Positions 1-64,000 of a stretch of DNA of 64,000 nucleotides are shown one piece after another. The stretch's first letter is position 1; each line of letters starts with the position of its first letter. The DNA lies in assembly GCF_002795825.1 (NCBI RefSeq), contig NZ_CP018800.1:806001-870000 (forward strand), written 5' to 3'. The notes beneath the pieces were generated by a model, which searched no databases, had not been told where the DNA came from, and saw nothing but the letters and a program-made list of their open reading frames with translations. Position numbers and translations under genes: made by a program. This DNA comes from Mariprofundus ferrinatatus (GTDB taxonomy: Bacteria > Pseudomonadota > Zetaproteobacteria > Mariprofundales > Mariprofundaceae).

Positions 1-677
1 TACATGATGATATCGCCAGGAGGAATCTGGCCGGAGAGTGCCTTGTCAAGATCACCCTTCTCATCAACCAGCTTGAATTCAAGCTGGGCAGTACGGCCGA
101 TCAGCTGCTTGGCATGGGTAGTGTCCTCGTAACCAGGGATCTGGACCAGAATGCGGTGCTCGCCCTGCTTGATGATAACCGGCTCTGTGGTGCCCAGTGC
201 ATCAATTCGGCCGCGGATCACTTCGATCGCCTGATCTACTGCAAAGTTCCGAATCTCCTTTGCGGAAGCCTGTTTCAGGTTTAGGACAAAGGTGTTGTCT
301 GCCGGGTTGGTGATATCATAAGTGGAGAAGTTTTCTGCCAGAATCTTTCTGGCTGCATCCACTTCCGTAGCCTCTTTAACCACAACGGTCATGCTGCTGG
401 CTTCGGTGGTAAGGCTGCTGTAACGGATGCGCTCCTTTCGAAGCGCCTGTCTGGCTGTGTCGATATCCTCTTCAACACTGTGGGATACGGCTTTATCCAC
501 ATCTACATCCAGTACCAGATGGATGCCGCCTTTCAGATCAAGGCCAAGGCTCATCGGGTTGCTCAGTGCGGACGGCCACCAGGATGGAGGTGTGGTGAGA
601 TTGGGCAGTGATCCCATCAGGGATACCGCCAGTACGGCCAGAATCAGCCAGTATTTCCAGCGCGGAAAGCTATGCAT
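1..677 (-). CDS. secD: Protein translocase subunit SecD (N-terminal part, cut by window edge)
   Basis: SecD is an inner-membrane partner of SecYEG that uses the proton motive force to help pull exported proteins across. About 225 N-terminal codons are visible. They begin with a short cytoplasmic start and one transmembrane helix (roughly residues 8-24). The SecD signature LGLDLKGGIHLVLDVD follows, and later the P1 periplasmic region with GRTAQLEFKLVDE. The ATG at 675-677 is the first codon before the membrane helix. The gene lies just downstream of yajC and reads out of the left edge, where secF would be expected. The tgt-yajC-secD order is the classic proteobacterial one. Confidence 0.96.
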   Translation of the reverse strand, partial: MHSFPRWKYWLILAVLAVSLMGSLPNLTTPPSWWPSALSNPMSLGLDLKGGIHLVLDVDVDKAVSHSVEEDIDTARQALRKERIRYSSLTTEASSMTVVVKEATEVDAARKILAENFSTYDITNPADNTFVLNLKQASAKEIRNFAVDQAIEVIRGRIDALGTTEPVIIKQGEHRILVQIPGYEDTTHAKQLIGRTAQLEFKLVDEKGDLDKALSGQIPPGDIIM

Positions 678-688
678 GGATAATATCC

Positions 689-1066
689 TTACTCTTTATC
701 AGTTTTTTCTTTTACAGGTGCGGTTTCGGCTAGGCCTGCAACAGTGTCGCGTTTGACTGAAATCACAACGCCGTCTGCGATTTCAACTTTCAGGACATCA
801 TCTTTTACGGCTGTGATCTTGCCGTAGACGCCACCACCGGTCATCACCTTGTCGCCCTTGCTCAGCGAGTCAACCATGCTGCGGTGATCCTTGAGTTTCT
901 TCTGCTGCGGACGGATGAGCAGGAAGTAAAAGATCACCATAATCAGCAGAAGTGGAATCAGAGAGGCAAAACCGCCGTCTGAGGGAGCCGCTTCGGCGTA
1001 TGCCGGAGTAATGATGCTCATCGCAGCGGCAGCAGATGCGAAAGAGAAAGTGAAAGCTGTTTTCAT
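689..1066 (-). CDS. yajC: Preprotein translocase accessory subunit YajC
   Basis: YajC is a small single-pass membrane protein bound to SecDF. The 125-residue product has a signal-like N-terminal hydrophobic stretch (residues 1-24, ending AYA). A second hydrophobic helix with the family hallmark FYFLLIRPQQKK follows at about residues 35-58, then the basic cytoplasmic domain with GDKVMTGGGVYGKI. A longer start at 1162 is possible but would run into the end of tgt. The ATG at 1064-1066 has an AGGAG ahead of it and gives the normal family length. The gap to secD is about 11 bases and to tgt 34 bases, so one operon is likely. Confidence 0.95.
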   Translation of the reverse strand: MKTAFTFSFASAAAAMSIITPAYAEAAPSDGGFASLIPLLLIMVIFYFLLIRPQQKKLKDHRSMVDSLSKGDKVMTGGGVYGKITAVKDDVLKVEIADGVVISVKRDTVAGLAETAPVKEKTDKE

Positions 1067-1100
1067 GATAGGTAAATCTCCTGAATTCAATGGGCGGTGA

Positions 1101-2225
1101 TTATGCTTCACCGCGGTAGCGTTGTAAAAAGTTGTCACGGAATTCGGGCCAATTCCCCTCAATCAGCGCGTTTCTGGCCCGAGACATGAGATGGCAATAG
1201 TAGTGAAGATTGTGCAAAGTATTCAACCTTGAACTTAAAATCTCTTTCGACATGTAAAGATGACGCAGGTAAGCACGGGAAAAGTGTTTGCAGGTATAGC
1301 AGTTACACTCTTCCATGATCGGACGTTCGTCTTCGGCATGTTTCAGGTTTTTGATGTTGATCTTGCCGTCATCTGTGAAAATTGTGCCGTTGCGTGCGTT
1401 TCTGGTTGGCATCACGCAGTCGAACATGTCGATGCCACGGTCGATGCCCTCGATCAGGTCATCAGGCGTACCTACGCCCATCACATAATGGGGTTTATGC
1501 TCAGGGAGGTGTGGGGCGAGGGCATCCATCATCGCCATCATCTCCTTCTTGGGCTCGCCGACAGAGAGGCCGCCGATGGCTATGCCCTCGAAATCGATTG
1601 CGGAAATCGCCTTAAGGCTCTCCAGTCGAAGTTCTGGGTACATACCCCCCTGTACGATGCCGAAAAGCGCTTGAGAATCATTTACGGGCAGGTGTTCGCG
1701 GCATTCAGCTGCCCAGCGCATGGATAGCTGCATCGAATCGTTAGCTTCGTTCCATGTGGCAGGGTACGGGGTACACTCGTCAAAGGCCATTACGATATCA
1801 CTACCCAGTTTGCGCTGGATATCCATGCTCTCTTTCGGCCCTAGAAACACTTCCCGCCCGTCGATATGAGAGCGGAACCTTACGCCGTGCTCTTCGATCT
1901 TGCGCAACTCTCCCAGCGACCAGACCTGAAAACCACCGGAGTCGGTAAGGATCGGCCGTTCCCATGCCATGAATTTGTGCAGGCCACCCAGACGCTCAAC
2001 CAGGTCGGCACCAGGCCGCAACATCAAGTGATAGGTATTACCCAGGATAATACTGGCCTTGATATCGTCTGTGAGATCGGCTGGCGTCAGGCTTTTTACG
2101 GTTGCCTGGGTTCCGACCGGCATGAATACCGGCGTTTCAACAACGCCATGCGGCAACTCTATGCGGCCTGCACGGGCATAGCTGTTTGCATCTCTGGCAA
2201 GGATTTTAAAGGAGAGCGCTGACAT
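1101..2225 (-). CDS. tgt: Queuine/preQ1 tRNA-ribosyltransferase
   Basis: Tgt swaps guanine-34 for preQ1 in tRNAs with GUN anticodons, the key insertion step of queuosine biosynthesis. The 374-residue length is typical. The ILTDSGGFQVWSL motif near residues 92-104 supplies a substrate-binding aspartate, GIVQGGMYPELR is the family loop, and FDCVMPTRNARNG holds the nucleophilic aspartate region. Near the C-terminus ECNCYTCKHFSRAYLRHL is the Cys3-His zinc site. It is first in the tgt-yajC-secD cluster. No queA is seen upstream; a membrane protein lies there instead. Confidence 0.97.
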   Translation of the reverse strand: MSALSFKILARDANSYARAGRIELPHGVVETPVFMPVGTQATVKSLTPADLTDDIKASIILGNTYHLMLRPGADLVERLGGLHKFMAWERPILTDSGGFQVWSLGELRKIEEHGVRFRSHIDGREVFLGPKESMDIQRKLGSDIVMAFDECTPYPATWNEANDSMQLSMRWAAECREHLPVNDSQALFGIVQGGMYPELRLESLKAISAIDFEGIAIGGLSVGEPKKEMMAMMDALAPHLPEHKPHYVMGVGTPDDLIEGIDRGIDMFDCVMPTRNARNGTIFTDDGKINIKNLKHAEDERPIMEECNCYTCKHFSRAYLRHLYMSKEILSSRLNTLHNLHYYCHLMSRARNALIEGNWPEFRDNFLQRYRGEA

Positions 2226-2270
2226 GGCAGCGCAGACTGACGTTGTGTCTGTTTCCCAGCAAGCAGCTAT

Positions 2271-2963
2271 TTATCTGGCTCTGTTTGGGTCCTCTGGCGG
2301 ATGAAGGTCTTTGGCACGCTTGTGCTCTTTACCTCTCTTGCCCAAAGCTCCGACACGGATAGCTAGCAGAACGACTATATAGAGGATGACGCAGGAGAAC
2401 AGTGTCAAGTCGATCAGCCCCAGAAAGGCATAATGTTCGTCTGTCAGCTCCCTGCCACTTGCATCCATAAGGTGCATCCAGGCGAACTGGCAAAAGAGGA
2501 TCAGGGCAAACATGCTGGCGAGTTTTGTGGCCTTCATGGTGATAACGAGTACGGCATCGATGCGACGAGCTTCACGTGTGTGATTTTTCCTGAAATAGCT
2601 GTGCCAGCTAAATTTACGATGTTCATGTTCAGGTATCTGCTCATTCAGGCGCGGATGAATTACACTGTGGGAGTGGTATATCGCACGTGCCATACCGAAA
2701 TATATTAGGATGAAAACCACGTAAGCGGTTGTAATGGCGATGGTTCCCCACATCAGGATTGGTAGTGCCGTGTCGGCAAGTTCAGCCAGGGCTATGCCTT
2801 CCTGATGGTGTGCTTTTCCCAGCCATATGAAAAAAATGGCAGCAACAGCAAAACTGGCGAACCAGATGATGTTCTGGATGGTTCGGAAGCGGTTAACTCG
2901 TGCTCGAACGGCACCGTCTTCATGCTCAAAAATTTTCATTGCGGCAACGGTTTGATCGCTCAT
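2271..2963 (-). CDS. Unrecognised four-helix membrane protein
   Basis: I do not recognise this 230-residue protein. It has an acidic/basic N-terminal 30 residues, then hydrophobic segments at about 31-48, 65-88, 140-165 and 180-203. A His-rich, charged loop lies between helices 2 and 3 (YHSHSVIHPRLNEQIPEHEH region). The tail is basic (GKRGKEHKRAKDLHPPEDP). The ATG at 2961-2963 is supported by a well-formed sigma-70 promoter just upstream. It is transcribed toward tgt with a 45-base gap, so it may feed the tgt operon. Histidine-rich loops sometimes bind metals, but that is only a suggestion. Confidence 0.7.
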   Translation of the reverse strand: MSDQTVAAMKIFEHEDGAVRARVNRFRTIQNIIWFASFAVAAIFFIWLGKAHHQEGIALAELADTALPILMWGTIAITTAYVVFILIYFGMARAIYHSHSVIHPRLNEQIPEHEHRKFSWHSYFRKNHTREARRIDAVLVITMKATKLASMFALILFCQFAWMHLMDASGRELTDEHYAFLGLIDLTLFSCVILYIVVLLAIRVGALGKRGKEHKRAKDLHPPEDPNRAR

Positions 2964-3014
2964 ATCAACCCCTTTGAATCATACGTATAATAGAATTACG
3001 ACAAATATCGCCTT

Positions 3015-3042
3015 ATTATATTAGCATGTTCTAATGCGTCAA
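3015..3042 (-). promoter_or_regulatory. Sigma-70 promoter with a dyad in the spacer
   Basis: On the minus strand TTGACG (3037-3042) and TATAAT (3015-3020) are separated by 16 bases, pointing at the membrane protein that starts at 2963. The spacer contains the dyad TTAG-N6-CTAA, which could be an operator. Seen directly; activity is inferred. Confidence 0.7.
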
Positions 3043-3115
3043 GTTTTTATCCGTAAGTATATTGGGGGGATTATCCTGTGTGGACATGGCGCTGCACTGC
3101 TGCCAACTTTATTGC

Positions 3116-3742
3116 ATGATTGAGTTCCCTGATCCTTCACAGGCCAATGAAGAGGGGTTGCTGGCCGTAGGTGGCAACCTCAACCCTGAAACACTGATGG
3201 CGGCATACTCAAAGGGGATTTTCCCCTGGTATGGCGAAGGTCAACCGATTCTATGGTGGTCGCCGGATCCTCGCATGGTTCTTTTTCCTTCTGAATTTCA
3301 CTGCTCGAGACGATTGGCTCGCCGAATGCGTCAAGGGTCATACACCGTTTCATTCGACAGGGCATTCAGTGATGTGATCAGATTGTGTGCAGAGATTCCC
3401 CGTAAAGGCGAGAGCGGCACATGGATTATTCCCGAGATGATCCAGGCTTACTGCGATATGTTTGATTGGGGATATGCGCATTCTGTGGAAGTGTTGGAGG
3501 AGGGTGAGTTGATCGGAGGCCTTTACGGTGTGCTTTACAACCGAATCTTCTTTGCCGAGTCGATGTTCAGCCGTAAAACAGATGCCTCCAAGGTGGCATT
3601 GGCCGCACTCTGTGAGCGCGCGATACAAGAGGGGTGGAGGCTCATTGATTGCCAGTTTCACACCGGCCATTTACAAAGCCTCGGCGCTCGTGAGATTTCA
3701 CGGTCTCAGTTCTTGAGTTTGATTGATCCCAGTCGCGATTGA
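3116..3742 (+). CDS. aat: Leucyl/phenylalanyl-tRNA--protein transferase
   Basis: Aat attaches Leu or Phe from charged tRNA to proteins with N-terminal Lys or Arg, marking them for ClpS-ClpAP degradation (N-degron pathway). From the ATG at 3116 the protein is about 208 residues and shows the family path: LLAVGGNLNPETL, GIFPWYGEGQPILWWSPDPR, HSVEVLEEGELIGGLYGV, FFAESMFSR and LIDCQFHTGHLQSLGA. In-frame starts at 3086 (ATG) and 3062 (TTG) would add 10 or 18 residues. None of the three has a convincing ribosome site, and 3116 places the start at the conserved region. It is slightly shorter at the C-terminus than E. coli Aat. Confidence 0.95.
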   Translation: MIEFPDPSQANEEGLLAVGGNLNPETLMAAYSKGIFPWYGEGQPILWWSPDPRMVLFPSEFHCSRRLARRMRQGSYTVSFDRAFSDVIRLCAEIPRKGESGTWIIPEMIQAYCDMFDWGYAHSVEVLEEGELIGGLYGVLYNRIFFAESMFSRKTDASKVALAALCERAIQEGWRLIDCQFHTGHLQSLGAREISRSQFLSLIDPSRD

Positions 3743-3797
3743 TTGTGAATGAGTGTTTCGTCAGAAATGGGATATATTTGCTAGCAAAGGAAATTTT

Positions 3798-4685
3798 ATG
3801 AGTCTGAAAAGCAATCGTAACCAGTTAGTTAAAACCGCCGTGCAGGGGAGTGTTGCTCCTGCGCATCAATGGGCGCCGTTTGAAGTAGGGGCGGCAGGCG
3901 AAATTTTTGCCTGGCCATCAACCGGAGGCATCACTTATAACGTGAAAATTGGTGATTCAGTATTCGGCTGGGCCGGCGAACATATCGAGCCGGGTGTATC
4001 CACAACCATGAGCCACAAAAACAGTAAGGCAGAGGCCGGCTATCAGTTTCTTGCCTGTTGCGGCAATGAGGCAACGGTCATCTCCGGCGCTGCCAAGGGA
4101 GAGAAAGGAACCGTGCTCGGCCATCATGGCGGCGTTGAGCATTTGATGCTCGATTTTCCCGATGCTGTACTCGATAAACTGACCTGCGACGATAAATTTC
4201 TGATCAAAGGATATGGGCAGGGGTTGAAGCTTATCGATCACCCGGATGTCTATATCTACAGCCTCGATCCCGACGTGCTTGAGAGTTGGGGGCTGATTGA
4301 GCGAGAGGATGGCAGGATTGAAGTGCCGGTGAATGTGATTGTGCCAGGCCATGCGATGGGCTCCGGAATAGGAGCACTTTCAGTCACAACAGGCGACTAC
4401 GATATTATCTGTCACGATGAGGCGACAGTTCGAGAGTATGCTATGGATAAATTGCGTTTCGGCGATTTCGTGGCTGTACTCGATCACGATAACCGTTATG
4501 GCCGCACTTACCGTAAGGGTGCAGTTACCATTGGCGTGATTATTCACTCTGATTCCCCTTTGGGTGGCCACGGTCCGGGTATGATGACGTTGATGAGCGC
4601 GTGTGATGAAAAGCTGATACCCGTTCTGAATGAAAATGCCAACCTGGGTGCCATTAAGGGTATCGGTCGTTATGCTGTTGAATAA
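3798..4685 (+). CDS. DUF4438-family protein
   Basis: A 295-residue soluble protein that I match to the DUF4438 family, whose biochemical role is not known to me. Visible features are a Gly-rich start (FEVGAAGEIFAWPSTGG), HGGVEHLMLDFP, and a conserved GYGQGLKLIDHPDVYIYSLDP segment. Near the end HSDSPLGGHGPGMMTLMS is followed by ANLGAIKGIGRYAVE. There is no signal peptide or membrane segment. An in-frame start at 3753 exists, but the ATG at 3798 is preceded by AAAGGA and begins the conserved part. It is followed 17 bases later by a nitrilase-family amidase, so co-transcription is plausible. Confidence 0.8.
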   Translation: MSLKSNRNQLVKTAVQGSVAPAHQWAPFEVGAAGEIFAWPSTGGITYNVKIGDSVFGWAGEHIEPGVSTTMSHKNSKAEAGYQFLACCGNEATVISGAAKGEKGTVLGHHGGVEHLMLDFPDAVLDKLTCDDKFLIKGYGQGLKLIDHPDVYIYSLDPDVLESWGLIEREDGRIEVPVNVIVPGHAMGSGIGALSVTTGDYDIICHDEATVREYAMDKLRFGDFVAVLDHDNRYGRTYRKGAVTIGVIIHSDSPLGGHGPGMMTLMSACDEKLIPVLNENANLGAIKGIGRYAVE

Positions 4686-4702
4686 CGGGCCCTGCTGATC
4701 TG

Positions 4703-5500
4703 ATGCGGGTTGCCTCTATCCAGCTGAACTCAGGACGTGATGTTGATCAGAACCTGAATCGAGTCGACCATCTGCTGGCTGAAGCTGCGCAATTAAGGGC
4801 TGAGCTTGCTGTTCTGCCTGAGAATTTCGCCTTCATGGGAGGCAGTGAAGATGATAAGAGAAATGCTGCGGAAGAGCAGGATAACTCTCCAATTATAAAA
4901 CATCTTTCTGCTCAGGCTAAGAAGCATGGTATGGCGATTATTGGTGGAACCCTTCTTCTTAAGGGTGAAAAAGGTCGGCTTCGGAACAGTTCTCCCGCAT
5001 TTGATCAGGATGGCAGGCTGCTGGCGGTTTACGACAAGATCCATCTTTTCGATATGGATTATCAAGGTGAGGCTTACCGCGAATCTGCATTGATTGAGCC
5101 CGGGAGCAGGAGCGTTGTAGTCGACTTCGACAAATGGCGTATCGGGCTGAGTATCTGTTACGATCTTCGCTTTCCAGAGCTCTATCGCCTGCATGCCAGT
5201 GCGGACTGTCATATTCTCTGTAATGTTGCAGCCTTCACTGCGGTGACTGGCTCCGCTCACTGGGAACCGTTGCTTCGGGCTAGGGCAATCGAGAACCAGT
5301 GTTATGTGATTGCTTCTGCACAGACTGGTTTGCATGCTGATGGCAGGCAGACATGGGGGCACAGTATGATCATTGATCCCTGGGGTCAGATCATGGTTTC
5401 ACTTTCCGAAGGGGAGGGGGTGATTACAGCTGACCTTTCACTGGAAGAGGTTCATCGCGTGCGTAAATCCATGCCTGTTCTCCAGCACAGAAGGCTGTAG
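4703..5500 (+). CDS. Nitrilase-superfamily amidase (Nit1/deaminated-glutathione amidase type)
   Basis: Carbon-nitrogen hydrolases cleave amides with a Glu-Lys-Cys triad. All three motifs are present in this 265-residue protein: the Glu in LPENF near residue 40, the Lys in YDKIHLFD near 112, and the Cys in SICYDLRFPELYR near 151. The YDLRFPELYR stretch and the HWEPLLRARAIENQCYV segment resemble the Nit1/NIT2 branch, which hydrolyses deaminated glutathione or omega-amides as metabolite repair. The exact substrate cannot be read from the sequence. It is the last gene before the AT-rich gap with DnaA-like boxes. Confidence 0.9.
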   Translation: MRVASIQLNSGRDVDQNLNRVDHLLAEAAQLRAELAVLPENFAFMGGSEDDKRNAAEEQDNSPIIKHLSAQAKKHGMAIIGGTLLLKGEKGRLRNSSPAFDQDGRLLAVYDKIHLFDMDYQGEAYRESALIEPGSRSVVVDFDKWRIGLSICYDLRFPELYRLHASADCHILCNVAAFTAVTGSAHWEPLLRARAIENQCYVIASAQTGLHADGRQTWGHSMIIDPWGQIMVSLSEGEGVITADLSLEEVHRVRKSMPVLQHRRL

Positions 5501-5814
5501 AGCGTATCGCTGATCGGACTTGAATTGGCTGCCGGCTTGCCGCATTTACGAGCCTGTCAGCCTCTAGCCCTTGCAATATAAGGGATTACATTTCCTATCC
5601 ACAGAAGCTGTGGATAACTTGGTGGATAACATTACGAAGCACAGTGCTTGATACGCTTTTGGCTGGACTGCCAACGATGTGCCTAATTATTATGCAGAAA
5701 AGAAATGCTTTATAAAACAGTATGTTGAAGAGCTATTTAAAAGCTTCTTTTAGCTTGAGGGGCTAATTCTAAAAAGTTCTTAATCCACTTACAGTCGCGG
5801 TGGATAAACCTCAA
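5501..5814. other. AT-rich intergenic region with DnaA-box-like 9-mers (possible replication origin or DnaA-regulated site)
   Basis: This 314-bp gap holds one perfect DnaA box, TGTGGATAA, at 5609-5617 (TTATCCACA on the minus strand). Three one-mismatch boxes accompany it: CTATCCACA at 5595-5603, and GGTGGATAA at 5621-5629 and 5799-5807. A weaker two-mismatch match lies at 5781-5789. Between the two groups lies about 150 bp of AT-rich DNA with TTATAAAAC and TTTAAAAGC. Boxes flanking an AT-rich stretch fit an origin or a DnaA-controlled site. Neither dnaA nor another usual origin neighbour is in the window, so this is a candidate only. Confidence 0.45.
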
Positions 5815-6282
5815 CTATAGTACCGGCTTGAGCTGTCTCAGGGCTTCAAACAGTGCGATAGAACAGGCTGAAGAGAGGTTCAGGGAACGAACAGGCGCAT
5901 CGTTCCGCATCGGTATTTTGATAGGCCTGATCTCATTGCGAATGGCTTCACTTAATCCTCTCGACTCAGGGCCAAACACAAGCACGTCACCAGCTGCATA
6001 TTTTATATCCCAGTGGGCTGTGCTCCCCTTGGTGGATAGTCCGTACCAGTTGCGATCTGTTCCGATCACCTTGCGTGCCATCTGCCAGTTTTCATGGTGG
6101 TGAATGTCAAGGTGGTCCCAGTAGTCCAGCCCCGCCCGTTTCAGGTGTTTATCACTGATTTCGAATCCGAGCGGATGCACCAGGTGCAGTGCACATCCCG
6201 TGCAAGCACACAGTCGTGCAATATTACCGGTATTCGGTGGAATCTCAGGCTCGACTAGTACGATATGAATAGGAGGGCTCAT
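5815..6282 (-). CDS. trmL: tRNA (cytidine/uridine-34-2'-O)-methyltransferase
   Basis: TrmL is a SPOUT-fold enzyme that 2'-O-methylates the wobble base of tRNA-Leu isoacceptors using S-adenosylmethionine. The 155-residue product starts at the ATG at 6280-6282 with the family opening IHIVLVEPEIPPNTGNIARLC. It carries GLDYWDHL, the knot motif VLFGPESRG-like (VFGPESRGLSEAI), and the C-terminal RSLNLSSACSIALFEALRQL. A TTG start at 6321 would add 13 residues with no homology to the family. The DnaA-like boxes lie immediately beyond its stop codon. Confidence 0.94.
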   Translation of the reverse strand: MSPPIHIVLVEPEIPPNTGNIARLCACTGCALHLVHPLGFEISDKHLKRAGLDYWDHLDIHHHENWQMARKVIGTDRNWYGLSTKGSTAHWDIKYAAGDVLVFGPESRGLSEAIRNEIRPIKIPMRNDAPVRSLNLSSACSIALFEALRQLKPVL

Positions 6283-6342
6283 CTGACGGCAGAGGCTTAA
6301 GCATGTGAGGCCAGGGTGCAATAACTAGGTTGTGTCAGTTTG

Positions 6343-6630
6343 CTAATCCCTGTCTTTGCCGTCGCCTCTGTCTCTTCCGCCGCCATCGCCATCTTTTCCG
6401 TTGCTATTACTGTCGTTCGTCCCTCTGGCCTGTTGAATGGCGTCCTGAGCGGATGTGAAACTGTTGCTTAGTGTGCCGCCGAGAAGGTTGATGGCTACAA
6501 TGGCGGTGACAGAGATGAGTGCAATCATGACGACATACTCAACCATGGACACTCCATCTTCATGATGAAAATGTGATACTTTCAAAGAAGCCCGGGGCAT
6601 GGCCTCTTGTACCTCATCTGAACCATTCAT
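6343..6630 (-). CDS. Flp/Fap-type pilin
   Basis: Flp pilins are small type IVb pilin subunits used in tight-adherence (Tad) pili. This 95-residue protein has a 26-residue leader ending in Gly, then the mature-type sequence VSMVEYVVMIALISV with the conserved Glu-Tyr, and one hydrophobic helix. The C-terminal 25 residues are an unusual Asp/Gly/Arg/Lys-rich low-complexity tail. A strong AAGGAGG precedes the ATG at 6628-6630. No other Tad genes are near, so this is an isolated pilin gene. The cleavage site is inferred from the family pattern. Confidence 0.88.
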   Translation of the reverse strand: MNGSDEVQEAMPRASLKVSHFHHEDGVSMVEYVVMIALISVTAIVAINLLGGTLSNSFTSAQDAIQQARGTNDSNSNGKDGDGGGRDRGDGKDRD

Positions 6631-6816
6631 CCTTCAGCCTCCTTGCGAAGGAGCGCACATGTATATCTATTTTAGTGCACGGCAGCGGTTATCACAAGAT
6701 TCGGGACGCCAGCGTCATAGACAGGCATGATTCGCTTAAGCTATTTCAATGGTATCAGCAGTGGTTGTTCAATGGTGCTGTATTTACACATGGAGTGACT
6801 TTCAGGAGGTGCCACG

Positions 6817-6975
6817 ATGGCCAGAACGAACTTTAAGTATGAGAAGCGTCAGAAAGAGATCGCCAAGCAGAAGAAGGCTGAAGATAAGCGGTTGCGCAGG
6901 CTGGAGAAGCGGAGCGAAACGGATAATGATCCGTCGACTGAACCGCAGGTCGATGTTGTGACAACTGATGACTAA
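6817..6975 (+). CDS. Small conserved basic protein (52 aa)
   Basis: A short gene with a textbook AGGAGGT (6804-6810) six bases before the ATG. The product opens MARTNFKYEKRQKEIAKQKK, is strongly basic for about 37 residues and ends acidic (TEPQVDVVTTDD). I recall short proteins of this shape, MARxNYKYEKRQKE-like, as widespread hypothetical proteins in proteobacteria. No function is known to me. It probably forms a single charged helix. It is followed by a bidirectional terminator. Confidence 0.8.
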   Translation: MARTNFKYEKRQKEIAKQKKAEDKRLRRLEKRSETDNDPSTEPQVDVVTTDD

Positions 6976-7032
6976 CCGCTTTCTCTTTGATCAATTGTTA
7001 TGCAAGGAGGGCGTTAGCCCGGATATATAATC

Positions 7033-7063
7033 AAAAAAGGCAGGGTATGACCCCTGCCTTTTA
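7033..7063. terminator. Bidirectional intrinsic terminator
   Basis: Inverted repeat AAAAGGCAGGG / CCCTGCCTTTT around a short loop, with A-run and T-run on either side. It serves the 52-aa gene on the plus strand and trxA on the minus strand. Confidence 0.85.
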
Positions 7064-7086
7064 TAGAAAGAATAAAACTGAAGAAA

Positions 7087-7419
7087 TCAGTCCAGATGTT
7101 CGTCGATGAACTCGGTCAGTTTGGCCTTGTTGACAGCGCCAACCTTGGTTCCCTGAACATTACCGTCGCGGAACAGCATCAGGGTAGGGATGCCGCGAAC
7201 TCCGTATTTGCCTGGTGTGTTAGGATTATCATCGATGTTGATCTTGGCGATGGTCACCTGACCTTGCTTCTCGGACGCAACTTCGTCCAGAATCGGGGCA
7301 ATCTGTTTGCACGGGCCGCACCATGGAGCCCAGAAGTCTACGACGACCGGGCCGCCTGCTTTAAGTACATCGGCATCAAAGCTATCGTCGCTGACATGAA
7401 TAATTAAATCTGAAGACAT
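7087..7419 (-). CDS. trxA: Thioredoxin
   Basis: Thioredoxin 1 is the general cytoplasmic disulfide reductant. The 110-residue protein has the redox motif WCGPC at residues 33-37, the [10 protein letters not shown] context, the cis-proline region RGIPTLMLF, and the conserved buried aspartate in VVVDFWA. Length and fold are standard. It is a single-gene unit, convergent with the 52-aa gene and divergent from the MidA-like gene. Confidence 0.97.
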
Positions 7420-7482
7420 TTGCTTTCCTCTTTGATTTTGGAATGCACGAAACGTTAGTCCTGGGGGGTAAGAGCGTCAACC

Positions 7483-8628
7483 ATGTCCGAACATGAACAA
7501 CTGGAACAGATCATTCGGGAGCGTATCGGTGAGGCAGGGAATTTCCTCACTTTCGACCGTTTTATGCAGGCAGCACTTTACGAACCCGGGCTGGGGTACT
7601 ACGAGTCGAAAACCGTATTTGGTGAAAAAGGGGATTTTGTCACGGCTCCAGAACTGGGCCCCTGGCTCTCTCTGGGTTTTGCCGATCTGATCTTCTGGGC
7701 ATGGAATGAGCTTGGTCAGCCTGCCGAATGGACTTTGCTGGAACAGGGCTCCGGTTCAGGTAAGCTGCTCGCTTCTGTTCTAGACATTATTTCCCAGTTT
7801 TCGATGCTTTCCCCCTCGTCGATAATATCGGTGGAACGTAGTGCCCAGCTGAGGAACCGGCAGGCTGAGCTTTTTGCCGAACGAAATTTGGTTGTTGATA
7901 TCAGCTCTACTCTTGATGAAGTAGAGCCCCGCGAAAATATTATTGTCTTCAGTAATGAGCTTCCCGATGCATTTCCTGTACGCTGTTTCCGCTGGCGGGA
8001 TGGCCACTTTTATGAGCGTGGCGTTACATGTTCCGAAAATGGATTTGCATGGAAGGATGGCGACAGCCCACTTGTCGATGGACCGGATATTTCTCCAGAA
8101 TTGATCAATGCGTGGCAGGATGGGTATGTCAGCGAGTGGAATCCGAGTCTTGAAGGCTGGCAGAAACAGCTATCAGGTATAGTGATCAGCGGCTTTGTCT
8201 TTACCAACGACTACGGTTACTCACAGCAGGAGTACTATCGACAGGGAAGGCGTGAAGGCTCGCTTCTGGCCCATATCGGCCAACAGGCCAGTGAGGACGT
8301 ATTGAGTGATCCCGGTAGTCGTGATGTTACTGCCCATGTTGATTTCACCGCTCTGGCTCTGGCAGGTAAAACGGTTGGTTTTTCACCGTTGCTCTGGATG
8401 TCGCAGGGTGGCTGGCTGGCGCAGTCACCATCGGTGCAGGCTTTTGTGCAGTCGCTGGCATGTCAGAATGATGCGACCAGTATGCATCTGATGGCACATG
8501 CGAAACGGGTTTTAATGCCGTACGGCATGGGCGAAGTGTTCAAGGTTCTGGTACAGAGCAAGGGATTCCAGGCGGATCGGCCCGACTACCTGAAACAGTT
8601 CCATCACCTCGATCTTCTCAGGCTATGA
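7483..8628 (+). CDS. MidA/NDUFAF7-type SAM-dependent methyltransferase
   Basis: A 381-residue class I methyltransferase of the COG1565/DUF185 family. Eukaryotic NDUFAF7/MidA members methylate a complex I subunit during assembly; the bacterial target is unknown to me. Visible motifs are FMQAALYEPGLGYYESK near residues 27-43, GDFVTAPELGPWLS, and the SAM-binding loop LLEQGSGSGKLLASVL with VERS after it. FSNELPDAFPVRCF is a family hallmark. It overlaps the next gene by four bases, so the two are translationally coupled. Confidence 0.9.
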   Translation: MSEHEQLEQIIRERIGEAGNFLTFDRFMQAALYEPGLGYYESKTVFGEKGDFVTAPELGPWLSLGFADLIFWAWNELGQPAEWTLLEQGSGSGKLLASVLDIISQFSMLSPSSIISVERSAQLRNRQAELFAERNLVVDISSTLDEVEPRENIIVFSNELPDAFPVRCFRWRDGHFYERGVTCSENGFAWKDGDSPLVDGPDISPELINAWQDGYVSEWNPSLEGWQKQLSGIVISGFVFTNDYGYSQQEYYRQGRREGSLLAHIGQQASEDVLSDPGSRDVTAHVDFTALALAGKTVGFSPLLWMSQGGWLAQSPSVQAFVQSLACQNDATSMHLMAHAKRVLMPYGMGEVFKVLVQSKGFQADRPDYLKQFHHLDLLRL

Positions 8629-9887
8629 TTGTCGAAGGAGTGACCTGCGAGGGGGTTGCAGGCCCATTATTGCCGGGAGGAGAAGCTGTCGTTCGGATAG
8701 AGGGGAGTACACTGCTGGTGGTCAATGCAGTGCCGGGAGATCACTTGAAACTGCGTGTGGCCGGTAAACGGAGAGGCGTGTTCCGAGGCGAGATCGATGC
8801 AGTAGTGAAACCGTCATCCGACCGTATTGAGCCGCCATGTGGTGTGGCTTCTATCTGTGGTGGCTGTGCGTTGCAGTATCTTTCTGGCGAGAATCAGGCT
8901 TTGCTGAAGTCCGGCTGGGTAAAGGATGCTTTTTCACAGTTGATGGATGATAAATGTAACTGGATACCGTCCCTGTTCCATAAGGATTGGTGCCGCAGAC
9001 GTGTCCGCTGGTTCGTTGGCTCTGACAGTGATGGCAGGTTTCTCGGGTTTTACAGGCCGACAAGCCATGAACCGGTTCGCCAAAGCAAATGTATGGTCGT
9101 ATCAGATGAATTGAATCTGCTGCGTAGCCTGATCGAGCAGTCATTGATAACGGATGAGCTGCATGCAGTTCAGGCGCTGCAACTCGATGATGGAATTCAT
9201 GTCATACTCGAAGCTGCTTCCAGGCCGACAGCGATAGAGGTGGCCGGTATTGATAACACTCCTCTACAGTGGTGGTGGCGCGATAAAGCAGGCATTACCC
9301 GTCCTCTGAAGAAGCCTGTTGTCCAGTTTCATGATCTGCTGCCGGCAGGCGATCGCGATATCTCCCTCGCAGTTGGCCCCGATAGCTTTGTACAGGGGCA
9401 GATGGAGGGAAACAGAGAGTTGATTGCCCAGATTATTGCATGGGCCGGATCGGTTGACAGGGTTGCCGACCTATTTTGCGGTATCGGCAATCTATCTCTT
9501 CCACTGGCCGTGGCTACCGGTGCAACTGTTGTTGGTGCGGAGTTGAATGAGGCAAGTGTGCGGGCAGCGGCCGCGAATGCAAAAAACCTTTCTGTTAATG
9601 CCAGTTTTGAAGTCGCCAACCTGTTTGAGGAGTTTTCTCTTGAGCCATACATTGGTGCTGATCTGTTGATTCTCGATCCCCCAAGGCGTGGCGCCAAGAG
9701 AATCTGTAGCCGCATCTCGCAACTAATGCCGGAGAAGATTATTATGATTTCGTGTGATGTCGCTGCAGGCGCGCGCGATGGTCTGCTGCTGCAGGAGCAG
9801 GGGTACCGTATGTCTGCATTGCGGGCGCTCGATCTGTTTCCCGGGGCTGGCCATGTGGAAGCCATGAGCCTTTGGGTAAGAGGGTAG
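8625..9887 (+). CDS. RumA/TrmA-family RNA (uracil-5-)-methyltransferase
   Basis: Enzymes of this family make 5-methyluridine in 23S rRNA (RlmD/RlmC) or tRNA. The 420-residue protein has an N-terminal TRAM-like domain (to about residue 60). A [4Fe-4S] Cys pattern follows, CGVASICGGC (C-x5-C-x2-C) near residues 67-76, with a fourth Cys probably in RQSKCM. The SAM-binding motif is ADLFCGIGNLSLPLA, then ILDPPRRGAKR, and the catalytic Cys lies in MISCDVAAGARD. The FeS pattern points to the RlmC/RlmD side. The motif at the active Cys is SCDV rather than the usual SCNP. The exact target base is not decided. Confidence 0.88.
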   Translation: MIVEGVTCEGVAGPLLPGGEAVVRIEGSTLLVVNAVPGDHLKLRVAGKRRGVFRGEIDAVVKPSSDRIEPPCGVASICGGCALQYLSGENQALLKSGWVKDAFSQLMDDKCNWIPSLFHKDWCRRRVRWFVGSDSDGRFLGFYRPTSHEPVRQSKCMVVSDELNLLRSLIEQSLITDELHAVQALQLDDGIHVILEAASRPTAIEVAGIDNTPLQWWWRDKAGITRPLKKPVVQFHDLLPAGDRDISLAVGPDSFVQGQMEGNRELIAQIIAWAGSVDRVADLFCGIGNLSLPLAVATGATVVGAELNEASVRAAAANAKNLSVNASFEVANLFEEFSLEPYIGADLLILDPPRRGAKRICSRISQLMPEKIIMISCDVAAGARDGLLLQEQGYRMSALRALDLFPGAGHVEAMSLWVRG

Positions 9888-9947
9888 ATGTAATGGTGAG
9901 TGCCTGTTCATCTTGTCCTGCGAAATCATGAACCACTCTGGGCGGTG

Positions 9948-11453
9948 ATGATGGGAGGTGTGATCAGACTGATTGTGTTGGCTCTGCTTGTCGTCGGCTG
10001 CCAACCCGTAGACTCTAATCGCAATACTCTCCATGTCGGCCTTGCGCAGACGCCGATTACAGTTGATTCCCGTTTTGCCACTGATGCAGCTTCGGTTCGG
10101 ATACAGGACTTCCTGCATCGCGGCCTTGTAAAGCTTGATGAATCTTTCAATGTCGAGGGGGATTTGGCAGAAAGCTGGGTTCATCCTACTCCTCTGTTGT
10201 GGAAATTCAGGCTAAGGCAGGGTGAAACCTTCAGCGATGGCAGCGAGGTGAAGGCGAGGGATGTAGCGGCCACACTACAGGCTGTGATCGATCCGGCCTT
10301 GGCGAGCCCGCGCATGGCAGAGTATTCAGCTATTGAGCGTATCGAAGTTGAGGATGACTACAACCTCACTATTTATCTCTCCAGAGCGGATGCCTCGCTT
10401 CTGACGCGACTTAACCTCGGTATTCTTCCAGCGACGATCGCCTCGGGTCCGCATAATGCCCGTCACACGATTGGATGCGGCGCGTACCGGCTTACCGCGT
10501 GGGGTGAAAGCGGTATAACACTGCAACGAAGGGGTGAAGGCGGCAGCGTTACCGCGATCCGTTTCAGTTGTGTAAAAGATCCGGTGACACGTGTACTGAA
10601 GCTGACACGCGGGGAACTCGACTTCGTTCAGAATGATCTGCCGCCGCACCTGCTTCCCTATATTGGCGAGCAGCGACAGCTGACCATGCTGACACGGCCC
10701 TCCACTACTTTTTCATATATCGGAATAAATCTGCAGGACGGTCTGCTCGGTGATGTGCGAGTCAGACGCGCCCTGGCGCTGGCATTGGATCGGGACAAAC
10801 TGAAAAACGCTCTCTTCTCCGGCCTTCCTGATCTTGCCAACAGCGTGTTAAGCAGGGAGCACTGGGCTTCAGCCTCTTTACCCCCGATTCCGTTTGATCC
10901 CGTACGCGCTGAGCAACTACTCGACGAGGCGGGATTTCCACGTAATCAGGACGGGGTTCGATTTTCGCTTAATTATCGTACAAGTACCGATCCGACACGC
11001 CTGCGTCTGGCCACAGCCATTGCTGCCATGTGGCAGAAAGTAGGTATCAATGTATCTATCGAGTCGCTTGAGTGGGGTGGCTTCTATGCCCGCATCAAGC
11101 GTGGGGACTTCCAGCTGTTTTCACTCTCCTGGGTAGGCATCACCGATCCTGATATCTACCGCTCGATCCTGCACAGCCAGATGTGGCCGCCCAAGGGGGC
11201 AAATCGTGGCCGCTATCGCAATGATGATGTTGACCGGTGGCTGGATCAGGCGGCCGTGGTTGAAGCGCAGAAAGAGCGTAAGGCGCTCTATGCCAAAGTT
11301 CAGAAGCAGATGCTGGAGGATATGGTCTATATACCACTCTGGTATGAGCCGGTTATTGCCGTTTCCGGGCCGCGGGTTCATGGCTTTAAGCCGATGCCGG
11401 ATGGCAACCTGCGAGCCCTGATGGATATTAAATTCATTCAGGAGAACAGGTAA
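9948..11453 (+). CDS. Oligopeptide/dipeptide ABC transporter substrate-binding lipoprotein (SBP_bac_5)
   Basis: A 501-residue extracellular solute-binding protein of the peptide family. The N-terminus is a lipoprotein signal with lipobox LVVGC (lipidated Cys about residue 18). Family motifs follow: TVDSRFATDAASVRIQDFLHRGL, WKFRLRQGETFSDGSEVKARDV, VRRALALALDRDKL, and YIPLWYEPVIAVSGPRVHG near the end. ATGs at 9948 and 9951 and a GTG at 9900 are in frame; the ATG pair gives the proper signal peptide. No permease or ATPase gene is adjacent, so its partners must lie elsewhere. Confidence 0.9.
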   Translation: MMGGVIRLIVLALLVVGCQPVDSNRNTLHVGLAQTPITVDSRFATDAASVRIQDFLHRGLVKLDESFNVEGDLAESWVHPTPLLWKFRLRQGETFSDGSEVKARDVAATLQAVIDPALASPRMAEYSAIERIEVEDDYNLTIYLSRADASLLTRLNLGILPATIASGPHNARHTIGCGAYRLTAWGESGITLQRRGEGGSVTAIRFSCVKDPVTRVLKLTRGELDFVQNDLPPHLLPYIGEQRQLTMLTRPSTTFSYIGINLQDGLLGDVRVRRALALALDRDKLKNALFSGLPDLANSVLSREHWASASLPPIPFDPVRAEQLLDEAGFPRNQDGVRFSLNYRTSTDPTRLRLATAIAAMWQKVGINVSIESLEWGGFYARIKRGDFQLFSLSWVGITDPDIYRSILHSQMWPPKGANRGRYRNDDVDRWLDQAAVVEAQKERKALYAKVQKQMLEDMVYIPLWYEPVIAVSGPRVHGFKPMPDGNLRALMDIKFIQENR

Positions 11454-11454
11454 T

Positions 11455-11862
11455 ATGTTCAGCTTTCACCATGTCGCACTCAGCGTCCGGGAATTAGGGC
11501 CGTCAATTGCGTTTTACGAAATCTTCGGCTTTGAGCCCGTGTTCCGCTGGCAGTCGGATGACGGGGAGCTCTCTATTGTGCATCTGAAACAGGGGGAGGT
11601 GCTTCTCGAACTATTCCGCTTCAGGACTCCTGTTGATGCGCCTCACACCTCACATGAGCTTTCCACTGATCTGCCCCGAATCGGCATGAAACATTTTGGT
11701 CTCAAAAGTGAAGATATCGATATCGCTGCAGCTCATCTGATGAAGCTGGGGTTGGTTGAGCACATTGAGATTGTAGAGGGCAGGACCGGGATCCGTTATT
11801 TTTTCGTCAAGGACCCTTCCGGCCTCATGGTTGAAGTCGTTGAGGATAACCGGAAATTGTAG
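11455..11862 (+). CDS. VOC-family (glyoxalase-fold) protein
   Basis: A 135-residue vicinal-oxygen-chelate protein with two beta-alpha-beta-beta-beta modules. It begins FSFHHVALSVRELGPSIAFYEIFGFEP, giving the first metal His, and ends YFFVKDPSGLMVEVVED, giving the final Glu. These are the standard metal ligands of glyoxalase I and related lyases or epimerases. The substrate is not evident. An AGGAG precedes the ATG, which starts one base after the stop of the peptide-binding protein, so the two are probably co-transcribed. Confidence 0.88.
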   Translation: MFSFHHVALSVRELGPSIAFYEIFGFEPVFRWQSDDGELSIVHLKQGEVLLELFRFRTPVDAPHTSHELSTDLPRIGMKHFGLKSEDIDIAAAHLMKLGLVEHIEIVEGRTGIRYFFVKDPSGLMVEVVEDNRKL

Positions 11863-11947
11863 TTTTCCGCATCGACATTTGAGCGCAATGAAGCTATAAA
11901 TGTGGTAGGGGAGCGTTGGCGTTTACAGCTTCTGTGGAAGGAGTTTT

Positions 11948-13495
11948 ATGATCAGGCCAGGTATTCATCTCAAGCTTCGCCGCATCGGCATTGACACTTT
12001 CAAGGAAAATGTCGCCTATCTGCACCGTGACTGCCCTGTTTACCACACCGAAGGTTTTCAGGCGCTTGCTAAAGTCGAAATCAACAGCGTCAGCGACCAC
12101 CAGCAGGTACTGGCAGTTCTCAATGTGGTCAATGATGAGAAGATCATGGCGATTGATGAACTGGGACTGAGTGAGCAGGCATTTATTCAGCTTGGGCTCT
12201 ATGAAGGGGATATGGTTTGCATCGCACAGGCAGTACCACCTGAATCACTCGATGCCGTGCATCGCAAGATCGCAGGTGAACGGCTGAATGAAAGTGATTT
12301 CCTCTCCATTATTCGCGATGTTGTTGCCAACCGTTATTCACGCATGGAGATGTCTGCCTTTCTGGTGGCATGCAGTGAGAGTGGCATGGAACGTGAAGAG
12401 CTGCTCTATCTGACCGAGGCCATGGTGAAAACCGGTGAAAAGCTCGATTGGGGCGAGCCGTTGGTGGTGGATAAGCACTGTATCGGCGGCATTCCGGGTA
12501 ACCGGACAACAATGCTGGTGGTGCCAATAATTGCTGCCCACGGCATGTTGATTCCCAAGACATCGAGCCGTGCTATTACCTCACCCTCCGGCACGGCCGA
12601 TACGATGGAGACACTGGCCCGTGTTGATCTGGATCTGAACAACTTGCGCGAAATTGTTCGCCATGAACGCGGTTGTCTTGCCTGGGGTGGCAGGGCAAGG
12701 CTTGCCCCTGCCGATGATATCCTGATCTCGGTGGAACGGCCGCTTTCGCTCGACTCTCCCGGTCAGATGGTCTCTTCGATTCTTTCCAAGAAGGTCGCTG
12801 CAGGTGCTACACACCTGTTGATCGATATTCCGGTAGGTCCTACCGCAAAAGTACACCGCATGAATGATGCCCTTCGCCTTCGCAAGCTGTTCGAATATGT
12901 CGGAGATCGTCTGGGATTGCACCTTGAGGTGGTGATCACCAACGGCGAACAGCCGATCGGACGTGGCATCGGTCCTGCACTGGAGGCACGCGATGTGATC
13001 AAGGTTCTGGAGAACGATCCTGAAGCGCCGTCTGATCTGCGTGAAAAGGCACTCAGGCTTGCCGGTCGAATCCTGGAATTTGATCCGGATGTTCGGGGTG
13101 GACATGGGTATGCCATTGCGCGAGATATTCTCGAAACTGGACGCGCCATGGCCAAAATGCAGGCGATCATTGCAGCGCAGGGAGAAAACAAAGACCCGCC
13201 CAAGCTGGGTGAGTTAATTATGGAGGTGACGGCCCCCGAGTCCGGGTTTGTTACCGAGATAGACAACCTGCAGATGGCTCGGATCGCTCGCTTGGCAGGC
13301 GCCCCAATGGACAAAGGGGCCGGTGTGGACCTGCTCAAAAAACTTGGTGACCGGGTTGAAGAAGGTGAATCGCTTTACCGAATCCATGCGGAGTTTCCAT
13401 CCGATTTCGACTTCGCACAGGAGCAGACAAGGAAGGATATCGGCTTCAGAATCGGCGATAAGCCGGCTGCGCCGAACTATTTCCCACCGCTATGA
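11948..13495 (+). CDS. AMP/thymidine phosphorylase-like enzyme
   Basis: A 515-residue nucleoside or nucleotide phosphorylase of the long DeoA-like branch that includes archaeal AMP phosphorylase. There is an extra N-terminal domain of about 85 residues. The phosphate-binding signature [18 protein letters not shown] then sits near residue 178, followed by [24 protein letters not shown] and [15 protein letters not shown]. The C-terminal domain has the [15 protein letters not shown] and [12 protein letters not shown] motifs. It overlaps the PRPP-synthetase-like gene by four bases, which suggests a shared ribose-phosphate role. Substrate (AMP, other NMPs or thymidine) cannot be fixed here. Confidence 0.88.
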
Positions 13496-14376
13496 GTGAT
13501 ATTCTACTGCTCGGTTTTGCCGAAAGCCGGAGAGTGACCGGTCAACTGGCCGATTTACTGGCCTGGCCAAGTGACGGGATCGAGGTACACCGCTTTCCTG
13601 ATGGAGAGAGCAGGGTGCGACTGCCTGCTGAGTTACCGCAGCATGTGGTAATCTGTCTGAGTCTGGATCATCCCAATGAAAAACTGGTCGAGCTGTTGCT
13701 TGCTGCCGATGCGGCGCGAGCGGGTGGAGCTGAAAAGGTTTCGCTGGTAGCTCCTTATTTATGCTATATGCGCCAGGATATGGCCTTTCATCCTGGTGAA
13801 GCGGTGAGTCAGAAAACAATCGGTTCACTGCTTGGCGATTCATTCGATGCTGTGGTGACCGTTGATCCACATCTTCACAGGATAGAGCGGCTTGATCAGG
13901 CAGTGACTTCGACGCAGGCGGTCAGTCTGACTGCAACACGTCCCATTGCCGAATTTGTTGCCGATCATTTTGAGCGACCGCTGTTGATTGGGCCGGATGA
14001 GGAGTCGCTGCAGTGGGTGTCATCTATTGCTGAGGGGTGGGGGTTCGATTTTACTGTCGGCCGCAAGGAGCGAATGGGGGATCGCAATGTACGCATCTGC
14101 CTGCCGGATGATCTCTCCGTGACGGGCCGCGATGTGGTGATAGTCGATGACATGGCCAGCACCGGACGTACCATGTTAGCAGCTGTTGAGAGCGTGAAAT
14201 CCGGCAATCCCGCTTCGTTATCGCTGATCGTGACGCATGCACTTTTTGTCGGCGATGCCGAGGAGCGCATCCGTGCAGCCGGCATAGATCATCTCTGGAG
14301 TACGGACACTATCGCGCATCCGACCAATGCCATTGGGCTGGCACCGCTGATGGCCGACGCTATCCGCAATCTCTGA
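13492..14376 (+). CDS. Ribose-phosphate pyrophosphokinase-like protein
   Basis: A 294-residue PRPP-synthetase-family protein, shorter than the usual 310-320. It shows [14 protein letters not shown], the loop [33 protein letters not shown], and the PRPP-binding motif [15 protein letters not shown] near residues 217-231. The catalytic flexible-loop region has VGRKERMG. Divergent residues mean it may work on a different pentose phosphate than canonical Prs. Translational coupling to the AMP-phosphorylase-like gene suggests that they process ribose-1-phosphate or ribose-bisphosphates together. Confidence 0.85.
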
Positions 14377-14391
14377 TAAAGTTCCGGATTC

Positions 14392-15240
14392 ATGGCATAT
14401 ATCGATCATATTCGGGCATTGAACCGCTGGAATCCGGAAAACTTTCTACCCTTGATCGTAGATGGCAAACGCATGGGGAGGATCCGCCACCGCTTTGCAC
14501 AAGAGTTGGACGGGTTCAAGGAGTGCTTTGATGTTCGGACAGAATGTGTAGTCCTGAGTTCTGCTCTGAAAAGTTTTGATGAGCGTTCAGAAGCAGTCGC
14601 CGAAGTGCTGCATCGGTTGACCGAGTCCGGTGTGGTTCGCCATCTGATGGGGGAGATGTTTCCCGTGCTCAGCGGTTTTGATCAATCTGCGGCATTCCAG
14701 ATTGATCGCGCCGTGGTATCCATGTTCGGTATCCGCGCTTTCGGCCAGCACCTGAACGGTTATGTCGAAACCGGTGATGGCATTGCCATGTGGATCGCTC
14801 GAAGAGCATCTGACCGCAGGGCATTTCCCGATCGACTGGATCATCTGGTGGCCGGTGGCCTTCCGCATGGCATTTCGCTCGCCGACAACCTCACCAAGGA
14901 GTGCATGGAGGAGGCGAATATTCCAGCTGAACTGGCGGCATCGGCCAGGCCGGTTGCCGAGATCAGCTACTGCTGCGAGGTGAAGCGCGGATTGAGGGAT
15001 GATACCCTCTTCTGCTACGACCTTGAGTTGCCGGGAAGCTTCAGGCCGGAGTGTAATGATGGCGAGGTGGCTTCATTCGAACTGATGCCGATTGAACAGG
15101 TGGCCGATATCGTACGAAACAGCGAGGAGTTCAAGCCCAACTGTAATCTCGTCATTATCGATTTTCTGCTGCGTCATAATCTGATTGCATCGGAAGATGA
15201 GCGTAAACTTTTGCAAAACGGATTAAGCGGCAACAACTAA
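14392..15240 (+). CDS. DUF4743-Nudix hydrolase (thiamine-pyrophosphokinase-related type)
   Basis: A 282-residue protein with an N-terminal DUF4743 domain (to about residue 120) and a C-terminal Nudix domain. The Nudix box is recognisable as GGLPHGISLADNLTKECMEEANI near residues 160-182, carrying the Glu pair that binds metal, and WIARRASDRRAFPDRLDHL precedes it. Homologues include fungal and plant Nudix proteins such as Nudt20/24, reported to hydrolyse damaged thiamine diphosphates. Its biological substrate here is unknown. It begins 15 bases after the PRPP-synthetase-like stop. Confidence 0.85.
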   Translation: MAYIDHIRALNRWNPENFLPLIVDGKRMGRIRHRFAQELDGFKECFDVRTECVVLSSALKSFDERSEAVAEVLHRLTESGVVRHLMGEMFPVLSGFDQSAAFQIDRAVVSMFGIRAFGQHLNGYVETGDGIAMWIARRASDRRAFPDRLDHLVAGGLPHGISLADNLTKECMEEANIPAELAASARPVAEISYCCEVKRGLRDDTLFCYDLELPGSFRPECNDGEVASFELMPIEQVADIVRNSEEFKPNCNLVIIDFLLRHNLIASEDERKLLQNGLSGNN

Positions 15241-15275
15241 AGCGACAAACGGGCTTCTGCTGCTAGGTTTCGGGC

Positions 15276-16424
15276 ATGGAACCCCGCAACGAACCCCGCA
15301 ACGAACGAACTGCCGAAGCGATTATTGCTGAAGTTGTGGAGAGTCTTGCGCACCTGAAAGGTGTGCGGGTGATCGCGGCCATGAGCGGTGGCGTGGATTC
15401 CTCAGTGATGGCTGCACTGCTCAAAGAGGCAGGGCTGGACGTTGTCGGGGTATTTCTCAATGTATGGGACTATTCGCGCGAGGAGGTGGATCGACACGGC
15501 TCCTGCTGCTCGCTGGAGGACTCCTATGATGCCCGCCGTGTGGCCGATAGCGTAGGCATTCCATTTTACGCCATGGATATGCGCGAAGAGTTCCGCCGTG
15601 ATGTGATCGATCCCTTTGTCGCTGACTACGAAAGCGGGCGTACCCCCAACCCCTGTGAACGTTGTAACCGCTTTGTGAAATTCGGGGCGTTGCTGAAAGC
15701 GGCCGATCAGCTTGAGGCAGAGTACGTTGCAACCGGTCACTACGTACAGCGCCGCGACGATGAAAACGGCATTCACCTCTACAAGGGTAACGACAATCGT
15801 AAGGATCAGAGCTATTTCCTTGCCACAACCAACCGTGAGCAGGCATCGCGCATCCTCTTCCCGGTCGGTGGAATGGAGAAGGACGATACACGCAAACTTG
15901 CCCGCCACTATCATTTACCGACTGCCGAAAAACATGAGAGTCAGGATATCTGCTTTATTCCGGCTGGGGATCGCATCGCCTTCCTGAAACGTGAAGGGGC
16001 CTCAAGCGGTTTCATTGCCGGTGAAATTGTCGATCGTCAGGGCAATGTTCTGGGCCGCCATCAAGGTATCGCTCACTATACACTTGGCCAGCGCAAAGGG
16101 CTGGGCTTGCCAGACGGGCCATGGCATGTGGTGGGGCTTGACGGCAAAGCAGCGCGCGTGGTGGTGGCACATCCCGAAGAGGCTGTGATTCGCGAGGTGG
16201 AGGTGGATGAGATAAGCTGGATTCGGCGTCCGGAACCGGCTGATGAAATTACCGCCAAGGTTCGCTACCAGATGCAGCCCGCCGCCTGTGCATTGAGCGA
16301 GACCGGGTCAATGTTGCATGTGCGTTTCAAAGAGTCGCAGAAACCGACCGCGCCCGGTCAGGTGGCGGCATTCTATAGCGGCGATGAATTGTTGGGTGGT
16401 GGCATCGTCAGCAGGGTGCTGTAG
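15276..16424 (+). CDS. mnmA: tRNA-specific 2-thiouridylase MnmA
   Basis: MnmA installs the sulfur of s2U at wobble position 34 of tRNA-Lys, Glu and Gln. The 382-residue protein has the PP-loop AAMSGGVDSSVMAALL near residues 34-49. The catalytic cysteines lie in TPNPCERCNRFVKFG and ESQDICFI. KDQSYFLATTNREQ and TLGQRKGLGL are further family segments. The N-terminus opens with a 12-base tandem duplication encoding EPRNEPRN, so the true start could be at a later codon. It converges with the phosphohexomutase seven bases downstream. Confidence 0.95.
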   Translation: MEPRNEPRNERTAEAIIAEVVESLAHLKGVRVIAAMSGGVDSSVMAALLKEAGLDVVGVFLNVWDYSREEVDRHGSCCSLEDSYDARRVADSVGIPFYAMDMREEFRRDVIDPFVADYESGRTPNPCERCNRFVKFGALLKAADQLEAEYVATGHYVQRRDDENGIHLYKGNDNRKDQSYFLATTNREQASRILFPVGGMEKDDTRKLARHYHLPTAEKHESQDICFIPAGDRIAFLKREGASSGFIAGEIVDRQGNVLGRHQGIAHYTLGQRKGLGLPDGPWHVVGLDGKAARVVVAHPEEAVIREVEVDEISWIRRPEPADEITAKVRYQMQPAACALSETGSMLHVRFKESQKPTAPGQVAAFYSGDELLGGGIVSRVL

Positions 16425-16431
16425 CCGACTG

Positions 16432-17793
16432 TCAGTCCGGTTTGTTCAGCCAATCCTCGATAAGTGAGCGCATCTCCTGCAACCGCCTGTCATTCGGGGC
16501 TTCAAAGCGCATCACCAGTGCCGGCTGGGTATTGGAGGCGCGCAAAAGTCCCCAACCGTCATCGAACTGGATGCGCATGCCATCGATATTAACGATGTCG
16601 TAATCCTCACCTGTAAAATGGGCGATTGCCTCTTCCACCAGCGCAAATTTCGTTGCATCACTGCATGGCACACGAATCTCGGGCGTGGAAACCGATTCAG
16701 GTATGCCGGTCAGCAGTTCAGGGAAACCGGCCCTGCTTTCGGTGAGCATCTGCATCACCCGCGCACCGGCATAAGCAGCATCATCAAAGCCAAAAAAACG
16801 GTCGGCAAAAAAGATGTGGCCGCTCATTTCGCCAGCCAGCAGCGCACCGGTCTCCTTCATCTTCGCCTTGATCGGCGAATGTCCTGTTCGCCACATCACA
16901 GGGTTACCGCCCGCCTCAACGATGCCGTCGTACATATGCTGCGAACTCTTTACCTCCGAGATGATCACCGCTCCGGGGTGTGATTTAAGCAGGTGGCGTG
17001 AGAGCAGCAACAGCAGCATATCGGACCAGACGATATCGCCATGAGCATCGACGATGCCGATACGGTCACCATCACCATCGAATGCGATACCGAGATCGGC
17101 TTTTTCCCGAACTACCGTGTCGGCAAGATCTTTCAGGTTGGCTGCAATGGTTGGATCGGGATGGTGGTTAGGGAATGAACCATCCGGTTCACAGTAGAGC
17201 TCGATCACCTCACACCCTAGTCGCCTGTAGAGTGGGGCGGCAATCACGCCTGACGGACCATTGCCGGCATCAATCACCACTTTAAGCGGGTAAGCGAGCG
17301 GACAGTCGGCAGCAACAAATTCGATATAGCTTTCGACAATGGCATGCGCTTTACAGCTTCCCTGTACAGAAGCGGCTGGATGCCGCTCCAGCATCAGCTG
17401 TTTAAGGTGCTGGATATCATCGCCATGCAGGCTCGATTTTCCGATCATCATCTTAAAGCCGTTATAGTCGGAAGGGTTGTGGCTGGCTGTGACCTGTACG
17501 CTGCCTGCAGCATCGAGTTGAAATACCGCGTAGTAGGCGAGCGGAGTAGGCACGATTCCGACATCGAGCACGTCAACTCCCGCATCAGTCAGTCCCCGGA
17601 TCAGGGAGGCCTGCAGCGCGGGGCCGGAGAGGCGCACATCACGCCCTACAATGACAGGGCGTGACTCATCTTCAGGCAGCATGGCGGCGAAAGCCATGCC
17701 GAGGCTGTAGGCGAAGGTTTCATCGACATCGCTTCCGGCAATGCCACGGATATCGTATTCACGGAAAATATGGTGCGGAAAACCGTTATTCAA
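16432..17793 (-). CDS. Phosphomannomutase/phosphoglucomutase (AlgC/ManB type)
   Basis: A 453-residue alpha-D-phosphohexomutase that interconverts hexose-6- and hexose-1-phosphates for envelope polysaccharides. It starts HHIFREYDIRGIAGSDVDETFAYSLG, typical of the AlgC branch. The phosphoserine loop is VQVTASHNPSDYNGFKMM near residues 96-113. The metal-binding loop is IAFDGDGDRIG, the sugar-binding loop is LAGEMSGHIFF, and the phosphate-binding C-terminus is LRASNTQPALVMRFEA. A second, divergent phosphohexomutase is at 29,347-30,849. It is divergent from the rep-like helicase. Confidence 0.93.
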   Translation of the reverse strand: MNNGFPHHIFREYDIRGIAGSDVDETFAYSLGMAFAAMLPEDESRPVIVGRDVRLSGPALQASLIRGLTDAGVDVLDVGIVPTPLAYYAVFQLDAAGSVQVTASHNPSDYNGFKMMIGKSSLHGDDIQHLKQLMLERHPAASVQGSCKAHAIVESYIEFVAADCPLAYPLKVVIDAGNGPSGVIAAPLYRRLGCEVIELYCEPDGSFPNHHPDPTIAANLKDLADTVVREKADLGIAFDGDGDRIGIVDAHGDIVWSDMLLLLLSRHLLKSHPGAVIISEVKSSQHMYDGIVEAGGNPVMWRTGHSPIKAKMKETGALLAGEMSGHIFFADRFFGFDDAAYAGARVMQMLTESRAGFPELLTGIPESVSTPEIRVPCSDATKFALVEEAIAHFTGEDYDIVNIDGMRIQFDDGWGLLRASNTQPALVMRFEAPNDRRLQEMRSLIEDWLNKPD

Positions 17794-17882
17794 AACCCAC
17801 TCCTCCTGAGGCCAGTTAGACTAATACCTAAGTCCCGATCTTGCACTTGCGAAGTGGGTGAGCGCCCCTATGCTCCGCCCCC

Positions 17883-19841
17883 ATGTCCAACCTTAACGAC
17901 GAACAGTATCGTGCCGTCCATTATCGCGGCGGCCCACTGCTGGTGCTTGCCGGCGCGGGCTCCGGGAAAACGCGTGTGATTACCGAGCGAATCGCAGCCT
18001 TGGTCGAGCGCCACGTGCCTGAAGATGCGATTACCGCCGTGACCTTTACCAACAAGGCGGCGAAAGAGATGCGCGAACGTCTTTTCGATCGTCTCGGAGA
18101 TAAGGCGAAATTACTGCGCATCTGTACCTTCCATGCGCTGGGTCTGGCAATTGTGCGCGAACATGCAAAGCTGTTGAATCGGCGTGCCAATGTGTCCGTA
18201 TTCGCCGGAGGCGAGCAGAAGTCGGCTTTGAAATCAGTACTCTCCGATATGAAACTCCCTGCCGATGCCGATCAGGTCGATCGATTGATCTCCCGTATCT
18301 CCGCATTGAAAAATGGCCTGCTCGACATACACGATAACCAGCTCTCAGCCGTCCGTGAGCGTTATGATCAGTTGCTTGAGCGCATGAACGCGGTCGATTT
18401 TGACGACCTGATGGTGTTGCCTATTAAGCTGCTCTCCGAACATGATGATGTGCGCGCTCTCTGGCAGGCGCGCGCCCGCCATTTCCTTGTCGACGAGTAT
18501 CAGGATTCATCACGCATCCAGTATGAGTGGGTGCGGTTGCTGGTGCCTGAGAATGGTAATTTGACCGTGGTTGGGGATGATGACCAGTCAATCTACGGCT
18601 GGCGTGGTGCTGAGGTGAAGAACCTCTTCCTGCTTGAGCGTGACTACCCTGCATTGACTGTGATCAGGCTTGAGGAGAACTACCGTTCCACCGGTTCGAT
18701 ACTCGAGGCTTCCAATTCACTGATCGCCAAGAATTCCGAGCGCCTGGGTAAAACACTGCGTTCCAATCTCGGCAAAGGAAAACCGATCCGCGTCTGGGAG
18801 TCCCCCAATCCCGAGGAGGAGGCAAGCCGGGTGGCCTCCGATATCAAGGCCAGACGGCTGACCACTGACGATGCCCACTGGGACCACTTCTGCGTACTTT
18901 ACCGCGCCTCCTATCAGGCGCGGGAAATCGAGATGGCGATGCGCAGAGAGAAGATTCCCTACCATATTACCGGGGGCCTTTCATTCTTCGACCGCGCCGA
19001 GATCCAGGATCTGCTCGCCTACCTGCGCCTGGTCGCCAATTTCAATGATGATCTCGCCTTTATGCGCGCCATCTCCCGGCCGCGTCGAGGCATCGGAGAT
19101 GTGGCACTGGGTGAGCTTGGTCAGTTTGCAATGGCGCATGGCTGCTCACTGCTTGAAGCCTGTCTGCACGATGATCTGGAGCACAAGCGCGCGCACAGCT
19201 TAAAGGAGTTCGGCGACCTGATCGTGGCGCTCGAGTTCCAGTTTAAACATGGTGAAGCGGATGAGGCTTTCGATGCAGCGCTCGATCTCACCCACCTTGA
19301 GGCAGCGATCCGTGCCGAGGCGGCCGATGAGGCGCAAGCTGAAATGCGTATGGGCAATCTCATGGAGTTGCGACGCTGGTGGATATTGCATGCTGATCAG
19401 GGCGGCGATCTTTCCAGCTATCTGCAGGATATCTTCCTCTTGGCGGACAAAAAGGATGATGATCCGACCGGCCAGGTTCGTCTGATGACAGTGCACGCCT
19501 CGAAGGGCCTGGAGTTCGACCATGTTTATGTTATCGGTATGGAGGATGGCATCTTCCCGCATGCAAGCGCGCTGGAAGAGAACCGCATGGAGGAGGAGCG
19601 CCGCCTGATGTATGTGGCGATGACTCGGGCACGCTATCACCTGACCTTAAGCTACTGCCGTGTGCGCCACCGCTTCGGGCAGAAGGAGAAAAGTGCCCCT
19701 TCGCCGTTCCTGAAAGAGCCCGAGCAGTCGGTGTTGCGCTGGGTGGACCGCGATCTCGAGACGGAAGATGCAAAAGAGGAGGCGGATGATTTCATGGCCG
19801 CCATGCGCAGAAATCTCGAACGCCTTCAATCAGGGAAATAG
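17883..19841 (+). CDS. rep: Rep-type superfamily 1 DNA helicase
   Basis: A 652-residue 3'-5' DNA helicase whose length and sequence follow Rep more closely than UvrD. Motifs in order are LVLAGAGSGKTRVIT (Walker A, residues 19-33), VTFTNKAAKEMRERL (Ia), DFDDLMVLPIKLL, FLVDEYQDSSRIQYEWVRLL (II), VVGDDDQSIYGWRGAE (III) and LEENYRSTGSIL (IV). LMTVHASKGLEFDHVYVIGMEDGIFPH (V) and EERRLMYVAMTRARYHLTL (VI) complete the set. Rep acts as an accessory replicative motor that clears protein roadblocks. The ATG at 17,883 has no strong ribosome site but begins at the conserved NDEQYRAV. Confidence 0.93.
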   Translation: MSNLNDEQYRAVHYRGGPLLVLAGAGSGKTRVITERIAALVERHVPEDAITAVTFTNKAAKEMRERLFDRLGDKAKLLRICTFHALGLAIVREHAKLLNRRANVSVFAGGEQKSALKSVLSDMKLPADADQVDRLISRISALKNGLLDIHDNQLSAVRERYDQLLERMNAVDFDDLMVLPIKLLSEHDDVRALWQARARHFLVDEYQDSSRIQYEWVRLLVPENGNLTVVGDDDQSIYGWRGAEVKNLFLLERDYPALTVIRLEENYRSTGSILEASNSLIAKNSERLGKTLRSNLGKGKPIRVWESPNPEEEASRVASDIKARRLTTDDAHWDHFCVLYRASYQAREIEMAMRREKIPYHITGGLSFFDRAEIQDLLAYLRLVANFNDDLAFMRAISRPRRGIGDVALGELGQFAMAHGCSLLEACLHDDLEHKRAHSLKEFGDLIVALEFQFKHGEADEAFDAALDLTHLEAAIRAEAADEAQAEMRMGNLMELRRWWILHADQGGDLSSYLQDIFLLADKKDDDPTGQVRLMTVHASKGLEFDHVYVIGMEDGIFPHASALEENRMEEERRLMYVAMTRARYHLTLSYCRVRHRFGQKEKSAPSPFLKEPEQSVLRWVDRDLETEDAKEEADDFMAAMRRNLERLQSGK

Positions 19842-20115
19842 CTAAGTATTAAGCGACTTCGGATTCTATGATTGATTTCCGGTTGTGCCTACCAGGCCAC
19901 CAACCAATAATCTGTGAAACAAGACCTGACCCCTAAGGCTCCTTTGAAAATATTGTCTGATAAAGAAGTTACTGAACCAATAGCAAGAAACAGTGAAAAT
20001 CCGACTACTACTTTCATGGGTATTGAAGAATTTGACCATGGTCGCTTCGCCTCATCTATATCCTGAGATATACTTATTAAGTCAATGGATCCATAAAGAA
20101 ATGATTTCTACGAAA

Positions 20116-20466
20116 TTATGCTGCGAACCGATGCACTTCGGCGGCGATGGTTTCGGCCAGTTCGGCTTCGGCGATTTCAAGGTTGTAGCGGCTCTGAAGC
20201 CCCATCCAGAATGAGGCGGAAACGCCGAAGGCAGCCTGCAACCGCAGGGCGGTATCGGCAGTAATGTTGCGGGTGCCGTTGAGAATGCCGGTGATTCGGT
20301 TGGTCGGCACTTTCATCGCCCGGGCAAGGGCATTGGAGGAGAGCGATAGCGGTTCCATGAAATCGTGCAGCAGGATATCGCCGGGCGAGACCGGGTTCAG
20401 ATTCTCGCCGGTTGCCACATCGCTATAATCGATGTTGTTCAGTTCATCCATGTTGATGCTCATCAT
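20116..20466 (-). CDS. higA: HigA-type antitoxin
   Basis: A 116-residue helix-turn-helix antitoxin of the HigA/VapI family. The XRE domain is NPVSPGDILLHDFMEPLSLSSNALARAMKVPTNRITGILNGTR-like (about residues 23-66), including the classic LHDFMEPL opening, followed by FGVSASFWMGLQSRYNLE. It presumably binds HigB and represses its own promoter. Two consecutive ATGs (20,466 and 20,463) follow AGAGGTGAA. The toxin gene is upstream with a 9-base gap, the HigBA order. Confidence 0.93.
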   Translation of the reverse strand: MMSINMDELNNIDYSDVATGENLNPVSPGDILLHDFMEPLSLSSNALARAMKVPTNRITGILNGTRNITADTALRLQAAFGVSASFWMGLQSRYNLEIAEAELAETIAAEVHRFAA

Positions 20467-20475
20467 TTCACCTCT

Positions 20476-20757
20476 TCAGTGATAATCGGTGATCTCAACT
20501 TCGCTGACATCGCTATCATTCCAGACAAAGCAGATGCGCCACTGCCGGTTGATACGAATGCTGTGCTCTCCCTGCCTGTTTCCCGACAGTGCTTCCAGCC
20601 TGTTGGCCGGAGGGATGCGCAAATCCTCAAGAACAGCGGCATGGTGCAACAGCATCAGCTTCTCTCTGGCGCGTTGCTGGATTTCCGGCGGCAGGCTTTT
20701 TACCCGCTTTCCGGCAAAGATGGCGGCCGTTGCCTTGTCCCGGAATGTCTTGATCAC
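20476..20757 (-). CDS. higB: HigB/RelE-type toxin
   Basis: A 93-residue RelE-superfamily ribosome-dependent mRNA endonuclease of the HigB branch. It opens MIKTFRDKATAAIFAGKRVK and carries PPANRLEALSGNRQGEHSIRINRQWRICFVW, where the conserved Arg and Trp of the active surface lie, ending VSEVEITDYH. Length is normal and the frame intact. Together with the downstream HigA it makes a complete type II toxin-antitoxin pair sitting in core DNA between rep and msrA. Confidence 0.93.
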   Translation of the reverse strand: MIKTFRDKATAAIFAGKRVKSLPPEIQQRAREKLMLLHHAAVLEDLRIPPANRLEALSGNRQGEHSIRINRQWRICFVWNDSDVSEVEITDYH

Positions 20758-20808
20758 ATCGACAGGCTATTACGTGTTACGTAATGCGTCAATGTCGATG
20801 ATTATGAT

Positions 20809-21318
20809 CTACTTATGGTTTGATTGATGCTGCAGCACCCAGTTCGGGCGGGGATAGTGGCAGGTGTAGCCACCCGGGAATCGCCGAAGGTAGTCCTGAT
20901 GCTCAGGTTCGGCCTCCCAGAAGTCGCCGGCAGGCGCAACTTCGGTGACCACCTTGCCGGGCCAGAGGCCGCTTGCTTCGACATCGGCAATAGTCTCCAG
21001 CGCAGCCTGCTTCTGAGCCTCATCCGTATAGTAGATGGCCGAGCGGTAGGATGCGCCGCGATCGTTACCCTGACGATTCGGGGTGGTCGGGTCGTGAATC
21101 TGGAAGAAGAACTCCAGCAGCCTGCGATAGCTGATTACATTCGGATCGAAGATGATTTCGATTCCCTCGGCATGGCTGCCATGATTACGGTAGGTGGCGA
21201 ATTTCACATCGCCGCCGGTGTAGCCGACGCGGGTCGAAATGACACCGGGAAGCCTGCGGATCAGCTCCTGCATGCCCCAGAAGCAGCCGCCCGCAAGTAA
21301 TGCGCGTTCCTGTTTCAT
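20809..21318 (-). CDS. msrA: Peptide methionine-S-sulfoxide reductase MsrA
   Basis: MsrA repairs the S-epimer of methionine sulfoxide. The 169-residue protein has the catalytic motif [12 protein letters not shown] at residues 8-19 (GCFWG), GYTGG, the [15 protein letters not shown] segment and [26 protein letters not shown], all family hallmarks. A recycling cysteine may be the one in GYTCHYPRP. It overlaps msrB by four bases, so the two reductases are translated together and cover both sulfoxide epimers. Confidence 0.96.
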
Positions 21319-21773
21319 GCAGATTCCTCCACCCGGTCGAGATAGTCGCCATACCCCTCAGCCTCCATCTCATCGCGATGGATAAAGCGCAGCGAGGCCG
21401 AATTGATGCAGTAGCGCAGGCCGCCGCGCTCGACCGGGCCGTCCGGAAACACGTGGCCGAGATGGCTGTCGCCATGCGTGCTGCGCACCTCGGTGCGCAC
21501 CATGCCGTGGCTGCTGTCATGCAGTTCATTGATGTTGGCCGGCACGATCGGCCTGGTGAAGCTGGGCCAGCCGCAGCCGGACTCGAATTTCTCGGAAGAG
21601 GCAAAGAGCGGCTCGCCGGAGACGATATCGACATAGATGCCCGGCTCCTTGTTGTGCAGGTATTCACCGGTGCCGGGAAATTCGGTACCGCTCTGCTGGG
21701 TCACCCGGTACTGTTCGGGTGTCAGGCGGGCGATGGCCTCTTCGCTTTTCTCATATTCCATATCTCGAATCAT
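21315..21773 (-). CDS. msrB: Peptide methionine-R-sulfoxide reductase MsrB
   Basis: MsrB repairs the R-epimer of methionine sulfoxide. The 152-residue protein has [55 protein letters not shown] and the catalytic Cys in [13 protein letters not shown]. The two CxxC zinc pairs of many MsrBs are absent, so this is the zinc-free form. It is first in a two-gene unit with msrA and transcribed divergently from nifJ. Confidence 0.95.
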
Positions 21774-21937
21774 CCTCTCTGCTGATCATGATTGTCCAGA
21801 AACGGGGCGTGTTTTCCGCTTATCCGTCATCCTGTTGGTCGCGAAAGAGGGCAATCGCTTACAGCAGGCAAAGGCTGTACATACAACTTCGTCGTTTTCG
21901 GCTACACTTGCAATAAGTGCCAAAGTAGGAGGCGGCT

Positions 21938-24900
21938 ATGGCGGAGCGGCATAAACTGACCATCGAGGGCAATGAGGCGGCAGCCTATATGGCTCACCGC
22001 ACCAACGAGGTGATCGCCATCTACCCGATCACGCCATCCTCACCGATGGGAGAGATGAGTGATGCATGGACCAATCAGGGGCGCAAGAACCTCTGGGGCG
22101 CGATCCCTGAGGTCATCGAGATGCAGAGCGAGGGGGGTGCCTCCGGCACCGTGCACGGCGCACTGCAGACGGGAGCATTGACCACTACCTTCACATCATC
22201 GCAGGGATTACTGCTGATGATACCCAACATGTACAAGATCGCAGGCGAACTTACGAGTGCGGTATTCCATGTGGCGGCTCGCTCGATTGCAGCACAGGCG
22301 CTCTCCATTTTCGGCGACCACTCCGATGTGATGAGTGTGCGCCAGACAGGTTTTGCGATGCTTAGCTCCAACTCGGTGCAGGAGGTGATGGATTTCGCCC
22401 TTATTGCCCAATCGGCAACGCTGAAGGGACGCATTCCGGTGGTGCACTTCTTCGACGGTTTCCGCACCTCCCACGAGGTGAATGAGGTGGATGTGCCGGC
22501 AGATGATGTATTAAATGCCATGCTGCCCGAGAGACTTATCCGTGCGCATCGAAAACGCGCACTTACCCCCGATGCACCGGTGATCCGTGGTACCAGTCAG
22601 AATCCCGATGTCTATTTCCAGGGCAGGGAGTCCGTAAACCCATTTTACGAGGCGATGCCTGAAATCGTGCAGGGGTGCTTCGACCAGTTTGCCGAACTGA
22701 CCGGCCGGCACTATCGGCTCTTTGAATATCACGGTGCTGCGGATGCAGAGTCGATCATTGTGCTGATGGGGTCGGGTGCCGAGACGGCCGAGGAGACTGT
22801 CAGCCATCTTACAGCGCGCGGTGAGAAGGTGGGTGTGCTCAAGGTGCGGCTCTACCGGCCATTCTCACCAAAGCATCTGATAGATGCGATTCCTGCCACT
22901 GTGAGACGTATTTCAGTGCTTGATCGGACCAAGGAGCCGGGTGCTGATGGCGAGCCCCTCTACAAGGATATGATGACCGCTCTGGCTGAATATGTCGGTA
23001 GTGGCGGCGACCGCTTTGCCGCCATGCCGCGCATCACCGGAGGCCGTTTCGGCCTCTCATCCAAGGAGTTTACGCCGGGTATGGTCAAGGCTGTGTTCGA
23101 CGAGCTTGGAAAAGAGGCTCCGAAAAACCATTATACCATCGGCATCCATGACGATCTTAGCCACAGCTCACTTGCATGGGATGAGAATTTCAGAATCGAT
23201 GCAGGAGCGGGCGTCACCTGCTGCATGTTCTATGGTCTTGGTTCGGATGGCACTGTTTCGGCTAATAAGAACTCGATCAAGATTATCGGTGAAGAGACCG
23301 ACCTCTACGCCCAGGGTTATTTCGTTTACGATTCCAAGAAGGCGGGGGCAGTCACCATCTCCCACCTCAGATTTGGTCCGGAACCGATCCGTTCCACCTA
23401 CCTGATCGGTAATAACGAGGCACATTTCATCGCCTGCCACCAGCCGGTATTTCTCGAGCGTTATGACATGCTGGCGCATGCGGCTGAGGGGGCTGTCTTT
23501 CTGCTCAATACGCCGCACAGTGCGGAAACGGCATGGGTTGATCTCACAGCAACCATGCAGCAGCAGATAATTGAGAAGAAGCTGAAGTTTTATGTCATAG
23601 ATGCTTATAAAGTGGCTAAAGAATCGGGTATGGGACGGCGCATCAATACGGTGATGCAGACCTGCTTCTTTGCCATCTCCGGCGTGCTGGAGAAAGAGGA
23701 GGCGATTGCAAAAATCAAGGAGGCGGTGGAGAAAACCTATGGCCGCAAGGGAGCGAAGATCATCGAGCGCAACTTCGCCGCTATTGATGCCGCTCTTGCC
23801 CATCTCCACTCGGTTGCTGTTCCTAGTGAAGTTTCCAGTAACACGACCATGCATCCGCCTGTGGCTGCAGATGCCCCTGTGTTTGTGAGGGAAATTACCG
23901 GTCAGATTATCGCCGGACGTGGTGATGCGGTTCCCGTGAGCATGATGCCGTGTGATGGTACCTGGCCGCTCGGCACTGCAGCTTACGAGAAGCGGAATCT
24001 GGCGCTGGAGATCCCTGTCTGGGATGCGGATCTATGCATCCACTGCGGCAAATGCCCGTTTGTCTGTCCGCATGCGGCGATCCGCTCCAAGGTGTTCCCT
24101 GCAGCTTTAGCCGAAGATGCGCCGCAAACATTCAAGCATGTGCCGGTCAAAGGACGCGAATTCGATGATGGTATGCAGATCAGCTATCAGGTGGCCCCCG
24201 AGGACTGCACCGGTTGCGGCTTATGCGTGGAGATATGTCCGGCACGAGACAAGAGTAATGTCAGCCACAAGGCGCTGAACATGGCACCACAGCCGCCAAT
24301 CCGCGAGCAGGAACGGAAGAACTGGGACTTTTTCATGAAACTGCCCGAATATGACCGCGAGCAAATTCGCTGGAATGGCATGAAGGGGGCGATGCTTGCG
24401 CAGCCGCTGTTCGAGTTTTCCGGCGCCTGTGTCGGCTGTGGCGAAACCCCCTACATCAAACTGGCCACCCAGCTTTTCGGCGATCGCATGGTGATCGCCA
24501 ATGCCACCGGATGCTCTTCGATCTATGGAGGCAATCTGCCTACTACCCCCTATACCACCAATGCAGAGGGGAGGGGGCCGGCATGGTCCAATTCACTCTT
24601 TGAGGATAATGCGGAATTCGGGCTCGGATTCCGGCTCGCCATTGATGCCCACAGGGATTACGCGCTGCAGCTGATCAAATCACCCGAGCTCAATCTTGAT
24701 GCTGAGCTTGTTGACGCGATTCTGACGGCTGATCAGTCGGACGAGCCGGGTATTCACGAGCAGCGTCGTCGTGTGCAAAAGGTGAAGGACAGGATTGCTG
24801 CGATAGAGGGTGAGACTGCACGCAATCTTGAATCGGTGGCCGATTATCTGGTCAGGAAGAGTGTCTGGATTATCGGTGGTGACGGCTGGGCCTACGATAT

Positions 24901-25525
24901 CGGTTTCGGAGGTCTTGATCATGTAATGGCCAGTGGCCGCAATGTGAACATCCTGGTGCTCGATACCGAGGTCTACTCCAATACCGGTGGCCAGATGTCC
25001 AAGGCGACACCGATCGGAGCGGTAGCCAAATTCGCTGCCGGCGGAAAACCTGTGCCGAAGAAGGATCTCTCAATGATCGCCATGGCCTATGAGCATGTTT
25101 ATGTCGGACATGTTGCTTTCGGCGCCAAGGATCTGCAGACACTGAAGACCTTTATCGAGGCGGAGAGTTACGATGGTCCGTCACTGATCATTGCCTACAG
25201 CCCCTGCATCGCCCACGGCGTCGACCTGTCCCACAATATCAGGCAGCAGGAACTGGCGGTAAACAGCGGTCACATGAACCTGCTTCGCTATGATCCGCGG
25301 CGCGTGGAAGAGGGTAAGAATCCGCTGCAGCTCGATTCGAAGAAGCCGAGTATTCCGTATAGGGAATTTGCGCAGACCGAGGCGCGTTTTTCAATGCTCT
25401 GGCGTACCCATCCCGATGCGGCCGAGAAACTTATGCAGCGGGCACAGGAGGGGGTGATGGAGCGTTTCCACCATTATGAGCAGTTGGCCAATCTCTCCTA
25501 TGCCAAAGAGGAGGACGAATCATGA
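21938..25525 (+). CDS. nifJ: Pyruvate:ferredoxin (flavodoxin) oxidoreductase
   Basis: A single-chain 1195-residue enzyme that interconverts pyruvate and acetyl-CoA plus CO2 with ferredoxin or flavodoxin as electron partner. Domain I starts with EGNEAAAYMAHRTNEVIAIYPITPSSPMGE. Domain II/III follow with the gamma part. Two [4Fe-4S] sites are seen as CIHCGKCPFVCPHAAI and CTGCGLCVEICPARD near residues 700-770. The TPP domain has SGACVGCGETPY and GDGWAYDIGFGGLDH with VLDTEVYSNTGGQMSKATP. An AGGAGG precedes the ATG. It overlaps a DHOD-like gene by four bases. In an autotroph it may run in the pyruvate-synthase direction. Confidence 0.96.
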   Translation: MAERHKLTIEGNEAAAYMAHRTNEVIAIYPITPSSPMGEMSDAWTNQGRKNLWGAIPEVIEMQSEGGASGTVHGALQTGALTTTFTSSQGLLLMIPNMYKIAGELTSAVFHVAARSIAAQALSIFGDHSDVMSVRQTGFAMLSSNSVQEVMDFALIAQSATLKGRIPVVHFFDGFRTSHEVNEVDVPADDVLNAMLPERLIRAHRKRALTPDAPVIRGTSQNPDVYFQGRESVNPFYEAMPEIVQGCFDQFAELTGRHYRLFEYHGAADAESIIVLMGSGAETAEETVSHLTARGEKVGVLKVRLYRPFSPKHLIDAIPATVRRISVLDRTKEPGADGEPLYKDMMTALAEYVGSGGDRFAAMPRITGGRFGLSSKEFTPGMVKAVFDELGKEAPKNHYTIGIHDDLSHSSLAWDENFRIDAGAGVTCCMFYGLGSDGTVSANKNSIKIIGEETDLYAQGYFVYDSKKAGAVTISHLRFGPEPIRSTYLIGNNEAHFIACHQPVFLERYDMLAHAAEGAVFLLNTPHSAETAWVDLTATMQQQIIEKKLKFYVIDAYKVAKESGMGRRINTVMQTCFFAISGVLEKEEAIAKIKEAVEKTYGRKGAKIIERNFAAIDAALAHLHSVAVPSEVSSNTTMHPPVAADAPVFVREITGQIIAGRGDAVPVSMMPCDGTWPLGTAAYEKRNLALEIPVWDADLCIHCGKCPFVCPHAAIRSKVFPAALAEDAPQTFKHVPVKGREFDDGMQISYQVAPEDCTGCGLCVEICPARDKSNVSHKALNMAPQPPIREQERKNWDFFMKLPEYDREQIRWNGMKGAMLAQPLFEFSGACVGCGETPYIKLATQLFGDRMVIANATGCSSIYGGNLPTTPYTTNAEGRGPAWSNSLFEDNAEFGLGFRLAIDAHRDYALQLIKSPELNLDAELVDAILTADQSDEPGIHEQRRRVQKVKDRIAAIEGETARNLESVADYLVRKSVWIIGGDGWAYDIGFGGLDHVMASGRNVNILVLDTEVYSNTGGQMSKATPIGAVAKFAAGGKPVPKKDLSMIAMAYEHVYVGHVAFGAKDLQTLKTFIEAESYDGPSLIIAYSPCIAHGVDLSHNIRQQELAVNSGHMNLLRYDPRRVEEGKNPLQLDSKKPSIPYREFAQTEARFSMLWRTHPDAAEKLMQRAQEGVMERFHHYEQLANLSYAKEEDES

Positions 25526-26535
25526 TCGATCTCTCAACAGAATACCTTGGCATGACGCTGAAGAATCCGCTGGTGCCATCGGCCTCGCCGTTTGCAAAAG
25601 ATATCGACATGGCCAGACGCCTTGAGGATGCAGGGGCATCTGCCATCGTGATGAACTCGCTCTTTGAGGAGGAGGTGACCGAAGATGAGGAGCGGCTCGA
25701 TCACCTGCAGCATTTTCAGGATATCGGCCACTTTGAGGCGGCCAGTTACCTGCCGGCTGAGGAGAGTTACAAGACCCACCTGGAGAGCTACCTCGAGCAG
25801 CTTGGGGGGCTAAAATCGGCGCTCGATATTCCGGTGGTTGCCAGCCTCAACGGCACCACGCCGATCGGCTGGGTCCACCACGCTTGTCAGCTACAGCAGG
25901 CTGGTGCGGATGCGCTTGAGCTGAACATCTACTACCTGCCTGACGACCTGAGACAGCCGGCAGATATCGTCGAAGCACGCTATATCGAAACATTGATAGA
26001 GCTGAAGATGCATATCCGTATTCCTGTGATTATGAAGCTTTCACCGCAGTTCAGTTCGGTGGGTAATTTTGTGAAGAAACTTGAAGCTGCAGGGGCGGAT
26101 GGTGTCTCGCTTTTCAACCGCTATTACCTGCCTGATATCGATCTCGAATCGCTGGATGTCGTTCCAAGCCTGAAACTCTCATCTTCAGTAGAATCACGCC
26201 TATCCATGCGCTGGATCGCGATGCTACATGGCCGTACAAACCTCACCCTTGCTGCTACCAGCGGCATCCATACGGCGGAGGATGCGATCAAGCTGCTGCT
26301 TGCCGGTGCCGATGTGACACACATGTGCTCAGCACTGTTGCAGCATGGCCCCGAGCATCTCGGGGAGGTGTTGCGGGGCGTTGAGCAGTGGATGGAGGAG
26401 AAGGAGTATGAATCTGTCTCCCAGCTCAGGGGCAGCGTCAGTTACCTCAATGCCAAGGACCCTACAGCCTTTGAGCGTGCGAACTACATCAAGGCACTTG
26501 GCAGTTTCGAGTCTCCAAAAGGCGTCTGGCGATAA
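25522..26535 (+). CDS. Dihydroorotate dehydrogenase-like flavoprotein
   Basis: A 337-residue FMN TIM-barrel protein of the dihydroorotate dehydrogenase superfamily. It begins DLSTEYLGMTLKNPLVPSASPFAKD and has VVASLNGTTPIGWV, ADALELNIYYLP, IPVIMKLSPQFSSVGNFVKKLEAAGADGVSLFNRYYLPDID and a phosphate-binding C-terminus ATSGIHTAEDAIKLLLAGAD. It lacks the usual context of pyrimidine genes. Proteins of this type are often found next to pyruvate:ferredoxin oxidoreductase genes and are annotated only as DHOD-like. The four-base overlap with nifJ suggests a joint redox role, but the reaction is not known to me. Confidence 0.85.
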   Translation: MIDLSTEYLGMTLKNPLVPSASPFAKDIDMARRLEDAGASAIVMNSLFEEEVTEDEERLDHLQHFQDIGHFEAASYLPAEESYKTHLESYLEQLGGLKSALDIPVVASLNGTTPIGWVHHACQLQQAGADALELNIYYLPDDLRQPADIVEARYIETLIELKMHIRIPVIMKLSPQFSSVGNFVKKLEAAGADGVSLFNRYYLPDIDLESLDVVPSLKLSSSVESRLSMRWIAMLHGRTNLTLAATSGIHTAEDAIKLLLAGADVTHMCSALLQHGPEHLGEVLRGVEQWMEEKEYESVSQLRGSVSYLNAKDPTAFERANYIKALGSFESPKGVWR

Positions 26536-26611
26536 AAATGAGATGGAGCGTCAGGGTGTTGCTCAGCATGGGAAAGAGAGTCCTGGCCATGCAGTAAACG
26601 GATCCGGATAA

Positions 26612-27220
26612 TTATAGCATGGCATCCTGATTCGGATGTTTATGTAAGCCTATCAGTGATATTAATTGCTGCCTGTTCTGAACCTTCAGCTTTTCAAACA
26701 CCAATCCGGCATGAAACTTCACTGTGTGCAGCGAAAGGTCAAGCCGGGCAGCAATCTCTTTATTACTATAACCGGAACAGATATAGCCCAGAATTTCAGA
26801 CTGCCTTTGAGTCAGTGTGATATTGGCATCGGCATTCAATGAAGGGGGTAAATATTCATCCCCCTCCAGGGCGTATCTGATTCCGGTGATGAGCTCCCGG
26901 CATGAGAGGGTTTTTGGTATAAAGCCTGCGGCACCAAAACCCATAACGGTTTGAATCAGTATCGGGTGCTCGGATGCAGAACAGACAATAAACTTTGAAT
27001 CCGGAAACCGGCTTACCAGTTTGTTTACACTCAGCAGGCCATTCATATTGGGCATTGAGAGATCCAGCAGAACAATTGTTGGCTGGTTGTTTTTACATAT
27101 CTCTTTTACAGAAAAGTAATCTGAAGCCTCATAAATCAACGCCTCCGGATAGACAGGCGCGAGAAAGGTGCGTACCAGTTCTCGATGGAGACAGTGATCA
27201 TCTGCAATAAGTATTTTCAT
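26612..27220 (-). CDS. NarL/FixJ-family response regulator
   Basis: A 202-residue two-component regulator. The receiver domain (1-120) has the acidic pair DDH at residues 7-9, the phospho-acceptor Asp53 in VLLDLSMPNMNG, and the switch lysine in FIPKTLS. The LuxR-type HTH (about 135-195) carries LTQRQSEILGYICSGYSNKEIAARLDLSLHTVKFH. No sensor kinase is adjacent, so it is an orphan regulator. It is divergent from the P-type ATPase remnant and convergent with the DHOD-like gene. Confidence 0.9.
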   Translation of the reverse strand: MKILIADDHCLHRELVRTFLAPVYPEALIYEASDYFSVKEICKNNQPTIVLLDLSMPNMNGLLSVNKLVSRFPDSKFIVCSASEHPILIQTVMGFGAAGFIPKTLSCRELITGIRYALEGDEYLPPSLNADANITLTQRQSEILGYICSGYSNKEIAARLDLSLHTVKFHAGLVFEKLKVQNRQQLISLIGLHKHPNQDAML

Positions 27221-27490
27221 ACGCTCTCATCATAGTCAATATAACCACCTTGCAAACCTAGACTCCAGTCTAGTCCGGGCAGATTAAATGGTGCATACAA
27301 CTCTATACTGTAATGAGAGAAAGTCCTCATAACCAGATGTTTGGCCCCTGAGTTTCCGTATGAAGCAACGGCATAGAAGCAGGGTTGTTCTGGAAGCAGG
27401 CCAACTGGCAATCAACCCTGACTGAAAGCCCGCCTGCACAGCATCGATGAGGTGGAAGTGCAGAGTGAAGCTGATACCGGATAATCATCC

Positions 27491-27784
27491 ATGTTGCTGG
27501 AACAGGTACAATTCCTTCTTCGCATCACCCGAACGCGAGATATTGTGCTGCGCTATTTTGTGTTCAACGGCTTTGATGGCGCGCTGCCGATGCTGGGAGC
27601 CGTTCTGCTTACGCTGTTCCAGATTGCCGTGATATATCTGCCGGCCCTGAACACGCTTTTCCATTCGCAGCCGCTGCCCGTGTTCAAGCTGGCTGTCTGC
27701 CTGATACTCTCTTCTCTGCTGCTTGTGGTTGTGGAGATCGAGAAGTGGTTAGTTCGTCGGGGTCTGATCTACCGAAGCAGTTGA
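27491..27784 (+). pseudogene. C-terminal remnant of a cation-transporting P-type ATPase
   Basis: This 97-codon reading frame encodes two hydrophobic helices. It ends in LFHSQPLPVFKLAVCLILSS followed by VEIEKWLVRRG, which closely resembles the extreme C-terminal membrane segment (Cation_ATPase_C) of P2-type Ca2+/Mg2+ ATPases. Nothing before it resembles the ATPase core (no DKTGT phosphorylation motif or GDGxND hinge in the preceding 270 bases), so I read it as a degraded tail. A small stand-alone membrane protein is the alternative. No good ribosome site precedes the first ATG. Confidence 0.5.
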
Positions 27785-27790
27785 TGCTGC

Positions 27791-29305
27791 TTAAATATGG
27801 CGAAGTTGCCGCTTGTTGTGGGCGGAGAGGAGCTGTTTCGTTTTCGGAGCAGAGTGGCGGTAGGGCTTGAGGAAGTTCGGCATATTGCGCCCTTCAATCT
27901 TCATGATGTCGTCAATCAACATTGCTGCCAGTCGTTCGGGATGTTCTGCTTTTGTATCGATGAGGTAGCGGAAGAGAAGCTGGGCAAGGCGATCAAGCGA
28001 TATTTTCCAGGTCGAGTCGGTTTCACCATAGATCCACAGTGAAAAGTCATAGAACGCCTCGAACACACTGCCATCCTGCCAGAGCAGGGGCAGGCTCTGC
28101 TTGAAGTTGCCGCTGTTGTAGTAGAGGTCCCAGAAACGGGCGAATCGTTTCATGCGCTGGATATCCTCAAAGCTGAGCAGGCTGTTTTTCAGGACGTCGT
28201 AGGGGGGCTTGTCGGAATAGACCATGCCGAAGCTCTTATCATGGCGGGAAATGGTGGTGCCCGAGAGTTTTTTTAGGATTCCGATCTGAATCTCAGAGCT
28301 GGTCATGTCACAGAGCCGGTCCAGATTGTGGCCGAAGCTTTGCAGTGATTCACCGGGCAGGCCCACGATCAGGTCGAGATGCATATGGGCGCTGGTCGCA
28401 GTTTCCAGAAAGCGGATATTCTCTTCAATCTTCTCAACTTTGAGATTGCGCCGGATATTTTTTGCCACTTCAGGATTAAGCGTCTGGATGCCGATCTCAA
28501 GCTGTAGCGATGCCGCAGGGAATCTGGAGATGCGTTCGCGCACGCTCTCCGGAAAGTGGTCCGGGATCACCTCGAAATGGACAAAGTAGGGTGGCTCTTT
28601 GGCCAGAAAGAAGTCGAGCAGCCGGTTGGCCGTGGCTACATTGAGGTTAAAGGTGCGGTCGATGAACTTGAAGCTGCGTACGCCGCGACTCCAGAGCAGT
28701 TCGAACTCCTCCAGAAGCCTATCAAGGAGTATCGGGCGCACCTTTTTATCAATCGATGAGAGGCAGAACTCGCAGAGAAACGGGCAGCCGCGGCTTGCCT
28801 CGACATATATGTAACGGTTGGCGACGTCTTCATCGGTGTAATACCGGTAGGGGAGCTCGATCTCGTCGAGATTTACGGGCGCTGCTTTAATGAATCGCTC
28901 AACCGGCGCATTGCCTGCCAGAATGGTTGTGCACAGGTCATGGAAGGCAACATCTCCTTCGCCCTGAATGAAGTAGTCGGCGGCATCAAAGTTGATGCGA
29001 TATGGTGTATAACTCACCTCGGGGCCGCCGAGGATGACAATGGTTTGCGGCGCTACCTTTTTGATGGTTGCCAGCAGTTCGCCGCACTGTAGCGCATTCC
29101 AGATATAGACACCGATACCGATAATGGCAGGGCGTTCAGCGAGCAGCCGTTCCGCTATATCCTGAACATTGTCATTGATGACAAACTCCCGGATTGCTGC
29201 ACGCCCCTGCAGCTCCGCCATATTGGCGTAGATATAGCGCAGGCCGATGGCGCTATGGGTATAGCGCGCGTTGAGTGTGGTCAGGATGATATCGGGCACC
29301 GGCAA
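27791..29305 (-). CDS. B12-binding-domain radical SAM protein (DUF4080 type)
   Basis: A 504-residue protein with an N-terminal cobalamin-binding-like Rossmann domain (to about residue 140, with ARPAIIGIGVYIWNA and TIVILGGPEVS). The radical SAM core follows with the cluster motif ASRGCPFLCEFCLSS (C-x3-C-x2-C) near residue 175. LEIGIQTLNPEVAKNIRRN and LDLIVGLPGESLQSF are further core motifs. The C-terminal about 130 residues match the DUF4080 extension. Members are related to methyltransferases acting on unknown substrates. It stands alone, between the ATPase remnant and a phosphohexomutase. Confidence 0.88.
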   Translation of the reverse strand: MPVPDIILTTLNARYTHSAIGLRYIYANMAELQGRAAIREFVINDNVQDIAERLLAERPAIIGIGVYIWNALQCGELLATIKKVAPQTIVILGGPEVSYTPYRINFDAADYFIQGEGDVAFHDLCTTILAGNAPVERFIKAAPVNLDEIELPYRYYTDEDVANRYIYVEASRGCPFLCEFCLSSIDKKVRPILLDRLLEEFELLWSRGVRSFKFIDRTFNLNVATANRLLDFFLAKEPPYFVHFEVIPDHFPESVRERISRFPAASLQLEIGIQTLNPEVAKNIRRNLKVEKIEENIRFLETATSAHMHLDLIVGLPGESLQSFGHNLDRLCDMTSSEIQIGILKKLSGTTISRHDKSFGMVYSDKPPYDVLKNSLLSFEDIQRMKRFARFWDLYYNSGNFKQSLPLLWQDGSVFEAFYDFSLWIYGETDSTWKISLDRLAQLLFRYLIDTKAEHPERLAAMLIDDIMKIEGRNMPNFLKPYRHSAPKTKQLLSAHNKRQLRHI

Positions 29306-29346
29306 AGAGTAACGTGCCGCTTGTCTCTGGCGAACTAAATACTAAA

Positions 29347-30849
29347 TCAGTGCCGCCAGCTCTCCAGAATCGCCAGACAGGTTTTGTTCATCTCGACCGC
29401 CCGTTCATCAGAGTCCGCTTCGTTATAACAGCGCAGTTCAGGTGCGTTACCGGATGGGCGCAGGTGTACGACTTCGCCGCTGGCGAAGGTGATGCGTACG
29501 CCGTCGGTATTGTCGATGGAAATCACCTCTCCGAACTCGGCACCAAGCAGTGCCTGAGCCTCGCGCATGTTCTGCTGCTGATCACTGCCGCTTAAGGGGC
29601 GGAGTTTCTCCCTGCTCAGTTCGGTCGGGAAGTTCTTCAGCCGGTCACTGCTGGTAAAACGCTGCGGAAGCTGTTTCAGTAGCCCGGAGATAGAGAGGTT
29701 GGATGCCTTGGCAAGCATCAGGATGGCCAGCGGAACGATCACCGCATCGCGGGTCGGCAGTGCTGTCAGGTTTTTTCCATTCAGATCAATATCACTTGCG
29801 GTCAGGAAGCCTCCATTGGCCTCGTAACCGATTACATTTTCACTGCCTCCCGCTACCGCCTCATCCATTGCGGCAATCACAAATGGGGAGCCGATCCGGG
29901 TACGATCGACCTGGTCGAACCAGCCGCACTTCTCCACCGCACTGTTGCTCGATACCGGCGTTACCACATGCGTGGCAGCGAGATAACGGGCAGTGAGAAT
30001 GCCGGCCACATCCCCTCTTAACCATTCGCCATGTTCATCCGAGACCAATGGGCGGTCGCCGTCGCCATCGGTGGATACGATACAGTCGAGCTTATGCTCT
30101 CTGGACCATTTAAGGGCCAGTGACACATCTTCAGGGCGTATCGCTTCGGTATCGACCGGGATGAACTTATCGGAGCGGCCAAGATGAACCACTTCAGCAC
30201 CTAATCCGCCGACCACTTCACTGAGGATATCGCGGTCGACACTGGAGTGTTCATAGATGCCGATCTTCAGTCCTTGAAGGCAACCGGCCGGGAAAAAGTC
30301 GAGATAACGTTTCACATAGGCGCGGTATGCATCGGGTTGAATGGCAGGAAGAGGAGCGATCAGGGCATTGCCATCTGTATCGAAATCAGCGGTACGAATT
30401 GTAACCTTTCGGGCACACATCGCCTCCTCATCCCCCTTGAGAATTTCACCCTCGGGCTTGTAGAACTTGATACCATTGCGGTCATCCGGGATATGGCTTC
30501 CGGTCACCATGATACTGGCAAGATTAGAAGCCATGGCGTAACAGGCCACGGCGGGGGTGGGGATATAACCGCAGTTGAGCGGTTCGCACCCCGCATCACT
30601 CACAGCCTTGGCGACAGCCGCCATGATGCGCGGGGTGCTGGGTCGATAATCGCCAGCAATGGCAACCCGGTCACCAGCCTTGATATCAGCCGTTTCGAGA
30701 AGGTAGTCGAGAAAAGCGAGGCTGTAGGCGTAGCAGACGCGGTCGGTCATATCATCAGCAAGCCCGCGGGCACCGCTGGTGCCGAATTTGACGCCGCTCG
30801 TCTCCATCAGCTTGGAAATTACAATGGTTTCATTGGTGGCACTGTTCAT
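29347..30849 (-). CDS. Phosphohexomutase (second copy, divergent phosphomannomutase-like)
   Basis: A 500-residue alpha-D-phosphohexomutase, longer and different from the AlgC-type protein at 16,432-17,793. The N-terminus SGVKFGTSGARGLADDMTD is the family opening. The catalytic serine loop is IMVTGSHIPDDRNGIKFYKP, with TGSH in place of the common TASH. The metal loop is VSTDGDGDRPLV, the sugar loop is GYEANGGFL, and the phosphate site is HLRPSGNAPELRCY. Substrate (mannose, glucose or glucosamine phosphates) cannot be assigned. It lies 42 bases from the radical SAM gene but in the same direction. Confidence 0.88.
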   Translation of the reverse strand: MNSATNETIVISKLMETSGVKFGTSGARGLADDMTDRVCYAYSLAFLDYLLETADIKAGDRVAIAGDYRPSTPRIMAAVAKAVSDAGCEPLNCGYIPTPAVACYAMASNLASIMVTGSHIPDDRNGIKFYKPEGEILKGDEEAMCARKVTIRTADFDTDGNALIAPLPAIQPDAYRAYVKRYLDFFPAGCLQGLKIGIYEHSSVDRDILSEVVGGLGAEVVHLGRSDKFIPVDTEAIRPEDVSLALKWSREHKLDCIVSTDGDGDRPLVSDEHGEWLRGDVAGILTARYLAATHVVTPVSSNSAVEKCGWFDQVDRTRIGSPFVIAAMDEAVAGGSENVIGYEANGGFLTASDIDLNGKNLTALPTRDAVIVPLAILMLAKASNLSISGLLKQLPQRFTSSDRLKNFPTELSREKLRPLSGSDQQQNMREAQALLGAEFGEVISIDNTDGVRITFASGEVVHLRPSGNAPELRCYNEADSDERAVEMNKTCLAILESWRH

Positions 30850-30920
30850 GGTATCTCCCCTTAATCCTCTTCCGATCTCGCAACGTGAGTATAGGAGATC
30901 AGATCTGTTTTAACAGAGGC

Positions 30921-32762
30921 CTATTGATGCAGTGAGACAAAAATTCGTTCTGCAAGCGTTTCGGATATACCCGGCGCCTGAGCCAGCTGTGCTCGCCCCG
31001 CTTTTTTCACCCCCTCGATGCCGCCGAAATGTTTGAGCAGCGAAGCCCGCTTGGAGGCTCCGATACCGGGGATGTTATCCAGAACGGAACTGAACATGCT
31101 CTTTTTCTTGCGTTTGCGCATATAGGCGCCGGCAAAGCGGTGCGCTTCATCGCGGACGCGGGCGATGAGCAGCAGGGCGGCTGAGTGGCGTCCCGGCTTG
31201 AGCGAATCCCCAATGCCGGGCTCTCCGTTTTTCAGCCAGCCGGGCCAGAGCGTCTCCTCTCCAAGCTTACGGCTATCGCCTTTGGCAACGGCGAGCAGTT
31301 TCAGCTCAAAGAGTCCTGCATTGGCCGCGCACTCCAGTGCAATGCCCAACTGGCCGCGGCCGCCATCAATCAGCATCAGGTCAGGTGTGGGAATTGCATC
31401 TTCGCTGATGGCGCGAAAAAACCGGGATAACACAGCCTCCATGGCACCGTAATCGTCACCTGCGCTAACATCGGATGCTGCTGAGATGCCATCGAGTTTG
31501 TAGCGGCGGTAGTGCTCCTTTTCAGCCCCCTGCCAGCCGGCAAAGGTGACGGCTGCAACCATCTGTTTGCCGCCGAGATGTGCATTATCTACGGCAGCGA
31601 TACGATCAGGTATGGCATCCAGATTAAGAAGTTCTGCGAGCGCCTCAAAAGCAGCCTGCTGGTTATCACCACGCCTGCTTGAGAGCATCTGGTTGCCGGA
31701 GCGCAATACCTGCTCCAGCCATTTCTTTCGGGCTCCGCGCTGCGGGTGAAGCACAGTCGCTCTGTTTTTCGGATGCAACAGCCGTACCAGTCGTTGCAGC
31801 TCCGCGCACTCATTTTCAGTGGCCTGCAACAGAATCTCGCGAGGCGGAAGATCATCCCTGTAGCGCTCGATCAGAAGCGATTGGAGAATCTCGCTGTTCT
31901 CTGCATCGACGGCCTGAGCGATGCGCACATTGTGCGTGCCGAGATCGCGGCCTGCCCTGCGCACTCCGATGCTGGCAAACACGCCTGAGGTGTGGCGTAT
32001 CAGTCCAATGGCGTCGGCATGATCGGGCAGGGCGCTGTTCTCAGATCCGGCGAGAATAGTGCGAAGGGCCCGGATTCGATCGCGCAAAACGGCGGCCTTC
32101 TCAAAATCCATTTGATCGGATGCCTGCTGCATCTCTGATTCCCACGATTTCAGCAGCGCCTGGTCTTCACCTTTAAGAAAACGGCGAACTTCAGCCACCT
32201 GGCTGCCGTACTCCCGTTTGTTGACCAGCTCGCAGCAGGGGGCGGAGCAGCGGCCGATCTGGTGCTGCATGCAGGGGCGCGAACGGTTGTTGAATACGCC
32301 GTTTTCACAGTCACGAATGCGGAAGATCGATTGCATGGTATGCAGTGTCTGATGCACGGCGCCGGCATTGGGGAAGGGGCCGAAGTACTCGCCAGGCTGG
32401 TTTCGCCTGCCGCGGTAGAGGTGCAGGCGCGGATAGGGCTCACGGTTTAAGAGAATATAGGGGTAGGACTTCGAATCTTTCATCAGCACGTTGTAGCGCG
32501 GTTTGAGCTGCTTGATCAGATTGTGTTCAAGCACCAGAGCCTCGGCCTCGGAGGCGGTAACTGTAAACGCGATGTCGCGAATCTGCTGCACCATGGCCTG
32601 GGTGCGCGGGGATTCAGGTTGTTTCCGGAAGTAACTGGAGACACGCTTCCTCAGATTGCGCGCCTTGCCGACATAGAGAACCTTTCTCTCACTATCGAGC
32701 ATGCGGTACACACCCGGCTCACGCGGCAGCTCTGCAAGGGGAATGGGGGCTTCAAACCACAT
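30921..32762 (-). CDS. uvrC: Excinuclease ABC subunit C
   Basis: UvrC makes both incisions in nucleotide excision repair. The 613-residue protein has the GIY-YIG domain (EPGVYRMLDSERKVLYVGKARNLRKRVSSYF, residues 15-45). The UVR/UvrB-binding region is AVLRDRIRALRTIL. The RNase H-like C-terminal nuclease is seen in IAAVDNAHLGGKQMVAAV, PDLMLIDGGRGQL and VRDEAHRFA, and tandem helix-hairpin-helix motifs lie at DNIPGIGASKRASLLKHFGG. The UvrC-core cysteine cluster CENGVFNNRSRPCMQHQIGRC is present. It is the last gene of the trpS-to-uvrC minus-strand series. Confidence 0.96.
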   Translation of the reverse strand: MWFEAPIPLAELPREPGVYRMLDSERKVLYVGKARNLRKRVSSYFRKQPESPRTQAMVQQIRDIAFTVTASEAEALVLEHNLIKQLKPRYNVLMKDSKSYPYILLNREPYPRLHLYRGRRNQPGEYFGPFPNAGAVHQTLHTMQSIFRIRDCENGVFNNRSRPCMQHQIGRCSAPCCELVNKREYGSQVAEVRRFLKGEDQALLKSWESEMQQASDQMDFEKAAVLRDRIRALRTILAGSENSALPDHADAIGLIRHTSGVFASIGVRRAGRDLGTHNVRIAQAVDAENSEILQSLLIERYRDDLPPREILLQATENECAELQRLVRLLHPKNRATVLHPQRGARKKWLEQVLRSGNQMLSSRRGDNQQAAFEALAELLNLDAIPDRIAAVDNAHLGGKQMVAAVTFAGWQGAEKEHYRRYKLDGISAASDVSAGDDYGAMEAVLSRFFRAISEDAIPTPDLMLIDGGRGQLGIALECAANAGLFELKLLAVAKGDSRKLGEETLWPGWLKNGEPGIGDSLKPGRHSAALLLIARVRDEAHRFAGAYMRKRKKKSMFSSVLDNIPGIGASKRASLLKHFGGIEGVKKAGRAQLAQAPGISETLAERIFVSLHQ

Positions 32763-32809
32763 GGCGTCAGCCTATCTCTTGAATTCGTTGCCGCCAGTAG
32801 CGGATACCT

Positions 32810-33490
32810 TTATGCAGTCAGAATCGCCTCATCCGGGTGTGCCTGTTTGGCGGTGGGGCAGTGATTTCCGAGCGGACAGTCCTCGCAGAGCGGTTTTGTC
32901 TGGCAGTGGCGTTTGGCGTGTTCGACGATCAGCGCGTGATACTCCTGGTAGAGAGAGAGGGCGGGGGTCAGCCGATTCTCGAAAAAAACCTGGATGCCAT
33001 CGTAATCGATCTTTTCAGGCAGCAGGCCAAGGCGTGTGAAAATGCGGCGGGTATAGGCATCTACGACAAATACCGGTTTATCCAGTGCATAGAGCAGAAT
33101 CGAGTCGGCTGTTTCAGGTCCGATACCGGGAACGCCAAGCAGTTTTTTGCGCAGGCTGCTTTTGGGCCATTTTTTCAGGCCGCCTGTTTTGCCGTGCTGC
33201 ATATAGAAGATCGAAAACTGCTGCAGCCGTTCCGATTTCTGGTTGAAGAATCCTGATGGCCGGATTAATTCGGCAAGTTTCTCACGGTTGCTGCTGGCAA
33301 TGGAGGCGTAATCGAGCATCTTTTCCGCCTTCAGGTTGGCAATCGCCTTTTCAACATTTCTCCAGTTGGTGTTCTGGGTCAATATCGCTCCGACCATCAC
33401 TTCGAACGGTTTCTCCGCCGGCCACCAGTGCTGAGGCCCGTAGGCCGTGAACAGCGTATCGTAGACCTGCATCGGAGAAGTGCGGCTCAC
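32810..33490 (-). CDS. Endonuclease III-like HhH-GPD DNA glycosylase (MagIII-like)
   Basis: A 226-residue base-excision repair glycosylase. The helix-hairpin-helix is GVPGIGPETADSILLYALDK, and the catalytic Asp follows in VFVVDAYTRRI. At the position of the Nth catalytic Lys (GxGxKT) this protein has Glu (GIGPETAD), so it should lack lyase activity, as in the MagIII 3-methyladenine glycosylase branch. The C-terminal iron-sulfur cysteines CQTKPLCEDCPLGNHC are present, with C-x5-C instead of the Nth C-x6-C. It overlaps rluB by four bases. Confidence 0.88.
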   Translation of the reverse strand: MSRTSPMQVYDTLFTAYGPQHWWPAEKPFEVMVGAILTQNTNWRNVEKAIANLKAEKMLDYASIASSNREKLAELIRPSGFFNQKSERLQQFSIFYMQHGKTGGLKKWPKSSLRKKLLGVPGIGPETADSILLYALDKPVFVVDAYTRRIFTRLGLLPEKIDYDGIQVFFENRLTPALSLYQEYHALIVEHAKRHCQTKPLCEDCPLGNHCPTAKQAHPDEAILTA

Positions 33491-34320
33491 GCAGCTCTCC
33501 TGCTCCAGTCGAGCAGCTTTTTAACCTCGCTGCGATTGAGCGGACGGTAACTGCCTCGCGGCATTCCCTCTTCGAGTCGAACGGGGCCGAAGCGGATGCG
33601 CATAAGCCGACGTACCGGATGGCCGACTGTTTCGAGGGTGCGTCTCACCTCACGCCAGCGACCTCTGTAGATAATCACTGTCAGCCATGTATGACCTCTT
33701 GTTTCAGAGTCCACGGTAACTTCCCAGCTGTCGCTCTTGTCACCTTCACCGATGTCAAAACCACCGCGTCTCAGCTTCTCAAGCGTTTCAAGTGTCACCT
33801 GGCCACCCACGCGTACTCGGTATTCACGCGGCACTTTGGCGCCGGGGCGGGTCAGTGCACGCGTCAGGTCTCCGTCATCGGTGAGCAGCAGCAGTCCTTC
33901 GGTATCCATGTCGAGGCGACCAACCGATTGTACATTGGGAGCTACATCGAGCGTGTCGTAGATCAGCGGACGCCCCTTGTCATCGCGGCGGGTGCAGAGT
34001 TGACCCATCGGTTTGTTGTATAGGATATAGGTAAAAGTGGTCTGCTGCGCAACCGGTTTACCATCCACGCAGACAATATCCCGCGGTTTGACTTTAAGCC
34101 CCGGCTCCTTGCTGACCTGGTTGTTGACCGATACGCGACCGGCTTCAACCCAGCGGTCCGCTTCCCGTCTTGAGCAGAGGCCGCAACGGGCGAGGAAACG
34201 GTTGATGCGTTCGCCCTCTTCTGTGCCTTCGCTCTGTGTGCCCTTAACCGCCTGCGGCTTCGATCTGCTCGGGCTCTTCCGTTTCGGCGCTCTCTTCTGA
34301 CTCTTCTGGTTCATGTTCAT
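33487..34320 (-). CDS. rluB: Ribosomal large-subunit pseudouridine synthase (RluB/RsuA family)
   Basis: RluB converts U2605 of 23S rRNA to pseudouridine. The 277-residue protein begins with a Lys/Arg/Ser-rich tail (1-38). An S4 RNA-binding domain follows (INRFLARCGLCSRREADRWVEAGRVSVNNQ), then the synthase domain with the catalytic Asp in VGRLDMDTEGLLLLTDDGDL. YRGRWREVRRTLETVGHPVRRL lies near the end. Its start overlaps the end of scpB by 77 bases, longer than usual; no other Met lies before the S4 domain. The RluB versus RluE/RsuA assignment rests on the scpB neighbourhood. Confidence 0.9.
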   Translation of the reverse strand: MNMNQKSQKRAPKRKSPSRSKPQAVKGTQSEGTEEGERINRFLARCGLCSRREADRWVEAGRVSVNNQVSKEPGLKVKPRDIVCVDGKPVAQQTTFTYILYNKPMGQLCTRRDDKGRPLIYDTLDVAPNVQSVGRLDMDTEGLLLLTDDGDLTRALTRPGAKVPREYRVRVGGQVTLETLEKLRRGGFDIGEGDKSDSWEVTVDSETRGHTWLTVIIYRGRWREVRRTLETVGHPVRRLMRIRFGPVRLEEGMPRGSYRPLNRSEVKKLLDWSRRAA

Positions 34321-34891
34321 CCGTGTGTTGTTCTATATTTTCCATCACCATCTGCTGGATCTCATCCTCATCCATCAACTGTGCCGATTCCGGCAGATCC
34401 TTCAGTGATTCCAGTCCGAAGTCGATGAGGAACTGTCTGCCTGTGCCGTAGAGGTGCGGGCGACCGGGAACCTCCTTGCGTCCAAGCACCTTGACCCAGC
34501 CACGCTCCTGCAGGGTGGCGATCATCTGACTTGAAACCTTTACGCCTCTCAATGCCTCGATTTCGGCGCGGGTGGTAGGCTGCCGGTAGGCAATAATGGC
34601 CAGTGTCTCCAGGGAAGAGCGCGACAGCCGCTGCGGTTTGATTTCCCACATGGCATGGATCAGCTCTGCATGTTCGGGCGCCGTGCGGAACTGCCAGCCG
34701 CCAGCCACCATCTCGGGGCGGATGCCGCGTCCGTGATAATCGGCTTCAAGCGTACTGATCGCTTCGCGGATATCGGATGATTGCACATCATCACCAAGCA
34801 GACTGCGCAGTCTGGCAATGGAAACCGGTTCATCACTGGCCAACAGCACTGCTTCGATCTGTGAAGTTAATTGCAGTATAGAACTGTTCAT
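34244..34891 (-). CDS. scpB: Segregation and condensation protein B
   Basis: ScpB is the winged-helix kleisin partner of Smc-ScpA condensin. The 215-residue protein opens LTSQIEAVLLASDEPVSIARLRSLL and has LETLAIIAYRQPTTRAEIEALRGV, the family signature, with KVLGRKEVPGRPHLYGTGRQFLIDFGL after it. The last 40 residues are almost wholly acidic (EEIQQMVMEN onward, Glu-rich) and overlap rluB. The ATG at 34,889-34,891 follows GGAGGAG and overlaps scpA by four bases. An in-frame start at 34,969 would lie well inside scpA and lacks this site. Confidence 0.94.
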   Translation of the reverse strand: MNSSILQLTSQIEAVLLASDEPVSIARLRSLLGDDVQSSDIREAISTLEADYHGRGIRPEMVAGGWQFRTAPEHAELIHAMWEIKPQRLSRSSLETLAIIAYRQPTTRAEIEALRGVKVSSQMIATLQERGWVKVLGRKEVPGRPHLYGTGRQFLIDFGLESLKDLPESAQLMDEDEIQQMVMENIEQHTDEHEPEESEESAETEEPEQIEAAGG

Positions 34892-35652
34892 TGCATCTCC
34901 TCCTTCGGAAGCAGGGTGATTGAGCCGTAGTTCTCGCTCTGAATCACGGTGATCGTCTGCTGGCGCCATAATTCGAGAATGGCCAGTACGGTGGTTACAA
35001 GTGCTTCACGGCCCGGTTCTCCGGCCAGTAGCTCATCGAGCTGCATACCGCCTTTACTGAGTCGCTCCAGCACCGTTCCCATGCGCTCGCGAACGCTCAT
35101 GGTCTCCGAGAAAATCTGGTGGCGAACCTCGCCGCCGACGCGTTTAAGCACGGCGCGAAAAGCGAGAAGCAGTGCATCAAGGTCCCCTTCGGGAAGCGGC
35201 CGCTCCACCGCATCGGATTCGGGGAAGATCGAGCGAACAAACACATCGCGCCCAAGGCGGGGTCTCTCATCGAGCTCCTCGGCCAGCATGCGGTACTGCT
35301 CGTAAGCGATCAGCTGTGCGGCAAGTTCTGCACGCGGATCGATGGCGTTACCCTCATCGTCGATTTCAGGACGGGGCAGCAGCATGCGCGATTTCAGCTG
35401 CATCAGGGTGCTGGCCATTACCAGATAGTCGCCGGCAATTTCCAGATCGAGCTGTTCCTGAGCTTCCAGGATATCGAGGTACTGCTGGGTGATCAGCGCC
35501 AGCGGAATATCGAAGACATCGAGCTCCTGACTGCGGATCAGGTGCAGCAGGACATCGAGTGGTCCTTCGAATTTGTCCAGTTGAACCGGCGGCAGAGCAC
35601 GTTGATCAGCTTCTTCATGCTGAATCAGAGGCGCCTGCACCGCTTCGGTCAT
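34888..35652 (-). CDS. scpA: Segregation and condensation protein A
   Basis: ScpA is the bacterial kleisin that bridges Smc heads. The 254-residue protein has LDKFEGPLDVLLHLIRSQELDVFDIPLALITQQYLDIL near residues 25-62 and YLVMASTLMQLKSRMLLP after it. The C-terminal winged helix has VTTVLAILELWRQQTITVIQ. The start ATG overlaps the trpS stop by four bases and its own stop overlaps scpB by four bases, so trpS-scpA-scpB are tightly coupled. Confidence 0.95.
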   Translation of the reverse strand: MTEAVQAPLIQHEEADQRALPPVQLDKFEGPLDVLLHLIRSQELDVFDIPLALITQQYLDILEAQEQLDLEIAGDYLVMASTLMQLKSRMLLPRPEIDDEGNAIDPRAELAAQLIAYEQYRMLAEELDERPRLGRDVFVRSIFPESDAVERPLPEGDLDALLLAFRAVLKRVGGEVRHQIFSETMSVRERMGTVLERLSKGGMQLDELLAGEPGREALVTTVLAILELWRQQTITVIQSENYGSITLLPKEEMQ

Positions 35653-36710
35653 ACGCGGTAGCCCATCTTCAGCGTTTTACGTACCTTATCCATGGTGCGG
35701 CTCGCTTCGTGCCTGGCTCGCTCATTGCCTGCCCGCACGATGTCCTTCAGATCATCGGGGCGCGATGCAATATCTGCACGACGATCACGGATCGGCTGCA
35801 ACTCTTCTTCCAGATGCTTCAACATGCACATCTTGCAGTCGATACAGCCGATGCCGGCTGTGGTGCAGCCATCCTTGACCCACTCACGTTCATCTTCGGT
35901 GCTATATACCTTGTGAAAATCCCATACCGGGCAGTTCTCAGGGTTGCCGGGATCGTCACGGCGCACGCGGGCAGGGTCGGTCGGCATGGTTTTGACTTTC
36001 TTTTCGGTCACATTCCACGCTTCACCAAGCTCAATGGTATTGCCGTATGATTTGCTCATTTTGCGGCCGTCCAGCCCCGGCAGTTTGGCGGCTGGCATCA
36101 GTAGCGATTCAGGCTCGGGGAAGAGGGGAGGGATGCCCTGGCGATAAAGGTAATTAAAGCGGCGGGCCACTTCGCGGGTCAGTTCAACATGCGGAACCTG
36201 ATCTTCACCGACCGGCACACCGTCGGCGCGATAGATCAGAATATCCGCAGCCTGAAGCAGCGGATATCCGAGAAAGCCGTAGGTGCCGAGATCCTTCTCG
36301 CGCAGCTGTTCGATCTGATCCTTGTATGTGGGCACGCGCTCCAGCCATGAAAGTGGTGTCATAAACGAGAAGAGCAGATGCAGCTCGGCATGCTCGGGAA
36401 CCTCGGACTGAATAAATACCACCGCCTTTTCCGGGTCCACGCCCACAGCCAGCCAGTCGATCAGCATATCCCAGATCGTATCCTTGACGATGGATGGGTT
36501 GGCGTAGTCGGTGGTAAGCGCATGCCAGTCGGCAGCGAAGAAGAAGCACTGGTTCTCCTGCTGCAGTTTCAGCCAGTTTTCCAGTACGCCCTTGTAGTGC
36601 CCGAGATGCAGTTTGCCCGTCGGGCGCATGCCGGAAAGAATGCGTTTCGGTTTGTTTTGTGGATTTTCTGAAGTACTCAATCTCATCCCCTCTATTTGGC
36701 GCCGGATCAT
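35649..36710 (-). CDS. trpS: Tryptophanyl-tRNA synthetase
   Basis: TrpRS charges tRNA-Trp. The 353-residue class I synthetase has the HIGH-like motif in SGMRPTGKLHLGHYKG, the KMSKS motif in DGRKMSKSYGN, and ALTTDYANPS typical of the longer TrpRS type. A cysteine group, CTTAGIGCIDCKMCMLKH, in the C-terminal part fits the iron-sulfur TrpRS seen in Thermotoga-like enzymes. The ATG at 36,708-36,710 follows GGGGAGG with good spacing, better than 36,755 or 36,686. It heads the trpS-scpA-scpB-rluB-nth series. Confidence 0.95.
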   Translation of the reverse strand: MIRRQIEGMRLSTSENPQNKPKRILSGMRPTGKLHLGHYKGVLENWLKLQQENQCFFFAADWHALTTDYANPSIVKDTIWDMLIDWLAVGVDPEKAVVFIQSEVPEHAELHLLFSFMTPLSWLERVPTYKDQIEQLREKDLGTYGFLGYPLLQAADILIYRADGVPVGEDQVPHVELTREVARRFNYLYRQGIPPLFPEPESLLMPAAKLPGLDGRKMSKSYGNTIELGEAWNVTEKKVKTMPTDPARVRRDDPGNPENCPVWDFHKVYSTEDEREWVKDGCTTAGIGCIDCKMCMLKHLEEELQPIRDRRADIASRPDDLKDIVRAGNERARHEASRTMDKVRKTLKMGYRV

Positions 36711-36825
36711 GGCACCTCCCCGAACGATAGCAAAGCGAAGAGCCGTTTGTAACATTGAGTGTTATCAGACTCTTTTCCTAGCACCGGTGCGGTTAATGAT
36801 CGGGTAAGGTGCGACAATCTGACGC

Positions 36826-36853
36826 TTGACATATTATTAAATAATAATATACT
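36826..36853 (+). promoter_or_regulatory. Sigma-70 promoter with palindromic spacer
   Basis: TTGACA (36,826-36,831) and TATACT (36,848-36,853) are 16 bases apart, upstream of the 63-aa gene. The spacer and its edges form an AT-only inverted repeat, ATATTATT and AATAATAT around AAAT, a likely operator. Confidence 0.75.
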
Positions 36854-36877
36854 TACAGGTAGCCGGAGGCAGAGGTC

Positions 36878-37069
36878 ATGGTATTCATCAAAGATCAGCA
36901 AGAAAACAAGGATTGCCACTATCAGGCGCATGTCTGGTTCAGTAACCATTCGCATCAGTGTGGCTGCTTCGGTACCAAAAAAGCAGCGGAGCAGTGGGCT
37001 TACTGGTTGCAGAAAAAGATCGTGACCGGGGATCTGTTCAAGGCCACCCGCGGCACGAAGACGTTATAG
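36878..37069 (+). CDS. Unrecognised 63-aa protein
   Basis: A short gene with GGAGG ahead of the ATG and its own strong promoter. The product MVFIKDQQENKDCHYQAHVW onward is rich in His, Cys and Trp (HSHQCGCFGTKKAAEQWAYW) and has no signal or membrane segment. A Cys-x-Cys with nearby His residues could bind metal, but this is a guess. It is the last protein gene before the tRNA where the island begins and has core-like base composition. Confidence 0.7.
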   Translation: MVFIKDQQENKDCHYQAHVWFSNHSHQCGCFGTKKAAEQWAYWLQKKIVTGDLFKATRGTKTL

Positions 37070-37179
37070 ATCAGAATCGTACTGTTGGAGCCGGGGCGAT
37101 GCAGATCGCCGGATAAAAAGATAGCGGCTGACCGCTTGCCAAAGCGAATTGGCTTCCTATACTTCGCGCCTCATTCAAC

Positions 37180-37256
37180 GGCGCTTTAGCTCAGTCGGTT
37201 AGAGCAGCGGAATCATAATCCGCGTGTCCGGGGTTCGAGTCCCTGAAGCGCCACCA
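37180..37256 (+). tRNA. tRNA-Met (anticodon CAT, elongator type)
   Basis: All four arms fold. The acceptor is GGCGCTT with AAGCGCC, the D-arm is GCTC/GAGC, the anticodon stem is GCGGA/TCCGC with loop ATCATAA, the T-loop is TTCGAGT, and CCA is encoded. The anticodon is CAT. The body resembles elongator Met tRNAs more than lysidine Ile2. A tyrosine integrase starts about 190 bases downstream, and base composition drops there, so the 3' end is the probable attachment site of the island. Confidence 0.95.
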
Positions 37257-37281
37257 TATTAACGTCCAAGGACGTCCAAAG

Positions 37282-37316
37282 AAACCCCGTAAGCCTTGTG
37301 TTTACGGGGTTTTTTA
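37282..37316 (+). terminator. Intrinsic terminator after tRNA-Met
   Basis: AAACCCCGTAA pairs with TTTACGGGGTTT across an 8-base loop and is followed by a T-run. It ends tRNA transcription just inside the island. Confidence 0.85.
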
Positions 37317-37449
37317 TTGCCTTCTTGTCCATAGGTGTCCTATACTATCTAATGGAATCCAAGGATTTCTGACGGTAGATATGTCGGTATTTTTAATGAA
37401 TGAATTCTGATACCGTCACCTTTGTACCGTTATGTACACGAGGTGGCTT

Positions 37450-38631
37450 ATGGCTCTAACCGATATTCAGTGTAAGAAAGCGACTGTTCCGGAAGGAAAA
37501 ACGCAAAAAAAGTTTTCTGACTCGGCAGGATTGTATCTTCTTGTAAATAAAAGTGGGAAGTATTGGCGGCTCGATTATCGAATTTACGGGAAACGAAAAA
37601 CACTGTCTTTAGGTGTATACCCAGAAGTGAGCTTAAAAGAAGTACGCTCTTTGCGAGATGTTGCGCGTTTACAGGTCAACGACGGCAATGACCCTTCGGA
37701 AATGAAGAAACGTAAAAAGTACTCTGATGTAGAGAGCTTTGAGCAAGTCGCAAGAGAGTGGTTTTTGGTGCACTCTAAAAAGCTGAACCCAAGTTACTCA
37801 GAAAAACTCAAGGGAAGGCTGGAGCAATATATATTCCCCAACATCGGCCACTTTCCCATAAAGGTGCTTCAAGAAAAACCTAACATTATCCTCAATATGT
37901 TGGAGGATATTGTTGATTTGGGCTACATAGATACTGCTCATCGTATAAGGAATGCCTGCGGTCAAGTATTTCGCTTTGGTGCATCAAAGGGGCTATGCAC
38001 GAGTGATCCAACTTCATTGTTGAAAGGGGCTATCCCTGCGAAAAACCCAAAAAGCATGGCCACTATTACGAACCCGGATCGAATTGGTCACCTGCTGAAA
38101 TCCATGAGGACATACCAAGGTTCAATGATCGTTCGGATCGCATTGAATACAGCTCCTTATGTTTTTGTTCGTCCTGGAGAGCTTCGGCATATGGAATGGG
38201 CAGAAATAGATTATGAAGGAAAGAAGTGGTGTATTCCTGATGAAAAAATGAAGATGGGCATAAAGCATATCGTTCCTCTTTCAACTCAGGTTCTAGAATT
38301 ACTCAATGAGATTAAGAAATTTACAGGTCAAGGTAAGTATGTGTTTCCGAACATGAGGAGTAACCAACGGCCAATCAGCGAAAACACTTTAAACAATGCA
38401 TTGCGCAACATGGGGTATGCACAGGAGGAGATTTGTAGCCATGGCTTGAGGGCGATGGCATCCACTATACTGCATGAGAAGGGCTATCTCACCGATGCTG
38501 TTGAACGACAATTAGCACATATTGAAGGGAATGCTGTTAAGAAATCATACAACTATGCACAACACTTGTCTGAACGAATAACGATGATGCAGGAGTGGGC
38601 CGATTACCTGGACTCGTTACGAGAGGCCTAA
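37450..38631 (+). CDS. P4-type tyrosine integrase
   Basis: A 393-residue tyrosine recombinase with an N-terminal DUF4102 arm-binding domain (MALTDIQCKKATVPEGKTQK, then LYLLVNKSGKYWRLDYRIYGKRKTLSLG). The catalytic domain has Arg in FVRPGELRHMEW, His-x-x-Arg in CSHGLRAMAST, His in RQLAHIEGN and Tyr in KKSYNYAQHL. This family typically integrates at tRNA 3' ends, which matches its place beside tRNA-Met. The ATG at 37,450 has AGGTGG four bases ahead; a start at 37,432 is also open. Confidence 0.94.
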   Translation: MALTDIQCKKATVPEGKTQKKFSDSAGLYLLVNKSGKYWRLDYRIYGKRKTLSLGVYPEVSLKEVRSLRDVARLQVNDGNDPSEMKKRKKYSDVESFEQVAREWFLVHSKKLNPSYSEKLKGRLEQYIFPNIGHFPIKVLQEKPNIILNMLEDIVDLGYIDTAHRIRNACGQVFRFGASKGLCTSDPTSLLKGAIPAKNPKSMATITNPDRIGHLLKSMRTYQGSMIVRIALNTAPYVFVRPGELRHMEWAEIDYEGKKWCIPDEKMKMGIKHIVPLSTQVLELLNEIKKFTGQGKYVFPNMRSNQRPISENTLNNALRNMGYAQEEICSHGLRAMASTILHEKGYLTDAVERQLAHIEGNAVKKSYNYAQHLSERITMMQEWADYLDSLREA

Positions 38632-38986
38632 ACTGGTGAGGCTTGGATTGGACCGGCGCTCTAAGAGCTTTAATTCTCAACTGATAGGGAAAGCAACGGC
38701 CAGTACTTCTTTATTGTAGCTATCCAGGGTGGGAACGGGAGTCGAATAGTTCATTTTTAGACTTGGTTGTAATAATATATCTAATTCGGTTTTAAAAAGC
38801 ACCATCAAAAATACCATCCATTCTCAATCTGCCAATATATTATCAAGTGTATTCAGTATTTTTCCGGATGCTCAAAGAAAAGGCAAGGCATGTGATCTAA
38901 TGCTTGGGAGCAGCTTCGGTCGCAGAAATCGCGGCATCCTGATGTTCTCTTCTATTATGCTTTACCAATCACGCTAATCTAAGCGC
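38632..38986. other. Non-coding stretch downstream of the integrase
   Basis: No convincing gene, RNA or terminator is seen in these 355 bases. It is AT-rich with short A/T runs and could hold integrase arm-binding sites, which cannot be recognised by eye. Confidence 0.4.
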
Positions 38987-39169
38987 TCACTCAAACACAC
39001 TTTTCTTATTCATAAGGGCAACAAGTTTGTCGTTGGCAGGCTCAGGGGCATTCACCACAGCTTCAAATGCAGCCATCTGACTTTCACCTAGAACAAACAG
39101 CTTTATGTTTGTCAGGTCATCAGATTCGGCGCATTTTCTCTGGTCGATCAGAAACTCACTACGATTCAT
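38987..39169 (-). pseudogene. N-terminally truncated TacA/DUF1778-type antitoxin
   Basis: This 60-codon frame reads MNRSEFLIDQRKCAESDD, then IKLFVLGESQMAAFEAVVNAPEPAND and LVALMNKKSVFE. That is the second half of the ribbon-helix-helix region plus the toxin-binding tail of DUF1778 antitoxins (F-x-L-x3-Q-x3-F then P-x3-N-x2-L-x2-L). The first RHH strand is missing upstream and no GNAT acetyltransferase toxin lies beside it. CGGAGG stands five bases before the ATG, so the remnant could still be translated. Confidence 0.65.
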
Positions 39170-39309
39170 GGCAACCTCCGCGTCGGTGAATTTCGAGATA
39201 ATAGCCCCTCGTCACAGACCGTACAAATGGACTACCTCTAAAACAGTAAGCATATATCAAATGAGTGGTTATGAAAAACTCACGGCCAAAACCGGAGACT
39301 CAAAACGGC

Positions 39310-40656
39310 CTAAAAGTTTGGTGGCGATTCATTCTTCTCTGGGAAACGCCCAAACAATGGGACGCCATACCTAGATAGTTGCTCCCTCATGGTCTCATTC
39401 AATAGAAGTAGAGGGGCTTTCACGTACACTGTAGCGTTTTTTCGACTGGCTAGGTCTTCTACCACCTTGCGACTTTGAAATAGGTCTGAAACCGGCTCAT
39501 CTGATGTTTCATCCATAAGAACCCAGCCACCACCTACTGTACTGGCATAGTATTTTTGTTCTTTTATTTCAAAAGATGTCTCGGTTAATTCAGCATTGAG
39601 GCCTTTGGTTAATTGCCGGAAAAGCTTCGGAAGTATTTTATCATAGAACATAGCCATTCCATCCAGCTTCGGCGTGTCATTTGGATAATAATGCTTCCAG
39701 CGTTCCATTTGCTGCTCACCTGTAGTCCACGCTATGCCATCCACGTTGGATTTGGCTGCCATGTAGAGCATCGTCTTGATTGCCAGTTCATGCCATGAGT
39801 CAGAAAATGGCCCATAGGGAATATCGCTATCTTCATTTACATTTCTGTAGCCGTACAGTCGCCCGTTTTGGTGCCAGTCACTTTGGATCTCCTGAAGAAA
39901 CAAAATGCGCCGGCCAAACACATCATCCCGTTCGTCACTACGAACATGGGCGATGATGTTGCGTGTGCTGAAATGCTTGGAGTAGTAGGTCTCAGGAAAG
40001 CTTGGGATGGTCAGCAGCCATTCACAATAATTACACCCCCCGTACCAAGCTTCATATCGCCAAGTTCGAGCTGTGGTGAACCATTCCAAATGACCATATC
40101 GTTCACGCACATCCTGATTGGCTAGATCCATAGCCGGTTCTGGATTCGGCCATCCATCACTGGCCAGTATATGTTTCACTTCTTTGGGTAGAATGGGCTT
40201 CCCATTCGGTCCAAGCAGCATCCAATATGCGTAGTCACCAAAAAGCCCATCACGCTTTACCCTTATAACAGCGTATTGAAAAATCCTTTCATAATAACAG
40301 ACATCAGCACTGACGACACAGTTTGCCCATCTGTTCTTTTTTCTGTCAACCGGCCAGTTGCATTCAATGAAATCCAGGTGTGGTGAGAGCTTCCTTACTT
40401 CTTCAACCAATCGAATCTTTAGGTGGTCGAAGCAAATATGCTCAAGCACCTCTGCTTTTGTCTGCGACTGGGATTGCAATGCCAACCAATCCAGTACGCC
40501 TGACCAGTGGATTTCTTCTTCACGAATACCGGATTTTGTCAGGTTACGGATAGTAGCTTCCCACTGCCTTGAAGATGCTTTGTTCATGGGTAGAGCCGAC
40601 AACCTTTCTTCTAGAAGCGAATAGTATGGATCAGTACCACATAGAGATTTATTCAT
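39310..40656 (-). CDS. Protein with a phage large-polyvalent-protein-type domain
   Basis: A 448-residue soluble protein of unknown function. Its centre, RRILFLQEIQSDWHQNGRLYGY followed by GPFSDSWHELAIKTMLYMAA and VDGIAWTTGEQQMERW, closely resembles a module I know from giant phage and prophage polyvalent proteins. There it is usually one of many fused domains; here it stands alone. Visible extras are a Cys/His-rich stretch WYGGCNYCEW and a C-terminal charged tail. It overlaps its upstream neighbour (40,649-41,065) by eight bases, so the two form a unit. I infer a phage-derived role, not a specific activity. Confidence 0.7.
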   Translation of the reverse strand: MNKSLCGTDPYYSLLEERLSALPMNKASSRQWEATIRNLTKSGIREEEIHWSGVLDWLALQSQSQTKAEVLEHICFDHLKIRLVEEVRKLSPHLDFIECNWPVDRKKNRWANCVVSADVCYYERIFQYAVIRVKRDGLFGDYAYWMLLGPNGKPILPKEVKHILASDGWPNPEPAMDLANQDVRERYGHLEWFTTARTWRYEAWYGGCNYCEWLLTIPSFPETYYSKHFSTRNIIAHVRSDERDDVFGRRILFLQEIQSDWHQNGRLYGYRNVNEDSDIPYGPFSDSWHELAIKTMLYMAAKSNVDGIAWTTGEQQMERWKHYYPNDTPKLDGMAMFYDKILPKLFRQLTKGLNAELTETSFEIKEQKYYASTVGGGWVLMDETSDEPVSDLFQSRKVVEDLASRKNATVYVKAPLLLLNETMREQLSRYGVPLFGRFPEKNESPPNF

Positions 40657-41065
40657 ACCCAGACAATTCAGCGGAGAGCTGTTCTAAAATACAATCAAAT
40701 GGATTCCGAAAATAAAAGTGAGGTGCATTTTCTTCAGTGTAATAGGGGATGTTTACCCGAGCATGTCTCTGCCCAATTTGAGAGCAGCGACCTTCAATAT
40801 CCAATTTATCGGCTGTGCCTTCACCGTAAAGAATATCCAGCCATTGGTTTAACAGTTCGACAGGATTGCATTGACCATACTTTCTTCGCTCTATGCCATG
40901 CAGGTGCCATAAATTTAGAACTGTTTTAGCTTCTGGAAGAGGCAGTGCAGTCACACCCTGTTTATACTGACAAACGATCACCCACAGCTTTTCAAATTTC
41001 CCGCGTGCATGCTTCACCCGGAACTTGTTGGCAGCCTGAATACACAAGAACTCTTTAGATGGCAT
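40649..41065 (-). CDS. Unrecognised protein paired with the polyvalent-domain gene
   Basis: A 138-residue protein starting at the ATG at 41,063-41,065, with AGAGGA six bases ahead; a longer start at 41,155 is open but lacks this. It is basic near the N-terminus (AANKFRVKHARGKFEKLW), has many aromatic residues, and ends in a segment with HFYFRNPFDCILEQL. I do not recognise a family. The eight-base overlap with the next gene means the pair is translated together. Confidence 0.65.
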   Translation of the reverse strand: MPSKEFLCIQAANKFRVKHARGKFEKLWVIVCQYKQGVTALPLPEAKTVLNLWHLHGIERRKYGQCNPVELLNQWLDILYGEGTADKLDIEGRCSQIGQRHARVNIPYYTEENAPHFYFRNPFDCILEQLSAELSGYE

Positions 41066-41218
41066 ACATTTTCCTCTACTTGGGATCAAATCTTTACTGC
41101 TTTGCCAGTATAGCTGATGCATTACAAAATGCTTGTCTACCAATCTACCCCACACACAGACTTGAATGCCGCTTCTGGCTGAATCTTGCCGGTCGCCACA
41201 GGCGATAGTCGGCCACTT

Positions 41219-41617
41219 TCAGACATTCAGCAAATCAGCATTTGCTCCAAGAGAGAGCTTTTTAGCAATTAATACCTTAGCTAATTTCTCCAAGGATGCA
41301 GGTTGGAATGGTTTATCCACATGATGAAATACATGTATTTCATTCACATTTTCTCTGTCTGCATGAGCAGAGAGAACCACAATTAAACGATTGGGATACC
41401 TTCCGATGACTTTTTCTATCATCTCATACCCATCCATTACAGGCATATCTATGTCAGTAAATACAGCTACAGGGCAAGCAGCTTCCTCATCTTCGATGTA
41501 TTCTAAATATTTAAGCCCGTTGCTAAACGAAATGATTTCATGTCCGAACAACCTCATTATTTCCGAAAATAATTCGCATAGTGGCTTTGAGTCTTCGACA
41601 TGATGAAAAAGCGCCAT
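41219..41617 (-). CDS. Receiver-only response regulator
   Basis: A 132-residue CheY-like protein with no output domain. It has the acidic pair ED at residues 8-9, phospho-acceptor Asp55 in VFTDIDMPVMDG, the Ser of LSAHAD and Lys of HVDKPFQ. Such proteins relay phosphate or switch a partner by binding. No kinase is beside it. The ATG at 41,617 is preferred over a GTG at 41,626 because GAGGT has better spacing. It is bracketed by two related non-coding repeats, at about 41,190-41,225 and 41,705-41,742. Confidence 0.82.
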   Translation of the reverse strand: MALFHHVEDSKPLCELFSEIMRLFGHEIISFSNGLKYLEYIEDEEAACPVAVFTDIDMPVMDGYEMIEKVIGRYPNRLIVVLSAHADRENVNEIHVFHHVDKPFQPASLEKLAKVLIAKKLSLGANADLLNV

Positions 41618-41704
41618 ATGATACACCTCGCATATCTAAGTATATCACATGCGGATGATTTGCGTTGATAAATTGCAACGCGCTATTTCTGAATGACCGG
41701 AGTT

Positions 41705-41742
41705 GGCCGTGAGTCGCCTGTCGTGATCGGCAGCAGTCGGCC
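41705..41742 (+). repeat. 38-bp dispersed repeat, copy 1 (interrupted at its end by an IS)
   Basis: A GC-rich 38-base block, GGCCGTGAGTCGCC up to AGCAGTCGGCC, identical to 46,305-46,342. Its ends are GGCCG and CGGCC, so it can fold. The IS1182-family element starts right after its final GGCC. Confidence 0.8.
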
Positions 41743-43356
41743 CAGACTGTGTAAAAACAGAATTTATGTTTCCGTCGTCATTTGAGTTCTGCCCTTTGAT
41801 TCAGGAAAACTGGCAAAGTGTTCGGGTTTTACCCTGATCCGATGCGATGGGGAAAAGCCTGATTCAGGCTTTGATTGCTGCCATCAACCCTTGAACGCCC
41901 ATGATATTGATCATGCGTTTCATATTGTAAGCTAGAACGTGAAGGCTCATCTCCGTTCTGACCCGATCCAGCCCGCGAGTCAGGAAATGGGAATGGCCCA
42001 TCCATGATTTGAGGGTGCCGAATGGATGTTCGACTGTTTCTCGCCGGATGCGCATGCAATCCGGCGATTGATCCACCCGCACCTGCATGGCTTCCAGTAC
42101 CTCTTCGTGCTCCCATCGGCTGATTCGCCGCTGCTCGCCGGGAGTGCATTGGCCCTTCAGTTGGCACTGTTGACAGTTGGAACTCCAGTACCGGTTCAGC
42201 AACTTGCCACTCTCAACTCTGGCAAAGCGCCAGATCAGTCGATCTCCCGCAGGACAAGCGTATTCGTTTTTCTCTTCATCGTAGATGAAGTCTGCTCTGT
42301 CAAAACGACCCTCCCGATTTGCTCTGGAGGTAACAGCCTTTGGAACCAAGGGCGTGATACCAGTTTCTTCGCAGGCGAGGATCTCTTCGCTTTTGTAGTA
42401 GCCACGATCTGCAACGACCTCCAGCTGTTCGACACCCATGGCATCCCGCGCCCGTACGGCCATGTTGCTAAGCTGATCCCTGTCCGTACCTGTATTGAAA
42501 ACTTCATGGGTAACGATCAGATGGTGCTTGGTATCCACTGCTGTTTGCACATTGTAACCAACGATGCCCTGGCCTCGGGTTTTCATGGAGCGGGAATCAG
42601 GGTCGGTTAGCGATATCTGATGATCCGGTGAATCCTTGATTTGTTCCTCTACGGACTTCAGTTCCTTCATCCGTTTCTTCAGGGCCGAGACCTTATCCTG
42701 CAATCGTTCATTCCGGACTTTGGCGACACCTGGCTCCTGACGGTCGGCGCTATCCATTGCTGTCAGGTAGCGCTCGATACTGGCCTCAATCTCCTGCATG
42801 CGCCGTTTGAGTTTGGCACTGGTGAAGTTCCGATCCCGGTTGTTTACTGCTTTGAACTTGCTGCCGTCGATTGCGGCAAGCGAGTCGGCAAACAGGCCCA
42901 GTTCCCGGCATAGCACAACGAACTGCCGACAGACGCCACGAATACCTTTTCCATTGTCCTTACGGAAGTTGGCGATGGTTTTAAAATCCGGAGTCAGACG
43001 GCCAAGTAGCCACATCAGTTCAACATTGCGCTGGGCTTCTCGTTCCAGACGACGGCTTGATTGGATGCGGTTGAGATATCCATAGATATAAAGCTTCAGA
43101 AGTACCGCCGGGTGATAGGCAGGTCTCCCTGTGTCTGCCGGATTCACGCCCGTGAATCCGAGCTGTTCCAGATCCAGCTCATCAACAAAGACATCCACGA
43201 TGCGGACTGGATTGGACTCTTCAACATATTCATCGATTATTTCGGGAAGCAATGTTCCCTGCGTTCGGCTTTGACCCTCAATGAAACGCTTCATCAAAAC
43301 GCCCCCTGATTCCGGATGATTACACTCTATCAGGGTTCACGTTTTTACACAGTCTG
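41743..43356 (-). mobile_element. IS1182-family insertion sequence
   Basis: The 1,614-bp element has inverted ends CAGACTGTGTAAAAAC (41,743-41,758) and its complement at 43,341-43,356. It is flanked by a GGCC direct repeat at 41,739-41,742 and 43,357-43,360. It interrupts the 38-bp repeat; the sequence after it (GGCCAAAAGC) resumes much as the intact copy continues (GGCCAACTTC). It carries one transposase on the minus strand. Confidence 0.88.
41864..43297 (-). CDS. IS1182-family transposase
   Basis: A 477-residue DDE transposase. The N-terminal DUF772-type domain (RPAYHPAVLLKLYIYGYLNR) is followed by FRKDNGKGIRGVCRQFVVL. The first catalytic Asp lies in LAAIDGSKFKAVNNRDRNFT, the second in VADRGYYKSEEI and the Glu in the C-terminal region near RRETVEHPFGTLKSWMG. 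A Cys-rich strip (CQQCQLKGQC) sits before it. The frame is intact, so the element may still move. It fills nearly the whole element. Confidence 0.93.
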   Translation of the reverse strand: MMKRFIEGQSRTQGTLLPEIIDEYVEESNPVRIVDVFVDELDLEQLGFTGVNPADTGRPAYHPAVLLKLYIYGYLNRIQSSRRLEREAQRNVELMWLLGRLTPDFKTIANFRKDNGKGIRGVCRQFVVLCRELGLFADSLAAIDGSKFKAVNNRDRNFTSAKLKRRMQEIEASIERYLTAMDSADRQEPGVAKVRNERLQDKVSALKKRMKELKSVEEQIKDSPDHQISLTDPDSRSMKTRGQGIVGYNVQTAVDTKHHLIVTHEVFNTGTDRDQLSNMAVRARDAMGVEQLEVVADRGYYKSEEILACEETGITPLVPKAVTSRANREGRFDRADFIYDEEKNEYACPAGDRLIWRFARVESGKLLNRYWSSNCQQCQLKGQCTPGEQRRISRWEHEEVLEAMQVRVDQSPDCMRIRRETVEHPFGTLKSWMGHSHFLTRGLDRVRTEMSLHVLAYNMKRMINIMGVQGLMAAIKA

Positions 43357-43360
43357 GGCC

Positions 43361-44690
43361 AAAAGCATCGGTAATCGGGCTGGCGATTATCGTCTAAGCT
43401 CCTAGTAGCTCGCATAGCGAGCAGCAAGGAGGTTTATCATGGCTTATTACACTGCATTGGATGTATCTCTACGTTCGGTTTCCATCTGTATTATTGATGA
43501 TAACGGAGTGGTTTGCTTCGAAGATAAGGTGGTTTCAGAGGTTGATGAGATTGTTTCCTGTCTGAAGCGGTTCAGCCCTGAGATCAAATCTATTGGCTTT
43601 GAAGCAGGAACATTAACTCAATATCTCAGCTATGGATTACAGGCCGTAGGGTTTGAAGTTATCTGCATGGAAGCAAGGCAAGTCAGCGCAGCGCTTTCAG
43701 CCATGCGTAACAAGACAGATAAGAATGATGCGCGGGGTATCGCGCAAATCCTGCGTAGTGGCTGGTACAGCCGCGTCCATGTTAAAAGCATGGAGAGTCA
43801 CCTGATCCGTGCCTTGCTGTCAGGCAGGAAAGCGGTTTTGAAGAAGTGTGTGGATCTGGAGAACGAGATTCGCGGACTGATCAGGCTGCTTGGCATCAAG
43901 CTTCCCTGTTCGGTTAAGCATGGTGCTTTTGATGATGTTGTACGCCCGATAGTCGAAGAGCATGGCCTGATGACCAATTCCCTCATCCCACTACTTGATG
44001 CACGGTCAATACTCTATAAAACCTATCTCAAACTGGATGGACAAGTTCTTGCCTTGGCACGGAAGGATGAGATCTGCCAGCGATTGATGACAGTGCCAGG
44101 CGTTGGAGCAATCACAGCATTGACCTACAAGGCTGGCGTGGATGATCCATCACGATTCAAGCGGTCACGCACTGTTGCTGCACACTTCGGCTTAACACCG
44201 AGGCGTTTTCAATCCGGTGAGCTGGATAATCCGGGGCATATCTCCAGAGCTGGCGATGCCGATGTTCGCTCTGCCCTTTATGTGGCGGCGCACTCGCTGG
44301 TAATTCGCTCTGATAAATGGACATATCTGAAGGCTTGGGGTTTGCGCCTCTCTAAAACTAAAGGGCACAGGCGAGCTGTGATTGCCGTGGCACGAAAGCT
44401 TGCTGTCATCCTGCACAGGATATGGATTGATGAGACCGATTTCCGTTATGGCTCTACGGAGGTGACAACATGAACTGACTTCGTAGCTCTATAACAGAAA
44501 CGTCCCTCGTGTGGACGAATGTCTGGATGAAGCCGTAAATGTCTGCTGCGCCAACCAAGCGCGACCAAAAGCCTGGCTCTCCACTCTGTCTGACTTATGC
44601 GTGCAGCGGGCTAGATCTATCAGCTCGACTGCGGAAAGGAGCCTGACCCACCACGATAGACAAAACCGAGGCGAACTCGGCATATTTTAG
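43361..44690 (+). mobile_element. IS110-family element (ends approximate)
   Basis: An IS110 transposase with short upstream and about 215 bases of downstream non-coding DNA that is GC-richer than the surrounding island. A perfect hairpin GCTCGC-ATA-GCGAGC lies at 43,408-43,422 just before the ribosome site. IS110 elements lack simple inverted ends, so the boundaries cannot be fixed. A longer 3' than 5' flank fits the IS1111-like subgroup, where the bridge RNA is downstream. Confidence 0.55.
43439..44473 (+). CDS. IS110-family transposase
   Basis: A 344-residue DEDD-type recombinase. The N-terminal RuvC-like domain begins YYTALDVSLRSVSICIID (first Asp) and has FEAGTLTQYL (Glu) and RNKTDKNDARGIAQIL (Asp pair). 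The C-terminal Tnp domain has LMTVPGVGAITALT and RAGDADVRSALYVAA, with the catalytic serine in this part. AAGGAGG precedes the ATG. The gene is intact and lies 78 bases beyond the IS1182 copy. Confidence 0.93.
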   Translation: MAYYTALDVSLRSVSICIIDDNGVVCFEDKVVSEVDEIVSCLKRFSPEIKSIGFEAGTLTQYLSYGLQAVGFEVICMEARQVSAALSAMRNKTDKNDARGIAQILRSGWYSRVHVKSMESHLIRALLSGRKAVLKKCVDLENEIRGLIRLLGIKLPCSVKHGAFDDVVRPIVEEHGLMTNSLIPLLDARSILYKTYLKLDGQVLALARKDEICQRLMTVPGVGAITALTYKAGVDDPSRFKRSRTVAAHFGLTPRRFQSGELDNPGHISRAGDADVRSALYVAAHSLVIRSDKWTYLKAWGLRLSKTKGHRRAVIAVARKLAVILHRIWIDETDFRYGSTEVTT

Positions 44691-44947
44691 GTGCTTGACT
44701 GAATGGCCCGATTAAAGGAGCGGACATTAGAACAAATGCCATCACCGGCCATTCTTATAGTCGCCATGCTGTTAAGTTAGTTGTCGTTCGAACAAGTACT
44801 CAGATTGAACTAAAACAATGTCTACTTACAGACAAAATCACCAAATTCTTTTTTCAAAAACCGGATTTGCTTAACCATCTATCCCTTATAATTAGATGAG
44901 AAGACAGACCAGTAAAGCTGGTCTAATACACCATGCAAGGAGAATAG
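44474..44947. other. Non-coding region with IS110 3' flank and a hairpin leader
   Basis: The first about 215 bases probably belong to the IS110 element and could encode its guide RNA. Later there is TTATAATTAG near 44,886-44,895, then a perfect seven-base hairpin AGACCAG-TAAAG-CTGGTCT at 44,906-44,924, then AAGGAG before the 71-aa gene. Short strings similar to the dispersed repeat (GAATGGCC..., ACCGGCCATTC) are also present. Confidence 0.45.
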
Positions 44948-45163
44948 ATGATTTTTGTAATAATCCCCGGCACAGATACTGGATATTTAAACGGGAATGC
45001 CTACACATCAGAGATCTGTATCAGAAGCTGCGATCATAACAAGATTGCCGTGTTCTTAAGCCAAGATAAGGAAACGATAAAGCACTATGGCAGAGATAAT
45101 GTGGTTGGATTCGATGAATATATAGATAGCCTGAAAAAAAGGTCCCCCGAGCAGTTTATTTAG
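44948..45163 (+). CDS. Unrecognised 71-aa protein
   Basis: A short gene with AAGGAG seven bases before the ATG. The product begins MIFVIIPGTDTGYLNGNAYT, contains CIRSCDHNKIAVFLSQDKET, and ends DSLKKRSPEQFI. It is hydrophilic apart from the first seven residues and I do not recognise a family. It sits alone between an IS110 element and convergent genes in the island. Confidence 0.55.
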   Translation: MIFVIIPGTDTGYLNGNAYTSEICIRSCDHNKIAVFLSQDKETIKHYGRDNVVGFDEYIDSLKKRSPEQFI

Positions 45164-45312
45164 AGAAGTTATCTTCGGATGATCTGCTTTCGCCTTGGAC
45201 TCAAAGGGTCGATGCAACACAGGCATTAAATCTCTCCATCGGTGATTCAAAGTCGACTCGGCCTTGTATGATTCAAGTGTATTCCCATATGTTTCCTTAT
45301 CACACTTGATAA

Positions 45313-46200
45313 TTACTTAATCACTTTCAGTCTTTTGTCCTTGTTAGAATGATTCTGACGCAAAGCAGCGCTTATTTTTTGCCAAGCCCCAACGTCAGAA
45401 AAAGCCCATGCGTTTAATTTTGGTACATGAAATTCACTAACAGGGAAGTCATTGATTACTCGCAGTGTTAACAGGGCAGGATTGAATGCAAACATCAATA
45501 ATTCAGTAAATGTAGAAGCGTATTTAGATTCCCAATGGAGGAGTAGATCTTTCTCCCTATTCATCAGAGAGAAATCCGAACCTTGATCCTGAATAATGAA
45601 CGTGCCCACAGAGCTGGCTCCTGGATGGGTGAAGTCGCAAAGCTCTTTGTAGCATTCAACCACTGAGCTAACACCACCTTTTTCTAATATCTCAATGTAT
45701 TGTCTAATTTGCAAAGCTTGATGGGAATTAGGCAGATTTTCCTTTTCGCCTTTATCAAGTCGTCTTGCGAATAAAAAATGGATAAGTAAATCTTCCAATT
45801 CTCTATTTATTGCAATTTCCGCAGATTTTCCAGCCAATGCAGGTGCAATATATGAAGCTTGCTCTGCTAAAGTTAACGGAATGGATATAAAGGTTGTCGA
45901 GCTATCAGCAGCAGATTCTACAAGTCCACGGAAAGCAGCTGCAAAGAGTAGTGCGTTACCATCATTTGCTGCTGTAGTCATTCCGTAAGCCCAGCGCCGA
46001 CTCCGAAGAATAGAAACTACTGCACCAGAATGCGCCCTAGCGAAAATCTCGTGCCAATAGACATTGGCTGCAGAGCGCGGACTCACCATTAGAAGCTTCT
46101 TGAATTGGTCATCCTCCACAAACGAATATTGAGTAGTGAGACTTTCCAGATTAAGTGAATCCACGTGGGAAAGAAATTTCTTAGAAGTTGAGTTAAACAT
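45313..46200 (-). CDS. Unrecognised 295-aa helical protein
   Basis: A soluble, mostly helical protein. It starts MFNSTSKKFLSHVDSLNLES, with a GGGGG ribosome site ahead (an upstream ATG at 46,224 is also open). Notable segments are ARAHSGAVVSILRSRRWAYG and FRGLVESAADSSTTF in the first half, and CYKELCDFTHPGASSVGTFI near residue 200, where the His-Pro resembles DUF5677-like HEPN-related proteins. The match is too weak to name. It is flanked on its start side by copy 2 of the 38-bp repeat. Confidence 0.6.
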   Translation of the reverse strand: MFNSTSKKFLSHVDSLNLESLTTQYSFVEDDQFKKLLMVSPRSAANVYWHEIFARAHSGAVVSILRSRRWAYGMTTAANDGNALLFAAAFRGLVESAADSSTTFISIPLTLAEQASYIAPALAGKSAEIAINRELEDLLIHFLFARRLDKGEKENLPNSHQALQIRQYIEILEKGGVSSVVECYKELCDFTHPGASSVGTFIIQDQGSDFSLMNREKDLLLHWESKYASTFTELLMFAFNPALLTLRVINDFPVSEFHVPKLNAWAFSDVGAWQKISAALRQNHSNKDKRLKVIK

Positions 46201-46304
46201 ATTACCCCCGTGAGAAACATTCAATCTGAACCACCACTGATTTTCTAGATAAATTTGGGCACCTATATTTGCCCGCTTTGGTCATTAGTCAGGTGACTGC
46301 TTAT

Positions 46305-46342
46305 GGCCGTGAGTCGCCTGTCGTGATCGGCAGCAGTCGGCC
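46305..46342 (+). repeat. 38-bp dispersed repeat, copy 2 (intact)
   Basis: Identical over 38 bases to 41,705-41,742, followed by AACTTCGGGCATTCG. A shorter related string, GTCGCCACAGGCGATAGTCG with CACTTTCAGACATTC after it, is at about 41,189-41,223. Confidence 0.8.
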
Positions 46343-46412
46343 AACTTCGGGCATTCGATTTGGAACTTATCTGTGTCTATAAGTTCAGGGGTAGTCCAGT
46401 CGTTTCAAAATG

Positions 46413-47882
46413 CTACTCAATAGGAACTCCTGAAGACGCCTTCCTTTTATTGGCCCTTTTGACGAGCAATAGTACGATAAGTCCAAATATGAAAAGTAAT
46501 GAATACATGATTACGCTATTACTCTTGTTCTCTCCAGATTGTGCATGATGTGATGCTGTGAGATTTGAATTTAAATTCAGCTGATAAGATTTCAGTTGGT
46601 CTACAAGGCCCCCAAGGCGAGCGCGGTCTCTAGCGTAGCCGACAAACAACGTGTTTAGCTCACTGATTTTTTGCTTATCTTCAAGAGAGTAATAGGTATC
46701 ACTTGTTATTAAATGCTCGATAACATCCAGAGTGTTATCGAGTAATTTGTCATAGATCATGAGCGAATTCTGAACACTTAAAAGTGTTTTGGTGCTGCCC
46801 TTAATTGCTGCGTCAACGGTATTGGTGAGCCCAGATATTTTCTGCTGCTCAATTTTAATTCGTGTAAAATACTTTACGAGAATGATTGTGTAGTTTGATA
46901 GCTGGAAGCTCTCAATATTTGGGTTAAGCATGATAGAGAAAACTCTGGCCAATTCTTCGTCGTGTGGCGCATCACTAGAGTCATTGTCGACTCTAAGCAT
47001 TAAGCGATCGAGATAAATTGAAAAAAGCATTGGTATTATTGGATTTTCTGGTTCTGCCAGCACTGAATATCCAAAGTAATTATTGGTAATATCTTCTACA
47101 TTAATCTGTTCATCATACAAAGAACTGGTTGCATATATGAATGCAGGGAGCGTTCTCTTTAGCTCAGCCTTGCGCGCGCTTTGAATTGCTAACCAAGCTT
47201 TATCTTTTGCCACTTTGTAGTCATTGGTCGTGAACAGCAGCAGTGCTAATAATGTTTCTTCCTTGATCTGTTCGTCAGGGTCTGTTGAGGGAGCAGTGTC
47301 CTTAAGTTGCTGAATCGCCACCTTCAAAATAGCTTGATTCTCATTATCTTGAATGGCTTTTTTGTTGTCGAGATTGTCCAAAACCAGCAAAGCATTTTTA
47401 TAAGTCTCTGAACCAGATTTATTCTTGGGCGGCGGAAGAGTAGTCATACCCTTGCTTCTCTCTATTAGATTGCTGTATTCATATGCGTTTATTGCTCTTC
47501 CGACAGTGTAATCCATTACTATGTCGGTACTAAAAGTTAGAGAAGCCACTATCAGGGCTGTGCCCCCCAGCATGCCAAGCCCCCCCGACGCCATGGACCC
47601 TCCGCCCAGTAACGCCAAGCCAGCATTTGTTGCTGCGATACCAGAGAACCCCATCATGCCTCCAACCCAAGATCCTATTCCGATAACGACGGGGCTAGCT
47701 GTGCCTCCAGTAAAGAAAATAACTGCTCCGGCAATAGCAGCTAATGTGGCGGCAGCAATCCAGCCGATGTGTGATGATGTTTTATAGAGTGACTCAAATG
47801 TCGCACCATCACTAGATGCATGCCCGACTTCTGGGATAAGCAAGTAGGTAAGAACAACAATTCCAAAAATGTATGGTTTCAA
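46413..47882 (-). CDS. Exported glycine-zipper membrane protein with a helical periplasmic domain
   Basis: A 489-residue protein with a signal peptide (1-22, ending GHA). A hydrophobic glycine-rich block follows at about 38-122 (VIFFTGGTASPVVIGIGSWV, ALLGGGSMASGGLGMLGGTA). A long helical, repeat-like region runs to about 440, and a C-terminal transmembrane helix (about 458-474) is followed by a basic tail. Glycine-zipper helices of this kind occur in pore-forming and membrane-inserting proteins, but no family is recognised. It overlaps the upstream PD-(D/E)XK-like gene by four bases, so the two work together. Confidence 0.7.
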   Translation of the reverse strand: MKPYIFGIVVLTYLLIPEVGHASSDGATFESLYKTSSHIGWIAAATLAAIAGAVIFFTGGTASPVVIGIGSWVGGMMGFSGIAATNAGLALLGGGSMASGGLGMLGGTALIVASLTFSTDIVMDYTVGRAINAYEYSNLIERSKGMTTLPPPKNKSGSETYKNALLVLDNLDNKKAIQDNENQAILKVAIQQLKDTAPSTDPDEQIKEETLLALLLFTTNDYKVAKDKAWLAIQSARKAELKRTLPAFIYATSSLYDEQINVEDITNNYFGYSVLAEPENPIIPMLFSIYLDRLMLRVDNDSSDAPHDEELARVFSIMLNPNIESFQLSNYTIILVKYFTRIKIEQQKISGLTNTVDAAIKGSTKTLLSVQNSLMIYDKLLDNTLDVIEHLITSDTYYSLEDKQKISELNTLFVGYARDRARLGGLVDQLKSYQLNLNSNLTASHHAQSGENKSNSVIMYSLLFIFGLIVLLLVKRANKRKASSGVPIE

Positions 47883-48676
47883 AGAATTTCTCCTAGTATC
47901 TTAATTTGTTGCACTTGTTCGCCAGGAGTACCAATAATGAGGTGAACATCTCTTCGATTTGCTTCGCGTATTAACAATTTCAGAACATTTAGATCATTTG
48001 GTTTGTTGGTTAGAGAGAAGATTGGAATGATGTATTCACTTGAGTGTTCTTTTTTATATTGAACCAGCGAATCAAGATCTGATCGAAAATGATCCATCTT
48101 GACTGCAGTGGAAGAATGGTAGTCCTTTGCCTCAATAATATACTTGGTTTGGCCTTTTCCGAGGATGATATCAATATCTGTTGGTGCCATTTTTTTTCCG
48201 TCAGAGAATCGTTCGCCGATTCCTAATACTTTGAAACCTCTTATAGAGGCGGCTGTGTCAGCAATCCGTAATTCATTCAAATGGCCAGAGGATTTATTTG
48301 GGTTGTTTCCAATTACTTTACTAAGAGTGCTGCGAAATCCAGGTACATTTCCCAAGCGTGAATACATACCTTCAGCCTCAATTCGGCCCAGTCGGCCTTG
48401 GTGAATTGCGAGCCTAAGATAAGTGTCTTCAAGGACCTCTGGTGGTAATTTTTTTCTCCCCAGAAGCTCGCCTACTTTTTTTGTCCCCTTAGTTTCATCA
48501 GAAAGGTGGGAAAGCTTTATTATCTCATCATCTGGCAATGCTCTTGTGTTCTTAGTGATCGAGTGAATTTTTAAAGCTGCTTTAACCCCTGCAACCATAT
48601 ATGCATTTGCGTCAGGGGCTTGAATAAAAAGCAGAACTATTGAAATCAACCATGATTGAACGGTTAGGGTCGTCAA
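47879..48676 (-). CDS. Signal-peptide-bearing PD-(D/E)XK-like nuclease-fold protein
   Basis: A 265-residue protein with a hydrophobic signal or anchor (LISIVLLFIQAPDANA, to about residue 25). The C-terminal half reads like a restriction-endonuclease fold: Glu in SGHLNELRIAD, Asp in PTDIDIILG, and Glu-x-Lys in KYIIEAKDYHSS, in the usual order and spacing. The fold is normally cytoplasmic or DNA-acting, so its apparent export is odd. It is the first gene of a two-gene unit with the glycine-zipper protein. Function is inferred only as far as a nuclease-like fold. Confidence 0.7.
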   Translation of the reverse strand: MTTLTVQSWLISIVLLFIQAPDANAYMVAGVKAALKIHSITKNTRALPDDEIIKLSHLSDETKGTKKVGELLGRKKLPPEVLEDTYLRLAIHQGRLGRIEAEGMYSRLGNVPGFRSTLSKVIGNNPNKSSGHLNELRIADTAASIRGFKVLGIGERFSDGKKMAPTDIDIILGKGQTKYIIEAKDYHSSTAVKMDHFRSDLDSLVQYKKEHSSEYIIPIFSLTNKPNDLNVLKLLIREANRRDVHLIIGTPGEQVQQIKILGEIL

Positions 48677-48938
48677 AAGGAATCTCCCTGCAAACTAGAA
48701 ACTGAATCGCAACCTGTTTACTAGACACTCCGAGCCTCACTTTGTCCATAATTGAACTCATTCGAATGTCCTAAGTTGGAAGATAGCAGGCGTCTACGGA
48801 TTTAGGGGTAGTCCATTGGATTGAAATTGATAAAAGGTAAATCTTTTATTTAAAGAGGGCTTATATTACTAGCTATTTAGCCTGCTTTGAATGTAGTAGC
48901 ACTTTATCGATTACTAGTGGGAAACATAAGAAATTCAG

Positions 48939-49418
48939 TTACCTGCTGCCTCGCTTTTTTTGTGTATCTGTAGTCGCACTATCTGAATCACTGCTAGTTG
49001 TTTCATCAAGTGCTATTGAGGAATTTCCACGAAATCGATATACACGCTTGCTTACCCGTTTGCCTGAGCCACCAGCCCCAACTGAGAAAGTTTCACCATC
49101 CGTCTTGGCTCCGATATTCCCTTCGCCGCAATATTCATAAAACTCTTCCATTTCAACTTCTTCAGCAGTTTCAATTCGTGTTGCGATCGCTAATTCCTGC
49201 GCAACTCGAGCTTGGGCCTCAGCAATGCGCATTTGGAGTTCTTGTCTTTCAACCTCTTCTCTTAGAGACGGAACTTGCATGTCAGAATTTTCTTCGCTTT
49301 TAGCTACATTTTTTGCTGTGAGGTCTATGAGTTGGTTGAGCAAATAACCAGTTGGATTGAGAATTCTATTTACAGTACTTGTAACCGCTAATGTAATATC
49401 GTCAGTTGTTTTCAACAC
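48939..49418 (-). CDS. Unrecognised coiled-coil protein
   Basis: A 159-residue hydrophilic protein: a helical start (LAVTSTVNRILNPTGYLLNQ), a Glu/Ala/Arg-rich coiled coil at about 48-92, an acidic strip with EEFYEYCGEGNIGAK, and a Gly/Ser/Lys-rich C-terminal tail. There is no membrane segment or known motif. About 260 bases of gene-free DNA separate it from the exported pair, including a GGGGTAGTCCA string that also occurs at 46,387-46,397. Confidence 0.5.
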   Translation of the reverse strand: MLKTTDDITLAVTSTVNRILNPTGYLLNQLIDLTAKNVAKSEENSDMQVPSLREEVERQELQMRIAEAQARVAQELAIATRIETAEEVEMEEFYEYCGEGNIGAKTDGETFSVGAGGSGKRVSKRVYRFRGNSSIALDETTSSDSDSATTDTQKKRGSR

Positions 49419-49720
49419 TGGAGACTCCCTCGATAGCCCATAAAATAATGATTAATGCAAATGTCTGTAGAAGTAATTACCTCTAGCTTGATAGATAATG
49501 TAAATGTCTGCAAGCGAATGGTTGGCGTCAATCGCCAACGACTAGGTTAGCAGCTATTCACTGCAGTAATAGCATCAGCGACAAATGGTGTCTTATGATT
49601 CGTGGTTTAAATTCTTTAAAAATTGATTTTATGATTTTTAAAAGTCGTTTTTCAGTCTTTTTGATTTTACGGGCAGCAGGGACAATTCCTCCATCACAAG
49701 CAAGTACATGGAGGTAAATG

Positions 49721-49927
49721 ATGAAAGTAGACGTCAACGATATAGAAGGCCTGAGACTGCTAAGAATTGATTCCGTTCTCGCCCTATTGCCAATTGCTAG
49801 GTCCTCTTGGTACCGAGGCATTCAGGATGGGCGGTATCCAAAACCTGTAAAAATCAGTTCCCGCTCATCGGCGTGGAGGTCATCTGACATCAAAGAGTTG
49901 ATCGAACAACTAGGCAATGAAAATTAA
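49721..49927 (+). CDS. AlpA-type excisionase/regulator
   Basis: A 68-residue winged-helix/MerR-like protein: LRIDSVLALLPIARSSWYRG at about 12-31, then the AlpA hallmark IQDGRYPKPVKISSRSSAWR and SDIKELIEQL. AlpA-family proteins activate or assist integrase genes and excision. GGAGG is six bases before the ATG at 49,721; an ATG at 49,718 also fits. The second integrase lies 515 bases downstream on the same strand, so it is its likely partner. Confidence 0.85.
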   Translation: MKVDVNDIEGLRLLRIDSVLALLPIARSSWYRGIQDGRYPKPVKISSRSSAWRSSDIKELIEQLGNEN

Positions 49928-50112
49928 GAGATTTTGGTTGGGGCCTTGGTCATAGAGCGCATGAATTGGAAGTGATGCTTTTTGCGCCTTCTAAGTCGCC
50001 CGAGTAGTGACAGAAGCCAAAACACCTTTAATACCAATCACTTGCATCCTGCTTAAAAAGTGACGACCGAGTGATGACCCCAAACCACAGCAGATTGGCC
50101 CGCACAGTCACC

Positions 50113-50173
50113 AGAACTTTCGAGTTCACGTGCAAGGCATTTATATGCCGTCATTTCAATGACAAAAAGGAGG
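50113..50173 (+). repeat. Hairpin repeat unit 1
   Basis: GAACTTTCGAGTTC followed by ACGTGC, then hairpins GGCATTTATATGCC and GTCATTTCAATGAC, ending in AAAAAGGAGG. A diverged copy follows 26 bases later. No start codon lies at ribosome-site distance after the GGAGG. Confidence 0.7.
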
Positions 50174-50198
50174 AAAAAAGAAAGGGCAGCGCGGCCTA

Positions 50199-50249
50199 AG
50201 AACTTTCAAGTTCCCGTGCGTATGGACATTTCGATGTCATAAAAGGAGG
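50199..50249 (+). repeat. Hairpin repeat unit 2
   Basis: GAACTTTCAAGTTC followed by CCGTGC, then one hairpin GACATTTCGATGTC and AAAAGGAGG. Compared with unit 1, loops differ but stems are kept by paired changes, which favours a selected structure. Confidence 0.7.
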
Positions 50250-50441
50250 TAAATAAGCAACCACACTGTCAATCACAAATGACAGTGGCGCCATTGGGCG
50301 AAACGGGGTTAATGGCCCGAGCCAATTCACTACTTTGCTAGTCCAAGAGGCTAGTAAACATAGGACGCTTATCGACGATGAGCGAGGCAGAAACACTAAC
50401 CAATTAGTTACCATTATAATAAATCTAAAGAGGAATTAAAA

Positions 50442-51356
50442 ATGAAGGATCTAAACTATGATCTTAGGAAATTGGGACTTCGCAATCGTGACGGCGCTGA
50501 CTCAACACAGGCAAATCGGGCAAGGATATTGTCATTGATTGCTAATCAATTGATTGCACTAGGCTATCGGGAGTTGCGAATCCGCAGCTTGAAACCAAAG
50601 CATGTCCATGCCTTGGTTGACCAGTGGCTCTATGAAGGTAAAAAGCCTGGGACAATCAAAAACCGTATGGCTGCTTTGAGATGGTGGCTGGAGAAGATCG
50701 GGAAAGAAGGCGTTATGCGTAAAGATAATGACTTCTATGGAGTCCCTCATCGGGAACTTACAGCCAGAGAGTCCAAAGCAATTTATCCAGAGCCGGAAAC
50801 GGTTGCCTCTATACGTGACCTGCGAATTCAGATCAGCGTTATGTTGCAACAGGCATTTGGATTGCGAAGAGAAGAGGCAATGAAAATTAAACCCGCCTGG
50901 GCTGATCGCGGCGATATAATTGTATTGCGCAGCAGTTGGTGTAAAGGGGGTAGGGCCCGAGAGATTCCAATCACGGCGGATTCGCAGCGCGAAATACTTG
51001 ATATGGCGAGGGCCGTGGCTGGCAGCGGTTCCATGATTCCCAGTGAAGACACTTATGTGAAGCATATGAGGAAGTTTGAGAAGGAGACAGCAGCGGTAGA
51101 CTTAGGCAATACCCATTCATTAAGGCATGCCTATGCGCAAGGTCGTTACGAAGAACTCTCTGACTTGAGGGCTCCCGTAAACGGCGGGAAATCGCCGCGG
51201 GACTTGACTGATGATGAGAAGAAACGGGACACAGAGGCTCGGTTGCAAGTAAGTGCCGAGTTGGGGCACGCTCGCAAGGAGGTCACTGGTGCATATCTAG
51301 GTGGTATCTTGGCTGCTGAGGCGGCTAAGAAACGGGAGGAGGCCAAAGACGAGTAA
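50442..51356 (+). CDS. Integrase_1-family tyrosine recombinase
   Basis: A 304-residue recombinase of the Integrase_1 type. The N-terminal SAM-like domain has LRIRSLKPKHVHALVDQWL and GTIKNRMAALRWWLEKIGK. The catalytic residues are Arg in QAFGLRREEAMKI, Lys in SWCKGGRAREIPI, His-x-x-Arg in NTHSLRHAYAQGRY, His in ELGHARKEVTGAY and Tyr in GAYLGG. It differs from the P4-type integrase at 37,450 and is preceded by an AlpA-like gene and a hairpin-rich region, which suggests a separate mobile unit nested in the island. Confidence 0.9.
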   Translation: MKDLNYDLRKLGLRNRDGADSTQANRARILSLIANQLIALGYRELRIRSLKPKHVHALVDQWLYEGKKPGTIKNRMAALRWWLEKIGKEGVMRKDNDFYGVPHRELTARESKAIYPEPETVASIRDLRIQISVMLQQAFGLRREEAMKIKPAWADRGDIIVLRSSWCKGGRAREIPITADSQREILDMARAVAGSGSMIPSEDTYVKHMRKFEKETAAVDLGNTHSLRHAYAQGRYEELSDLRAPVNGGKSPRDLTDDEKKRDTEARLQVSAELGHARKEVTGAYLGGILAAEAAKKREEAKDE

Positions 51357-51577
51357 AGGGCTGCCATTACTAGGAGGGGGCATTGAAATGTGACCTGCTC
51401 CCGTTAAATAGTGCCAAAATGTAGTTAGTATTTCCGCCCAGGAGAGGCGGATGGTTTGGCGGATATTTAAGGGGACAGAGACCTCTCCGGTTTGCTAAAT
51501 GGAAAGTATTGGATGGATAGAACGGGCCTTTACAAAAATCATGGGCCATATAAAACTAAACACTTCCGGGGGGAGTT

Positions 51578-52072
51578 ATGAGCGATGTTGTAAAGTATGA
51601 ACCAGAACAGGCACTTTTTGAAGTGACTCTATTAAATGCAGAGGAGGCCCATGCTGAATTCGATGATATCGTTATCGAGGGTATTAAAAGTGGAATACCT
51701 CCAGAGCTATTAACAAGGCTTAAACAGTTATGGGAGAAGACAAAGTTAATAGCTGGTGAAGTGGTCGCAATTGGTAAAATTATTGTCCGTGCCATATTTA
51801 ACTTTTTTAAAGCAAACCCTAAATTATCAATAGGAATAGCAATTGGGGCTGCCGTTACTGTATTAATTGCAGCAATCCCAATATTTGGGCCATTACTCGC
51901 TCCAACCGCAGCCTTGCTCGGAATTACATATGGTGCTGCGGTAGGTGCAGCTAGGGATAAGGGTGATTATTCTGGGAATCCATTTGATGCAGCTGTGGCT
52001 CTTGCAGAGAAGTTCTTCGAGTTAATGAAGGAAATTTTCAATGCAGTTCAGGGGTACTGGGTTGCCGCATAA
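51578..52072 (+). CDS. Unrecognised small protein with a glycine-rich membrane segment
   Basis: A 164-residue protein with an acidic/amphipathic first half (residues 1-60) and a helix around IVRAIFNFFKANPKLS. A hydrophobic Gly/Ala-rich membrane segment follows (IGIAIGAAVTVLIAAIPIFG) with a second, LLAPTAALLGITYGAAVGAA. The tail ends in FELMKEIFNAVQGYWVAA. GGGGGGAG precedes the ATG. It is the first of three plus-strand genes that all encode such membrane segments. Confidence 0.6.
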   Translation: MSDVVKYEPEQALFEVTLLNAEEAHAEFDDIVIEGIKSGIPPELLTRLKQLWEKTKLIAGEVVAIGKIIVRAIFNFFKANPKLSIGIAIGAAVTVLIAAIPIFGPLLAPTAALLGITYGAAVGAARDKGDYSGNPFDAAVALAEKFFELMKEIFNAVQGYWVAA

Positions 52073-52107
52073 TAAAACCAGCGCGATTGCCCTGATGTGG
52101 AGTTCGG

Positions 52108-53007
52108 ATGAGTGACTTTTTTAGCAAGGCAAGGAAACTATACGACAACGCTAGTGATAAGGTCCAAAGCGAACTGCCAAATCTAAAAGATAAGGCTTCG
52201 CACTCATTGGAGTTCATGAAGGACAAAGGGAAAGAGGCTTTTGAAAAAGCGAAGCCAGTGGCATCTCAAGCAAGGGATGCAATATCTGCATCAAGTAAAA
52301 CAGTTGGCGACTCCCTAGTTGAATGGTCCAATCAGGTTAAGGAGTCCGACCGCTACAATGCGGTTTTCGATAAGGCGAAAATCATAGTTGCGATGCCAAA
52401 ACAGGAGATTGAGAGGCTTTTTGGCCCTTCGCCAAACGATAATTCAACAAGCTTGGATGGAGATGAAACCAAGGATGTTGAAAATACAATCGATGAGTTG
52501 AAGAAAAAGGACAAAGTTGGCGTTGCTGGAGAAGCTCTGGCCGCAGCAGGTGGTGCTGCCGCTGGCGCTGCAGTTGCAGGAACTTTCGCCGCAGCTGCAG
52601 GAGCAACTACCCTCCTTGGGTCAACAACACTTGCAGGCTGGGTGGGTGGCACCTTGGTTGTGACGACGCCCATTGGCTGGGTCATAGGAAGTGCCGCAGT
52701 AATGGGAGCTGCTGGATACGGCATTGCAAAACTGATCCAGTCAGGCAGTGAGCAGGACCAAGTTCGTAAGGAGATAATTAATCGACTTACAAAGCGCCTG
52801 GAAGAGCAGAAAAGAAATAATGCTCAGCAAGGTGTCCTTGATGAGCTGCAGGCAGTCTTACCGATAGCTATTGGAAATGGGCTGCTCAAACAGGACCAGG
52901 CAGACCGGATGGTTAACTTAATCGAGCAAGGAAAGCTGGACCCTGAAATGGCATTGAACCGGATAAAAACTATGAGGGTCACGATCGAGGTTCAAGAGCA
53001 GCAGTAA
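52108..53007 (+). CDS. Unrecognised protein with apolipoprotein-like helices and an Ala/Gly-rich membrane block
   Basis: A 299-residue protein. Residues 1-75 form amphipathic Lys/Ala/Glu helices (KARKLYDNASDKVQSEL, FEKAKPVASQARDA). An acidic linker follows, then an Ala/Gly-rich hydrophobic stretch at about 140-212 (AAAGGAAAGAAVAGTFAAAA, GWVGGTLVVTTPIGWVIG). The C-terminal helical domain (about 220-299) has a DELQAVLPIAIGNGLLKQDQ segment like TerB-type helices. GTGGAG precedes the ATG. It sits 35 bases after the previous gene. Confidence 0.6.
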   Translation: MSDFFSKARKLYDNASDKVQSELPNLKDKASHSLEFMKDKGKEAFEKAKPVASQARDAISASSKTVGDSLVEWSNQVKESDRYNAVFDKAKIIVAMPKQEIERLFGPSPNDNSTSLDGDETKDVENTIDELKKKDKVGVAGEALAAAGGAAAGAAVAGTFAAAAGATTLLGSTTLAGWVGGTLVVTTPIGWVIGSAAVMGAAGYGIAKLIQSGSEQDQVRKEIINRLTKRLEEQKRNNAQQGVLDELQAVLPIAIGNGLLKQDQADRMVNLIEQGKLDPEMALNRIKTMRVTIEVQEQQ

Positions 53008-53098
53008 GTTACAGGTTCTGTGAGTTCTTCGGACGAGCAAGGAAGAGTCGAAATTTAGAGGGTATACATCATATTTTGGTGTATGGACTGGAGTGGAA

Positions 53099-53860
53099 AT
53101 GTCGCGATGGTTGTTTTTTGGGGCAATAATAGGCCTTTTTATTGGAGGTTGGATTGGTGCCATATTTGGTGGTTTTTTAGGCGCTGTGATCTCCAATGGC
53201 ATTAACAGTGCGGCCAAAGAAAATGGAAGCCCATTTGATGCCAATTCAGGTGGCAGTAGTTCTAACCTTGTTTTCTATCAGATCGTGTTCTCGATGCTGG
53301 CTAAGATGGCGAAAGCCGATGGAAGTATAAGTGCGAAGGAAGCTGAGCATATCAACAACCTAGCCACTCATGAACTCCAGATGGATTTAGATACAAAGAA
53401 GGTGGCTAAGCAGGCTTTTAATAGTGCGTTAAAAGATGATAACACCATCTATGACTATGCAAAGAAGCTTAAACAATTAACTGCAAGTCGAGAGTTGCTA
53501 GAGCTGGTCTATCGATTCCTGTTTACAGTCGCATATGCAGACAAGACAACGCATCCAGATGAAATAGAAATTCTAAAAAACATACCGCCTTACCTTGGTC
53601 TACCAAGCTCTTCCTATGACGTGCTTCGAGAAGAGTTTGAAGGTGTAAGCATTGAATTAAGCCAAGCTTATGAGCTCATAGGGTGCAAGCCAGATGATAC
53701 TGATGCTGCTGTGAAGAAAGCATGGCGCAATCGGTGTAATGAGTATCACCCTGATAAACTGATGTCGAAAAATTTGCCTGATGCATTTATGAAGTTTGCA
53801 CACGAACAAATGCATCAAATCAATCAGGCATATGAAACAATCATGGCTAGCCGGAGCTAA
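53099..53860 (+). CDS. DjlA-like membrane-anchored TerB/J-domain co-chaperone
   Basis: A 253-residue protein with an N-terminal Gly-zipper membrane helix (FFGAIIGLFIGGWIGAIFGG). A TerB-like helical domain follows (FSMLAKMAKADGSISAKEAE, FTVAYADKTTHPDEIEIL), then a C-terminal J domain with the HPD motif in CNEYHPDKLMSKNLPD. This is the DjlA order, so it probably recruits DnaK to a membrane partner. The ATG at 53,099 follows GGAG; a GTG at 53,093 is also open. It is the third gene of the cassette. Confidence 0.82.
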   Translation: MSRWLFFGAIIGLFIGGWIGAIFGGFLGAVISNGINSAAKENGSPFDANSGGSSSNLVFYQIVFSMLAKMAKADGSISAKEAEHINNLATHELQMDLDTKKVAKQAFNSALKDDNTIYDYAKKLKQLTASRELLELVYRFLFTVAYADKTTHPDEIEILKNIPPYLGLPSSSYDVLREEFEGVSIELSQAYELIGCKPDDTDAAVKKAWRNRCNEYHPDKLMSKNLPDAFMKFAHEQMHQINQAYETIMASRS

Positions 53861-53910
53861 GTGTTCAAACGCAGGCACCTTGGTTTTCCGTGTGTCGGTG
53901 CAAACGAGCT

Positions 53911-53938
53911 TTGACGAAAACAAGTTTTAAGCTATAAT
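53911..53938 (+). promoter_or_regulatory. Sigma-70 promoter for the NT5C-like gene
   Basis: TTGACG (53,911-53,916) and TATAAT (53,933-53,938) are 16 bases apart. A start near 53,945 would give a leader of about 134 bases. Confidence 0.75.
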
Positions 53939-53944
53939 TGTAGT

Positions 53945-54078
53945 ACATCAAGAGAAGAGCTGATGCTCTCGCCAACCTGTCTTCCCAGACAAAGGTGGTT
54001 TCCCGAAAGGGGATGTGGTCGTACCGGCAACTAAACAGGGTACAAGCCTCCTTGGTGATAACTAACGGAGGCTTTTTT
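53945..54078 (+). ncRNA. Structured 5' leader (candidate riboswitch or attenuator)
   Basis: Five stems can be drawn: AGAGC-TGAT-GCTCT (53,956-53,969), CCAACCTGTCT with AGACAAAGGTGG (53,972-53,998), TCCC-GAAA-GGGG (54,001-54,012), GTACC with GGTAC (54,021-54,043), and the last AAGCCTCC with GGAGGCTT (54,044-54,074). The last stem is followed by a T-run. It covers the GGAGG ribosome site of the gene that starts at 54,079, so it can act as terminator and as ribosome-site blocker. I do not match it to a known riboswitch class. Confidence 0.55.
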
Positions 54079-54705
54079 ATGACAAAACAAAATGGTTCGG
54101 ATGCAAAAAAGAAAGTTTTGTTTATCGACATGGACAACGTGTTGGTGGACTTTCAGTCGGGTATTAACCAACTGAACGAGGAACAGCTCAAGGAATACGA
54201 AGGAAGGTATGACGAGGTTCCAGGTATCTTCTCGACTATGAAGCCAAAAGAGGGTGCTTTAGAAGCCTTCCGGCTATTAGCGAGGAAATTCGACGCCTAT
54301 ATATTGTCGACAGCCCCGTGGGAGAATCCATCGGCGTGGAGCGATAAGCTCGAATGGGTAAAGAAGTATCTAGGCGACCCAGCCTATAAGCGACTGATCC
54401 TTTCCCACCACAAGAATCTAAGCGAGGGCGACTACCTTATTGATGATCGAACTGCCAATGGTGCAGATCGCTTTACAGGTGAGCACATTCACTTCGGCAC
54501 AGAAAAGTTCACTAACTGGTATAGCGTTCTACATTACCTAACCAAAAAAGAAGGATACATAGGTATCTTGCAGGCTCCGCCGGATCACCCGATTTATACG
54601 CGTGGCTACATTATTGGTGGAATGTGCTCGACGGGCCTTCCGAAAGCTTCGGCATCTAAGAATGGTGACTCCGATTCTTCAAATATAGAGGAAAGTGAAT
54701 CATGA
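54079..54705 (+). CDS. NT5C-like HAD-family 5'-nucleotidase
   Basis: A 208-residue HAD phosphatase. The catalytic motif I is VLFIDMDNVLVDFQSGINQL (DMDN, nucleophile Asp and general acid Asp). Motif II is AYILSTAPWENP, and the C-terminal DYLIDDRTANGADRF is motif IV. This is the 5'(3')-deoxyribonucleotidase (NT5C) pattern. It could trim nucleotide pools in phage-related or defence contexts, though this is inference. The ATG at 54,079 is favoured over 53,995 because the earlier start lies inside the leader stems. Its stop overlaps the ATG of a 13-codon frame. Confidence 0.82.
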   Translation: MTKQNGSDAKKKVLFIDMDNVLVDFQSGINQLNEEQLKEYEGRYDEVPGIFSTMKPKEGALEAFRLLARKFDAYILSTAPWENPSAWSDKLEWVKKYLGDPAYKRLILSHHKNLSEGDYLIDDRTANGADRFTGEHIHFGTEKFTNWYSVLHYLTKKEGYIGILQAPPDHPIYTRGYIIGGMCSTGLPKASASKNGDSDSSNIEESES

Positions 54706-54743
54706 GTAGCAAATACTCAGAGCGTGTTGTGGACTACCCTTAA
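54702..54743 (+). pseudogene. 13-codon frame coupled to the NT5C-like gene (possible stub of a lost gene)
   Basis: An ATGA overlap with the NT5C stop starts MSSKYSERVVDYP then TAA. The stop falls in the loop of a perfect 9-bp inverted repeat, GTGGACTAC/GTAGTCCAC, at 54,729-54,756. It looks like the first codons of a truncated downstream gene, or a coupled leader peptide. Real expression is unproven. Confidence 0.35.
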
Positions 54744-54804
54744 AACAGTAGTCCACTCTGCGGTTTTGGGAATATTTCTGCTTCCTTTGAGAAACGCTTC
54801 AGCA

Positions 54805-56274
54805 TCAATGTCCGCTTTGGTAATTATGCAATGCATCTGCAATTTTCACCATCGCCAACGTATCAAGTTTACAATACTCAAGAAGTGAACTCGATATCTT
54901 CTGCCTAACTCGTAAATCAGCATCTGATGAAATTGCATCGTAGTAAGCAACCTGTGCCTCGCTACCATCATGGACGCTTCCAACTAAAGTGCTATAGGTG
55001 AGCTCAGGAACAAGCGCCGGCAGCACGCTCTTGATCGACCATGAGCCCATCATTGATGGATGGTAGTAATGCTTTTGCATAATCTTAAGTAAATCAAAGA
55101 CACGTGCATTCAAAGCTAGCAATTCATCGCTTAAGTCAGGGAAAGCCTCTGCCAATTCACGAATGCGTGATTTTTCAAAGGATTCGTTATAAACGATAAT
55201 CGGCCCCTCATCCCCGCAACAAGCTATGAGGCTTTCAGCGAATTCCCTTCTTGGATCATTCCCAGTGATATCCAGAAACTCTTTATGATCGCTGTGATCA
55301 TTCTTATGATAAATATGACATGACCATTGAAATGGAACTTGCATATAAGGCCGAGTCTTCTTCCAGTGCGGCACGGCAAATCCAATAGTTTCAAAATCCA
55401 GATAATACCTTGGCCATCCAAGCTTTTTGAGAATTGAGGTTGCCTCAGGATCAAGGTGGGGTTTGCCGCTAATAGTGACTTCCCGGACACGTTTCTGTTT
55501 CTCGCTGGTAAGAAAGCCATTTGGAATATCTCTTACATCGTCTATTCCCTGGTCCTGAAGCTTTTGAGCTGCTCTCCACCCATTGGGGAGAATCGAAACC
55601 GGATATTTCGGACCACTCTGCTTACAGTAATCAATATAATCGCATTTATATGGCTTCTTGCATTGCGAGCCCATCTTAATCTGGGGCAGATCACCATCAA
55701 GCATCCTGATGAATAGATCCTTCTTTCCTGCCATATCTTCAATAATACCTGAAACTGATGCAGTTATATCCTGCCACGCAAACAGCCCCATAAAATTGCC
55801 GTCTCCCTGATACATAAACTCATTATTGATGAACTGGAGATATTCACCTTCTAACTCAACTCCACACATCTTAATGACCCATGTTTGAATCGCTACATCA
55901 GGGATGTGTTGGTCTTTGCATTCTGTTGATGATTTTACTTCAGTTAGAAACCAGCCCTGATTACCACGCTCAAGAATGTCAGCGCGAATAAAGACTTCTC
56001 CATACTTAAAGCTCGCTTCATAAATCACATTCACATTCGTATCAGCAATAGCCTTTTTCGTATCCTCGATTGCTTGAAGTGGCCCGTTATCCATAGAAAT
56101 AAGTGTGCCATCCATGAAGGTCCGAGAGAGAGAACCTACTTCATTACCATTAATGAATTGCATTTGAGGGGCGCTTTCTCCCAACGAATCTGTCCGGTGG
56201 ATCGCCAAATAAAGTTTTTTAGGGCATTGAAGTCCTGCCATGAAATTAGATTTGGATAAATGCCCTTTCACCAT
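54805..56274 (-). CDS. DUF2779 protein: Cas4-like nuclease fused to a DEDD-type exonuclease
   Basis: A 489-residue protein with two nuclease-like parts. The N-terminal half resembles Cas4-type PD-(D/E)XK: FIRADILERGNQGWFLTEVKSST gives Asp and Glu-x-Lys, an early Cys lies in GLQCPKKLYLAIHRTD, and QCKKPYKCDYIDYC looks like a 4Fe-4S cluster. The C-terminal half looks like an RNase H-fold exonuclease: YYLDFETIGF, IIVYNESFEKSRIRELA and LLEYCKLDTLAMVKI give the acidic set. DUF2779 proteins often lie in defence islands. It is divergent from the ssp operon and could share its regulatory region. Confidence 0.78.
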   Translation of the reverse strand: MVKGHLSKSNFMAGLQCPKKLYLAIHRTDSLGESAPQMQFINGNEVGSLSRTFMDGTLISMDNGPLQAIEDTKKAIADTNVNVIYEASFKYGEVFIRADILERGNQGWFLTEVKSSTECKDQHIPDVAIQTWVIKMCGVELEGEYLQFINNEFMYQGDGNFMGLFAWQDITASVSGIIEDMAGKKDLFIRMLDGDLPQIKMGSQCKKPYKCDYIDYCKQSGPKYPVSILPNGWRAAQKLQDQGIDDVRDIPNGFLTSEKQKRVREVTISGKPHLDPEATSILKKLGWPRYYLDFETIGFAVPHWKKTRPYMQVPFQWSCHIYHKNDHSDHKEFLDITGNDPRREFAESLIACCGDEGPIIVYNESFEKSRIRELAEAFPDLSDELLALNARVFDLLKIMQKHYYHPSMMGSWSIKSVLPALVPELTYSTLVGSVHDGSEAQVAYYDAISSDADLRVRQKISSSLLEYCKLDTLAMVKIADALHNYQSGH

Positions 56275-56373
56275 CACTCTCCCAAACTTCAGGTATAGAA
56301 ATAATATAGGCTATATATGCTGAATTGTGAATGCCTCTTTTAGGGAGAGGGCGCATTTTTATGCAAGATATCT

Positions 56374-56410
56374 TTGACATTCGTCTTCTAGAAACTATGT
56401 TACATAACAT
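56374..56410 (+). promoter_or_regulatory. Promoter and palindromic operator of the ssp operon
   Basis: TTGACA (56,374-56,379) and TATGTT (56,396-56,401) are 16 bases apart. The -10 box overlaps the palindrome ATGTTACATAACAT (56,397-56,410), a good site for the small RHH-like protein encoded just downstream, which would then be autoregulatory. Confidence 0.65.
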
Positions 56411-56430
56411 GGATTCTGGAGGGGTGTAAA

Positions 56431-56622
56431 ATGCCAAAGGGTACAAGTGGACGGGTAGTGATCGAGATGGATCCGCAGTTAAAATCTGACCTATATGCCA
56501 TGTTGAGTTTGCAAGGTATGACCATGAAAGAGTGGTTTATGCAAAATGTCACAAAGGCTTTGGATGATGGTCCCCAGTTGCCATTGGCTTTTTCAGAAGG
56601 CCTCAATCAGGATGGTGAGTAA
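56431..56622 (+). CDS. Small RHH-like regulator at the head of the ssp operon
   Basis: A 63-residue protein: SGRVVIEMDPQLKSDLYAML at residues 6-25 gives the beta strand and first helix of a ribbon-helix-helix fold. GMTMKEWFMQNVTKALDDG gives the second helix. GGAGG is 12 bases before the ATG. It lies five bases before sspB and presumably represses the operon through the palindrome in its promoter. It could also be an antitoxin-like or accessory protein. No toxin is adjacent. Confidence 0.7.
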   Translation: MPKGTSGRVVIEMDPQLKSDLYAMLSLQGMTMKEWFMQNVTKALDDGPQLPLAFSEGLNQDGE

Positions 56623-56626
56623 TATC

Positions 56627-57571
56627 ATGTCTACTCAACAACACTCCATTCAATTTAACTCCAAATCATTTTCATTTGGGCGCCATGAAACATTTGCACT
56701 TCGTTTTGGTTGGCTCACAAAGGGTTTTCAAGGGCTGACAATCAATCCAGATATTTTTTTGGATGAGGATGCCACCGTTCACCTTGGCGTTGGTAAAAAC
56801 ATGGTGTCGTCCATTCGATATTGGATGTTAGCAACAAAAATTGCTGAGATAAAAGGTTCACATATAGAGGCTTCAGAAATAGGACATTTAATTTTTTCTG
56901 AAACTGGCTGGGATCCTTACCTTGAAGATGAGGCGACGATTTGGCTGCTTCATTGGCTGTTGGCATCAAACAGTCAGCATGCGACAGCGGTATATTGGTT
57001 TTTTAATCACTTCCACAAATCTGAATTTTCTTCAGATGAGATGTTTGGGGGAATGAAAGAGTTTGTTGGAGAGCGCTTAGAGGGTAAGAAAGTTGCTGAT
57101 TCATCCCTTAAGCACGATTGCAACATACTTACGAGGTTATACGTTCCATCTCAGGGTGATAAACGAACGCCTGTTGAAGATGCCTTAGACTCACCACTTT
57201 CCACACTAGGGCTGATGAATAAAAGTGAACTTTCAAATCGTTATGTGTCTAAGCCTGATGGGCGCTGGGATATCCCTTTAGGTGTGATTGGCTATGCTAT
57301 TGGGGAGCTATTCGAAGCAAGTGATCAGTCTAGTGTCGCTATTGAAGCCATTGTTCATGGGACTGAATCAATGCCTGGGCTTGGCTCAACTTTCAGAATT
57401 ACAGAAGAATGTTTGGTGTCAAAAATCGAAGAGCTGATAACTTGGGTGCCCGGTGTGTTTGAATTAAGGGAGAGTGCCGGCATTTATTTACTTTACCAGT
57501 TGGAAGAGATGTTGCCGATAGAGTTTCTTAATATGCATTATAAAGCTTATGAAATGGAGATTGCCGCATGA
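56627..57571 (+). CDS. sspB: SspB-like DNA phosphorothioation protein (DUF4007)
   Basis: A 314-residue DUF4007 protein: FSFGRHETFALRFGWLTKGF opens it, then LGVGKNMVSSIRYWMLATKI, GWDPYLEDEATIWLLHWLL and HGTESMPGLGSTFRI. In the Ssp system, SspB is the DNA-nicking component that acts with SspC and SspD to insert sulfur into one DNA strand. It overlaps sspC by four bases. An ATG at 56,612 would add five residues. The family assignment is from memory of DUF4007 and from the operon; the nicking role is established for Vibrio SspB. Confidence 0.86.
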   Translation: MSTQQHSIQFNSKSFSFGRHETFALRFGWLTKGFQGLTINPDIFLDEDATVHLGVGKNMVSSIRYWMLATKIAEIKGSHIEASEIGHLIFSETGWDPYLEDEATIWLLHWLLASNSQHATAVYWFFNHFHKSEFSSDEMFGGMKEFVGERLEGKKVADSSLKHDCNILTRLYVPSQGDKRTPVEDALDSPLSTLGLMNKSELSNRYVSKPDGRWDIPLGVIGYAIGELFEASDQSSVAIEAIVHGTESMPGLGSTFRITEECLVSKIEELITWVPGVFELRESAGIYLLYQLEEMLPIEFLNMHYKAYEMEIAA

Positions 57572-60500
57572 ATTGGTCTGACTCGATTTCGATTAATGCT
57601 CATTATACCCGCTCCATTCATTTAGAACGAGATGCATCAAGCGAAGATGTAGTTCGAGCATACATCCCTACTTCACGTGCTTTAAAAATCCTTAGTGATT
57701 TTTCTAAGACATTAAATACAGGAACGGTTCCTAGGTCCTGGGCTTTAACTGGTCCATATGGATCGGGGAAGTCATCGTTTGCGGTTTTTGTATCCCACCT
57801 CTTAGAAGACCCTGAAAGTAGTTCTGCACGGTTAGCTATTGAAACGTTAAAAAATGCTGATGCCGATTTGGCCGATCAGATTGAAGGAAAGTTAAAGGGA
57901 AGCAAAGGACATTGCAGGGTGCTACTGACAGGTAGCCCTGAGCCATTAGCCAAAAGGCTTCTTCATGCAATCTATCTAGGTGCTAAGTCATATTGGTCCG
58001 CTAAGCGAGGAAGAACACCTTTAGTAGTTAAACAGATCGAGCAGGCTATTGCCGATCAAAACCACTCTACTTATGAAGTGGTCGAGATATTAAAATCACT
58101 GAGAACTGCCGTTTCAAAATCAGGTGGAAGTGGCATTCTCTTGGTTATTGATGAGCTGGGTAAGTTTCTTGAGGCCGAGGCAAGAAATTTTGGAACGAAT
58201 GATATTTATCTTCTGCAGGCTGTTGCCGAGCAGGCTTGTGATAAAGGCAGTGTTCCAATTCATTTCTTTGTCTTACTTCACCAGTCTATTGAGTTATATG
58301 CTAAGGGGTTAGGTGAAACGCTTAAGCATGAGTGGCAGAAGGTCCAAGGCCGATTTGAGAGTGTGCCGTTTCTTGAATCCGTTGAACAAACTCTGCGTGT
58401 AACGCGAGCAGCATTTATTCAAGACTTTGATGCCAAGACTAAAAAGAAAATTCACCAAGAACTGTTGCCTATTTCTAAAGCTCTTGAAGAAGCGAGTGCT
58501 CTGCCTGGAGTATTAGATGCTGATGCTGCAGTCGAGCTGTTTTCCGGCTGCTATCCACTCCATCCTGTATCACTGCTATTGTTGCCACTTCTTTGCCAGA
58601 GGGTGGCTCAAAATGAACGGACACTGTTCAGCTATTTAGGCAGCCGTGAAAGCCATGGATTAAGTGATTCTATCACTCGGTTTGATTCAAGTGAAAAAAA
58701 CATCCCTTGGGTGTACCCATGGGAGATCTATGAGTACTTTATCCTTAATCAGCCTGTAGCAGTATCTGATCACTTTACTCATAGACGCTGGGCTGAGGTG
58801 GTTACTGCTGTTGAGCGTCTTGGTGATTCTTCAGAAGATGAGTTGCACCTTATAAAATCTATTGGGCTAATGAATATTATTGGTGCAAAAGGTGGCTTAA
58901 AGTCATCAATCGAGCTGTTGGAGTGCTGTACTCCATTTGGAAAAAGAAAGCTAAAAACGCTTCTTACTGACCTCCAAGAGAAGTCAGTAATCTCTTATAG
59001 AAAATATAGTGGTGAATATCGTATCTGGCAGGGCAGTGACTTTGATTTGGAGCTTGAGCTCCAGAATGAGATTGAGAATGGAAAAGGCCTGGAACTAGTC
59101 GATGAGCTCAATGAAAGGGGGAGTTTTTCTCCAATCGTTGCGAGGCGCTATACGATTAAAACAGGCTCATTACGCTATTTCGCGCCGCTGTTTGCAGATG
59201 TTAAATCGATCAAACGTCTTGAGAAGAAGGCAGACGAACCAAGGATTCTGTTTTTACTTGCTGGGTCACCAATCGAGAAAGAGTTGCTTGTGAAGAAAGC
59301 AGCATCTTTATGCGGAGGAATGACTGTTGCTGCGGTTTGCTCATTAGGCAGCGAAGTTAAACAAGCGGTTCAAGAGGTGTTGGCTCTTGAACGAATCATT
59401 AGGAACAATTCAAAGTTAAGCGGAGATCCCGTTGCTCAACGTGAATTGAAGGATCGATTAAGTGCAGCCAAAGCACTAGAGAAGCAGCTGCTAGAGTCTG
59501 TCGTTGTTAATCCAGGACAGCATCAATGGTTGTATGCGAATAAGACGCTTCAAGTAACTAGTAGAAGGGCGCTGCAGTTTGAGCTCTCAAATATCTTGGA
59601 GGAGGTCTATAGCAAGGCTCCTATTATTAAGAATGAGCTGCTAAATCGAACAAAACCATCTTCAAGTGCAATCTCAGGGAGAAACAAACTCATAGTTGCA
59701 ATGCTTGAGCATGCAAGCTTGCCAGAGCTTGGTATTGAAAAATATCCTGCAGAAAAGGCGATCTATAAGTCTGTTTTGGAAGCAACAGGGCTGCATTCAA
59801 AGCATGGAGGTTCATGGGCTTTTGGTGCGCCCGCACAGAATGATCCTTGCAAGCTTAAACCGACTTGGGATTCTATTTTAGACTTCTTCGAAAGAAGTGA
59901 GGCACAGGCATTGCCTATTGCAGACCTTTTTGAGGAGCTTCAGCTCCCACCTCTCGGCATCAAGGCCGGAGTCATTCCCGTATTGTTTATCGCCTCATAT
60001 TTTGCCAATCAACATGAACTTGCACTCTATGAGGATGGTCACTTTTGCCCTGTAATATCGCATGAGGTTATTGAGCGTTTAATTAAGAATCCAAACACAT
60101 TCTCGGTTCAGCGTTTTAGGATTTCTGGAATGCGGGTCTCAGTGTATGAGAAATACATGGAGATGGTCACAGGAACAACATATAAAAAGCTAGACCTTAT
60201 CGGACTAGTAAGACCTTTGGCTAAGTTTATGAATGGTCTTCCAGATCATGCCAAACGAACCAAGCTTATTTCAAAAGAAGCTCAAGCAGTTCGGCGCGTA
60301 TTCTTTTCTGCGAAATCACCAGCATCCCTTTTATTTGAAGATGTTCCAATAGCTTGTGGATTTCCAAAGTTTGATGCTGAAGCTTCTAATGGAAATGAAG
60401 TGAAAGAGTTTTCTGAGGCATTTATTCGAGTTTTAAAAGAGCTGAAGGATGCATACCCAAACCTGCTTAACCTACTCCAAGAAAAGCTGGGGGGAGCTTT

Positions 60501-61068
60501 CCCCGATAGCAAAGCAGTTGATCTATGCGATTTCCGGAATAATTTGCATGGGCGCTTTGTTGGTCTTGAGCGCTACACAGTTGATGCAGAAGGGGTAAAG
60601 GCATTTGTGCTTCGCCTTTGTGACGAGGGCTTTAAGGATGATCAACAGTGGCTTGAGAGCTTAGCTGCCTTCCTTGGAAGAAAACCTGCTGAGAAGTGGA
60701 ATGACGATGACCTTCAGCTGGCTGATTTTAGACTGGCTGATTTTTCAGAGCGCTTACATGACCTGGAAATGCTTCGTTCCTCACATGAAAAGAACCAGTC
60801 ACATACGGATGTTAATTTTGACTCAACTTTAATTCGGATTATGAGGCAGGGAGAAGCATCAAAGGACAGGATTATCCACACAGATGAGAAAAAGCGCCTT
60901 GCCTATCAAGGGGTGGCTAGCCAACTTGAAAAGGCTCTGGATCAGCTGGATGAGCCTTTGAGACTAGCATTATTGACAGATTTACTAAACTCAGCTTTAA
61001 ACAGTGGAAGAGAAAAGCTGCCTGCACCTGCAACGACATTAAAAGGGAAGTCATTGAACAATGAATAG
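57568..61068 (+). CDS. sspC: SspC-like ATPase of DNA phosphorothioation
   Basis: A 1166-residue cytoplasmic ATPase. The Walker A motif is TGPYGSGKSS at residues 61-70 and the Walker B is GILLVIDELGKF with Asp195-Glu196. The FVLLHQSIELYAKGL segment follows, where the sensor region would be. The remaining about 900 residues are mostly helical, with no other known domain. In the Ssp system SspC is the ATPase that powers single-strand phosphorothioate insertion. It overlaps sspD by eight bases. It is an unusually long single frame for the island, with no frameshift. Confidence 0.85.
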   Translation: MNWSDSISINAHYTRSIHLERDASSEDVVRAYIPTSRALKILSDFSKTLNTGTVPRSWALTGPYGSGKSSFAVFVSHLLEDPESSSARLAIETLKNADADLADQIEGKLKGSKGHCRVLLTGSPEPLAKRLLHAIYLGAKSYWSAKRGRTPLVVKQIEQAIADQNHSTYEVVEILKSLRTAVSKSGGSGILLVIDELGKFLEAEARNFGTNDIYLLQAVAEQACDKGSVPIHFFVLLHQSIELYAKGLGETLKHEWQKVQGRFESVPFLESVEQTLRVTRAAFIQDFDAKTKKKIHQELLPISKALEEASALPGVLDADAAVELFSGCYPLHPVSLLLLPLLCQRVAQNERTLFSYLGSRESHGLSDSITRFDSSEKNIPWVYPWEIYEYFILNQPVAVSDHFTHRRWAEVVTAVERLGDSSEDELHLIKSIGLMNIIGAKGGLKSSIELLECCTPFGKRKLKTLLTDLQEKSVISYRKYSGEYRIWQGSDFDLELELQNEIENGKGLELVDELNERGSFSPIVARRYTIKTGSLRYFAPLFADVKSIKRLEKKADEPRILFLLAGSPIEKELLVKKAASLCGGMTVAAVCSLGSEVKQAVQEVLALERIIRNNSKLSGDPVAQRELKDRLSAAKALEKQLLESVVVNPGQHQWLYANKTLQVTSRRALQFELSNILEEVYSKAPIIKNELLNRTKPSSSAISGRNKLIVAMLEHASLPELGIEKYPAEKAIYKSVLEATGLHSKHGGSWAFGAPAQNDPCKLKPTWDSILDFFERSEAQALPIADLFEELQLPPLGIKAGVIPVLFIASYFANQHELALYEDGHFCPVISHEVIERLIKNPNTFSVQRFRISGMRVSVYEKYMEMVTGTTYKKLDLIGLVRPLAKFMNGLPDHAKRTKLISKEAQAVRRVFFSAKSPASLLFEDVPIACGFPKFDAEASNGNEVKEFSEAFIRVLKELKDAYPNLLNLLQEKLGGAFPDSKAVDLCDFRNNLHGRFVGLERYTVDAEGVKAFVLRLCDEGFKDDQQWLESLAAFLGRKPAEKWNDDDLQLADFRLADFSERLHDLEMLRSSHEKNQSHTDVNFDSTLIRIMRQGEASKDRIIHTDEKKRLAYQGVASQLEKALDQLDEPLRLALLTDLLNSALNSGREKLPAPATTLKGKSLNNE

Positions 61069-61840
61069 TCCGCAAAAAAAAGAGCGCCACGTTCTAGGTA
61101 TATCAGGTGGAAAAGATAGCGCAGCCCTGGCGATTTACCTCAGGGATAAAGTTCCGGATATGGAATACTTTTTTACTGATACCGGAGCTGAGCTTGATGA
61201 AACATTGGATTTCATTGAGCGGTTAGAAGCTTACCTTGGAAAGCGCATTGATCGCCTTAGCCCAGAACGAGATTTTGAACACTTTCTTAAGCTTTATGGC
61301 AATTTTTTACCATCACCACGCGCACGCTGGTGTACGCGGGAGTTGAAATTAAAGCCATTTGAAAAATGGATTGGTGATGACCAAGTCGTCAGCTATGTGG
61401 GAATCCGAGCCGATGAGAACCGTGAGGGTTACGTAAGTACCAAGCCAAACATTAAGGCCGTGTTCCCATTCAAGGAAGATGGGTTAATTAAAGAGGATAT
61501 CTTTCGGATTCTAGAAGAATCGGGTGTCGGTGTTCCAGAGTACTATAAGTGGCGTAGCCGCTCTGGCTGCTACTTTTGCTTCTTTCAGCGAAAGAAAGAA
61601 TGGATAGGCCTTCTTAACACACATCCTGAACTTTTTGAGAAAGCTATGGCTTTTGAAAAGTTTGATGAAGAAAGTGGTAAACGTTTTACTTGGAATCAAA
61701 AAGAAAGTCTTGAAGAGCTGGTGGCAAGAGCGTCTGATATAGATATGGTGATGAATGAAAGAGAGAAAAAGGTTTCGTGGCAGGAAGCCCTTGCAGATGA
61801 GGATGAAGACGATGATGCGTGTTTGATTTGTACTTTATAG
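61061..61840 (+). CDS. sspD: SspD-like PAPS-reductase-type sulfurtransferase
   Basis: A 259-residue PP-loop ATP pyrophosphatase like DndC. The nucleotide-binding SGGKDS is at residues 15-20. EYFFTDTGAELDETLDFI, RARWCTREL and the Cys pair CYFC in RSGCYFCFFQRKKEW follow. These are the sulfur-activating and cluster-binding elements of DNA-sulfur enzymes. The C-terminus is acidic and ends in CLICTL. It activates and transfers sulfur supplied by a cysteine desulfurase (SspA), which is not encoded in the window; a host IscS could serve. Confidence 0.9.
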   Translation: MNSPQKKERHVLGISGGKDSAALAIYLRDKVPDMEYFFTDTGAELDETLDFIERLEAYLGKRIDRLSPERDFEHFLKLYGNFLPSPRARWCTRELKLKPFEKWIGDDQVVSYVGIRADENREGYVSTKPNIKAVFPFKEDGLIKEDIFRILEESGVGVPEYYKWRSRSGCYFCFFQRKKEWIGLLNTHPELFEKAMAFEKFDEESGKRFTWNQKESLEELVARASDIDMVMNEREKKVSWQEALADEDEDDDACLICTL

Positions 61841-61856
61841 AGAGAGGGGAGAGGGA

Positions 61857-64000
61857 ATGAGTTTTTTTAAAAGTGATAGTTTGTCTTTGTATGATTTCTT
61901 TAATATCTCAGGCGTTGCGTATTATATCCCATTTTATCAACGACAATATAGCTGGGACTCAGATAATGTAGAGAAGCTGATGGATGACTTCTATGATGGT
62001 GTAAAAAAAATCTGTTCCCAAAAAAGATACTTGCGCTTTATTGGTACAATAATCACCCTGGAAGAGCCAAATCCATTAGTCCACGTTCATTACGATAGCA
62101 ACGGGCTAATTACAAAAATCAATAACATAATTGATGGGCAGCAACGGATATCTACGCTTACAGTATTGTCGATTATCATTCATAAGCGGCTTAAAGATAT
62201 TTCTAAAGAAATTCAAAAAAATGGTTGGGAAACTCTTCCAGGCATTGATGATTTGTTAACTACCATTGAAAATAAAAGCTATGATCTTGAGCAATTCTAT
62301 AGCATTGATATTCGAAAAGCTCGCGTTAACCCATCAAAGAAGCCAATAGTTATCAGAGCTCATAATACACATACATCACCAAAGACTGACCAATGGACAT
62401 TACATGGAGCATCTAAAGATTATTACCGATCTGATATAGGGCAGTTTCTTGCTCATTATATAGAGCATGGTGATATAATTAGCCCAATTTCTAATGTGAA
62501 ATTGAAAGGCAATGTAAAGGTAATCAATGAGTGGATTATCAAAACCGAGCAATCATCCAACCTTCCAACCCCAAAAATTCTTTTGGAACAAAACTCCAAA
62601 AATCTTCCAGGATTTATAGATGGGAACATTGACCTGGATGTATTACAACATGCAGATGCTGATTGCTATCAGTTGACTTGTGGAGCTATGAAGCTGTTGG
62701 CTTTAATTTATTTTATGTCTCATAGAACCTTTTTAACTGTAATTGAATGTCCTGGAGAATCCTTGGCTTTTGATATGTTTCAAGCGCTGAATGCAACGGG
62801 AACACCATTAACAGCAATTGAGGTATTTAAACCATTAGTTGTAAATACAGTAGGAGCAGCTTTTGGGACGTCAAAAACTAAGGAGTATTTTGATATTTCT
62901 GACCGTTTCTTTGACCAACAAAAAAGTGCTGCCTCAAAAGAAAAAATGACCGATGAAGTCTTAATTCGCATGGCATTAGTTCATGATTCATATGAATTAG
63001 GAAAGAGATTTAGTGACCAGCGGGATTGGCTTACTAGAGCATACACAGAGAGTAATACTCAGGAACAAGAAAACTTAATCCATTGGATGAGTGATCTCAC
63101 TTTATATTGGGAAAATATTTTTCTTCCGAATAGGCCAAGCCGTAATTCGGTCTCGTTTACTATTTCTAATCACCTCACAACATTGGGTTTGAATAATGAT
63201 GATGCAGACTTTTCAGCCTTGTGTATTTATTACTTGAAAGATGCCAAGCATGCAATGGCTCATTACTTGTTGAGTCTTTTCTATAGCAAACTATTGAGAG
63301 CTATAGGGACGCCAAACCATCAGTTTGAGATTCAAAACTTTATCGAAGTAAGTAAGGCCTGTGCCAGCTTTTTTACATTATGGAGTGCCGCTCTTTCTGG
63401 GTTCCCAGATGATGTATATCGTCGACTTTTTGATCAGTCAGGCGCGAATATTTCTTGGAAAACTGGAGCTGGAAACCAAAATGCCAATTTTGTAAAAGAG
63501 CATTTCAAGAAGGCACTAGAAGATAATGGTGTTTTTGATGTATCTAATTTAGGAAATGCTAAGAATTTGTGGAAATCCAAAGCAATAACACGCCTTGGAT
63601 ATACAAAGAAAGCAGTTTGCAGGTTCTCTCTTTTTGTGGCTTCTCACGACAAGGCCCCAGATATGGCTCCCGGATTCGAGGGGCTTGTAGAAAAAGGCTC
63701 CGTGAGGAGTGCCACTTACTTAAACTGTGAGAGCTGGTTCTCGGAAAGGTATGGCATTATGGAACACATAGGCAACCGAGAAAAGCCTGCATCAAATAAA
63801 TATGGTGGCCCTGATCCTTTGTTGTACCCTGGAGATAATTCTGTGGTAGATAAAATTGGGAACCTTACATTGTGGTCGCCATCAGCAAATTCATCGACCT
63901 ATCCTGAATGGCAGGAGAAAGTTTTGTATTACGCTACTCTAACTCGCTTTAACCCTGTTACTACGTTTGTAATTAGTGATATGGCAAAAGCATTAGGGGT
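61857..64000 (+). CDS. sspE: SspE-like phosphorothioate-sensing NTPase/nuclease (DUF262-DUF1524; cut by window edge)
   Basis: An open frame of 714 codons to the right edge, starting at the ATG at 61,857 after GGGGAGAGG. The DUF262 part opens LSLYDFFNISGVAYYIPFYQ with RQYSWD and has the NTPase motif DGQQR at residues 93-97. The C-terminal DUF1524 His-Me nuclease is seen as MEHIGNR (His637) and DKIGNLTLWSPSAN (residues 665-678). SspE senses phosphorothioate marks and nicks foreign DNA. The extreme C-terminus is missing. It lies 16 bases after sspD. Confidence 0.88.
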   Translation, partial: MSFFKSDSLSLYDFFNISGVAYYIPFYQRQYSWDSDNVEKLMDDFYDGVKKICSQKRYLRFIGTIITLEEPNPLVHVHYDSNGLITKINNIIDGQQRISTLTVLSIIIHKRLKDISKEIQKNGWETLPGIDDLLTTIENKSYDLEQFYSIDIRKARVNPSKKPIVIRAHNTHTSPKTDQWTLHGASKDYYRSDIGQFLAHYIEHGDIISPISNVKLKGNVKVINEWIIKTEQSSNLPTPKILLEQNSKNLPGFIDGNIDLDVLQHADADCYQLTCGAMKLLALIYFMSHRTFLTVIECPGESLAFDMFQALNATGTPLTAIEVFKPLVVNTVGAAFGTSKTKEYFDISDRFFDQQKSAASKEKMTDEVLIRMALVHDSYELGKRFSDQRDWLTRAYTESNTQEQENLIHWMSDLTLYWENIFLPNRPSRNSVSFTISNHLTTLGLNNDDADFSALCIYYLKDAKHAMAHYLLSLFYSKLLRAIGTPNHQFEIQNFIEVSKACASFFTLWSAALSGFPDDVYRRLFDQSGANISWKTGAGNQNANFVKEHFKKALEDNGVFDVSNLGNAKNLWKSKAITRLGYTKKAVCRFSLFVASHDKAPDMAPGFEGLVEKGSVRSATYLNCESWFSERYGIMEHIGNREKPASNKYGGPDPLLYPGDNSVVDKIGNLTLWSPSANSSTYPEWQEKVLYYATLTRFNPVTTFVISDMAKALG

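Follow-up and report, generated by a model that had tools for sequence, protein, structure and literature searches.

The leader in front of a deoxyribonucleotidase gene in the window (the whole stretch of 64,000 nucleotides that was analysed) is, by its sequence, a riboswitch of the SAM-I/IV class, and it very probably acts as an OFF switch on the translation of this monocistronic gene. The aptamer itself is ordinary; the target is unusual, a gene that lies beyond the known methionine/SAM regulon. The following elements make up the unit.

53911..53938, plus strand: promoter, with -35 TTGACG 53911-53916, a 16-nt spacer and -10 TATAAT 53933-53938
53940..54044, plus strand: SAM-I/IV riboswitch aptamer (RF01725), 68.1 bits, cut-off 41.1
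53945-53949/54012-54016, plus strand: P1 of the aptamer fold
53956-53960/53965-53969, plus strand: P2 of the aptamer fold
53971-53982/53987-53999, plus strand: P3 of the aptamer fold
54002-54004/54009-54011, plus strand: P4 of the aptamer fold
54018-54021/54025-54028, plus strand: P5 of the aptamer fold
53947-53948, plus strand: A6/U7 of the SAM-contact core
53952, plus strand: G11 of the SAM-contact core
53973-53974, plus strand: C44/A45 of the SAM-contact core
53996-53997, plus strand: U57/G58 of the SAM-contact core
54013-54014, plus strand: A87/U88 of the SAM-contact core
53946..53955, plus strand: 5' half of the anti-sequestor, CAUCAAG(A)GA, overlapping the P1 5' strand and part of the core
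54049..54057, plus strand: 3' half of the anti-sequestor, UCCUUGGUG, overlapping the sequestor 5' arm
54044..54078, plus strand: sequestor hairpin, AAGCCTCC 54044-54051 with GGAGGCTT 54067-54074, an inner stem and the U-run 54073-54078
54079..54705, plus strand: NT5C-type 5'(3')-deoxyribonucleotidase, 208 aa, PF06941 E 5.4e-14

The sequence-only reading had described a TTGACG-16-TATAAT promoter followed by a leader of about 134 bases with stems, and both coordinates and promoter were confirmed, the latter agreeing with the consensus at 11 of 12 positions. It is the sole match of at least 11/12 with 16–18 nt spacing within 37150-64000, and matches this good are expected at 0.017 per 3.5 kb (dinucleotide shuffles). 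From a transcription start that we infer near 53945, the leader extends 134 nt to the ATG at 54079. Its predicted fold (-49.0 kcal/mol) is more stable than the shuffle mean of -36.6 (z -3.2; 1 of 500 shuffles equally good), that of 53944-54085 gives z -4.1, and stems P1 to P5 are all present ahead of the sequestor hairpin.

The identity of the aptamer is well supported by several observations. A scan of the entire window with Rfam returned RF01725 at 53940-54044 and one tRNA, and nothing else; the RF01725 match covers the whole model (positions 1-99 of 99) and is the single copy in the 2.30-Mb single-contig genome. This class corresponds to the 'SAM-I-IV-variant' of Weinberg et al. 2010 (PMC2864571), which is separated from SAM-I and SAM-IV by a P2 without an internal loop (PMC2864571), and P2 of the leader, AGAGC/GCUCU, is uninterrupted. 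The SAM-I model, RF00162, gives no match at the leader, its sole match in the genome at E <= 0.001 being the resident SAM-I riboswitch at 400391-400525, before threonine synthase. The bases of the SAM-I ligand site are A6, U7, G11, C44, A45, U57, G58, A87 and U88 (roles from PMC3764141); all those checked are present in the leader and nearly all are invariant across the 21 aligned rows, with C44 set adjacent to A45 by our own comparison with SAM-I; the core alignment gives this label to the base one column earlier.

Relatives of the leader, found in virus contigs and in 18 of the 398 genomes sampled from the phylum, point to the same ligand. The gene metK lies downstream of leader L181 and of the virus-contig leader L184, and a MetA-type homoserine acyltransferase lies downstream of L170, with similar proteins recognised by eye at L173 and L177; because relatives stand before metK and MetA, SAM is the expected ligand. 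Downstream of L174 lies a gene for a PLP-dependent aldolase-like protein, which by eye resembles the products at L176 and L178-L180, and other leaders precede several small ORFs of unknown function. Small proteins of unknown function also follow the SAM-I/IV leaders L172, L169, L183, L186, L190 and L191, from other genomes and virus contigs, several of which have the same ribosome-site hairpin; the protein downstream of L191 is a DUF3293 protein. In the genus relative G015 (L002 1501-1599), a SAM-I/IV leader precedes a 268-aa protein without a Pfam match.

Covarying homologues, the check proposed along with the earlier reading, were found. In the 21 aligned leaders, taken from the genus, from elsewhere in the phylum and from virus contigs, 95.7% of the cells are paired and both sides change in 10 of 22 pairs. 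On each of the five covariation measures the alignment exceeds all 500 shuffles, and the measures collapse when the partners are slid; these tests are somewhat favourable to the structure because it was derived from the same alignment. The leaders used were confirmed by RF01725, and L193-L195, below its cut-off, were excluded; pattern matches in virus contigs were mostly protein-coding or chance. Complementarity between the P3 loop and the 3' tail is likewise matched within sequences (27 leaders; mean score 11.9, permuted 10.2; 0 of 2000 permutations), and in the window leader this pseudoknot comprises CCC/GGG only.

Downstream of the aptamer, the sequestor hairpin holds the ribosome site. In the folding of the full leader the GGAGG at 54067-54071, 7 nt upstream of the ATG, has a pairing probability of at least 0.999, which agrees with the earlier proposal that the last stem covers it. 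The start codon directly after a T-run is also as described: six T's (54073-54078) are followed by the ATG without a gap. This layout, CCTCC...GGAGG-U-run-ATG, is common to several relatives.

The element that would connect the aptamer with this hairpin, and that does not appear in the earlier reading, is the anti-sequestor helix, which in the folding models is the switching element and excludes P1 and the sequestor together. For transcripts ending at 54060-54066 the minimum free energy fold is the anti-sequestor, with 53946-53955 paired with 54049-54057. When the ribosome site is held free, the anti-sequestor fold has -40.2 kcal/mol and the fold in which P1 is forced has -35.9, a difference that ligand binding could plausibly tip. 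The full leader reaches -51.0 kcal/mol with the ribosome site hidden and prefers the OFF state by 10.8 kcal/mol in a model that contains no ligand; the ON state must therefore be kinetic. The duplex of the P1 strand with the platform is better than expected from shuffles (p 0.0035), and that of the 5' arm with the platform gives p 0.022 with a wide platform and beats 2000 of 2000 shuffles when the platform is narrowed. Of the 27 sequences put to this test of 5'-arm/platform pairing, 14 give p<0.05 against 1.4 expected, a figure that is not a strict probability because the sequences are related. The window leader uses its P1 strand; in L172, L184, L187 and L191 it is mainly the P2 5' strand that pairs with the arm before CCTCC, and the L002 leader (sister genus) has no 5'-arm/platform pairing (p 0.97).

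In the mechanism that we propose, the P1 5' strand (53946-53955) would pair with 54049-54057 as the RNA emerges when SAM is low, and the anti-sequestor would block the sequestor, leaving the GGAGG free and the gene ON. Plentiful SAM would hold P1 closed, so that 54044-54051 could pair with GGAGGCUU and ribosomes would be excluded; some transcripts might also terminate at the U-run. Because P1 and the hairpin over the ribosome site are opened at once by the anti-sequestor, the gene should be silenced at high SAM, and a dNMP phosphatase would be made when SAM is low. As to its purpose, we hold only weakly to the guess that a drop in SAM marks methyl-group or methionine stress, and that the hydrolysis of dUMP/dTMP would then hold back the synthesis of thymidylate and of DNA.

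The product of the gene, already recognised as an NT5C-like nucleotidase and assigned to PF06941 at the E value listed above, is a putative dNMP-dephosphorylating enzyme of the NT5C family with a HAD-type fold. Its relatives in the PDB are cdN/mdN, and the best Foldseek matches of the AlphaFold model (mean pLDDT 80) are cdN/mdN and a Staphylococcus homologue. Of the catalytic-type residues, D17, D19, K112, D122 and D123 do not vary among 23 sequences, and T78 hardly varies; the C-terminus carries some 50 additional residues that are predicted to be disordered, with pLDDT under 50 at 171-202. The nearest sequences belong to Bacteroidota and Neomarinimicrobiota, with many more in virus contigs, a distribution as expected for a mobile gene. 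The unit appears monocistronic, given that the following gene (54805-56277) faces the opposite way, convergent with the nucleotidase gene. That gene, on the minus strand, encodes a DUF2779 protein in which one stretch weakly resembles a Cas4-like nuclease, and 53093-53860 on the plus strand encodes a DjlA-like protein with TerB and DnaJ domains, under the NCBIfam cut-off.

Near 37.2 kb the GC content falls from about 0.55 to 0.44, beside a tRNA and an integrase, and the region from 37180 to 64000 is probably a mobile genomic island. Its landmarks are these.

37180-37256: tRNA, CAT anticodon
37432-38631: integrase
56546-61840, plus strand: SspB-, SspC- and SspD-like phosphorothioation defence genes (PADLOC)
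from 61857, plus strand: GmrSD_N (DUF262-type) protein, downstream of the SspB/C/D-like genes

The GmrSD_N protein could be SspE. A search of the genome for a repeat of the tRNA 3' end, which would mark the right end of the island, gave none. An IS1182-type transposase adjoins an IS110-type transposase at 41864-44473. A SAM-I riboswitch is present in 19 of the 19 genus genomes checked, and as the genus has its own resident SAM-I, the sensor on the island is a second one for SAM and of another kind. A mobile island would thus carry its own metabolite sensor, of a class other than that of its host.

The pairing of this riboswitch with a nucleotidase is unusual. A scan with model R1 covered 44 NT5C loci from genomes, plasmids, phages and viruses and 76 additional virus contigs, about 120 loci besides the one described here, and found a SAM-I/IV element near NT5C in one, Alteromonas facilis (L006), a count that is a lower bound since several loci hold little upstream DNA. 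A general association of SAM-I/IV with NT5C genes was accordingly rejected. In Alteromonas facilis the riboswitch (4568-4681) is followed by a 102-aa ORF and then by NT5C at 4983, with an integrase-type gene nearby; the ORF matches nothing in Pfam or PHROG and has no relatives among the virus contigs. RF01725 is absent from the Vibrio, Pseudomonas and Pseudoalteromonas plasmid records and from KVP40. In the open-access literature (subscription papers lay mostly outside the scope), a search for a riboswitch with a deoxyribonucleotidase found only work on cyclic-di-GMP.

Several other explanations have to be weighed against translational control by SAM. The last stem had been taken both as a cover for the GGAGG and as a terminator, and if the second role dominated, the same SAM-I/IV riboswitch would act mainly by ending transcription at the GC-rich hairpin and its U-run. 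A stable hairpin (-17.5 kcal/mol by itself) followed by U's agrees with this, but just four U's lie beyond the 8-bp stem before the AUG and the hairpin was not listed by the terminator scan, although that scan takes loops of 3-8 nt only and so excludes it; the terminator is for these reasons weaker than the cover. The stem itself, moreover, holds the GGAGG at an ideal distance from the ATG, and we regard control mainly by termination as unlikely. The ligand proposed earlier, a (deoxy)nucleotide, fares worse. A SAM-I/IV scaffold whose ligand had changed in this way would suit a deoxyribonucleotidase, an odd target for the family, but the Rfam scan matched another element, RF01725, far over its cut-off, the SAM-contact bases checked are all unchanged, the relatives precede metK and metA and not nucleotide genes, and the other NT5C-linked leader, L006, has a standard SAM core too. 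A nucleotide-sensing riboswitch was rejected on these grounds as hardly credible, and the assignment to SAM corrects the ligand; the underlying idea of a ligand-type switch whose last stem lies over the ribosome site of an NT5C-like gene is supported.

It is harder to set aside the view, doubtful but with a real share of the probability, that riboswitch and nucleotidase are a chance fusion in a recombining island, in which the switch may work while SAM control has no selected role. The mobile setting speaks for it, as does the presence of RF01725 in just 2 of 23 genus genomes, ahead of unrelated genes; the two SAM-linked NT5C proteins are also not sisters in the tree, though a single origin of their genes is possible. 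Against it stand the Alteromonas facilis locus, where a second SAM-I/IV leader is separated from the NT5C gene downstream by a single small ORF, and the promoter, aptamer core and switching strands, which are all intact here. Should the link prove functional, it would couple deoxynucleotide pools to methyl-donor status. The setting of infection suggested earlier is not supported: none is shown, and the site is a genomic island. The riboswitch might be the island's infection alarm: a phage that drains or degrades SAM, for example by an anti-restriction SAM-cleaving enzyme, would release the deoxyribonucleotidase and so lower the dNMP supply for phage DNA synthesis. We consider this very improbable; if true, it would be a riboswitch-triggered nucleotide-depletion defence beside the SspBCD genes.

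Compared with known systems, the protein shares the PF06941 HAD-type fold and catalytic-type residues with cdN/mdN and with the homologue of the T4-like Vibrio phage KVP40, which is 60% identical to it, whereas it extends C-terminally beyond about residue 160; its gene, unlike that in the KVP40 record, has a SAM-riboswitch leader. With SAM-I (RF00162) the leader has the ligand-binding core and the proposed OFF logic in common, and it differs from that class in its P2 without an internal loop and in the lack of an RF00162 match. With SAM-I/IV (RF01725) it shares the full-model match in sequence and structure, the uninterrupted P2, the SAM-contact core, the P5 hairpin and an expression-platform layout also found in relatives; it departs from this class in its weak P3-loop/tail pseudoknot and in its target, which is here a deoxyribonucleotidase and not a methionine/SAM gene.
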